NCBI GenBank assembly: GCA_008080815.1
Contig: VMDM01000017.1
Coordinates: 1-34,706, forward strand
DNA from: Candidatus Nitrosopumilus sp.
GTDB taxonomy: Archaea; Thermoproteota; Nitrososphaeria; Nitrososphaerales; Nitrosopumilaceae
Reading direction: 5' to 3'
Length of the DNA stretch: 34,706 nt
This document shows, piece after piece, positions 1-34,706 of the stretch (positions are counted from its first letter, which is position 1; every line of letters begins with the position of its first letter). The translations under genes were made by a program, and so were the position numbers. Below the pieces are notes generated by a model. The model searched no databases. It worked only from the letters and a program-made list of their open reading frames with translations, and was not told the DNA's origin.

Positions 1-35
1 TAGATAAGAGTCAAAAAGACGTATCTGATAGTTGA
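1..35 (+). CDS. C-terminal tail of an upstream gene (partial)
   Basis: Reading in the frame that starts at base 3 gives a tail ending DKSQKDVSDS and a TGA stop at 33-35. That stop overlaps the TTG start of the next gene as TTGA, the coupling style seen elsewhere in this window (for example thiolase to DUF35). The product cannot be identified from ten residues. The overlap geometry is the only support, so this is tentative. Confidence 0.4.
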   Translation, partial: DKSQKDVSDS

Positions 36-697
36 AAGCAATTATTTTAGCTGGAGGGAAGGGTACCAGATTAAAACCAGTAACCGACTACCTACCAAAA
101 CCACTTGTTCCAATAAAAAATATTCCAATAATTGAGTGGCAAATTAAATATTTAAAAAAATACAACATTAAGGAGATCATTATTTGTACCGGATATAAAA
201 CAGACATGATTGAGAACTATCTTGAGAAAAAGAAATTAGGAGTGAAAATAAATTTCTCGATAGAAAAAAATCCTCTGGGTACTGGAGGAGCAATAAAGAA
301 TGCAAGAAAATGGATTAATGAAAAATCATTTCTAGTTATCAATGGAGATGTAATAACAAATATAGATTTAACAAAAGTGATGGAAAAAACAAACTCCCTC
401 GCATCAATTGAATTAGTTACTAAATTTGGAGTGATAGCAATTGAAGATGAAAAAATTACTAAATTTACAGAAAAAAAACCCATTTCAAATACGTGGATGA
501 ATGCAGGGATTTATCATCTTGAAAAAATTGTTTTAGATAAGTTACCTCAAAAAGGAGATATTGAAAAAACACTCTTTCCAGAAATGGCAAAAGATGGAAA
601 ACTTTCAGTGGTGAAATTTCATAATTCAAAATGGTTTTCTATTGATTCATTTAAAGACTTGGAAGAATGTTCAGAAAGTATATCAAAAATTATTTAG
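32..697 (+). CDS. Sugar-phosphate nucleotidyltransferase (NTP_transferase family)
   Basis: A 221-aa enzyme of the NTP_transferase (GT-A-like Rossmann) family, which activates a sugar phosphate with an NTP to give an NDP-sugar for glycan or surface-polymer synthesis. The N-terminus has the signature LAGGKGTRLKPVTDYLPKPL (residues 6-25), with the G-x-G-T-R nucleotide loop and the K-P-L motif. The metal-binding NGD lies near residue 104. It is a minimal catalytic domain without the C-terminal beta-helix of GlmU or many RmlA/ManC relatives, so the sugar cannot be assigned. An in-frame TAG at 29-31 directly precedes TTG at 32, so TTG is the only start that keeps the loop. Probably in an operon with the gene ending at 35. 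Confidence 0.85.
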   Translation: MKAIILAGGKGTRLKPVTDYLPKPLVPIKNIPIIEWQIKYLKKYNIKEIIICTGYKTDMIENYLEKKKLGVKINFSIEKNPLGTGGAIKNARKWINEKSFLVINGDVITNIDLTKVMEKTNSLASIELVTKFGVIAIEDEKITKFTEKKPISNTWMNAGIYHLEKIVLDKLPQKGDIEKTLFPEMAKDGKLSVVKFHNSKWFSIDSFKDLEECSESISKII

Positions 698-699
698 AT

Positions 700-849
700 T
701 TATGCGCCAGTACGGTGTAGTGTTACCATCATATATGCCACTTCCTCAACAAAGGATTCATCCTGAGATACCGCAGCATATTTTGTAGCAACTTTCCAAA
801 AATCATTATTTTTTGTGGTATGGTTATTTTCAAGAGTTTCTTGACTCAT
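700..849 (-). CDS. Small hypothetical protein (49 aa)
   Basis: A minus-strand ATG at 849 opens a 49-aa frame closed by TAA at 702-700, with the start MSQETLENNH and end VTLHRTGA. It is soluble, has mixed charge and no Cys. It fills the space between the nucleotidyltransferase stop at 697 and the divergent oxidoreductase promoter, converging on the former with a 2-base gap. The fit to the gap and clean ends argue for a real gene. No function is recognised. Confidence 0.5.
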   Translation of the reverse strand: MSQETLENNHTTKNNDFWKVATKYAAVSQDESFVEEVAYMMVTLHRTGA

Positions 850-937
850 GATTATAGATAGTCAGTATCGACATAATTTATCACCTCAAGGAAAATTAAC
901 ATAATACTAAAAACATAAGACTAGAATATCCTTTTGA

Positions 938-1915
938 ATGAATCCAAATATGCGCATTTCATGTAGTTTAGGCTCAATGTTAAAGATTTCAGAAGTTTTT
1001 GAATGTTCAAGAATTCTAAATGATTCAAAAATTGAGACAATTTGGGTTCCTGAAACATGGGGAATGGAAAATTTTTCAGTTTTAGCAGGAATTTCAGCAA
1101 TAAATAATAATCAAAAACTAGGTTCATCCATCATCAACATATTTTCACGTAGTCCAGCAACAATTGCAATGGGCGCAGTATCAACAGACATAATTTCAAA
1201 AGGAAGGATGATTCTAGGATTAGGTACTAGTAGCGTACCCATTGTAGAATCATTTCATGGATATAGATTTGAAAAACCACTTCAAAGAATGAGAGAATAT
1301 GTAGAAATCATCAAATTAATCACTAGTGGAAAATCAATCAATTATTCAGGAAAAATTTTTGATTTAAAGAATTTTAAATTGTTGATAAACCCTAATAGAG
1401 ATTCAATTCCAATTTACATTGCAGCTATCAATAAAAAAATGGTGGAATTAACTTGGGATGTTGCAGATGGGACAATTTTCTATTTAAGACCAAAAAATGA
1501 AATGAAAGAAACCATTTCTAAAATGCAATTAAAAAGAAAGATTGATGTAACATGCCAAATTATTACTGCGATATCAAATGATTCTGAAAAAGCAATTGAA
1601 CGTGCCAAAAAAACATTAGCATTCTATATTGCAGTTGGGAAAATTTACAGAGAGTTTATGGCAGATAATGGATTCAATAGAGAAACAAACGAAATATTTG
1701 AAGAATATAATAAATCAGGTTTCAGTCAACTACACGAATTTGTGTCAGATTCAATGTTATCTGAATTTACAATTGCTGGAACACCCGAAGAGTGTAAAAA
1801 ACAATTAGTTAGTTTTCAAAATACAGGAATAGATCTTCCAATTATTCAATTCAACCCAGTAGAAGACACTATAGAATCAATAAAATTATTGAAAAAGACA
1901 TTATTTGAGGAATAA
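938..1915 (+). CDS. LLM-class (luciferase-like) oxidoreductase, probably F420-dependent
   Basis: A 325-aa protein of the bacterial luciferase-like TIM-barrel family. Recognisable segments are IWVPETWG (about 35-42), the AMGAVSTDIISKGRMILGLG region (about 76-95) and YVEIIKLITSGKSINYSGKIF (about 120-140), typical of F420-dependent N5,N10-methylene-H4MPT reductase-like proteins. In archaea this family usually uses F420 as the hydride carrier; the cofactor here is inferred. Start choice is ATG 938, with ATG 950 (MRISCSLG) as a real alternative. The stop at 1915 is one base before the thiolase ATG, so it is co-transcribed with the thiolase and DUF35 genes. The substrate may therefore be an acyl-CoA-linked compound, which is inference from context. 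Confidence 0.8.
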   Translation: MNPNMRISCSLGSMLKISEVFECSRILNDSKIETIWVPETWGMENFSVLAGISAINNNQKLGSSIINIFSRSPATIAMGAVSTDIISKGRMILGLGTSSVPIVESFHGYRFEKPLQRMREYVEIIKLITSGKSINYSGKIFDLKNFKLLINPNRDSIPIYIAAINKKMVELTWDVADGTIFYLRPKNEMKETISKMQLKRKIDVTCQIITAISNDSEKAIERAKKTLAFYIAVGKIYREFMADNGFNRETNEIFEEYNKSGFSQLHEFVSDSMLSEFTIAGTPEECKKQLVSFQNTGIDLPIIQFNPVEDTIESIKLLKKTLFEE

Positions 1916-1916
1916 T

Positions 1917-3026
1917 ATGAATAAAGTAGGTATCGTAGCAACTGGAATCACGCCATTTACAATGGATGATAAAAAAATTGAATCAGTATTATTGGAATCC
2001 ACTAAAGAACTACTAAAAAATAATCCCAGCATACCAAAAAATGAGATTGATTCAGTAATTGTGTCGACCAATAACAATTCAAAATACTTGTCACCCATAC
2101 TTTCTGAAATGATTGGTATCAAACCAAAAATAGCACATTCGATTGAAAATTTGTGTAATTCAGGAACTAATTCAATAGTTTCTGGATACTCATACATTGC
2201 TTCAGGACTAGCAGATTTGGTTTTAATTTCAGGTGCAGAAAGATATGACAGTCCAGGTCAAATCTTAGACTGGGATAATTCACGAGGTGCGTTCAAACAT
2301 CCTATTTTTTGGGCATCTATTTTTACAAGTGCATACAAAAGAGAATTTTCAATTAAAGATGAAGATCTTGCAATCATATCAGTAAAGAACCACAAACATG
2401 CACAAAAAAATCCCAATGCATTATCTAAAAAAACATATTCAATAAATGATGTTATTAATTCAAAAGCCATAACTGGAGATTTGAAATTACTTGATTGTTC
2501 TCGCTCATGTACAGGGAGTGCATCAATTTTATTAGCCTCTGAAAAAATTGCAAAAGAAATTTCTGACAATCCGGTCTGGATAACAGGAATTGGACAAAAA
2601 ACAATTTCTGCAGGATTTACAAAAAATGATTCATTAAGTTCTATGGAATCGACAAAAATTTCTTCTAAAAATGCATTAAAAATGGCACAGAAAGAAATAG
2701 AACAAATCGATGTGGCAGAAATTCATGATGCATTTTCTGTTTGTGAACCAATGGCATTAGAATCAATTGGATTTACAAATTCAGGAAATGGATTAAAATT
2801 TGCTAAAGAATTACATGAATCAGATAATTTTAAAATTAATCCTAGAGGGGGATTAATTGGGTCAGGACATCCACTTGGAGCAACAGGCATTGCTCAGACA
2901 ATCGAGATCGTACAACAACTCCAATCAAAAGCACACAATAGACAAGTTGAAAATGCTAAAACTGGTTTAGTTCACAACATGTCAGCAGCAGCTACATCAT
3001 CCACGGTATTGGTTCTAGAAACATGA
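1917..3026 (+). CDS. Thiolase-family protein (acetyl-CoA acetyltransferase / SCP2-thiolase type)
   Basis: A 369-aa thiolase, the family that makes or cleaves the C-C bond of 3-ketoacyl-CoA, for example 2 acetyl-CoA to acetoacetyl-CoA. The nucleophilic Cys80 lies in ENLCNSGTNS. HDAFSV supplies the NEAF-type His and GSGHPLGATG the C-terminal His. The second Cys of classical degradative thiolases is replaced at the C-terminus (HNMSAAATSS), as in the archaeal/SCP2 group. I chose ATG 1917 (MNKVGIVATG), since the longer frame from TTG 1905 runs into the upstream gene; GAGG at 1907-1910 serves as ribosome site. The stop overlaps the DUF35 ATG by four bases. Likely partner: DUF35, as in archaeal acetyl-CoA thiolase complexes. 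It could serve mevalonate or the 3-hydroxypropionate/4-hydroxybutyrate cycle. Confidence 0.85.
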   Translation: MNKVGIVATGITPFTMDDKKIESVLLESTKELLKNNPSIPKNEIDSVIVSTNNNSKYLSPILSEMIGIKPKIAHSIENLCNSGTNSIVSGYSYIASGLADLVLISGAERYDSPGQILDWDNSRGAFKHPIFWASIFTSAYKREFSIKDEDLAIISVKNHKHAQKNPNALSKKTYSINDVINSKAITGDLKLLDCSRSCTGSASILLASEKIAKEISDNPVWITGIGQKTISAGFTKNDSLSSMESTKISSKNALKMAQKEIEQIDVAEIHDAFSVCEPMALESIGFTNSGNGLKFAKELHESDNFKINPRGGLIGSGHPLGATGIAQTIEIVQQLQSKAHNRQVENAKTGLVHNMSAAATSSTVLVLET

Positions 3027-3331
3027 GTTTTGAGTCAGAGTTAAGTAATGGAAATTTTTGTATTCCAAAATGTACTAATTGTACAAAAATTGTATGGCCT
3101 CCATCTGAGTTTTGTGATGGTTGTTATGGAATTGTTTCATTACTAAAAGGAAATTTCGAGGGTGAAATTATTGAATTTTCTCAAGACAGTCATGGATATT
3201 TCTGTATGGTTGAATTTGTAGAAAAGATTAGAATCATGGCACGTAAAAAAGAACAACCCCAAATTGGTCAAATTGTAAAAATTTCAACATGTGGGATTAA
3301 AGATGAAAGTTATTTCTTTGAGATTATTTGA
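3023..3331 (+). CDS. DUF35-type zinc-ribbon/OB-fold acyl-CoA-associated protein
   Basis: A 102-aa protein with an N-terminal rubredoxin-like zinc ribbon, C-x2-C at 16-19 (CTNC) and C-x2-C at about 31-34 (CDGC), followed by a short beta-rich OB-like domain. This is the DUF35/ChsH2 architecture. In many archaea DUF35 bridges acetoacetyl-CoA thiolase and HMG-CoA synthase in one complex. Here it overlaps the thiolase stop by four bases (ATGA), while HMG-CoA synthase is some 8.4 kb away. Its last 8 bases overlap the 3' end of the convergent methyltransferase-like gene. At about 100 aa it is shorter than some family members, but both metal and OB parts appear present. Confidence 0.75.
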   Translation: MSFESELSNGNFCIPKCTNCTKIVWPPSEFCDGCYGIVSLLKGNFEGEIIEFSQDSHGYFCMVEFVEKIRIMARKKEQPQIGQIVKISTCGIKDESYFFEII

Positions 3332-4148
3332 ATTTTGTATAGATGTAAGGAGTTTCTGCTTGTTGATCAAATGTCCATACTGTCGGCAATGAAAGAGTTT
3401 GAAGCACATCCAAATTATGTTTCTCAATCAAATTACTCCATCCTCCCTCTGATTGATTGTTAGATAAATGACGCTTTGAGTTAGTACCAGCAAATACAAT
3501 ACATGTTGATTGTTTTAGATTTTCAATAGAGTAAATTTTTTCAATAATACTGGTAGCCAACATATCCCCACCCATTTGAGCAAGACCTCCAATAAAAAAA
3601 GCAGGAGAGTTCAAGTTCAAAATGGAATAATCGAAATCCAATGCATCCTGACAAATTGGATGAAAATCATGATTTGTTTTTACAGAAATTAATTTTTGTA
3701 ATTCAACTAGACCTTCATCAATTTCAATACTGTGTGATCGGAGACCAACAACATCACCACAAAATGCAATTCTTCCATCACCAGACCCAATGTCAACTAA
3801 TTGAGAGTATCCTAGAGATTTTGTAGATAATGCCATCAAATATGCTGAAAACATCCAAGTCGGATAAAACGGCTGACAACTAGTTCCGTGTTTAATGCTA
3901 TTAAGCCAATAATCGTTGATGTCTCCTTCATAGACAACAAATGGAGTTTCAGAAATATTTTCTTCATAGGAGTTAAAGTAAATGGGATTTTTTTTTGTAA
4001 ATTCATGTAATTTTTCAAGATGTTTAGAATCAACTGAGAAATCATCAGAAGGAGTCTTTGGAAGAACTTCTTGAATATGAGCACTTCCAGAATATTTTGA
4101 AGCAAATTCACGCTTAATTTTAACAAAATTTTCTATAATTTTTTCCAA
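3324..4148 (-). CDS. SAM-dependent methyltransferase-like protein
   Basis: A 274-aa protein with a Rossmann methyltransferase core in the middle: LVDIGSGDGRIAF is motif I (glycine-rich SAM loop) and HSIEIDEGL supplies the acidic residue that holds the ribose. A long N-terminal region of about 115 residues contains WLNSIKHGTSCQPFYPTWMF and precedes the core. The substrate is unknown and none of the common rRNA or protein methyltransferase motifs is evident after motif I. It follows the 66-aa gene (4392-4192) on the same strand with a 43-base gap and overlaps the DUF35 gene 3' end by 8 bases. Likely a conserved thaumarchaeal protein; class assigned, function not. Confidence 0.65.
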   Translation of the reverse strand: MEKIIENFVKIKREFASKYSGSAHIQEVLPKTPSDDFSVDSKHLEKLHEFTKKNPIYFNSYEENISETPFVVYEGDINDYWLNSIKHGTSCQPFYPTWMFSAYLMALSTKSLGYSQLVDIGSGDGRIAFCGDVVGLRSHSIEIDEGLVELQKLISVKTNHDFHPICQDALDFDYSILNLNSPAFFIGGLAQMGGDMLATSIIEKIYSIENLKQSTCIVFAGTNSKRHLSNNQSEGGWSNLIEKHNLDVLQTLSLPTVWTFDQQAETPYIYTKFK

Positions 4149-4191
4149 TATTGAAATTTAGAATTATAGGGTTTGATAAACTCATTGAAGT

Positions 4192-4392
4192 TTATGATGA
4201 ATCTTTGGAAGACAAGTATGCTATTTCTTGTTCAATTTTTTTTAGTTCTTCAATAGTACTAATCTTCATTTTCTCAATTTCAATTATTTCATCTTCAGTT
4301 GGATCTATTGCTAGTTGAAAATCTAATTGTTTTAATGAGTTAAGAAATACTGCTCTTTGTTCTTGAAGTTTTTCAATAATCAAATCCGACAT
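4192..4392 (-). CDS. Small coiled-coil hypothetical protein (66 aa)
   Basis: A 66-aa, charged, helix-forming protein (starts MSDLIIEKLQ). Residues 1-60 look like two amphipathic helices, with IEKMKISTIEELKKIEQEIAYL as the second. There are no Cys and no membrane segment. It begins with ATG at 4392 and probably heads a two-gene unit with the methyltransferase-like gene. It resembles small scaffold or helix-hairpin proteins but no family is recognised. Confidence 0.55.
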   Translation of the reverse strand: MSDLIIEKLQEQRAVFLNSLKQLDFQLAIDPTEDEIIEIEKMKISTIEELKKIEQEIAYLSSKDSS

Positions 4393-4581
4393 AATTTGTT
4401 ACCAATACTCTCATATTTAGATAAAATGTTCGATGACCTCAGAAATGTCAAATCAATGACGGTCACCGAGATTCAATAGAATCAATATTTTATTAAAAAT
4501 AAGATTAAAAAACTATTTTAAATTTTAAGTTAGAAATTATTAGTAATTACATTATTACCTAGTATACTATATCTAACAATA

Positions 4582-5151
4582 ATGAAGAAAACTATGAAAT
4601 ATAGAGCAATCACCATTACAAAAAATAAAATTTCAAAAAATAATCAAAGAGCTGCAAAAACAAGAAGACAGAGAGGATATCAATGGGAAGATACACTAGT
4701 TAAAAGATTCAAAAAAACAGAAGGCTGGAAAGCGTTCAGACTAGGCTCTCCAAGTACTGGATTACCAGATGTTTTGGCAGTAAATACAGATGAAAGTAAA
4801 ATATTTTCAATTGAGGCTAAATCAGGAACAGGAACTTCGTTAATTGTACCGTTTGATCAAATTGAACGATGTTTAGAATGGATCAAGACTTTTGATATTT
4901 ACAAAAATAGAATGGTTCTTTTAGCTTTCAAATTTTCATCAAAAAAAAGAGTCGCAGTAGCTAAATATGAAAACCGAGAACTAAGAGAATATTACAAAAT
5001 TTGGAATGAAAAACTGGAAATTTCAGACATTATTTGTAATTATAATGGAGAGATATTCATAAAAAAAAATTCCAAAAGAGAATCCATTGATCTTAAAGAA
5101 TGTAAAATGCCATTTAAAACAAAACAAAGAACTAGTGCTAATTTAAAGTGA
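4582..5151 (+). CDS. Hjc-like PD-(D/E)XK endonuclease (archaeal Holliday junction resolvase family)
   Basis: A 189-aa protein whose first ~130 residues show the Hjc/Hje catalytic layout. The pattern is RGYQWE with Glu36, GLPDVLAV with Asp63, FSIEAKSG with Glu78-x-Lys80, and a conserved Gln93 in VPFDQIERC. These four positions form the metal-binding PD-(D/E)XK site that cuts four-way DNA junctions in the family. The N-terminus is strongly basic (KISKNNQRAAKTRRQRG), consistent with DNA binding. A C-terminal part of about 60 residues goes beyond the usual 130-145 aa of Hjc, so this may be a paralogue with another substrate. ATG 4582 is used; ATG 4594 is possible. It stands alone after a 189-base AT-rich gap. 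Confidence 0.65.
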   Translation: MKKTMKYRAITITKNKISKNNQRAAKTRRQRGYQWEDTLVKRFKKTEGWKAFRLGSPSTGLPDVLAVNTDESKIFSIEAKSGTGTSLIVPFDQIERCLEWIKTFDIYKNRMVLLAFKFSSKKRVAVAKYENRELREYYKIWNEKLEISDIICNYNGEIFIKKNSKRESIDLKECKMPFKTKQRTSANLK

Positions 5152-5173
5152 TTTTCAAATCGTTTTTTAAGGA

Positions 5174-5920
5174 TTGTTAGTCAGTAATTTTGTGTCTGAA
5201 AACAATAATCAAAATTTAACAAAAAATGAAGCTGAAGTTGAAATTAAAAAATTAGAAGAAAAAGTGTCAGAATTTGGAACCAAAGAGGAAGAATTACAGA
5301 AATTATGGGATTTAGAGACTAAAAGACTAGAATCACTTCAAAATGAGCCAGTAACTGAACCAGAACCTGAACCAATGAAAGATGTAGTATCTGAATTATT
5401 GAATGAGCCAGTAACTGAACCAGAACCTGAACCAATAAGTGAGCAAAAAGTTGACCAATCAGAAGTAAGTATTTCATTATCTTCAGATAACTATGGCCAA
5501 TCAGAATTTAGTTCGTCTTCACTTTTAGAAACAATATCAGATGCAGAAGTCAATTCAAGAATTACATTTGAGGAATTTACAGATGAGAAGAGTTTGATAA
5601 GCTATAATGCATTGGGCAATAAACAAATGAAAATTAAAGTCCTAGAAGTCTCAGATGAAAATCCAGCATCAAAATGGAAATTTGGAGACCGTGTTAAAGT
5701 AACAAAAATTCTAGTCACAATTAAACACTTGACTAATCAAGAAATTGAAGAAGGCGAATTCGATATTGAATCTATAGAACGAGAATTACAAGAAAAAAGA
5801 CATTATACATCAACTAATAGATGGATTCCTGCGAGTGATATCAAAAATGGTTACGTGGTAGGCAAAATGCATACAAGATTGATTAGTGATGCATCTGCTT
5901 TAGATTATATCATATTCTAA
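5174..5920 (+). CDS. Hypothetical acidic protein with EPVTEPEPEP repeats
   Basis: About 248 aa, unknown function. Residues ~15-60 form a charged coiled coil (KNEAEVEIKKLEEKVSEFG). They are followed by two copies of EPVTEPEPEP, encoded by a 35-base direct repeat (5342-5376 and 5402-5436, period 60 bases), a low-complexity Ser/Glu linker, and a more globular C-terminal domain of about 100 residues (from MKIKVLEV to the end YIIF). It looks like a spacer protein with a C-terminal interaction domain. The start is uncertain: TTG 5174 is shown because AAGGA lies just before it, but GTG 5192 (VSENNN) is also possible. It lies 22 bases after the Hjc-like gene and may be co-transcribed. Confidence 0.55.
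   Translation: MLVSNFVSENNNQNLTKNEAEVEIKKLEEKVSEFGTKEEELQKLWDLETKRLESLQNEPVTEPEPEPMKDVVSELLNEPVTEPEPEPISEQKVDQSEVSISLSSDNYGQSEFSSSSLLETISDAEVNSRITFEEFTDEKSLISYNALGNKQMKIKVLEVSDENPASKWKFGDRVKVTKILVTIKHLTNQEIEEGEFDIESIERELQEKRHYTSTNRWIPASDIKNGYVVGKMHTRLISDASALDYIIF
5342..5436 (+). repeat. Tandem 35-base direct repeat inside the acidic protein gene
   Basis: Bases 5342-5376 and 5402-5436 are identical (they begin AATGAGCCAGTAACTGAACC) and are offset by exactly 60 bases, so the reading frame is kept. Each encodes NEPVTEPEPEP. The identity at silent positions suggests a recent duplication. Confidence 0.9.
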
Positions 5921-5972
5921 GATTAAAAAATTCCTGAAAAACATTATAAACTAATGAAATTGTGAATGAATA

Positions 5973-6290
5973 ATGAGTTCAAAAGAATTTGAAGTTAATG
6001 GTACTGATTATAAAATCGTAATTACTGATCAGATAATTGGACATATCAATAATTTAAAAAATCTATATAATTCAGCATATGAGGATCCTGAAAGTTTTGA
6101 AGATGTCAGTGCAGAAATTTCAAGTGTAATTAAAGAAATTGCATCAAATGTTGAACCTGAAGCAGATGATAGTGATTTAGATGGATTAATTCAAGAAATC
6201 ATTAAAGCAGTAGATAAAAAAGCAGAAGAAATTGAAAAAGAGTTAGAGAGTAAAGAAAAAACCACCAAAACCAAAAAAAGTAAAAAATAA
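5973..6290 (+). CDS. Hypothetical acidic protein with Lys-rich tail (105 aa)
   Basis: A 105-aa soluble protein of unknown function. It is predominantly helical and acidic from ~35 to 95 (EPEADDSDLDGL, KKAEEIEKELESKE) and ends in a basic tail TTKTKKSKK. There are no Cys and no membrane segment. It begins with ATG 5973, 52 bases after the preceding acidic gene. The charge-segregated layout resembles small nucleic-acid or ribosome-associated proteins, but this is not evidence of function. Confidence 0.55.
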   Translation: MSSKEFEVNGTDYKIVITDQIIGHINNLKNLYNSAYEDPESFEDVSAEISSVIKEIASNVEPEADDSDLDGLIQEIIKAVDKKAEEIEKELESKEKTTKTKKSKK

Positions 6291-6358
6291 TCTCATTTGA
6301 CCTTAAAATCAGAAATTTTTACGAGATAAAATATATTCTAAAGCCACTTACAAAATAC

Positions 6359-6475
6359 ATGTCAAAGAGTTGTGAGTGTGGAATATGTGGTCATCATTAT
6401 GAATCTGAATGTATTGAAAAAGAGTGTAAATGCTGTTTAAATTTTCATGAGAGATCTGGTCCAAAGAGAAAATAA
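6359..6475 (+). CDS. Cys-rich microprotein (38 aa), probable zinc knuckle
   Basis: ATG 6359 to TAA 6475 encodes 38 aa with seven Cys (5, 7, 10, 18, 23, 25, 26) and His 12 and 13: the core is CECGICGHH, then C18 and CKCC, with a basic end GPKRK. The density and spacing of Cys/His strongly suggest bound zinc or an Fe-S site. It is below common ORF cut-offs. Its stop is immediately followed by the stop of a second Cys-rich microprotein on the other strand. No named family is recognised. Confidence 0.65.
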   Translation: MSKSCECGICGHHYESECIEKECKCCLNFHERSGPKRK

Positions 6476-6574
6476 TCAACCATTAAAACAACTACATTTT
6501 TTTGCCATATGCCGATTACAACCAAAGAGTTTATGATCTTTGCAACCACACAAGACGCATTTTTTTTCAGTCAT
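6476..6574 (-). CDS. Cys-rich microprotein (32 aa), coupled to the upstream 124-aa gene
   Basis: A minus-strand ATG at 6574 to TGA at 6478-6476 gives 32 aa: MTEKKCVLCGCKDH, then a second cluster with C19, C27 and C29. Cys are at 6, 9, 11, 19, 27, 29, with His 14 and 22. The start overlaps the stop of the 124-aa gene by four bases (ATGA), which indicates translational coupling and supports a real gene. It is similar in style, not in exact spacing, to the 38-aa protein on the opposite strand. Probably a metal-binding knuckle of unknown role. Confidence 0.6.
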   Translation of the reverse strand: MTEKKCVLCGCKDHKLFGCNRHMAKKCSCFNG

Positions 6575-6945
6575 AGTTTTTCAATTAAATCTTTCACATC
6601 ATCCATCATATTTTTGTCTTCCAATGATTCAAGAATTTTTAGACGTATGTTTTTGACTCGAAATGTATCAGAGTGATATAATGGAGACATGGTGTCGATT
6701 TCTTGTTCAAAAGAATAGGTGTCCAAAAAATATTTCAATTTAGTTTTGAGAGATGGAAATTCAGAACGTGGAATTTTTTGATCTTCTATTTTATTTGTAA
6801 TAACTCTCAAAAAACCATTAATTTTCAATAATTCTTTTTTTATCAAATCAAGATCTCCAGGTTTATCTTGTAAGTTTTTTAAATTTTGATAAGATTCCAT
6901 TGTTTGAGAGAGAATATTTTTTAGATATTCACCATATGTGACCAT
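6571..6945 (-). CDS. Hypothetical helical protein (124 aa)
   Basis: A 124-aa, almost entirely helical charged protein (MVTYGEYLKNILSQTMESYQ... ending DLIEKL). It has no Cys and no membrane segment. It is first in a two-gene unit with the 32-aa Cys-rich microprotein, whose start overlaps its stop. It is divergent from threonine synthase, with 98 bases between for both promoters. No family recognised. Confidence 0.55.
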   Translation of the reverse strand: MVTYGEYLKNILSQTMESYQNLKNLQDKPGDLDLIKKELLKINGFLRVITNKIEDQKIPRSEFPSLKTKLKYFLDTYSFEQEIDTMSPLYHSDTFRVKNIRLKILESLEDKNMMDDVKDLIEKL

Positions 6946-7043
6946 ATTTTCTTTAAGAAAACATCCAATCTAAAGTTTAGCAAAAATAGCTTTGATAATT
7001 CAAAAAATTCACATTTGCTTTAAATTATGATGAATCCGGCGAT

Positions 7044-8384
7044 ATGACAATGCAAGGAGATGCTTTTCTAAAATGTATTGATCCTGATTGTGGTTTAGAG
7101 TACCCTATCACTAGTACCAATGTTCAATGTGAGAAAGGTCACCTTTTAGATGTAAAATACAAAAATAAACCTGCAGAAAAACTAAAGGATGTATTCTATC
7201 AAAGAAGAAATCCACAAGGTAGTATTTTTAACGAAAGCGGTGTTTGGAGATTTCGTGAATTATTAAATTTCTGTCAAATAGATACTGAAAATTTAGAAGA
7301 ATGTGCACAAAATTTAGTATCCCTAGATGGTGCAGAGGGGAGATTATCAAAACCATATCATATGTCAAAGGCTGCTGAATTTGTTGGGATAAAAAGTGAT
7401 AATTTTTGGCTTCAACCTGAAGGATACAATCCAAGTGGTTCTTTCAAAGATAATGGAATGGTAACAGCTGTAACTCATGCAAAAATGGTAGGTGCAAAAA
7501 AAATTGTATGTGCATCAACGGGTAACACATCAGCATCAGCAGGAATGTTTGCAGCTAATGAAGGAATTGATTGTGACGTGTACATTCCATCAGGTCAAAT
7601 TGCGCCAGGAAAATTAAGTCAAGCTTATCAGTTTGGTGCACAAATTGTTCAAGTTGAAGGAAACTTTGATGATGCATTAAAGCAATCACTTGATGATGCA
7701 AAAAAAGATGGATATACTGTAAATTCTGTGAATCCATTTCGAATTGAAGGTCAAAAAACAATTCCTTTTAGAGCATTAGAATATTTAGAATGGGAAGTTC
7801 CAGACTGGATTGTTTATCCAGGAGGCGCATTAGGAAATACATCCAGTTGTGGTAAAGCATTAATGGAATTATATGAATGGGGATGGATAAAAAAAATTCC
7901 AAGAATTGCTGTGATTAATGCAGAAGGAGCAAGAACTCTTTCTGATTTGTATAATGGTGACTTTAATGGAGAAGAATTAAGATGGAACAAGGGTAAACCC
8001 AATACAGATTTGATAAATGAATATTACGATGATCATGACATTAAGGGATTATTACCAAAAACAAAGGCAACCGCAATTCAGATTGGAAAACCGGCAAATA
8101 TTCTCAAAGGTTTACGAGCATTAGAATTTACCAATGGGGTAGTAACAACAGTTACAGATTCAGAAATGTTAGATTCAATGTCAGTAGTAGGATTGAATGG
8201 ATTTGATTGTGAAATGGCTTCAGGCGCTTCTGTAGTAGGAGTTAAAAAATTGATGGAGCAAGAAATTATTAAAAAAGATGACAAAGTTGTAGGCATACTT
8301 ACTGGAAGACAAAAAGACGCAATGTTGCCAGTAGATTATCATCATAATGCAGCAAATAGATTTGCAAAACCTCCAAAAAACTAG
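7044..8384 (+). CDS. thrC: Threonine synthase
   Basis: A 446-aa fold-type II PLP enzyme converting O-phosphohomoserine to threonine. It opens with a zinc-ribbon-like part (Cys11, Cys16, Cys29, His33), seen in several archaeal threonine synthases. The PLP Lys is Lys135 in NPSGSFKDNGM. The phosphate-binding and serine/threonine dehydratase-type motifs CASTGNTSASAGMFA (about 155-170) and YPGGALGNTSS (about 258-268) follow. Length suits the family. ATG 7044 is used; ATG 7050 (MQGDAF) is an alternative and no clear ribosome site is seen, which fits a short-leader message. It stands alone. Confidence 0.92.
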   Translation: MTMQGDAFLKCIDPDCGLEYPITSTNVQCEKGHLLDVKYKNKPAEKLKDVFYQRRNPQGSIFNESGVWRFRELLNFCQIDTENLEECAQNLVSLDGAEGRLSKPYHMSKAAEFVGIKSDNFWLQPEGYNPSGSFKDNGMVTAVTHAKMVGAKKIVCASTGNTSASAGMFAANEGIDCDVYIPSGQIAPGKLSQAYQFGAQIVQVEGNFDDALKQSLDDAKKDGYTVNSVNPFRIEGQKTIPFRALEYLEWEVPDWIVYPGGALGNTSSCGKALMELYEWGWIKKIPRIAVINAEGARTLSDLYNGDFNGEELRWNKGKPNTDLINEYYDDHDIKGLLPKTKATAIQIGKPANILKGLRALEFTNGVVTTVTDSEMLDSMSVVGLNGFDCEMASGASVVGVKKLMEQEIIKKDDKVVGILTGRQKDAMLPVDYHHNAANRFAKPPKN

Positions 8385-8527
8385 GCTCAATTTTTTGAAA
8401 AATTATTGATGAAAACTGCTAAAGGTTAAATCAGAGGTTTTTTTAGAAATTACTGCCTAGAGATGGTGCAAACAAATTAAATGAAAAAACAACAAAGTTG
8501 TTCTGAAAAAAATTTTTGGTGGAAAAT

Positions 8528-9781
8528 ATGGTAGATTTATGGATAGAGATTAGTGCACTTGCAGTTTTAATTGGACTTTCAGGTTTTTTTAGTGGTCTTG
8601 AAGTAGCACTTGTTGGCGTAAGAAAATCAAAAGTTACTCAATTACTAAATGAAAATAAAAAAGGTGCAAAGGCTTTGCACAAACTAAAATCAAATCCAAG
8701 TTGGATGATGTCTAGTGTTAATCTTGGAAATAATTTAGTAAATGTTGGGTCATCAGCTCTTGCAACAAGTGTTGCATTAAGGATTTTTGGAAATGATGGA
8801 TTAGCAATTGCTGTAGGAGTAATGACATTTTTGATTTTAGTTTTCGGTGAAATCACCCCTAAAACATATTGTAATGCAAATTCTGCAAAGATTGCTCTTA
8901 GATTTGCACCGGTCCTTCTAACATTTAGTTATGCGTTTTATCCAATTGTAAAATTTTTTGAGATCATCACTAAAGGAGTAGTTAGACTAACTGGAAGTAG
9001 TTATTTGCCTCCACCAATTACAGAAGAGGAGATTAAAGGAGTCATCACACAAGGTTTGGAAGAGAAGGCACTTGAGAAAGATGAAATGGAATTAGTTCAT
9101 GGAGCTTTAAAGTTTGATGACACAGTAATTCGAGCAGTTATGACTCCAAGAACCAAGATGTTCACATTAAATTCAAAAATGCTGTTGTTTGAGGCATTAC
9201 CACTGATTAATCAAAGTGGTCATTCTAGAATTCCTATTTTCAAGGAATCCAGTGACGATATTGTAGGATTCATTCATGTTAGAGATGTTCTTAAAGAGTT
9301 AGAAAAAGACAATCATGATGCAAGTTTAGAACAGATTTCTAGAGAGCCAGTGTTTGCATCACAAGAAAAGATGGTGAGCGCATTGTTAAAAGAAATGAAA
9401 GGAAGGAAAACACACATGGCAATTGTCATTGATGAACATGGAGGTGTTGAGGGACTAGTCACATTAGAAGATCTCCTTGAAGAAATCGTAGGAGAGATTG
9501 AGGATGAAACAGATCTCACACGTTCCAAGGGATATGAAAGAATTGATCAAGATACAATCATCACAACAGGAGATATTGAAATTGATGTACTAAACGATAT
9601 TTTCAAAACAAGAGTTCCAGAGGGAGATGATTATGCATCATTAAATGGATTACTTCATGAAAAATTACAAGATATTCCACAAGAAGGAGATAAAATCGAG
9701 GTTGAAGATTTAAGAATTATTGTAGAAAAAGTTTCAAAAAATATTCCAAAGAAAATTCGAATTGAAAAAATTAAAAGTTAA
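8528..9781 (+). CDS. CNNM/CorC-family membrane protein (DUF21-CBS-CBS-CorC_HlyC)
   Basis: A 417-aa inner-membrane protein. The DUF21 domain occupies about 1-180, with several hydrophobic helices and the loop GLSGFFSGLEVALVGVRKSK. Two CBS domains follow (about 200-320, with VMTPRTKMF and VIDEHGGVEGLVTLEDLLEE), then a C-terminal CorC_HlyC domain (about 335-410). Relatives are linked to Mg2+/Co2+ efflux or sensing, with the CBS pair binding adenine nucleotides; older annotations say hemolysin. ATG 8528 is chosen because GGTGG (8518-8522) lies five bases before it, whereas the frame from TTG 8516 would cover that site. The last four bases overlap the convergent GAPDH gene. Confidence 0.88.
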   Translation: MVDLWIEISALAVLIGLSGFFSGLEVALVGVRKSKVTQLLNENKKGAKALHKLKSNPSWMMSSVNLGNNLVNVGSSALATSVALRIFGNDGLAIAVGVMTFLILVFGEITPKTYCNANSAKIALRFAPVLLTFSYAFYPIVKFFEIITKGVVRLTGSSYLPPPITEEEIKGVITQGLEEKALEKDEMELVHGALKFDDTVIRAVMTPRTKMFTLNSKMLLFEALPLINQSGHSRIPIFKESSDDIVGFIHVRDVLKELEKDNHDASLEQISREPVFASQEKMVSALLKEMKGRKTHMAIVIDEHGGVEGLVTLEDLLEEIVGEIEDETDLTRSKGYERIDQDTIITTGDIEIDVLNDIFKTRVPEGDDYASLNGLLHEKLQDIPQEGDKIEVEDLRIIVEKVSKNIPKKIRIEKIKS

Positions 9782-10830
9782 TCTTTTTTTGAGAAAAATT
9801 CTTCTAGTTTTTGTTTTTTCTCAGCCATATTGAAAATAGATTCAGTATGAGAAAATGCATCCGCATATGACTTTTCAAACAACATTGCTTGAATCAACAT
9901 GTGATTCTCAGGAATTACAATTCCTGTTTGGTCATCAGAATACATCATTTGTACTGTATCTCCAATGCTTGTGGTCATATTTGCATGAATGTGAATCATA
10001 TTAGTATCCGTAAAATTGAATCCCATATTTTGAGCATAATCACGAATATCTTTTGTTCCTTTTGCAGTCCACAGTGTTGCAATTCCAAATTCATTTCTAA
10101 AAATATCGTGAATTTCAGAAGGTTTTGGAGCTGTTTGATTAAATCTAATATCCATAATGTGTAAATGCATTTGTCGAGTTGGAACTTTAATTGCTCTTAC
10201 GTAAAGAGGAGCGTCTTTTCCAAAATATAATTTGACATCATCACCATGATGTGGTTTTTGAGTCATTTCGATTGTGTCTGTAACTTTTTTGTCTGTTTGT
10301 TCGATATCTGCCCATCTACGAATCAATGTTACATCGAAACGCAAAATATTGTTTCCAAATTTTTCTCTCAAAGGTGACAAGATTCTTCCCATGCCTGTAA
10401 CATTGCAACTTCCTTGCATGACATGTTTTTTTCCTAACGCATCGGAATAATTTGCTCTTGAATTGAATAATAAATCAGAAACTGCTTCTTCACCCAACGT
10501 AGTTTCTCCGCCCTGATAAATTGCTGGAAGGTTTCTTGGTTCGTAAAGATTTTTTTTATTTTTAAAACCATGACCACCAGGTGCCGCATCAACTACAAGA
10601 TCCGATTGATCTAATGCAGATTCAATGGTCCCAGAAATTTTATAGTCTGAAAAAGAATCAATTTTATTTTCTGGAACATAAACATTCAACCCCCTTGAAA
10701 TAGCTACGTTGACATCATCATCAGGAGAATATTTTCCAATTCCAATTACAGAAAGTTCAGGATCATCTTTAAGAAATGAAGTAATTCGGCTTCCAATTGA
10801 ACCGTAACCATTTACAAAAATTTTTTTCAT
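9778..10830 (-). CDS. gap: Type II (archaeal) glyceraldehyde-3-phosphate dehydrogenase
   Basis: A 350-aa archaeal-type phosphorylating GAPDH, interconverting 1,3-bisphosphoglycerate and glyceraldehyde 3-phosphate with NAD(P)(H). The nucleotide loop is VNGYGSIGSRI (6-16) and the catalytic Cys142 lies in QGSCNVTG. The DAAPGGHG segment (~81-88) and the C-terminal domain (IHIHANMTTS) are typical of the type II family, which differs from bacterial GapA. In an autotrophic archaeon it would mainly run toward gluconeogenesis. The start MKKIFVNGYG at 10830 is fixed by the Rossmann strand. It is convergent with CNNM and divergent from the DsbA-like gene, with 100 bases between. Confidence 0.93.
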   Translation of the reverse strand: MKKIFVNGYGSIGSRITSFLKDDPELSVIGIGKYSPDDDVNVAISRGLNVYVPENKIDSFSDYKISGTIESALDQSDLVVDAAPGGHGFKNKKNLYEPRNLPAIYQGGETTLGEEAVSDLLFNSRANYSDALGKKHVMQGSCNVTGMGRILSPLREKFGNNILRFDVTLIRRWADIEQTDKKVTDTIEMTQKPHHGDDVKLYFGKDAPLYVRAIKVPTRQMHLHIMDIRFNQTAPKPSEIHDIFRNEFGIATLWTAKGTKDIRDYAQNMGFNFTDTNMIHIHANMTTSIGDTVQMMYSDDQTGIVIPENHMLIQAMLFEKSYADAFSHTESIFNMAEKKQKLEEFFSKKD

Positions 10831-10930
10831 AATTTGTCAAAAAGTAAGCTATTTTTGTAGTTATTGATGTTTTTCCTAAATCAGTTGCATACACGAAGGA
10901 CTAAATGTCATTAAATTTTTATAATTTTTA

Positions 10931-11635
10931 TTGATTCATGCACCATCTATTGCAATTGGTTCAATAATTACAGCAATGGTTCTAATCGCGGTATTCTATG
11001 GAATGGATAGATTTTTTGAACAACCAGAATTAGAACTAGTTCCTACACCATCAATCCAACAGGAGGGACCAGCAAAAATAACCTTGAAGACATTTATTGA
11101 AAACGGTTCACCAATTCTCGGTAGTAAAGATGCACAAATCACATTAGTGGAATTTGGAGATTATCAGTGTCATTTTTGTAATGTATTTTATCATTCAACA
11201 GAAGAACAAATTTTAGAGAATTATATCAAAACAGGCAAAGTCAAAATGATTTTCAAAGATTATAACATAATAGGACCTGATTCAATAAATGCATCACATG
11301 GAGCTCATTGTGCAGAAGAACAAGGATTGTTCTGGGAATATCATGATATATTATATGATAATTGGACAGGGGAAAATAATGGATGGGCATCATCAGAAAA
11401 TCTTGTAAGATTTGCTCAAGAAATTGAAGTAAATATGGAAGATTGGACTAAATGCATGAATGATGGAACATATTCTCAAAAAATTATTTCAAGTAATGAT
11501 GATGCAAGATCTCTTGAAATTTCAGGTACGCCTGCATTTTTTGTGATAAACACTGAAGGAAAAGTAACACCGATCTTTGGAGCTCAGCCATATTCATCAT
11601 TTGAGAGAATTTTTGAAGAGCAATTGAATAATTAG
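10931..11635 (+). CDS. Membrane-anchored DsbA-like thiol-disulfide protein
   Basis: A 234-aa protein with an N-terminal membrane anchor (about 6-24), a linker, then a DsbA/thioredoxin-4 domain: EFGDYQCHFC with the redox pair Cys80/Cys83 and the cis-Pro loop SGTPAFFV near 198. Extra Cys in GAHCAEE and TKCMND could form a second disulfide. The domain faces the outside if the anchor is N-in, and would oxidise or isomerise extracytoplasmic proteins. The start is TTG 10931; no in-frame ATG occurs before Met16 inside the anchor. CTAAATG around 10901 lies about 27 bases upstream, suiting a leaderless message. It may work with the CcdA/thioredoxin pair at 18.1-20 kb. Confidence 0.82.
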   Translation: MIHAPSIAIGSIITAMVLIAVFYGMDRFFEQPELELVPTPSIQQEGPAKITLKTFIENGSPILGSKDAQITLVEFGDYQCHFCNVFYHSTEEQILENYIKTGKVKMIFKDYNIIGPDSINASHGAHCAEEQGLFWEYHDILYDNWTGENNGWASSENLVRFAQEIEVNMEDWTKCMNDGTYSQKIISSNDDARSLEISGTPAFFVINTEGKVTPIFGAQPYSSFERIFEEQLNN

Positions 11636-11723
11636 CGATCAAATTTAATTTTAAAGAAGTTTTCTTTCTAGTAAGAATGAATTCACACAATAACCTTATT
11701 AATGAAAAATCGGAGGCAAGCTT

Positions 11724-13118
11724 ATGGCAGCTGGAATAGACGACATTTCCATATACATTCCAAGATTGTATATTGATGCATCAGATTTTGCTAATGCAAG
11801 AGGTTTAGATCCTGTGAAACTCCAAAAAGGATTAGGAGTTAATCAAATGGCAATAGTAGATGCAAATCAGGATCCAGCTATTCTAGCAGCAAATGCATGT
11901 TTGAAAATTATGCAGAAGAACAAATTATCTCCAGAAGACATAGGTAGATTGTATGTTTCAACAGAATCATCATTTGATGAATCTAAGGCAATGAACTCTT
12001 ATGTCATCGGTATGTTAGAACAAGTTTACGGTCAAGGTACTTTTGAACACTGTGGTGGAGTGGAAACCAAATTTGCATGTGTAAGTGGTTCTTATGCCTT
12101 GTATGACAATACAAATTGGATTAGAGCAGGAGAAGCTGAAGGAAAATATGCTCTTGTTGTAGTTTCAGATATTGCAAAATATGACATGGGGTCTAGTGGC
12201 GAAATGACACAAGGTGCAGGAGCAGTAGTGATGCTCCTAAATGATAAACCAAGACTTTTAGCATTTGATCCTAAAGTTACATCTACATCTATCAAAGACG
12301 AATATGATTTTTACAGACCATTTGGAAAAGAAACACCAATTGTTCATGGTCAATATTCTAACATGTTGTACTTGATTCAAGTAAGAAAAGCCCTAGAAGC
12401 ATACAAGAAAAAAGTATTGTCAAGTGGGTTGATAAAATTTGAACCAGGAGAAACAATTCTAGATCATATGGATTACATCAATATGCATTTACCATATAGT
12501 AATATGGGTAAAAAGGCCCTAGCATATCTTGTGAGACATGAATGGAGACAACTACCTAGATGGAAGAAAGTTCTTCAATCAATTGGAATGGAGGAACCTG
12601 TTCCAAAAGATCCAAGAGGTACAATTGAATCTGTTTTAGGGGATGAAGAATTTATGACCAAAGATCATGAATTTACTAAATTATTTACAAACACTAAAGA
12701 ATATCAAGAAGTTTACGAGTCAAAGCTTGCTAGTTCATTAATTGCTTCAAGTATGATTGGCAATCTATACACTGCATCACTATATCTTGGATTCAGAAGT
12801 AGTTTGGAATTTGAATATCAAAAAGGAATCAATTTGGAAGGAAAAAGAATAGGATTTGGATCTTATGGTAGTGGAAGTAGTGCAATGGTGTTTAGTGGTG
12901 TAATTCAATCAGGATATGAAGAAATTGTAAAAAATATGAATTTAGAATCAGAGATTGGACCAAGAAGAAAACTCACATGGGAAGAATATGAAGAACTACA
13001 TGAAAACAAATTACTGCCTGAGGAATCAATGTTAAAAACTAAAAAAGAATTTGCCCTAGTAGATGTAAAGACAGATACCGAATCTAGAGGCGAAAGACGT
13101 TATATCTATAATGAATAA
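11724..13118 (+). CDS. Hydroxymethylglutaryl-CoA synthase
   Basis: A 464-aa thiolase-fold enzyme joining acetyl-CoA and acetoacetyl-CoA to HMG-CoA, the entry to mevalonate and archaeal lipids. The family catalytic triad is visible as Glu81 (STESSFDE), Cys119 (KFACVSGS) and His255 (NMHLPYSNMGKKA). GSYGSGSSAMVFSG near the C-terminus is the conserved Gly-rich loop. At 464 aa it is closer in size to the eukaryotic/bacterial HMGS form than to the ~350-aa archaeal HMGS found in thiolase-DUF35 operons, matching its separation from those genes here. CGGAGG at 11711-11716 is a good ribosome site for ATG 11724. The next gene overlaps its end by 8 bases. Confidence 0.9.
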   Translation: MAAGIDDISIYIPRLYIDASDFANARGLDPVKLQKGLGVNQMAIVDANQDPAILAANACLKIMQKNKLSPEDIGRLYVSTESSFDESKAMNSYVIGMLEQVYGQGTFEHCGGVETKFACVSGSYALYDNTNWIRAGEAEGKYALVVVSDIAKYDMGSSGEMTQGAGAVVMLLNDKPRLLAFDPKVTSTSIKDEYDFYRPFGKETPIVHGQYSNMLYLIQVRKALEAYKKKVLSSGLIKFEPGETILDHMDYINMHLPYSNMGKKALAYLVRHEWRQLPRWKKVLQSIGMEEPVPKDPRGTIESVLGDEEFMTKDHEFTKLFTNTKEYQEVYESKLASSLIASSMIGNLYTASLYLGFRSSLEFEYQKGINLEGKRIGFGSYGSGSSAMVFSGVIQSGYEEIVKNMNLESEIGPRRKLTWEEYEELHENKLLPEESMLKTKKEFALVDVKTDTESRGERRYIYNE

Positions 13119-13665
13119 TGATGAACAATCTAATCCCGTAAAGGATTATCTTTTTGAATATATTGAAAAAACTGAAAATATCAATCAATTAATTTCTCAA
13201 AAAAGATTTGATGTGATTATCAATCAAATTGTCAGAGACAATTATGAAAAGGTCATCACCCTACAAGAGAAAGATGTGGCATTATGCTCATTTGCTACAG
13301 GAATTTTACATTATTTACTAACAAATGCATTGCTTGAAAGTCAACGTAAAATCACGAGTAACGATTTGGAGATAGACATTGTAATTCCAAATATGAAAAC
13401 ATTGGAAAAAGATCCAAAAATGGCATTGGTAATTTGTATTCCAAAATCAACAGATGAAAATCACATTTTAGAGCAAGTTAACCATATAAAGAAAATTCAA
13501 CCAATTGCAGACAATATTTGGTTAGTGTTATCTAAAAAACTAGAGTTAGGATTAAAGACATTTGTTATTAACAATCAGGAAAATTCATTTTCAAAAATTA
13601 TTTTTGAAATAGCACAATTTTCAAATCTAAACGGAGACAGTAAATTCAAAATTTTACGAATTTAA
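13111..13665 (+). CDS. Hypothetical protein downstream of HMG-CoA synthase (184 aa)
   Basis: A 184-aa soluble protein with start MNNDEQSNPVKDYLFEYIEK. Residues ~55-80 contain ALCSFATGILHYLLTNALLES, and the second half alternates beta and alpha (MALVICIPKS, DNIWLVLSKK), like a small nuclease- or Rossmann-type fold. No catalytic signature can be assigned. The start overlaps the HMG-CoA synthase end by 8 bases, so the two are very likely co-transcribed. Its 3' end overlaps bioD by 12 bases, convergently. Confidence 0.6.
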   Translation: MNNDEQSNPVKDYLFEYIEKTENINQLISQKRFDVIINQIVRDNYEKVITLQEKDVALCSFATGILHYLLTNALLESQRKITSNDLEIDIVIPNMKTLEKDPKMALVICIPKSTDENHILEQVNHIKKIQPIADNIWLVLSKKLELGLKTFVINNQENSFSKIIFEIAQFSNLNGDSKFKILRI

Positions 13666-14355
13666 AATAGTTTTTAAAAATTTAGAATTAATTGATTTTT
13701 TAAAAGTTTCATACACAAATTTGGAATCAATTAATTTTTTGATATATGGTATGTTTCCTATTATTGGAACTTCGCTTAATTGAGATAGATCACGACATAA
13801 TTCCTTTGGATCATAACCATCTTTATGAAAATTATTTATGATGATTCCCTTTAGTGGAATTTTATATTTGTGACACATGTTAATTGTCATTAATGTGTGA
13901 TTGATTGAACCTATTTTATTTGAACATACGATTATAGCAGAAGAGTTCATAGATTTAATTAAATCAATTACAAAATAATTTTTTAGAATTGGAGTCATTA
14001 TACCACCAATTCCTTCTACTAGAACAAATTCATGTGTATTGCACAATGTCTTGTAACTTTTTAGAACAAGAGAAATGTTAGGCTTATTTTTTAAATTTTT
14101 CCAGGCGGTAAATGGAGATGCAGGAATTGGAAAAAATTGAGGGTTAATCAAATCCACAGAATCAGTAACACTTGCGGCCTTTGAAATTATTTTAACATCA
14201 TTAGTTTGAAAATATTTTTTGTCTGGAGTACCTGCAGAGAAAGGTTTCATCACACCGACATCCTTGCCCATATGTTTTAGTAATATTGCCAATCCAGCAG
14301 TGACATAAGTTTTACCTACATCAGTATCTGAGCCAGTGATAAAAAGCGAATTCAT
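13654..14355 (-). CDS. bioD: Dethiobiotin synthetase
   Basis: A 233-aa ATP-dependent enzyme that closes the ureido ring of dethiobiotin from 7,8-diaminopelargonate and CO2. The P-loop GSDTDVGKT (residues 8-16) is diagnostic of BioD. VMKPFSAGTPD and the VEGIGGIMTPI segment (the usual EGAGG) follow. The frame is open up to 14409, but MNSLFITGSD at 14355 gives the normal family N-terminus, so that ATG is chosen. It is divergent from bioA, with about 145 bases between. It overlaps the gene before it convergently by 12 bases. Confidence 0.9.
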   Translation of the reverse strand: MNSLFITGSDTDVGKTYVTAGLAILLKHMGKDVGVMKPFSAGTPDKKYFQTNDVKIISKAASVTDSVDLINPQFFPIPASPFTAWKNLKNKPNISLVLKSYKTLCNTHEFVLVEGIGGIMTPILKNYFVIDLIKSMNSSAIIVCSNKIGSINHTLMTINMCHKYKIPLKGIIINNFHKDGYDPKELCRDLSQLSEVPIIGNIPYIKKLIDSKFVYETFKKSINSKFLKTILNS

Positions 14356-14500
14356 TAAAGACACATTGAATTTTACTGATACATAGATAAAAATCTCAAT
14401 TTTTATCATTCAAATTTGTATTTTTTCTAGAAATGCATCTTTAGAACTATGAAAAGATGAAAATGAACCATTTTTATGAAGAAAATTAGTTTTGACTTCC

Positions 14501-15814
14501 ATGATCAGTTCAGTGTGGCATCCCAATACTCAAATGAATGAATGGAAAAATTTTGAAAAAATCGTCAAGGGAAAAGGAGTTTGGTTAATTGATTCAAATG
14601 GAAAAAAGATGATTGACGGAGTGGCATCAATGTGGTGTAATGTGTGGGGACATTCAAATCCAGAATTAATTTCCGCTATTCAAGAACAATCTAAAAAAAT
14701 TCAACACTCTCCAATGTTTAATTTAACAAATGAACCTGCAGAGAAATTAGCTAAAAAATTAGTTAAGATTTCTCCAGGGATGAATAAAGTATTTTTTTCA
14801 GATAATGGTTCATCGGCAATGGAAATTGCCATAAAAATGTCATTACAATATTGGAAAAATGAGAATATTAAAAAAACTGAAATTGCCACAGTGCAGAATG
14901 GTTATCATGGAGATACATTTGGAGCGATGTCAGTAGGCTATGTCCCAGAATTTTTTGGTAAATTCAAAAGACAGTTGTTTTCAACAAAACAATTTCCAGT
15001 TCCAAATGAATATAGAAAACCTAAAAATCTGAAATTAGTAGAATATCAAAATCAATGTCTAGATAAAATTGAAAAAACATTTTCTCAAAATGACAATATT
15101 GCAGCATTTGTAATGGAAAGCGGAGCACAAGTTGCAGGAGGTGTTATTATATATCCTAAAAATTTTCAAAAAGAAATTAGCAACCTATGTAAAAAATACA
15201 ATGTACTTTTGGTGTTAGATGAAATTGCTACAGGATTTGGCAGATTAGGTTCCATGAATCAATATTCTCAGCAAAAAAGTAAACCAGACATCATTTCTTA
15301 TGGAAAAATGCTTACAGGAGGATACATGACATTAGCAGTGACATTAGCAACAAAGAAAATCTATGATTCATTTTTAGGAGAATTTAATGATTGGAAACAT
15401 TTGTTTCATGGTCATACGTTTACAGGGAATCCAATAGCATGTGCATTAGCCGACAAAAATATTCAAATGTATGAAAAAAATAAATTAATTCTCAAAATTC
15501 AAAAAACATCTAAAGTTTTTGAAAGATTTTATGATTCATTTAGTAAATTAGATTTGGTTGGAGACATCAGACATAAAGGAATGTTGATGGGAATTGAATT
15601 AGTTTCAAATAAAAAAATGAAAACTCCAATCCACCCTAAAAAATCAATTAATAAAATATTTTTTGAAATAGGCAAAAAAAATGGAGTGTATCTTAGAACA
15701 TTAGGGAATATAGTCATGGTTGTTCCACCATTATCAATTTCAGAATCCGAACTAGAATTATTATTGAATCGGGTTAGTAAGACGATTAAAGATGCATCAC
15801 CTCTACTAGCTTAA
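14501..15814 (+). CDS. bioA: Adenosylmethionine-8-amino-7-oxononanoate aminotransferase
   Basis: A 437-aa class III PLP aminotransferase making 7,8-diaminopelargonate from KAPA, with SAM as usual amino donor. The N-terminal VWHPNTQMNEW matches the BioA substrate-site motif. VLDEIATGFGR carries the PLP-binding Asp (Asp240), and YGKMLTGGYM the Schiff-base Lys (Lys269). HGHTFTGNPIACA is also characteristic. ATG 14501 is chosen over TTG 14492 three codons upstream; no ribosome site is visible for either. A BirA-type box starts two bases after its stop, so bioB probably has its own promoter. Confidence 0.92.
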   Translation: MISSVWHPNTQMNEWKNFEKIVKGKGVWLIDSNGKKMIDGVASMWCNVWGHSNPELISAIQEQSKKIQHSPMFNLTNEPAEKLAKKLVKISPGMNKVFFSDNGSSAMEIAIKMSLQYWKNENIKKTEIATVQNGYHGDTFGAMSVGYVPEFFGKFKRQLFSTKQFPVPNEYRKPKNLKLVEYQNQCLDKIEKTFSQNDNIAAFVMESGAQVAGGVIIYPKNFQKEISNLCKKYNVLLVLDEIATGFGRLGSMNQYSQQKSKPDIISYGKMLTGGYMTLAVTLATKKIYDSFLGEFNDWKHLFHGHTFTGNPIACALADKNIQMYEKNKLILKIQKTSKVFERFYDSFSKLDLVGDIRHKGMLMGIELVSNKKMKTPIHPKKSINKIFFEIGKKNGVYLRTLGNIVMVVPPLSISESELELLLNRVSKTIKDASPLLA

Positions 15815-15815
15815 T

Positions 15816-15843
15816 GTTAACCTAAAAAATTAAAGTGGTTAAC
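15816..15843. promoter_or_regulatory. BirA-type operator upstream of bioB
   Basis: GTTAACC (15816-15822), a 14-base spacer (15823-15836) and GGTTAAC (15837-15843) form a perfect 7+7 inverted repeat. The known BirA operator is TTGTAAACC-N14-16-GGTTTACAA, so both arms and the spacer fit, and the next gene is a biotin gene. It lies directly after the bioA stop and about 41 bases before the bioB ATG, slightly upstream of the likely TATA element at 15854-15860. Confidence 0.7.
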
Positions 15844-15853
15844 GCTTCCATAT

Positions 15854-15860
15854 CATTATA
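15854..15860 (+). promoter_or_regulatory. Possible TATA element of bioB
   Basis: CATTATA at 15854-15860 sits about 27 bases before the bioB ATG (15885), the spacing of an archaeal TATA box for a leaderless message. The purine run AGGAG at 15861-15865 is 19 bases from the ATG, too far for a normal ribosome site. Confidence 0.35.
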
Positions 15861-15884
15861 AGGAGAAAATAATAACAAAATTAG

Positions 15885-16862
15885 ATGAATGAGCGTGAAT
15901 TAATCGCCCAATGTAAAGAAAAAGTGTTTTCCGGAGAGCAGATTTCTTCTGATGAGGCTCAAAAATTACTCTCAGTATCTGAAGAGAATCTTAAGTTTTT
16001 GGCATTATCTGCCAACGAAATTACACGTGATTTTAATGGTGAAAAAGTAGATGTCGAGCAATTAAACAATATTAAAAAAAATGCATGTAGTGAAGATTGT
16101 ACTTTTTGTGGACAATCTGCATTTTTTGATACTGGAATAGAGACATATCAATTACCATTACCAGAAGAGGTAGTCATCAAAGCTAGAAAAGCTAAAGATG
16201 AAGGTGCAGAGTCATATTGTCTTGTCGCTGCATGGCGTCAACCTTCAGACAATGATTTTAAAAAAGTGTGTAAAATAATTAGCGAAATTAATGAAAAAGT
16301 AGGAATCAGTGTAGAATGTAGTTTAGGATTTCTGACAGTGGAACAAGCTAAAAAATTAAAGGAGTTAAAAGTCAAAAGATATAATCATAATTTAGAAACT
16401 GCAAAATCAAAATTCTCTGAGATTTGTACTACACACACCTATGAAGATCGTTTACAAACATTAAAAATTGCAAGGGATGCAGGACTGGAATTATGTACTG
16501 GTGGAATTATAGGACTAGGTGAAACTAGAGAACAGCGATTGGAATTAATTTTAGAATTGGCCAGATTATTTCCTGAAGAAGTCACCATAAACATTCTTGT
16601 CCCAGTTCCAGGAACACCTCTTGAATTACAAACACCATTAGAAAAATCTGAAATTGTGAGAATGTTTGCCACAATTCGATTCTTACTTCCCGAATCAGTA
16701 ATCAAAATTTCAGGTGGACGTGAAACTCAAATGAACGACAATGGTGAAGAACTATTACTAAGTGGAGCAAATGGAATAATTACTTCAGGTTACTTGACAA
16801 TGGGTGGCAATGAAGCAGAAAAAGATAAACTAATGATTGAGAAAATTGGCCTCAAATCATAA
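15885..16862 (+). CDS. bioB: Biotin synthase
   Basis: A 325-aa radical-SAM enzyme inserting sulfur into dethiobiotin. The 4Fe-4S site is Cys68-x3-Cys72-x2-Cys75 in NACSEDCTFCGQ, exactly the family form. The barrel includes EGAESYCLVAAWRQPS and the C-terminal SGANGIITSGYLTMGG expected of BioB. The length matches the family. Start ATG 15885 (MNERELIAQC). It overlaps bioF by 17-26 bases depending on the bioF start, so bioB-bioF form one unit under the BirA-type box. Confidence 0.93.
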   Translation: MNERELIAQCKEKVFSGEQISSDEAQKLLSVSEENLKFLALSANEITRDFNGEKVDVEQLNNIKKNACSEDCTFCGQSAFFDTGIETYQLPLPEEVVIKARKAKDEGAESYCLVAAWRQPSDNDFKKVCKIISEINEKVGISVECSLGFLTVEQAKKLKELKVKRYNHNLETAKSKFSEICTTHTYEDRLQTLKIARDAGLELCTGGIIGLGETREQRLELILELARLFPEEVTINILVPVPGTPLELQTPLEKSEIVRMFATIRFLLPESVIKISGGRETQMNDNGEELLLSGANGIITSGYLTMGGNEAEKDKLMIEKIGLKS

Positions 16863-17973
16863 ATTAGATTTCATAAAAAATGAATTAGAGCAGATTAAAA
16901 AAAATAATCTATACAGAAAAATCAGATTTGGAAAAATTTCAGGCTCAAAAATTAACATCTCGGGAAAAAATTTAATCAACCTATGTTCAAACGATTATCT
17001 TGGAATCAATCCAACTAATCTAAAAATTAAACAAATTCAATCCAGTTCAAGATTGATTTCAGGAAATGATTCAGTCTATGAAAAATTTGAAAAGAAGTTA
17101 GCCAAGCATAAATCACATGAAAAAAGTCTAGTATTTCCAACAGGATACATGGCAAATTTAGGCATCATATCCGCATTAGTGAAAAAAGAAGATTTGATTT
17201 TAAGTGATGAGTTAAATCATGCAAGCATCATTGAATCCTGTAGATTAGCAGGTGCAAAAGTCGAAATTTTCAAGCATAATGATATTGAAGATTTAAGAAA
17301 AAAGATCAAGCAAAAACAGAAAAGAAAATTCTTAATCACAGAAGGAGTTTTCAGTATGGATGGAGATTATTCAAATCTTCCAGAAATAACAGAAATAACA
17401 GAAAAAAATAACATTATTACAATTTTAGATGATGCTCATGGGGATTTTGTAGTAGGAAAAGACGGTAAAGGTACTGCAGAAAAATTTCATGTTTCTAAAA
17501 AAATAGATGTCTATGTGAGTAGTCTTAGCAAAGGACTTGGTTCGTTTGGAGGCTATGTGGCATCAAATAATCAAATTATTGATTACTGTACAAACAAGTC
17601 AAAATCTTTCATTTACACTTCAGCACTACCTGCGGTTTTAGTAGAGGATGCAGAAAAAAGATTTGATTCAGACCGTAATAAACAACAAAAAAAATTACAA
17701 AATAATACAAAAATCATTATTGATGGACTAAAAAATATAGGATTTCAAATAGAATCATCAACACATATCATTCCAATTATCATAGGAGATGAAAAAAAAG
17801 CAATGGATATGGGGGAGTTTTTATTTAAAAATGGAATATTCGTACAGCCAATCAGATATCCAACGGTTAGAAAAAATCAAGCAAGACTTCGAATTTCAGT
17901 AAGTGCATGGCTAAATGAAGATGATTTAGAACAATCATTAAAAATTTTCAAAAAAGCTAAAAAAGAATTTTAA
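16837..17973 (+). CDS. bioF: 8-amino-7-oxononanoate synthase
   Basis: A 378-aa alpha-oxoamine synthase-family PLP enzyme condensing pimeloyl-thioester with alanine to KAPA, the first committed biotin step. Key features are LCSNDYLG (49-56), the LSDELNHASIIES segment, LDDAHGDFVVG (198-208) and the PLP Lys232 in SSLSKGLGSFGG. Pimelate-forming genes (bioC/H/W) are not in the window. The start is uncertain: TTG 16837 gives MRKLASNH and TTG 16846 gives MASNHKLDF; both lie within the end of bioB. Co-transcription with bioB is nearly certain. Confidence 0.9.
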   Translation: MRKLASNHKLDFIKNELEQIKKNNLYRKIRFGKISGSKINISGKNLINLCSNDYLGINPTNLKIKQIQSSSRLISGNDSVYEKFEKKLAKHKSHEKSLVFPTGYMANLGIISALVKKEDLILSDELNHASIIESCRLAGAKVEIFKHNDIEDLRKKIKQKQKRKFLITEGVFSMDGDYSNLPEITEITEKNNIITILDDAHGDFVVGKDGKGTAEKFHVSKKIDVYVSSLSKGLGSFGGYVASNNQIIDYCTNKSKSFIYTSALPAVLVEDAEKRFDSDRNKQQKKLQNNTKIIIDGLKNIGFQIESSTHIIPIIIGDEKKAMDMGEFLFKNGIFVQPIRYPTVRKNQARLRISVSAWLNEDDLEQSLKIFKKAKKEF

Positions 17974-17976
17974 TAA

Positions 17977-18081
17977 TTATCTCATTGCGTCAAATCCACC
18001 CAAAGCTGGAGACCCAATAATAACTGCTAAAGCAACAACAATTCCCAAAGCAATTCCAACAATGATGAATCTTTTATTCAC
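17977..18081 (-). CDS. Single-helix membrane microprotein (34 aa)
   Basis: A minus-strand GTG at 18081 opens a 34-aa frame (MNKRFIIVGIALGIVVALAV..., ending FDAMR, TAA at 17979-17977). Residues 5-22 form one hydrophobic helix after a positively charged NKR, so the N-terminus is probably inside. It fills the gap between bioF and ccdA, convergent to bioF with 3 bases between the stops. Similar one-helix microproteins occur at 21630 and 23833. Unknown function. Confidence 0.5.
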   Translation of the reverse strand: MNKRFIIVGIALGIVVALAVIIGSPALGGFDAMR

Positions 18082-18155
18082 AATGAATCAATTCTAATCC
18101 CATTTAAAAACGGATTGAATAGAGGAAATATAACAGAAGGGAGATAAAACACAAT

Positions 18156-18887
18156 ATGACAGAAATCACAATCATAATTGCGATTTTTGCAGGAATTGGT
18201 TCATTTCTTGCACCATGTGTTTTGCCAATGGTTCCAGCATTTTTGGCATATATCTCTGGAAGTAGTTTGAATGATCTAAATAATAAAAAAGAAAATTTGT
18301 TTACAATAAACAGAACCAAAATAATTTTAAATTCAATATTTTTTGTTTTTGGATTCTCAGTGGTGTTTTCAACTTTAGGAATTATAATTAATGGATTTTC
18401 GATTTTAGAATTGGACAAAATTATTGATGTACTAAATTACATTGGAGGGGGAATAATAGTATCCTTTGGCATATTTCTAATTTTATCAACAAAGATAATT
18501 AAAATTAATTTTGAAAAAAAAATCATTCCTACAAATAAACAAGTCGGGTACCCCACATCATTTTTGTTTGGATTAGCATTTGCTGTAGGATGGACACCAT
18601 GTGTAGGACCAATACTAGGAACAATTCTGACATTGGCAGCTACCAATCCTTCATCTGCATTCAATTTACTATTAGGCTACACTTTTGGTTTAGGAATTCC
18701 TTTTATCATAATCGGAATATTTTTCTCAAGAGCAACAAAAATTATCAAATCTATGAGTAAAAATTTAAAATATTATAATTTGATTTTAGGCTCATTCATA
18801 GTAATTTTGGGAATGTTGGTTATTACTAATCAATTATCATATATTGCAAATTTTCCAATTCTTAATGAGTTGATTTTCCTAGGGTGA
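18156..18887 (+). CDS. ccdA: CcdA/DsbD-type transmembrane thiol electron carrier
   Basis: A 243-aa, six-helix membrane protein of the DsbD transmembrane family. It moves electrons from cytoplasmic thioredoxin across the membrane to reduce exported thiol proteins, for example for cytochrome c maturation. The paired redox Cys are visible as Cys21 in LAPCVLPMVP and Cys149 in GWTPCVGPILG, both with the family's Pro neighbours. The N-terminal start MTEITIIIAIFAG at 18156 begins directly in helix 1. It is four bases upstream of the thioredoxin-like gene, its probable partner. Confidence 0.88.
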   Translation: MTEITIIIAIFAGIGSFLAPCVLPMVPAFLAYISGSSLNDLNNKKENLFTINRTKIILNSIFFVFGFSVVFSTLGIIINGFSILELDKIIDVLNYIGGGIIVSFGIFLILSTKIIKINFEKKIIPTNKQVGYPTSFLFGLAFAVGWTPCVGPILGTILTLAATNPSSAFNLLLGYTFGLGIPFIIIGIFFSRATKIIKSMSKNLKYYNLILGSFIVILGMLVITNQLSYIANFPILNELIFLG

Positions 18888-18891
18888 CTTT

Positions 18892-19974
18892 ATGAATAAA
18901 GAAATACGAACAGGGTTAGTTTTTGGCGGAATCATCATTATAGGAATAACAGTAATCAGTTTAATTTTTTCATCATTTGAGTCAGAGATAAACAATTCAG
19001 GAATAATACAAAATTCAAATCTCAAAAAAGCTCCAGAGTTAGAGGGAATAGCATTTTACCACAATAGCAATAGAGAAGATCTTTCATCAGAGATGAAAGA
19101 TAAAGTCATTTTGTATGATATATGGACATATAGTTGCATAAATTGTATTAGAACTTTACCTCACATAATTTCATGGGATGAAAAATATAGAAATGAAGGA
19201 TTACTAATTATAGGAATTCATTCTCCTGAATTTGATTTTGAAAAGGATCCAAATAATGTAAAAAAAGCTATTGAAAAATTTGGAATTACTTATCCAGTAG
19301 TAATGGATAATGAAATGAAAACTTGGAAGGCATTTGAAAATAGATATTGGCCGAGAAAATACATTGCAGACCATGAAGGATACATAAGATATGATCATAT
19401 TGGTGAAGGAGGATATCAAGAGACTGAAAAAATAATTCAACAACTATTACAAGAAAGATCAGATGATCTAAATTTAGTAAATACGTTTGAATCTGAATTT
19501 GTTATGATTGAAGAATTTGAACATACTAATTTTAGAACACCAGAACTTTATTTTGGATATAAATTAGCACAAAACAGAAATCAGTTAGGAAATTCAGAAG
19601 GCTTTCAAGCAAATAAAATTGTTGATTATAAAAGCACAGATGATTTAGAATTGCATAAATTCTATTTGACTGGAGAATGGAGAAATAATTCTGAAAATAT
19701 GGAATTAATTTCAAATGAAGGAACAATCAGAATTTTGTATAATGCTAAACAGGTCAATATTGTTGCTGCAGGTCAATCAAATCTAGAAATTTATCTAGAT
19801 GGTCAACCAATCAAGTCAGATATCTCTGGAAGCGATTTATCTATAGATAGTACTCTTAATGTAAATGAATCTAGATTATACAATTTGATTGAATCTAAAA
19901 ACTCAGAGTCAGGAATTTTGGAATTAAGAATAGATAAGCCCGGATTTCAAATTTTTACTTTCACGTTTGGATAG
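18892..19974 (+). CDS. DipZ-like membrane-anchored thioredoxin with C-terminal beta domain
   Basis: A 360-aa protein with one N-terminal anchor helix (about 8-27), a TlpA/thioredoxin domain with the redox motif SCINC (Cys82, Cys85) inside YDIWTYSCINCIRTLP, and a ~150-aa beta-rich C-terminal domain (~205-360). The WTYSCINCxRTLP motif and the extra C-terminal domain are typical of DipZ, where they are fused to a CcdA domain. Here ccdA is a separate gene just four bases upstream, so the pair is a split DipZ. It would receive electrons from CcdA and act outside the membrane. Confidence 0.82.
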   Translation: MNKEIRTGLVFGGIIIIGITVISLIFSSFESEINNSGIIQNSNLKKAPELEGIAFYHNSNREDLSSEMKDKVILYDIWTYSCINCIRTLPHIISWDEKYRNEGLLIIGIHSPEFDFEKDPNNVKKAIEKFGITYPVVMDNEMKTWKAFENRYWPRKYIADHEGYIRYDHIGEGGYQETEKIIQQLLQERSDDLNLVNTFESEFVMIEEFEHTNFRTPELYFGYKLAQNRNQLGNSEGFQANKIVDYKSTDDLELHKFYLTGEWRNNSENMELISNEGTIRILYNAKQVNIVAAGQSNLEIYLDGQPIKSDISGSDLSIDSTLNVNESRLYNLIESKNSESGILELRIDKPGFQIFTFTFG

Positions 19975-20027
19975 TGTAACCCCATTGGAGTGTAACTCCA
20001 GATACAGCAACTAGGGTGACAAATCAG

Positions 20028-20034
20028 TTTAAAA
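20028..20034 (+). promoter_or_regulatory. Possible TATA element of the CdvB gene
   Basis: TTTAAAA at 20028-20034 is centred about 27 bases before TTG 20058, which fits an archaeal promoter with a leaderless transcript and supports that start. Confidence 0.35.
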
Positions 20035-20057
20035 GAAAAATTTTTACGAAAATATGA

Positions 20058-20714
20058 TTGACAGTGTTCAAAGACTCATGGAATAAAACAGAAACAGAGA
20101 GTATCTCACAAAAAGTAATGGGAAAAGTAAAACCAGAAGAACCATTGAGAAACAAAATTGAACAAGCACAGAGAAAATTACAATTTCAAATTTCAAAATT
20201 AGAAGGAATTAATGAGAAATTAAAGACAAAACATGATCATATCTTTGAAAAATGTGTTAACGCTCAACGTAACAATAAACCTGCTTATGCTCAAGCATAT
20301 GCAATGGAATTAGCACAGGTGAGAAAAATGAAAAACATGGTAAGTGGTGCAAAATTATCCATGGAACAAGTAAAACTTAGACTAGATACAGTTTCAGAAT
20401 TAGGTGATGTAGTTGTTACTCTTAGTCCATGTATGTCAATAATTAAAGGACTTAGTCCATCACTCAATGGAATAATGCCTGAGGCAAGTGCTTCAATGCA
20501 AGATCTTACTCAGATATTAGGAGATGTAATGTCAGGTTCATCAATGAGTATGAGTGATAACATGTTAGTTGGAAACGATTCAAACCCTGATTCATTAGCA
20601 ATTCTTAAAGAGGCAGAAGAATTAATTGCAGGTCAAACTAGAAGTTCAATTCCAGATATTCCTGCAAGTTTGAAAAGTGATATTGTACAAAAGAAATCAG
20701 ACATATTTATCTAA
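20058..20714 (+). CDS. cdvB: ESCRT-III-like cell division protein (CdvB family)
   Basis: A 218-aa Snf7/ESCRT-III homologue; CdvB polymers constrict the membrane in archaeal division. Residues ~25-130 form the helical core (basic first helices with KIEQAQRKLQFQISKLEGIN), followed by helices to ~160 and an acidic tail. IPDIPASL at 198-205 resembles the MIM2 motif that binds the MIT domain of the Vps4-like ATPase CdvC. No winged-helix domain for CdvA is evident after it. Thaumarchaea often hold several CdvB paralogues, so this may be one of them. TTG 20058 is used; GTG 20064 (MFKDSW) is an alternative. cdvA and cdvC are not in the window. Confidence 0.8.
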   Translation: MTVFKDSWNKTETESISQKVMGKVKPEEPLRNKIEQAQRKLQFQISKLEGINEKLKTKHDHIFEKCVNAQRNNKPAYAQAYAMELAQVRKMKNMVSGAKLSMEQVKLRLDTVSELGDVVVTLSPCMSIIKGLSPSLNGIMPEASASMQDLTQILGDVMSGSSMSMSDNMLVGNDSNPDSLAILKEAEELIAGQTRSSIPDIPASLKSDIVQKKSDIFI

Positions 20715-20733
20715 AAATAAAAATTTTTTAGAA

Positions 20734-21168
20734 TTAAGGTTTAGTTGTTAATACATTACATTTAGCTTTATGATGAATTGTGTTAATAATTTCGTCATAA
20801 TGTGTAGATTCAGTCATGGAAAGTTTAGGATAATCCACTATTAACAAATCAACTTTATTCTCATGAACATAGTCAATTACCCAATGTGCAATTGAATCAG
20901 TTAAAGCAAATTTAGTTTTAATTGAAATATTTTCATCTTTAGCAATTTTTTCCCATTTTACTAGTTCAGATTTGATTTTCAATTTTCTTTTTTCCAGAGC
21001 AATTTTATCTGCCTTAGTCTCAAAAAAATGAAACATTGGAGGTTTTTGATAAAAACATTCGATAACAGACAATGGACAATCAAGTTTCTTTGCTAAATTT
21101 AATCCAAGTTTGAAAGATCTGTTATCATGCGTAGGAGTAATAATTGCAACAGCAATTTGTTTGAACAT
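20734..21168 (-). CDS. Universal stress protein (UspA family)
   Basis: A 144-aa single-domain Usp-like alpha/beta protein. The N-terminus FKQIAVAIITPTHDNRSFKLGLNLAKKL is the usual first strand-helix, and VDLLIVDYPKLSMTES the later strand. The classical ATP-binding G-x2-G-x9-G-S/T motif is not clear at the end (HYDEIINTIHHKAKCNVLTTKP), so it may be a non-ATP-binding member. It stands alone on the minus strand, convergent with CdvB across a 19-base AT-rich gap. Confidence 0.7.
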   Translation of the reverse strand: MFKQIAVAIITPTHDNRSFKLGLNLAKKLDCPLSVIECFYQKPPMFHFFETKADKIALEKRKLKIKSELVKWEKIAKDENISIKTKFALTDSIAHWVIDYVHENKVDLLIVDYPKLSMTESTHYDEIINTIHHKAKCNVLTTKP

Positions 21169-21212
21169 AGTTCTTTTAAAAAATAAGACTAAAATAAATT
21201 TTCTTTATCAAA

Positions 21213-21554
21213 CTATTTTGAACGTTTTTTACTCTTTTGAATTAAAATTTTTTTAATTCTAGAAATTGTTGGATAACTGTATCCCCTTCTTCTATAATTT
21301 GCGATCATCATTTTCCAATTCTTTAATCGCCATTGTGCTTGTTCAGTAGTTACAGAATGAACTTCTTTTTGGATTATACTTTTTCTTCCAACCTTTAAAG
21401 TACCGGCATCTTTGGCTGTCCATCGATTTTTTGCAAATTTTAAACCGGATAAAATTTCATCAATGGGGATTTCTTTAAAGTAATCTTTTATTTTTTTAAT
21501 TTCTAATTCAGAGGGTAAGCGTTCATTTGTCAGTTCAATTTCAAATTTTTCCAT
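21213..21554 (-). CDS. Hypothetical basic protein, possibly DNA-binding (113 aa)
   Basis: A 113-aa protein with an acidic first third (MEKFEIELTNERLPSELEI) and a strongly basic last half (RLKNWKMMIANYRRRG, then KKILIQKSKKRSK). SYPTISRIKKILI could be a recognition helix of a helix-turn-helix, but no family match can be claimed. It is 44 bases downstream of nothing obvious and 75 bases from the 39-aa gene on the same strand. Confidence 0.5.
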   Translation of the reverse strand: MEKFEIELTNERLPSELEIKKIKDYFKEIPIDEILSGLKFAKNRWTAKDAGTLKVGRKSIIQKEVHSVTTEQAQWRLKNWKMMIANYRRRGYSYPTISRIKKILIQKSKKRSK

Positions 21555-21629
21555 GTAAAAATTACAAATTCCTAGTTAATCAAATTCAGGCTAAATGAAA
21601 TTTTACTAAAGTGGAAAAAAAATAAAATA

Positions 21630-21749
21630 TCAACAAGGCAAAGATACTAGTGAATTTTTACATAGTGTCATATACATTCCAGCCCCAAGAATAATAGTTG
21701 CAAATGCCACCAGAGGAATTAATATGAAGATATTTGTTTTTAGGCCCAT
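21630..21749 (-). CDS. Single-helix membrane microprotein (39 aa)
   Basis: A minus-strand ATG at 21749 to TGA at 21632-21630 encodes 39 aa, MGLKTNIFILIPLVAFATII then a short loop with MYMTLCKNS and an end in LPC. Residues 6-27 form one hydrophobic helix. The frame lies between the basic 113-aa gene and DUF371, all on the minus strand. No function is recognised; it resembles the 34-aa and 36-aa proteins in this window only in architecture. Confidence 0.45.
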   Translation of the reverse strand: MGLKTNIFILIPLVAFATIILGAGMYMTLCKNSLVSLPC

Positions 21750-21786
21750 GAGTTATCTACGAATCTAGAGTATAAAATTGTCACAA

Positions 21787-22209
21787 CTAATCTACAGAAA
21801 TTTCAAAAATCCCTTTAGTTTTTGGATTTTGTAATTTTTTTATGATTTCTCTCGGAATCAAATCTGATGAAGTATCAGAGCCTATAGCCAATGTGCGGGG
21901 GCAAATAAATCGGCTTTTTCTAATTACAATATCATCATCATGACTTAGGATTAATTGTGGATCACCATATGCAGTAAATTGAAATTTTTGTTCATCGACT
22001 ATTATTGAAAAATGGATTAAAGATTCAGGTTGGCGTAATTTTTCCTTTAATTCATTAGGAAGATCAGAACAACCATAATTCGCATTAATTCCAACTATAC
22101 AATCACCACGAGGTGTAAGATGAGAATCTTTTGTAATTTCCAATGTTTTTTGATGGTTGGATCTAATATTCTCATGCCCAGAAAATTCTATCTGAAAACG
22201 CACAGTCAA
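21787..22209 (-). CDS. DUF371 family protein
   Basis: A 140-aa archaeal protein. FQIEFSGHENIRSNHQKTLEIT followed by LTPRGDCIVGINA (about 32-44) is the DUF371 signature; a second half with FTAYGDPQLILSHDDDIVIRKS follows. The fold is small and beta-rich. The function is unknown. It is divergent from the proteasome alpha gene with 43 bases from the psmA ATG, so promoters overlap. Confidence 0.78.
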   Translation of the reverse strand: MTVRFQIEFSGHENIRSNHQKTLEITKDSHLTPRGDCIVGINANYGCSDLPNELKEKLRQPESLIHFSIIVDEQKFQFTAYGDPQLILSHDDDIVIRKSRFICPRTLAIGSDTSSDLIPREIIKKLQNPKTKGIFEISVD

Positions 22210-22252
22210 AAATTGGCTAGACTTAAATTAAACTTTCAGAGATTTGAATCAA

Positions 22253-22990
22253 ATGCTTCCTGCACAACAAGGTTATGATAGAGCTATCACAGTGTTTTCA
22301 CCAGACGGAAGACTGTATCAAGTTGAATATGCAATTGAGACTGTCAGAAGAGGTACAATTGCTGTGGGTGTAAAATGTAAAGATGGAATTGTTATTGCAG
22401 TTGAAGAAAGACCAAGAAAATTACAAATATCACATACTGCTCAAAAAATATTCCAAATTGATGATCATGTTGGAGTTGCAGCCGCAGGATACATTCCTGA
22501 TGCAAGAAGTCAAGTAGACAATGCAAGATTCTTCTCTCAAAGTAATAAGATGATTTATGATGAACCAGTAGAAATTGAAACAATTGCAAAACATTTAGCA
22601 GATCAATCACAGCAATATACACAATATGCAGGAGTCAGACCTTATGGTGTTGCTTTAATTCTTGGTGGAGTTGTAAATAAAAAACCACAATTATTCTTAA
22701 CAGATCCAAGTGGAACATACATTTCATATGATGCAATTGCTATTGGTTCTGGTTCTGATCAAGTAACTGATTTCCTTGAAAAAACATACAAAAATGATTT
22801 ATCAATTGATGATGCATCAATTTTAGCTGCTGCAGGAATCTATCTTGCAAGCGATGAAAAAGAACAGACATCACATATTAGAATGGCACACATCACAACA
22901 GAAAGTGGGTTATACGAATTAGTTTCAGAAGAGAAGATTTCAGGATATGCTAAAAATGCCAAAGAACAGTATCCTCATAACAAAAATTAA
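22253..22990 (+). CDS. psmA: 20S proteasome alpha subunit
   Basis: A 245-aa alpha subunit forming the outer rings and gate of the archaeal 20S proteasome. The N-terminal YDRAITVFSPDGRLYQVEYA is the alpha-subunit signature, including the gating YDR turn. The body has VAAAGYIPDAR and the GGVVNKKPQLFLTDPSG loop. No catalytic Thr is expected. ATG 22253 (MLPAQQGYDR) is chosen over TTG 22244 as it matches usual family starts. It is followed after 27 bases by the SPOUT methyltransferase. The beta subunits are not in the window. Confidence 0.93.
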   Translation: MLPAQQGYDRAITVFSPDGRLYQVEYAIETVRRGTIAVGVKCKDGIVIAVEERPRKLQISHTAQKIFQIDDHVGVAAAGYIPDARSQVDNARFFSQSNKMIYDEPVEIETIAKHLADQSQQYTQYAGVRPYGVALILGGVVNKKPQLFLTDPSGTYISYDAIAIGSGSDQVTDFLEKTYKNDLSIDDASILAAAGIYLASDEKEQTSHIRMAHITTESGLYELVSEEKISGYAKNAKEQYPHNKN

Positions 22991-23017
22991 TTTTTAGATT
23001 TCAAGTGATTTTATCCA

Positions 23018-23824
23018 ATGAAACTTTCTGTAGCAATTCCAGATTCGTCATTATCCGATGAATCATTAAAGATAGATAAAACAAGAAAAATTTCAGTTTT
23101 GGCTAGAGCATGTGCAATTTTTAGAATCGATACAATTTACGTCTATCAGGAAAGTAATCTTAAAGAAGATAGAAATTTAATTTTAACAGTTCTCAAATAT
23201 TTAGAAACTCCTCAATTTCTAAGACGCAGACTATTTCCAAAAATTAATGATTTAAAATTTGCAGGTGTGTTACAACCACTGAAAATTCCTAGCCACATCA
23301 CACCAGCAAATCCAAAAAAAATAGTCAAAGGCGATATAAGAGAAGGGATCATAGTTGGAATGAAAGGAAAAAAATTTGTCGATGTTGGCATAAATCAACT
23401 TGTGCAGTATTTTGGAAAAAATCCAATTGGGAAAAGAACTACAATTCAGTTTCGTGAAGGATATCCAGATTTTTCTATAAAAGAGATTTCAAAGGAAGAA
23501 ATTTCAGAGTATTGGGGATATTCAGTAAAAGAAAGAGCAAATCTTTTTGGTTTGTTAAACGAGTGGAAAGGAAATGTTATTTTAACTTCTAGAAAAGGAA
23601 AACCAGTTACAAAGGAACAGATTAACAAATATGTCAAATCAGATATTCCAACCCTCGTGGTTTTTGGTTCACCTGAAAAAGGAATTCATCAAATTTTAGG
23701 TTCAAAAATGAAAAATGTTCAAAATGCAAAATCTTTGAATTTTTTTCCTCAGCAAGCAACTGAAACAGTCAGACTAGAAGAGGCATTATTAGGAACATTA
23801 GCCATAATTAATGCAAATAATTAA
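23018..23824 (+). CDS. SPOUT-class RNA methyltransferase (DUF171/MTH1-like)
   Basis: A 268-aa protein of the archaeal/eukaryotic DUF171 family of SPOUT methyltransferases (C9orf114-like). The split catalytic domain is visible: the N-terminal half has RKISVLARACAIFRIDTIYVY and a proline-rich insert (LQPLKIPSH). An inserted OB-like domain (about 105-160: GDIREGIIVGMKGKKFVDVG) follows, then the knot region TLVVFGSPEKGIHQIL near 210-226. Probably modifies rRNA. ATG 23018 is 27 bases after psmA and nine bases before the 36-aa gene, just upstream of the ribosomal operon, in keeping with translation. Confidence 0.82.
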   Translation: MKLSVAIPDSSLSDESLKIDKTRKISVLARACAIFRIDTIYVYQESNLKEDRNLILTVLKYLETPQFLRRRLFPKINDLKFAGVLQPLKIPSHITPANPKKIVKGDIREGIIVGMKGKKFVDVGINQLVQYFGKNPIGKRTTIQFREGYPDFSIKEISKEEISEYWGYSVKERANLFGLLNEWKGNVILTSRKGKPVTKEQINKYVKSDIPTLVVFGSPEKGIHQILGSKMKNVQNAKSLNFFPQQATETVRLEEALLGTLAIINANN

Positions 23825-23832
23825 GATCAGCA

Positions 23833-23943
23833 TTGGCAGAAAGAAAGAATTTTTTGATTATGGCCATAGGGATTGGCGGATTTGGAGTAATTGTAGGAGG
23901 AATAACAATTTGGAATTTAGTTTCAGAAATCATTAATCCTTAA
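23833..23943 (+). CDS. Single-helix membrane microprotein (36 aa)
   Basis: TTG at 23833 opens a 36-aa frame closing at TAA 23943 (MAERKNFLIMAIGIGGFGVI... ending EIINP). A charged AERKN head is followed by one hydrophobic segment (about 8-25) rich in Gly. An internal ATG at 23860 would give 27 aa. It follows the SPOUT gene by eight bases, so it is likely co-transcribed. Ahead of it lies the GGTTAACC box and the uL3 operon. Unknown function. Confidence 0.5.
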   Translation: MAERKNFLIMAIGIGGFGVIVGGITIWNLVSEIINP

Positions 23944-23958
23944 AAAATAGGCACGAAT

Positions 23959-23988
23959 GGTTAACCTAAAAATTTTAACTGGTTAACC
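23959..23988. promoter_or_regulatory. BirA-like palindromic box upstream of the uL3 operon
   Basis: GGTTAACC (23959-23966), a 14-base spacer (23967-23980) and GGTTAACC (23981-23988) make a perfect inverted repeat of two self-palindromic arms. Spacer length and arms are nearly the same as in the bioB box (15816-15843), and the spacer has a similar A/T-rich text. It ends 47 bases before the uL3 ATG. Confidence 0.6.
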
Positions 23989-24001
23989 AAAGGTCTATTG
24001 G

Positions 24002-24008
24002 TTTAATA
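24002..24008 (+). promoter_or_regulatory. Possible TATA element of the ribosomal operon
   Basis: TTTAATA at 24002-24008 is about 31 bases before the uL3 ATG (24036). An archaeal start about 25-27 bases downstream would leave a leader of only a few bases. It lies 13 bases after the GGTTAACC box. Confidence 0.3.
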
Positions 24009-24035
24009 GAGGGAATTCGATGATGCGTTTTATCA

Positions 24036-25031
24036 ATGGGAGCTAGAAAACGTCATCAACCACGTAGAGGAAGTCTTGCATACCTTCCAAGAGGTCGTGC
24101 AAAAAGTATGGAAGCAAGAATTAGAGCTTGGCCAAAACTTAATTCCGAAGAACCAAAGATTTTAGCTCATTGTGGTTTCAAAGCTGGTTGTGTTCAAATT
24201 GTCAGTATTGATGATCGTGAAAAAGTTCCAAATGCAGGAAAGCAATTAGTTAGTTTAGGTACAGTTCTAGTTACACCACCAGTTTTAATTTTAGGTGTAA
24301 GAGGTTATTCAAAAGATCATGATGGTTTACATGCAGAATTTGATGTATATGCACAAGACATTCCAAAATCAATTGCAAAAGAAATTTCACTCAAAAATAA
24401 AAATGAAAACGCATTAGATTCAGCAGAAAAATCTTTGGGAAAAATTAAAGAAATTTTTGCAATTGTTGCAGTATCACCAAGAGATGCAGGTCTTGAACAA
24501 AAGAAACCATATATTTTTGAAGCATCAGTAAGCGGGGGAGATATTACAAAACAATTCAATCACGTAAAAGAATTACTTGGAAAAGAAATCAAAATTGATC
24601 AAATTTTTGAAACAGGTGCCAGTGTTGATGTTGCAGCAATTACTAAAGGTAAAGGATGGCAAAGTGTTATCAAAAGAATGCACGTAAAAAGAAAACAACA
24701 CAAATCAAGAAAAACAGTCAGAGAAGTTGGTTCACTCGGACCTATTTCACCTCAAAGCATCATGTTCACAGTACCAAGAGCAGGTCAAATGGGATTCCAA
24801 CAAAGAATTGAGTACGATAAACGAATTATGGTTATGGGGAATACTGAGGAAAGTAAAATGAAAATCAATCCAGATGGAGGTTACAAACACTTTGGATTAG
24901 TAAAAGGAGATTTCATTATTCTGAAAGGGTCAGTTCCAGGAACTTACAAGAGATTAATCAAATTAAGAAGTCAGATGAGAAATATCCCATCAAAAGTTTC
25001 AAAACCAAATATTTTGGAGGTAGTGATTTGA
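24036..25031 (+). CDS. rpl3: Large subunit ribosomal protein uL3
   Basis: A 331-aa archaeal uL3. The basic N-terminus MGARKRHQPRRGSLAYLPRG and the GKGWQSVIKRMHVKRKQHKS tract (about 205-224) are diagnostic; the latter reaches the peptidyl-transferase region. Length matches archaeal forms (about 330-350). First gene of the operon; its stop overlaps the uL4 start by four bases (TTGA). Confidence 0.96.
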   Translation: MGARKRHQPRRGSLAYLPRGRAKSMEARIRAWPKLNSEEPKILAHCGFKAGCVQIVSIDDREKVPNAGKQLVSLGTVLVTPPVLILGVRGYSKDHDGLHAEFDVYAQDIPKSIAKEISLKNKNENALDSAEKSLGKIKEIFAIVAVSPRDAGLEQKKPYIFEASVSGGDITKQFNHVKELLGKEIKIDQIFETGASVDVAAITKGKGWQSVIKRMHVKRKQHKSRKTVREVGSLGPISPQSIMFTVPRAGQMGFQQRIEYDKRIMVMGNTEESKMKINPDGGYKHFGLVKGDFIILKGSVPGTYKRLIKLRSQMRNIPSKVSKPNILEVVI

Positions 25032-25843
25032 GTAAAGTTTCTGTTCTATCTACAAGCGGTAGTAAAGATGGAGAAATAGAATTACCTCAAGTATTCGCAA
25101 CACCATTTAGAAGAGATTTAATTCATAAAGCATTCACCAATTTGACTTCACATAAATTCCAAAGACAAGGAAGACATCCAACTGCAGGTCAAGATGTAGT
25201 TGCTGATTCTAACTCACCACCAACAGGTCAAGGAGTTGCTCGTGTAGCAAGAGCATTAGGTGGAGGTGGGGGTAGACAAGGACAAGGTGCAGAAGTTGCA
25301 TCAACTAGAGGAGGAAGACAAGCACATCCACCAATTGTAGAAAAAGTCATTTACAAAAAATTAAACAAAAAAGAAAACAAACTTGCATTATGTTCAGCAA
25401 TTGCAGCAACTGCAAATAAGGAGAGAATATTATTCAGAGGACACAAGATTGAAGGAATAGAAACATTCCCAATGATTGTTACTGATGATATTGAAAATAT
25501 ATCCAAAGCAAGTGATATGGAAAAAATCTTAGATTCATTAAAGCTATCACAAGACGTCAAAAGATTAGACGCAAGAAAACCACGTTCTGGACAATCCAGA
25601 TTGAGAGGTAGAAGTAAAAAAGTAGGTAAGAGTGTCTTATTTGTTATCAAAGATGATTCAAAACTATCCAAAGCAGTTGGTGCAATTCCAGGCGTTGAGA
25701 CAAGAAATGCAAAAGATCTTAGTGTTTTAGATCTAGCACCAGGTTCAGAACCAATCAGATTAACAGTATACTCAAAAGGCGCAATCGAAGAAATTGCAAA
25801 AATTAGTTCAACACACTTAGAGGTTATGGCGAAAATACAATGA
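25028..25843 (+). CDS. rpl4: Large subunit ribosomal protein uL4
   Basis: A 271-aa archaeal/eukaryotic-type uL4 (L1e). The Gly-rich loop GVARVARALGGGGGRQGQGA with nearby GGRQAHPP reaches into the exit tunnel wall; DARKPRSGQSRLRGR is the later basic tract. The start is TTG 25028, four-base overlap with uL3. No ATG exists near the N-terminus, so TTG is accepted. Its end overlaps the uL23 ATG by four bases. Confidence 0.95.
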   Translation: MSKVSVLSTSGSKDGEIELPQVFATPFRRDLIHKAFTNLTSHKFQRQGRHPTAGQDVVADSNSPPTGQGVARVARALGGGGGRQGQGAEVASTRGGRQAHPPIVEKVIYKKLNKKENKLALCSAIAATANKERILFRGHKIEGIETFPMIVTDDIENISKASDMEKILDSLKLSQDVKRLDARKPRSGQSRLRGRSKKVGKSVLFVIKDDSKLSKAVGAIPGVETRNAKDLSVLDLAPGSEPIRLTVYSKGAIEEIAKISSTHLEVMAKIQ

Positions 25844-26106
25844 ACGTACAAGAAGCAACCAAGATAATTTTGAAACCATACATTACTGAAAAGACATTTG
25901 CAATGGTTGAGAACGAGAGTAAAATTTGTTTTATTGTTGAAAGATCTGCAAACAAGACAGAAATTGCCGAAGCCGTAAAAACACTTTACAATGAAAAAGT
26001 AACTAACGTAAACACAGCCAGAACCATTTATGGTAAAAAGGCATTTGTTCAGTTCGAAACCACAGACAAAGCCAGAGACTTGGCAACAAAGATAGGAATG
26101 CTCTAA
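25840..26106 (+). CDS. rpl23: Large subunit ribosomal protein uL23
   Basis: An 88-aa uL23 with the family core ILKPYITEKTFAMVE and the ANKTEIAEAVKTLYNEKV helix, plus the VNTARTIYGKKAFV strand. It sits at the tunnel exit and docks chaperones and SRP. ATG 25840 overlaps uL4. In most archaea rpl2 follows; here a 44-base gap leads directly to uS19. Confidence 0.94.
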   Translation: MNVQEATKIILKPYITEKTFAMVENESKICFIVERSANKTEIAEAVKTLYNEKVTNVNTARTIYGKKAFVQFETTDKARDLATKIGML

Positions 26107-26150
26107 TATGGAACACAGAATTCGAGAAATAATTAAAGGAGAAATGAAAC

Positions 26151-26546
26151 ATGGTTAAAGAATTTGAGTATAGAGGAATTCCTAAAGAAGAGTTAGAGGC
26201 AATGTCAATTGAAAAATTATTCCAACTTTTCAATGCAAGACAAAGACGTTCATTAACTAGAGGGATTAACGACGGTAAAAGAAAATTGATCGAAGAGATC
26301 AAAGGAGCAAAGGCTGGAAAAGTTACAACTCCAATTAAAACACATTTGAGAGATTTGATTATTCTACCTTACATGGTAGGAGTTACAGTAAATGTTTTCT
26401 CAGGAAAAGAATTCAGACCAGTTACAATCAGAACTGAAATGATTGGTCATTATTTGGGAGAATATGTCATAACAAACAAGAAGGTATCTCACGGTGCTCC
26501 AGGTGTTGGTGCATCCAGATCAAGCCTTTATGTACCATTAAAGTGA
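26151..26546 (+). CDS. rps19: Small subunit ribosomal protein uS19
   Basis: A 131-aa archaeal uS19 with an N-terminal helical extension (EFEYRGIPKEELEAMSIEKL) and the core RDLIILPYMVGVTVNVFSGKEF. The C-terminal GHYLGEYVITNKKVSHGAPGVGASRSS matches the family. AAAGGAG at 26135-26141 is a well-placed ribosome site for ATG 26151, as expected for a gene not directly coupled to the previous one. The stop overlaps the start region of uL22. Confidence 0.95.
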   Translation: MVKEFEYRGIPKEELEAMSIEKLFQLFNARQRRSLTRGINDGKRKLIEEIKGAKAGKVTTPIKTHLRDLIILPYMVGVTVNVFSGKEFRPVTIRTEMIGHYLGEYVITNKKVSHGAPGVGASRSSLYVPLK

Positions 26547-26551
26547 TTATT

Positions 26552-27010
26552 ATGGGTAGATTCAATTACGCTTTCCAAAATTATGATGCGACAAAACATG
26601 TTCGTTCATCACTTAGAGAAAAAGACATTTCACACAAACATGCTCGTGAAGTTGCAAATGCAATCAAAGGTTTGTCAATTGAAAGAGCTAGAGATTACTT
26701 ACAAAGTGTTGTAAATATGGAAAGAGCAATTCCATTTAAGAGATTCAATAATCAAGTAGGTCACAAAAGTGATCCAGGAATGATGGCAGGTAGATATCCA
26801 CAGAAAACAGCAAAAGAATTCATTAAAGTTTTAGATAATTTAGAATCAAATGCAGAATACAAAGGAATGGATTTAGATAGATTGAAGATTATCAATGCAA
26901 CAGTGCACAAAGGAGTCATTGTGAAAAGATTTATTCCAAGAGCAATGGGAAGAGCCACACCAAAAAATAATGTTTTAACACATGTAGAGTTGGTGGCTCA
27001 GGAGATTTAG
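26552..27010 (+). CDS. rpl22: Large subunit ribosomal protein uL22
   Basis: A 152-aa archaeal uL22. Landmarks: [20 protein letters not shown], the [21 protein letters not shown]-like helix and the tunnel beta-hairpin region [15 protein letters not shown] to [16 protein letters not shown] 26552 is six bases after the uS19 stop. A GTG at 26543 is in frame but would add only three residues and overlaps the previous gene, so ATG is preferred. Confidence 0.95.
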
Positions 27011-27012
27011 AT

Positions 27013-27768
27013 TTGTCATCAGTAAAGAACGTAATCAAAGATAATTACAATATGATGTTACTCAAGGATTACCTTAGAGAAGCAATTAAAGAAGCAGGAT
27101 TCTCACATGCAGAGATTGCAAAGACACCAACAGGTACCAGAGTAGCATTACATGTTACAAGACCAGGTATCGTAATCGGTAGAAAAGGTTCAGGAATCAG
27201 AGATTTAACAGATAAACTTGCAACAGACTTTGGTTTAAAAAATCCACAAATTTCAGTTGTTGAGATTGAAAAACCAGAATTATCTCCCAGTGTAATGTGT
27301 AACAGAATGGCATCACATCTTGAAAGAGGTACAGCATTTAGAAGAGCAACCATGTGGACATTAAAACAAATCATGGAGAATGGTGCAATGGGAGTACAAA
27401 TTACAATTTCAGGAAAATTAAGAGGTGACCGTTCAGCATTTGAGAAACATAGTGCAGGAATTTTACCAAGAGCAGGACATCATGCAGAAGTAATTGTTGC
27501 TGAAGATATTGCACATGTCAATACTGCAATGGGTCTAATTGGAATTAGAATTAGAATTGCAAGAAAAGAAAAATTCGTACCAGAGTTTGAATTAAAAGAA
27601 GAAAAAACAAAGAAAGTAAAACAAGTCAAAGATGAAGAGACAGGTAAAATGAGAGATGAAACAGCAGATGAAAGAAAAGCTAGAACTGAATCTGAACAAA
27701 TCGCAATGGAAGAAGAAAAAATGAAAGAACTTGAAACATTAGAAGAAGAAGAGGAGAAATTGAAATGA
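27013..27768 (+). CDS. rps3: Small subunit ribosomal protein uS3
   Basis: A 251-aa uS3. The KH domain motif [12 protein letters not shown] (about 56-67) and the C-terminal core [16 protein letters not shown] followed by [18 protein letters not shown] are present. The last ~55 residues are a highly charged extension with KETKK-type and EEEEEK runs. It lines the mRNA entry channel. The start is TTG 27013, two bases after the uL22 stop; no closer ATG keeps the N-terminus. The last four bases overlap uL29. Confidence 0.94.
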
Positions 27769-27968
27769 CCAGACTTAGTATGAAAACCATAAGAGAGTTA
27801 AATGAAAAAGATCTCAAAAGCAAAATTCAAGAAAGCAGAAGTGAATTAGCAAAATTAAGAGTAGACGGAGCTAAAGGTACATTAAGAAAAGAAAGCGGTA
27901 AGATTAAACCAATTAGACACGACATTGCACGAATGCTCACAAGATTAAACGAGTTGAAGAAAAAATGA
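27765..27968 (+). CDS. rpl29: Large subunit ribosomal protein uL29
   Basis: A 67-aa, two-helix uL29: [27 protein letters not shown] is the first helix and the [17 protein letters not shown] end the second. It lies near the tunnel exit beside uL23. ATG 27765 overlaps uS3 by four bases and its stop overlaps the Rnp1 start by four. Confidence 0.93.
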
Positions 27969-28234
27969 TAACTGTAGACAATATTTCATCACATGAATTC
28001 ATTGGAATGCATACAGAGATCATTGAATCAACAAATTCTCAAGTAATAGGCTTAAATGGAACAATCGAAAATGAAACAAAATCCATGTTTCAATTAAACA
28101 CAGATAAAGGAATCAAAAATATTTCAAAATCCAACAATCATTGGAAATTTTCAGTTAATAATCAAACAGTAATTGTTAATGGAGATAACATTTCTAAAAG
28201 ACCACAAGATAGAATCGGAGGAAAACATGACTAG
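27965..28234 (+). CDS. rnp1: RNase P protein component 1 (Rpp29/POP4 family)
   Basis: An 89-aa Rpp29-like Sm-fold subunit of archaeal RNase P, which trims tRNA 5' leaders. The signatures are FIGMHTEIIESTNSQVIGLNGTIENET and the end KRPQDRIGG. It is commonly located between uL29 and uS17 in archaea, as here. ATG 27965 overlaps the uL29 stop; its own stop overlaps the uS17 start by 8 bases. Confidence 0.9.
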   Translation: MITVDNISSHEFIGMHTEIIESTNSQVIGLNGTIENETKSMFQLNTDKGIKNISKSNNHWKFSVNNQTVIVNGDNISKRPQDRIGGKHD

Positions 28235-28550
28235 AAACATCGGATTGAAAGTAAAAGAACCATCAAGAGAATGTGACGATAAAAACTGTCCATTCCATGG
28301 AGGATTATCAATTAGAGGTAAATTATTTGATGGAAAAGTTACAGGAAATAAAGCCCGTCAAACAATTACATTACAAAAAGATGCACCAATTTACTTTAAC
28401 AAATTCAAAAGATATGCAAGAGGAAAAAGTACAATCCATGCACATGTTCCAGGATGTATTGATGTTGAATCAGGAGATACTGTCATCACTGCAGAGTGTA
28501 GACCAATTTCAAAATCAGTATCATTTGTTGTAGTGGAGGTTAAAAATTAA
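28227..28550 (+). CDS. rps17: Small subunit ribosomal protein uS17
   Basis: A 107-aa archaeal uS17 with the N-terminal Cys-containing ECDDKNCPFHG and the core GKVTGNKARQTITLQKD, KFKRYARGKSTIHAHVPGC. The open frame extends up to 28173, but CGGAGGA (28216-28222) points to ATG 28227 (MTRNIGLKV), the family-like start. The stop TAA shares its A with the uL14 start (TAATG). Confidence 0.94.
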   Translation: MTRNIGLKVKEPSRECDDKNCPFHGGLSIRGKLFDGKVTGNKARQTITLQKDAPIYFNKFKRYARGKSTIHAHVPGCIDVESGDTVITAECRPISKSVSFVVVEVKN

Positions 28551-28972
28551 TGGCAAAGCAAGCAGGAAAAGGAGTAGAAGAATTTAGACCATATGTCACT
28601 AGATCAATTCCAGTGGGAGCAAATATTGTATGTGCAGATAATTCAGGAGCAAAGATTTTGGAAATTATCAACGTACCTAGACATAAAACAAGATCATCAA
28701 GAATTCCTTCCGCATCAGTTGGTGATTTTTGTAATGTTGTTGTAAAGAAAGGACCAGCAGAATTAAGAAAACAAATTTTTGGAGCAGTAATTATTAGACA
28801 AAAATATGCAGTTAGAAGATTAAATGGTGTAAGAGTATGTTTTGAAGATAATGCAGCAGTATTAATCACTCCAGAAGGAGAAACAAAAGGAACAGACATC
28901 AAAGGACCAGTAGCAGCTGAAGCATCAGAAAAATGGCCAAGGGTAGCTAACTTGGCATCAATGGTGGTATAA
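28550..28972 (+). CDS. rpl14: Large subunit ribosomal protein uL14
   Basis: A 140-aa uL14 with [21 protein letters not shown] and the [17 protein letters not shown] loop; the end (AEKW-type [15 protein letters not shown]) is typical of archaeal L14/L23e. It lies in the inter-subunit face. Start one base overlapping uS17. Next gene after four bases. Confidence 0.95.
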
Positions 28973-28976
28973 CAAA

Positions 28977-29372
28977 ATGAAACCAACAAAAATGAGAAAT
29001 CATTTGATTTACCAAGCATCCCATGTTGTTCGTAGTAAACAACTTGGAAGTCATTTATCTAAAGAATTAAGCAAAAAATACGGAAAATCAAGTGCAAGAA
29101 TTGTAGAGGGTGACTCAGTAAAAATTCTTAGAGGAGAATTCAAAGGTGTAGATGGTAAAGTAGCAAGTATCGATATTCAAAAGAACAGTGTCACAATTGA
29201 AGGCGTTAAAAAAGAAAAAACTAAAGGTGACAAATTTGATGTATATATCCACACATCAAACCTTGAAATTACAGCATTAAACACAGATGATAAATGGAGA
29301 ATATCAAAATTGGAAGGTAAGAAACCAAGTAATTCTCCAAAACCAGTAGAAAAAAAGGAGTCTAAAGAATAA
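28977..29372 (+). CDS. rpl24: Large subunit ribosomal protein uL24
   Basis: A 131-aa archaeal/eukaryotic uL24. The KOW motif [18 protein letters not shown] (about 48-65) is clear and the [14 protein letters not shown] segment follows. The C-terminal ~20 residues ([15 protein letters not shown]) are a charged tail. Start ATG 28977; the terminal TAATG overlaps the next gene by one base. Confidence 0.94.
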
Positions 29373-30088
29373 TGGGAAGTATTTCAGGAAGTAAAAAACT
29401 CAAGAGACAAATGGCTCCACAATTTTGGGGCATTGGTAGAAAAGACAAGAGATTTGTAATAACAGTTAAACCCGGTTCTCACAAAAAAAGTCATTCAATT
29501 CCAACTGCGGTTTTACTTAGAGATACATTAAACATGGTTACAAGTCTAAGAGAAGCTAAATCAGCAATATATGCAGGTAAAGTAAAAATCGATGGGGTTG
29601 TAAGAAAATCACTACATCATTCAATTGGATTGATGGATGTTATAGAACTTGAAAACGTATCTGATGTATACAGATTAGTTCCAACAGATGGAAAATTATT
29701 AAAACCAATCAAAATTCAAGATTCAGAAAAAACAAAAAAACTAGCTCAAGTAGTTAGAAAAGTTACAATCAGTAAAGGAAGAACACAAATTGGATTTCAT
29801 GATGGTCGTTCATTAATTTCAGATACACCAGTAAATGTTGGAGATGTATGTTTATTACAAGTACCTGAACAAAAAATTCTCGAAGTAATCAAATTAGAAA
29901 AAGGAAATCATGGTCTTGTTACAAAAGGAACAAACGCAGGTAAAATTGGAAAAATTGAAACCATTGAAGATGGTACTTTTATTCTTCCAAAGAAAGTTGT
30001 CCTATCATTAGAAGATAGAAAAATTGAAATTCCTGCAGACATCATCATGCCAATCGGAAAAGAGGATCCAATAATTCAATTAAAGTGA
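29372..30088 (+). CDS. rps4e: Small subunit ribosomal protein eS4
   Basis: A 238-aa eS4, specific to archaea and eukaryotes. The start [20 protein letters not shown] and PGSHKKSHSIPTAVLLRD are diagnostic, followed by an S4-like domain (SAIYAGKVKIDGVVRK) and a KOW-like part (AGKIGKIETIEDG). One-base overlap with uL24; four bases before uL5. Confidence 0.95.
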   Translation: MGSISGSKKLKRQMAPQFWGIGRKDKRFVITVKPGSHKKSHSIPTAVLLRDTLNMVTSLREAKSAIYAGKVKIDGVVRKSLHHSIGLMDVIELENVSDVYRLVPTDGKLLKPIKIQDSEKTKKLAQVVRKVTISKGRTQIGFHDGRSLISDTPVNVGDVCLLQVPEQKILEVIKLEKGNHGLVTKGTNAGKIGKIETIEDGTFILPKKVVLSLEDRKIEIPADIIMPIGKEDPIIQLK

Positions 30089-30092
30089 TAAT

Positions 30093-30614
30093 ATGTCCCA
30101 AGAAACTCAAAACCCAATGAAGCAAATCTACTTGGAAAAAGTAGTTCTGAATATGGGTGTAGGAAGATCTGGTGAAGTAATAGAAACTGCAAAAAGAGCT
30201 TTAGAGCAAATTTCAGGTAAAAAACCATCATCTAGAAATGCAAAAGAAACACAAAGAGATTGGGGCGTAAGAAAAGGAGAGCCAATTGGTGCAGCAGTTA
30301 CCATTAGAGGTGAGGATGCTGTAGTACTATTGAAAAGATTGTTTGCTGCAAAAGGAAACAGAATCAATGGAAGATCTATAGATAATTTTGGAAATTATTC
30401 TTTTGGAATTAACGAACATATCGATATTCCAGATGTAAAATATGAACCATCAATTGGAATCTTAGGATTAGGAATCTCAGTTACTTTAACTAGACCAGGT
30501 TTCAGTATCCGAAAAAGAAGTAAACATAAAGCAAGTGTTGGAAAAAGCCACATTATCACTAAACAGGAAGCAAAGGATTATCTAATCAAAGAGTTTGGAG
30601 TGACAATAGTATAA
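30093..30614 (+). CDS. rpl5: Large subunit ribosomal protein uL5
   Basis: A 173-aa uL5 with YLEKVVLNMGVGRSGE and RKGEPIGAAVTIRG, and the C-terminal RPGFSIRKRSKHKASVGKSH. It contacts 5S rRNA and the P-site tRNA. Slightly shorter than some family members, normal for archaea. TAATG overlap with uS14. Confidence 0.94.
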   Translation: MSQETQNPMKQIYLEKVVLNMGVGRSGEVIETAKRALEQISGKKPSSRNAKETQRDWGVRKGEPIGAAVTIRGEDAVVLLKRLFAAKGNRINGRSIDNFGNYSFGINEHIDIPDVKYEPSIGILGLGISVTLTRPGFSIRKRSKHKASVGKSHIITKQEAKDYLIKEFGVTIV

Positions 30615-30793
30615 TGGCAAAAGATAGAAGTTACGAATTCACTGGAAGAAAAAAACATACTTTTGGAAGAGGTTCAAGATGGTGCAAAAGATGTGGAGAC
30701 TATACAGCAGTGATTCAAAAATATGATTTAATGATATGCAGAAGATGTTTCAGAGAAGTAGCAAATTCACTAGGATTTAGGAAGAATAGGTGA
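30614..30793 (+). CDS. rps14: Small subunit ribosomal protein uS14 (zinc type)
   Basis: A 59-aa C+ type uS14. The zinc site is Cys24-x2-Cys27 (RWCKRCGDY) and Cys42-x2-Cys45 (MICRRCFRE). The end LGFRKNR is the expected C-terminus. It is short enough to be missed by length filters but fits exactly: it overlaps the uL5 stop by one base and ends four bases before the uS8 ATG. Confidence 0.93.
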   Translation: MAKDRSYEFTGRKKHTFGRGSRWCKRCGDYTAVIQKYDLMICRRCFREVANSLGFRKNR

Positions 30794-30797
30794 TCAA

Positions 30798-31190
30798 ATG
30801 CCATCAAATAACGTATTAGCAAATTTGTTCGTTACATTATACAATAATGAAGCTAGAAGAAAACGTGAATGCACAATATTGCCAACTTCAAAATTAGGAA
30901 TTGAAGTTCTGAAAACTCTTCAAAAAGACGGATACATTGGAGAATTCGAGCATATTGATGATAAGAGAGGCGGTAAATTCAAAATTAAATTATTAGCAAA
31001 AATAAACAAGTGTGGTGCAATCTCACCAAGATTCAAAGTAAAAAATGATGAATTCAATAATTGGGAACAACAATATCTCCCAGCATACGACAGAGGAATG
31101 TTAATTGTTACAACTAATCAAGGCGTAATGTCACATCATGATGCAACAGAAAAAGGAATTGGAGGATTCTTAATCGGATATGTCTATTAA
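30798..31190 (+). CDS. rps8: Small subunit ribosomal protein uS8
   Basis: A 130-aa uS8: NVLANLFVTLYNNEARRKREC at the N-terminus, GIEVLKTLQKDGYIGEFEHI, and the C-terminal GMLIVTTNQGVMSHHDATEKGIGG with the STxG-equivalent turn. It binds central-domain 16S rRNA. Its end overlaps the uL6 start by 11 bases. Confidence 0.95.
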   Translation: MPSNNVLANLFVTLYNNEARRKRECTILPTSKLGIEVLKTLQKDGYIGEFEHIDDKRGGKFKIKLLAKINKCGAISPRFKVKNDEFNNWEQQYLPAYDRGMLIVTTNQGVMSHHDATEKGIGGFLIGYVY

Positions 31191-31737
31191 ACAAGTTGAG
31201 AAATTACAAGATGAAGTAATTATTCCTGAGGGAGTAAAAGTAACAAAAGCAAAGAATATGCTCAAGTTTGAAGGACCTTTAGGAAAAACATATAAAAATT
31301 TCAAAAGCATTCCGGTAGAAATTGCAATTAATGAAAATAAAGTAAATCTCAAAGCTCTTGGTCCAAGAAAAAGAGATTACTCAGTTTTACATACTGCACG
31401 TTCAATCATCAGAAATATTTGTGAAGGACTCACAATTGGATATACAATCAAAATGAAAATTGTTTTTGCACACTTTCCAATCACTGTCAAAGTAGAAGGT
31501 AAAAAAATCCTAATCGATAATTTCCAAGGTGAAAGATCATCAAGAGTTACCCACATTGTTGGAAATACCAAAGTGGTTCCAAAAGGCGAGGATATCGTAA
31601 TCACCGGTGAAGTTTGGAATGATGTAACACAAACTGCAGCAAATATTGAATTAAGTACCAAAGTCAAAAACAAAGACCATAGAGTTTTCCTAGATGGTGT
31701 TTACATCTATGAAAAGAAAAAAGGACTAGACAAATAA
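31180..31737 (+). CDS. rpl6: Large subunit ribosomal protein uL6
   Basis: A 185-aa uL6 with two repeated beta-alpha domains: VTKAKNMLKFEGPLGKTYKN and later EGERSSRVTH-like FQGERSSRVTHIVGN. FLDGVYIYEKKKG is the family C-terminus. It lies near the GTPase centre. It is the last ribosomal gene of this operon; eL32, eL19, uL18, uS5, uL30 and uL15, which usually follow, are absent. Confidence 0.94.
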   Translation: MSIKQVEKLQDEVIIPEGVKVTKAKNMLKFEGPLGKTYKNFKSIPVEIAINENKVNLKALGPRKRDYSVLHTARSIIRNICEGLTIGYTIKMKIVFAHFPITVKVEGKKILIDNFQGERSSRVTHIVGNTKVVPKGEDIVITGEVWNDVTQTAANIELSTKVKNKDHRVFLDGVYIYEKKKGLDK

Positions 31738-31749
31738 TCTTAATTTCTA

Positions 31750-32037
31750 ATGACCTTAGACCCTGAATTCAAAAATCAAACTACAGAATTAATTACAAAT
31801 ACTTTAGAACTTTACAAACAGGCTGGTGCATCACCAAGAGTAGGACAAGTTTGGGATTGTGAAAATGTTGGAGATTTCTTGTGCGGTTTTTTTGTTGGTG
31901 AAATGGTAGGTTCAGCATTAAGTGCTTTTCAGATTGTACATCAAAGAGAACCAACTCCAGATGAACATTTAGAAATAATTGATCTTGTTGAGAGTCATTC
32001 AAAAGATATTAAAGATTTTTTTTCAAAATTTAACTAA
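31750..32037 (+). CDS. Hypothetical protein at the end of the ribosomal operon (95 aa)
   Basis: A 95-aa soluble, mildly acidic protein (MTLDPEFKNQTTEL... end FFSKFN). The middle SPRVGQVWDCENVGDFLCGFFVGEMVGSALSAF has two Cys (36, 44) and a hydrophobic patch, followed by a helical C-terminus. It starts 12 bases after uL6, so it is likely part of the operon. No family recognised. Confidence 0.6.
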   Translation: MTLDPEFKNQTTELITNTLELYKQAGASPRVGQVWDCENVGDFLCGFFVGEMVGSALSAFQIVHQREPTPDEHLEIIDLVESHSKDIKDFFSKFN

Positions 32038-32062
32038 GTTTTTACTTGTTTGCTGATTTTTA
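32038..32062 (+). terminator. T-rich tract after the ribosomal operon
   Basis: Directly after the 95-aa gene, the sense strand holds TTTTT, then TTGTTTG and GATTTTTAG, with no clear stem. Archaeal termination often uses such T-rich tracts alone, and the tRNA-Asn gene starts just after, with its own promoter. Confidence 0.35.
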
Positions 32063-32108
32063 GATAGTAGCAAGGATTAAATCACTTTTATCGTGGTTAA
32101 ATCTTATT

Positions 32109-32182
32109 GCCGCCCTAGCTCAGCGTGGTAGAGCATCCGACTGTTAATCGGACGGTCGTCAGTTCAAGTCTGATGGGCGGCG
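32109..32182 (+). tRNA. tRNA-Asn (GTT)
   Basis: A 74-base cloverleaf. The acceptor stem is GCCGCCC/GGGCGGC, the D-stem GCTC/GAGC, and the anticodon stem TCCGA/TCGGA with loop CTGTTAA (anticodon GTT, Asn). The T-stem is GTCAG/CTGAT with one G-T pair and loop TTCAAGT, and the discriminator is G. No intron. CCA is not encoded (CCTTTT follows). CTTTTATC at 32085-32092 may be its TATA element; TTTTGTTT follows as terminator. Confidence 0.95.
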
Positions 32183-32189
32183 CCTTTTG

Positions 32190-32211
32190 TTTCTAATCTC
32201 GAATTTAGAAA
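32190..32211. repeat. Palindromic element copy 1 (imperfect)
   Basis: A 22-base near-palindrome with right arm GAATTTAGAAA and left arm TTTCTAATCTC; three positions of the left arm deviate from the perfect copy at 32860. It starts 8 bases after the tRNA and exactly 60 bases before copy 2. Confidence 0.7.
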
Positions 32212-32245
32212 GAAATATTCTATAACATACAAATTAATTGTTAAA

Positions 32246-32275
32246 AATATTTCTAAACTCGAATTTAGAAATATT
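32246..32275. repeat. Palindromic element copy 2 (30-base, one mismatch pair)
   Basis: Centre CTCGAATT with right arm GAATTTAGAAATATT and left arm the complement except one position. The 22-base core is 32250-32271. It is upstream of the zinc-ribbon gene at 32362, with copy 1 at a 60-base distance, that is about six helical turns, on the same DNA face. Confidence 0.8.
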
Positions 32276-32361
32276 GATCGGTTATCATCAAATGGTTTAC
32301 ACTATTAGACAACATAGATCTAATATATGATCGGGTAACTAAAGTATGCAGGAGGTTTACA

Positions 32362-32607
32362 TTGGTCAGAACTAGAAGGGCCAACAGATATTGTGTTGAC
32401 TGTGGTGCTAGACTAGTGTATTACCCAAGATTATCCAATCCAAAAGCACCGAATGAGCATAGAGTACTAGTTTATGCATGTCCTGATTGCACAGAAGACT
32501 TTGAAAAACCAAAAATGTTCTCAATTAGAAGAAATCAAGTAGAAGACCCGTTAGAAACGGTTGAAATTGAGATTACACAGTTACAAAAAAAAGTAGCTAA
32601 TAATTAG
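32362..32607 (+). CDS. Small zinc-ribbon hypothetical protein (81 aa)
   Basis: An 81-aa protein with two CxxC pairs: YCVDCGARL (Cys11, Cys14) and YACPDCTED (Cys39, Cys42), giving one zinc ribbon. The N-terminus RTRRAN is basic, and the C-terminus (about 55-81) is an acidic-to-basic helix ending KKVANN. GGAGGT at 32351-32356 is a strong ribosome site for TTG 32362. It resembles ribosome- or transcription-linked zinc ribbons, but no specific family is claimed. It is followed after seven bases by the 75-aa membrane gene and preceded by palindrome copies 1 and 2. Confidence 0.65.
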   Translation: MVRTRRANRYCVDCGARLVYYPRLSNPKAPNEHRVLVYACPDCTEDFEKPKMFSIRRNQVEDPLETVEIEITQLQKKVANN

Positions 32608-32614
32608 TAAAATT

Positions 32615-32842
32615 ATGGGTTATGTTTCACGTCAAAGAAGTAGTGCCTGGTTTCTATTACCAATATTTTTAGGATTAATCGGGGGCATCATTGCATATTT
32701 TGTTCTAAGAACAGATGATCCTCCAAAAGCCAAAAACTGCTTGTATCTAGGGTTGGCAATGATGGCAGTTGGGATTATTTTCAATCTTATCATTATAGGT
32801 TCAATTCCAGAATTTGAGTCAGGTCTGAGTGTTAACGTTTAG
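32615..32842 (+). CDS. Two-helix membrane hypothetical protein (75 aa)
   Basis: A 75-aa protein with two predicted membrane helices: AWFLLPIFLGLIGGIIAYFV (about 11-30) and LYLGLAMMAVGIIFNLIIIG (about 43-62). They are joined by a charged loop RTDDPPKAKN. The basic N-terminus YVSRQRSS suggests N-in. It follows the zinc-ribbon gene by seven bases and is probably in the same transcript. No family name is claimed. Confidence 0.6.
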   Translation: MGYVSRQRSSAWFLLPIFLGLIGGIIAYFVLRTDDPPKAKNCLYLGLAMMAVGIIFNLIIIGSIPEFESGLSVNV

Positions 32843-32857
32843 GCACAAAAATTAAGA

Positions 32858-32883
32858 TATTTCTAAATTCGAATTTAGAAATA
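32858..32883. repeat. Palindromic element copy 3 (perfect)
   Basis: The core 32860-32881 is a perfect 22-base palindrome of half-site TTTCTAAATTC, centred on TTCGAA, and pairing extends to 26 bases. It ends 57 bases before the ATG of the 146-aa gene and 15 bases after the stop of the membrane protein gene. Confidence 0.85.
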
Positions 32884-32940
32884 ATCGTATTTTGATGCTA
32901 ATATTTTTTAAAACCGATTAAAAACTCAAAGAGAAATAAA

Positions 32941-33381
32941 ATGAATCATAGAGATAGTGTTGAAAGATGGTTAATTCATGAAGGACTAAAATTTAGCGAA
33001 GAAAAAAGTGATGATAACTCATTTTTGATTAAAATTAATCATGCAGGTGAAAACGGAGTTCCAATCGAAATTTTTGAACCAAAATCTCAACCAGGAGTTT
33101 TAGTCGTAGGTTCCAAAGTCATAATGAAAAATAATCAAATTTCAAGATTATTGGGATTTAGTAAAGATGAGAAAGAAAAATTTGATAAAAAAGTGGGTGA
33201 ATTCTGTTATTCAATTCAAGCAATTCATAAAATGATTACAGAAGATGGTAAACAGAAGATAGGAGTCTATGTGGTTTTAGATAAACCTGAAAAAATTAAC
33301 CAGCCGGGAATTTTTGATGCAATTAACCAAGTATCAGAAATGAATGAAAAGACTTCTAGATTTCTCTTAAAGACGTTTTAG
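32941..33381 (+). CDS. DUF2299-like hypothetical protein (146 aa)
   Basis: A 146-aa soluble alpha/beta protein: MNHRDSVERWLIHEGLKFSEEKSDDNSF, then LVVGSKVIMKNNQISRLLG and KIGVYVVLDKPEKINQPG. The layout (N-terminal helix, beta strands, then a helix) recalls the archaeal DUF2299/YbjN-type small chaperone-like fold; this family call is tentative. It is preceded by the perfect palindrome copy 3, suggesting shared control with the zinc-ribbon pair. A 459-base non-coding region follows. Confidence 0.5.
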   Translation: MNHRDSVERWLIHEGLKFSEEKSDDNSFLIKINHAGENGVPIEIFEPKSQPGVLVVGSKVIMKNNQISRLLGFSKDEKEKFDKKVGEFCYSIQAIHKMITEDGKQKIGVYVVLDKPEKINQPGIFDAINQVSEMNEKTSRFLLKTF

Positions 33382-33840
33382 GGCATAATTTATTCAAAAT
33401 AACCCCCCTTTTTTGAGACAAATTTAGCATACTTTCTAAATTCATTAGGCATAAAGACTTGGAAAAAATATCTAATTTGAACAATATCAAAAATAATCAA
33501 TTATGTTCAAAAATTACTCAAGAATCAGATTTACGCCTAGATGTTAAACCCCCCATATGATTTTCAGGGTTTAGGCAGTAAGTGATTTTTTGGAAAATCG
33601 TCATTTTTTGGGGGGGTTTAACAGACATGCCTAGATAGAAAAACCAACCCTCAAACCACCAAGATGTCACAGAAAAACATACCAATCTTTTTTAATTCGT
33701 GCCTGAGTGCTAAACCCCCTTAAAATCAGTCATAAATTGATAAAAAATTTGAAAAAAATGATTTTTTCGAGATTTTTGGAAAAAATCAACCATCGAAATA
33801 TTTGCAAAAACCCTCATTTTTTGAACAAAATATTCTTAAA
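33382..33840. other. Large non-coding region with C/G runs and inverted repeats
   Basis: No supported gene on either strand over 459 bases. It contains a TTTCTAAATTC half-site at 33433-33443, a run of six C at 33403-33408 followed by T6, an 80-base inverted-repeat element (33543-33622), a second GCCT-N7-TAAACCCCC copy at 33701-33719, and T/A-rich hairpin-like stretches. It could be a non-coding RNA locus, a small mobile element remnant, or a structured regulatory region for the DUF4352-like gene. Confidence 0.6.
33535..33636. repeat. Inverted-repeat element with flanking GCCTAGAT copies
   Basis: GTTAAACCCCCC (33543-33554) and GGGGGGTTTAAC (33611-33622) are perfect 12-base inverted repeats, 80 bases end to end. 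GCCTAGAT occurs flush at the left (33535-33542) and six bases beyond the right end (33629-33636). Inside, GGGTTTA (33567-33573) can pair with TAAACCC (33545-33551), competing with the outer stem, and GATTTT/AAAATC (33584-33599) forms a small hairpin. Confidence 0.7.
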
Positions 33841-34368
33841 ATGAGTTGCAACTATATACCAAAAAAACAAGCCCTTTTTGTGGCAGGATTAGGGGCAGTA
33901 ATAGTGGTTGGAGCAATCATTGCATCCATGGCAGTTGCAATGTTCATGTATACACAATATCAGACTAATTTTATAGAAACTACAGCAGGTGAGACATTTA
34001 CAGTTGGACCTGTGGAATATGTGATTACATTTGAAGGAACACATGAAGGGGATAAAGATACAAAACCTGAAAATATCTTTGTGATGATTGGAATAACTGC
34101 AAAATACATTGGTGATGAAGAAAAAACCTTGCTATCTGGTGGACAATTCTACATAGTTGACGAAAAAGATCAAAAACATCAAGCAGTTTATGGTGAATTT
34201 TCATCAAAAGATCTTCTTTTAGAATGGTTAGAACCAAACAAACCAGTTGAAAAAACTACACAATTTGATATCCCATTTGATGAAGAAAAAGTTTACAAAG
34301 TAATCATTAGACCTCAAAAAGATCAATCAACAGTAGATACAGCAGTGATTTGTTTGACAAATTGTTGA
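33841..34368 (+). CDS. Membrane-anchored DUF4352-like protein
   Basis: A 175-aa protein with one N-terminal helix (about 9-34, LFVAGLGAVIVVGAIIASMAVAMF) and an extracytoplasmic beta-sandwich domain (TFTVGPVEYVITFEGTHEG, then NIFVMIGITAKYIGDEEKTL and FDIPFDEEKVYKVIIRPQ), the layout of DUF4352 immunoglobulin-like proteins. The open frame reaches TTG 33802, but ATG 33841 (MSCNYIPKK) is the sensible start before the anchor. It has two C-terminal Cys (CLTNC). The role is unknown; such proteins are usually surface-exposed. Confidence 0.6.
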   Translation: MSCNYIPKKQALFVAGLGAVIVVGAIIASMAVAMFMYTQYQTNFIETTAGETFTVGPVEYVITFEGTHEGDKDTKPENIFVMIGITAKYIGDEEKTLLSGGQFYIVDEKDQKHQAVYGEFSSKDLLLEWLEPNKPVEKTTQFDIPFDEEKVYKVIIRPQKDQSTVDTAVICLTNC

Positions 34369-34470
34369 TCGGAAATCAAAAAATTACAAAAAAATAGTCA
34401 ATTTTTACAAAGAATTAAGCAATTTTTTGTGACTGATACCATATAACATGTATAATTTTTTGAAAAAAAT

Positions 34471-34706
34471 ATGGCAATATCTAAAGCCAAAAGAGCTGAA
34501 GCAGCTAAAAAAGCAGCAAGAACTCGAAAGAGAAATGCAGCTAAAAAAGCAGCTGAAGCAGAAAAATTAGCTGCTGCAAGAAAAAGAAAAGCAGCAGCAA
34601 CTCGTAGGAGAAATGCAGCTAAAAAAGCAGCTCCAAAGAGAAAGGCAGCACCAAAACGCAAAGCCGCTCCAAAGAGAAAAACTGCAGCTAAAAAAGCAGC
34701 TCCAAA
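34471..34706 (+). CDS. Lys/Ala-rich basic protein, histone H1-tail-like (partial)
   Basis: ATG 34471 opens a frame still open at the window end (78 codons seen). The product is nearly all Ala, Lys and Arg: MAISKAKRAEAAKKAARTRK, then repeats of RNAAKKAA and PKRKAA. Two copies of a 24-base sequence (34531-34554 and 34609-34632) encode RNAAKKAA. Such tails resemble eukaryotic H1 or bacterial H1-like (AlgP/Hc) DNA-compacting domains, so nucleoid or RNA binding is likely but unproven. The TATA-like TATAATTT at 34451-34458 is close to the start. The antisense open frame over this region is an artefact of the repeats. Confidence 0.65.
   Translation, partial: MAISKAKRAEAAKKAARTRKRNAAKKAAEAEKLAAARKRKAAATRRRNAAKKAAPKRKAAPKRKAAPKRKTAAKKAAP

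Follow-up and report, generated by a model that had tools for sequence, protein, structure and literature searches.

A conserved BirA-type box precedes the uL3 ribosomal protein operon in Nitrosopumilus and its relatives

The window, i.e. the whole 34,706-nucleotide stretch of Candidatus Nitrosopumilus DNA analysed here, holds a palindromic box before a run of ribosomal protein genes and a second one before a biotin synthase gene; the features concerned are the following.

15815-15844 (core 15816-15843), no strand assigned: BirA-type box upstream of bioB
15856-15863, + strand: putative TATA-like element of the bioB promoter, TTATAAGG, about as far from its box as at rpl3
15885-16862, + strand: bioB, biotin synthase (PF04055, PF06968)
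23959-23988 (core 23960-23987), no strand assigned: BirA-type box, palindrome GTTAACC-N14-GGTTAAC, upstream of the uL3 operon
24002-24008, + strand: putative TATA box of the uL3 promoter, TTTAATA (1.2-2.0 bits at these alignment columns)
24036-25031, + strand: uL3 (rpl3; PF00297), which opens the ribosomal protein run
25028-25843, + strand: uL4 (PF00573), second gene of the run, overlapping uL3

The box before uL3 reads GGTTAACCTAAAAATTTTAACTGGTTAACC, i.e. GGTTAACC-N14-GGTTAACC, and 47 bases separate its end from the uL3 ATG at 24036. These coordinates agree exactly with those of an earlier note made from this sequence, which had also described the downstream genes as ribosomal, as uL3 followed by uL4 indeed are. 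The bioB box, TGTTAACCTAAAAAATTAAAGTGGTTAACG, divides into TGTTAACC-TAAAAAATTAAAGT-GGTTAACG, and the two boxes have in common the arms GTTAACC/GGTTAAC of 7 bp each; the statement that the arms match thus holds for these 7 bp and for the N14 spacer, and fails for the eighth base, an outer base that is not conserved. Searching the window for GTTAACC-N{12-18}-GGTTAAC returns these 2 matches, with 0 in 100 shuffled sequences. The bioB copy (15816) precedes a biotin gene whereas the uL3 copy precedes no biotin synthesis or transport gene; a biotin-gene neighbourhood is a trait of known BirA regulons and not of the binding site itself. Just upstream of the rpl3 box, an unlisted 36-aa ORF with a TTG start (23833-23943, + strand; LAERKNFLIMAIGIGGFGVIVGGITIWNLVSEIINP) appears to encode one transmembrane helix, and it is kept at this place in relatives (MAERKNFLLLAIGIGVIGIIIGGITIWNMVSDLLKP-like). 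Further downstream at the locus, no uL2 gene is apparent at 26106-26151, between uL23 and the next small-subunit gene, which is where uL2 stands in many archaea.

The published BirA consensus is TTGTAAACC-[N14/15]-GGTTTACAA (PMC545781, citing Rodionov et al. 2002). Set against TTGTWAACC-N14/15-GGTTWACAA, the rpl3 box in the window agrees at 16 of the 18 defined positions: the inner arms are exact, the spacer is N14 and the T/A pair at -1/+30 agrees, whereas the pair at 0/+29 differs. The bioB boxes of the family carry related arms, in the form GTAAACC-N14-GGTTTAC in the deep genera g6, g9 and g21 (with N14/15 between these arms across the deep genera overall), in a mixed form in g3, g12, g17 and g22, and as GTTAACC/GGTTAAC in g1, g2, g4, g18 and g20; a genome from another family of the same order has TGTAAACC-N14-GGTTTACA before bioB. 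Since the bioB boxes of the deep genera equal the published BirA consensus, the motif is a BirA-type operator; the sequence of the box, its spacing and the gene beside it all mark it as of BirA type.

The box is also rare. At up to 2 mismatches in 16 positions, the host assembly (1,066,930 bases, 87% complete) contains only the rpl3 and bioB boxes, with 0 and 2 mismatches respectively; a third match, with 3 mismatches, lies within the TFB coding sequence and was rejected. An exact-pattern scan (N14 or N15) of 30 genomes from five genera finds 36 sites, all of them at bioB or rpl3 (35 by coordinates), and 0 matches to the reversed pattern used as a control in the same genomes; the box in G143:C14 stands directly behind bioA at a contig end, so that it too was counted as a bioB site and rejected as an exact box away from the two promoters. 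The exact motif is thus confined to bioB and rpl3 and not scattered through the genome, a distinction on which the earlier note had placed weight. In a second set of 33 genomes, GTWAACC-N14/15-GGTTWAC is matched in 17, again at bioB or rpl3 only, and the rpl3 matches of this set fall in Nitrosarchaeum-type genomes (g14), the genus names being assigned to such groups by comparing their contigs with the named loci of the uL3 scan; a recurring second Nitrosarchaeum match, GTTAACCGCTGTAGTAAAATTGGTTAAA, lies within an ORF and was rejected. Allowing up to 2 mismatches and N14 or N15 in 1.17 Mb of uL3-scan loci gives 77 matches at uL3, 24 at bioB and 8 elsewhere (7 of these 8 with 2 mismatches), where adjacent spacings of one site may count twice, perhaps for 1 of the 77.

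Conservation before rpl3 in close relatives, which had been proposed as a check, is extensive. Our scan of genome contigs carrying uL3 covered 80 loci, nearly all from Nitrosopumilus or relatives, and the box is present in 76 of them (Nitrosopumilaceae), always with N14, 45-50 nt before the ATG and with at most 2 mismatches in 14 positions. The four loci lacking it (L106, L108, L109, L112) come from genera that are not in the box-bearing clade of Nitrosopumilus, Nitrosarchaeum and allies, or cluster with such genera. In an alignment of 96 non-identical regions upstream of rpl3, information content reaches 1.9-2.0 bits at 12 of the 14 arm positions and 1.5 and 1.3 bits at the two on the inner edges, as compared with 0.0-1.3 bits in the spacer. 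Comparison of sequences thus shows a box that is conserved, specific and of BirA type. The rpl3 sites conserve the outer T(-1) and A(+30) and use N14 only, whereas the bioB sites use N14 or N15 without outer-base conservation, and the two classes of site therefore differ. On a BioB+uL3 tree of the compared genomes, which are mostly MAG-based, a single change, basal to g1, g4, g13, g14 and g18, accounts for the upstream rpl3 box, and the bioB box requires seven. In deeper genera the box stands at bioB alone, which makes a clade-specific gain at rpl3 the natural reading of this tree, though it has no outgroup root.

Outside the clade, the uL3 promoters of g3, g12, g17, g19 and g22 carry a single GGTTAAC right behind the TATA box (TATAATGGGGTTAACGAC), and the same half-site is GGTTTAC in g6, g8 and g21, three genera with GTAAACC/GGTTTAC-type arms at bioB; within a genome, the A/T variant of the half-site tracks the bioB arm type. 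In these genomes a GGTTWAC half-site after a TATA box occurs almost nowhere but at rpl3, and genera whose biotin ligase lacks the winged helix do not have it. BirA control of uL3 may accordingly be older than the upstream box, with the caution that the half-site is single and that its A/T switch may have occurred just once in the tree. In g17, where a left arm (GTTATCC or similar, N15) accompanies the half-site, the two form a nearly complete box across the TATA box, 18 nt upstream of uL3; these matches overlap the TATA box in a different placement, and we rejected them as the same gain and counted them apart. Upstream regions with the half-site include L209, L225, L235, L239, L216, L238 and L233. 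As a separate observation, one contig end (L345, G002:C38) carries a tyrosine-recombinase-like integrase ORF next to a copy of the ancestral promoter of rpl3, and in the same genome the promoter that precedes rpl3 itself (L211, G002:C23) is altered; perhaps the rpl3 promoter is a site where an element integrates.

The candidate reader of the box is encoded elsewhere in the host assembly.

G000:C26:9364-10365: biotin protein ligase (BirA), 334 aa, with HTH_11 (PF08279, 49.3 bits), BPL_LplA_LipB (PF03099) and BPL_C (PF02237)

It is the one biotin protein ligase in the genome, its winged helix-turn-helix, ligase and C-terminal domains form the group II layout, and 6apw and 6ndl, both BirA/biotin ligase entries, are among its nearest solved structures; the BirA homologue presumed in the earlier note is therefore present, with an intact winged helix. 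The ligases of g5, g7, g11, g15 and G023 have a degenerate N-terminal domain or none, and no box was found at bioB or rpl3 in these genomes. On a tree of 62 genomes, at least one box occurs in 55 of the 56 counted with a winged helix (residue-level inspection covering part of the 56) and in 0 of the 6 without; G016 has the winged helix and no full box. Independent pairs go in the expected direction, but the losses that are independent number only 3-4 (sign test, p 0.25), which makes the association suggestive and not significant. We gave no weight to the covariation of a recognition-helix A/V residue with the operator base A/T, the A form being found in one clade only. The title of a reference cited in PMC6391492 indicates that the BirA N-terminal domain can also be retained for ligase activity.

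Nitrosarchaeum (g14) separates the two sites: the bioB box is absent in every genome examined, and the rpl3 box and the winged helix are kept, with a nearly unchanged recognition helix, SRVAVWK(H/N/D)IKKI. Should DNA binding be the reason why the winged helix is kept there, the only strong site that we find for it is the one at rpl3. Since the bioB site is gone, control of biotin synthesis and of ribosomes need not be linked through shared sites. The proposal that one regulator ties biotin to ribosomes is supported in so far as the box is conserved before rpl3 and the motif confined to the two promoters. The bio loci of this genus (L240-L244 and others) retain bioA, bioB, bioF and an intact BirA despite the loss of the bioB box.

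The placement of the two boxes bears on how they might act. In the rpl3 alignment column 28 is the last of the right arm, and a conserved TTTAATA or TTTATTA begins near column 43 (GGTTTAATAGAGGG or GGTTTATTAGACGG in relatives); at both rpl3 and bioB the distance from the end of the box to the putative TATA box downstream is 13-14 bp. As the rpl3 TATA box lies about 30 nt before the ATG, uL3 transcripts are probably nearly leaderless. The equal geometry predicts the same sign of regulation at both promoters; in the systems studied so far BirA is a repressor of biotin synthesis, which favours repression at rpl3, by hindering TFB/TBP. The opposite sign, with BirA bound to the rpl3 box recruiting TFB/TBP so that biotin sufficiency raises ribosome synthesis, is unlikely, though of the other readings we would take it the most seriously: the centre of the box falls about 57 nt ahead of the presumed start, on the upstream side of the TATA box, a position that is typical of archaeal activators and fits activation as well as repression. 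It would, however, have loaded BirA activating biotin synthesis from the same geometry at bioB, contradicting known BirA systems, and a dimer over about 40 bp would reach the BRE.

It is also conceivable that a regulator other than BirA reads the rpl3 box, perhaps together with the bioB box, the arms being alike by descent of the sites or by convergence. Persistence of the rpl3 box in Nitrosarchaeum without its bioB counterpart would fit such a regulator, as would the differing outer positions and spacing rules of the two site classes; we consider it improbable, however, given that the 7-bp arms and the spacing equal those of the BirA operator at bioB across genera, in another family and in the published consensus, that such a regulator would be expected to have further targets, yet no third target was found in the scanned genomes, and that the recognition helix of Nitrosarchaeum BirA is nearly unchanged with rpl3 as the only box left. 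The single GGTTWAC directly after the TATA box in uL3 promoters outside the clade indicates that such sequence can belong to this promoter, and one might take the box for a structural or core-promoter element of a highly expressed ribosomal promoter, with no specific regulator. There is little to recommend this, since a core element would recur at many promoters, whereas the 28-bp palindrome, whose spacing is fixed and whose arms do not vary, recurs before bioB but at no other promoter of the scanned genomes, as would be expected of a site for a dimeric DNA-binding protein. That the box is a product of chance, or was inherited and has no function, gains something from the kinship of the genomes and is refuted by conservation: the arms have stayed unchanged where the spacer and a large part of the flanking sequence have drifted apart, shuffled sequences give no match, and every exact genome-wide match lies at one of two promoters.

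We therefore regard it as quite probable that the box is an operator for archaeal BirA, recruited once to the uL3 promoter in the ancestor of Nitrosopumilus and Nitrosarchaeum, and that BirA acts there as a repressor relieved by apo carrier protein. For BirA binding, the sign of its effect and the physiological signal, we infer the following course. By analogy with other BirA systems, a dimer of BirA loaded with biotinyl-5'-AMP would occupy the palindrome, and at both bioB and rpl3 it would sit directly upstream of the BRE/TATA, most likely hindering TFB/TBP. Newly made carboxylase carrier protein would consume biotinyl-AMP and take BirA off the DNA, raising biotin and ribosome synthesis together; once biotinylation demand stops, both would fall. 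In known systems, apo carrier protein uses biotinyl-AMP and so keeps BirA from DNA. We found one biotin-attachment protein, with the motif ESMKM, adjoining a biotin carboxylase; the assembly being incomplete, a second biotin acceptor is possible. In Nitrosarchaeum, there is in our judgement an even chance that BirA is a dedicated regulator of the ribosomal-protein operon that senses carboxylase demand, and with it autotrophic carbon flow.

Targets of BirA in S. aureus reportedly serve biotin transport and fatty-acid metabolism. Its extended regulon there (bioO, bioY, yhfS-yhfT; PMC6391492) likewise takes in promoters outside biotin synthesis, and in enterohaemorrhagic E. coli, biotin status read by BirA likewise acts beyond biotin synthesis (PMC4382993); that system reportedly works via Fur, whereas here a BirA-type operator stands at the ribosomal target. 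The rpl3 box is like the BirA operators of bacterial and archaeal biotin operons in its inner arms GTWAACC/GGTTWAC and its spacing (PMC545781), and also in having a winged-helix BirA in the genome and a second copy at bioB; it differs from them in the ribosomal-protein operon downstream and in partly different outer bases and, unlike the bioB copy, it is more strictly conserved and persists where that copy is lost. No ribosomal target of BirA is described in the open-licence papers that we found, nor did we find in the open-licence literature a report tying BirA to ribosomal genes, though earlier mention elsewhere is possible.

How archaea match ribosome output to nutrient supply is poorly known, and the rpl3 box offers a candidate switch that can be named and is conserved, in a lineage that abounds in the ocean and uses a biotin-dependent carboxylase to fix carbon. 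If BirA reads this box, one enzyme would link the state of the carbon-fixing machinery with ribosome synthesis, and our findings suggest that in marine ammonia-oxidising archaea a vitamin-attaching enzyme helps to set ribosome number.
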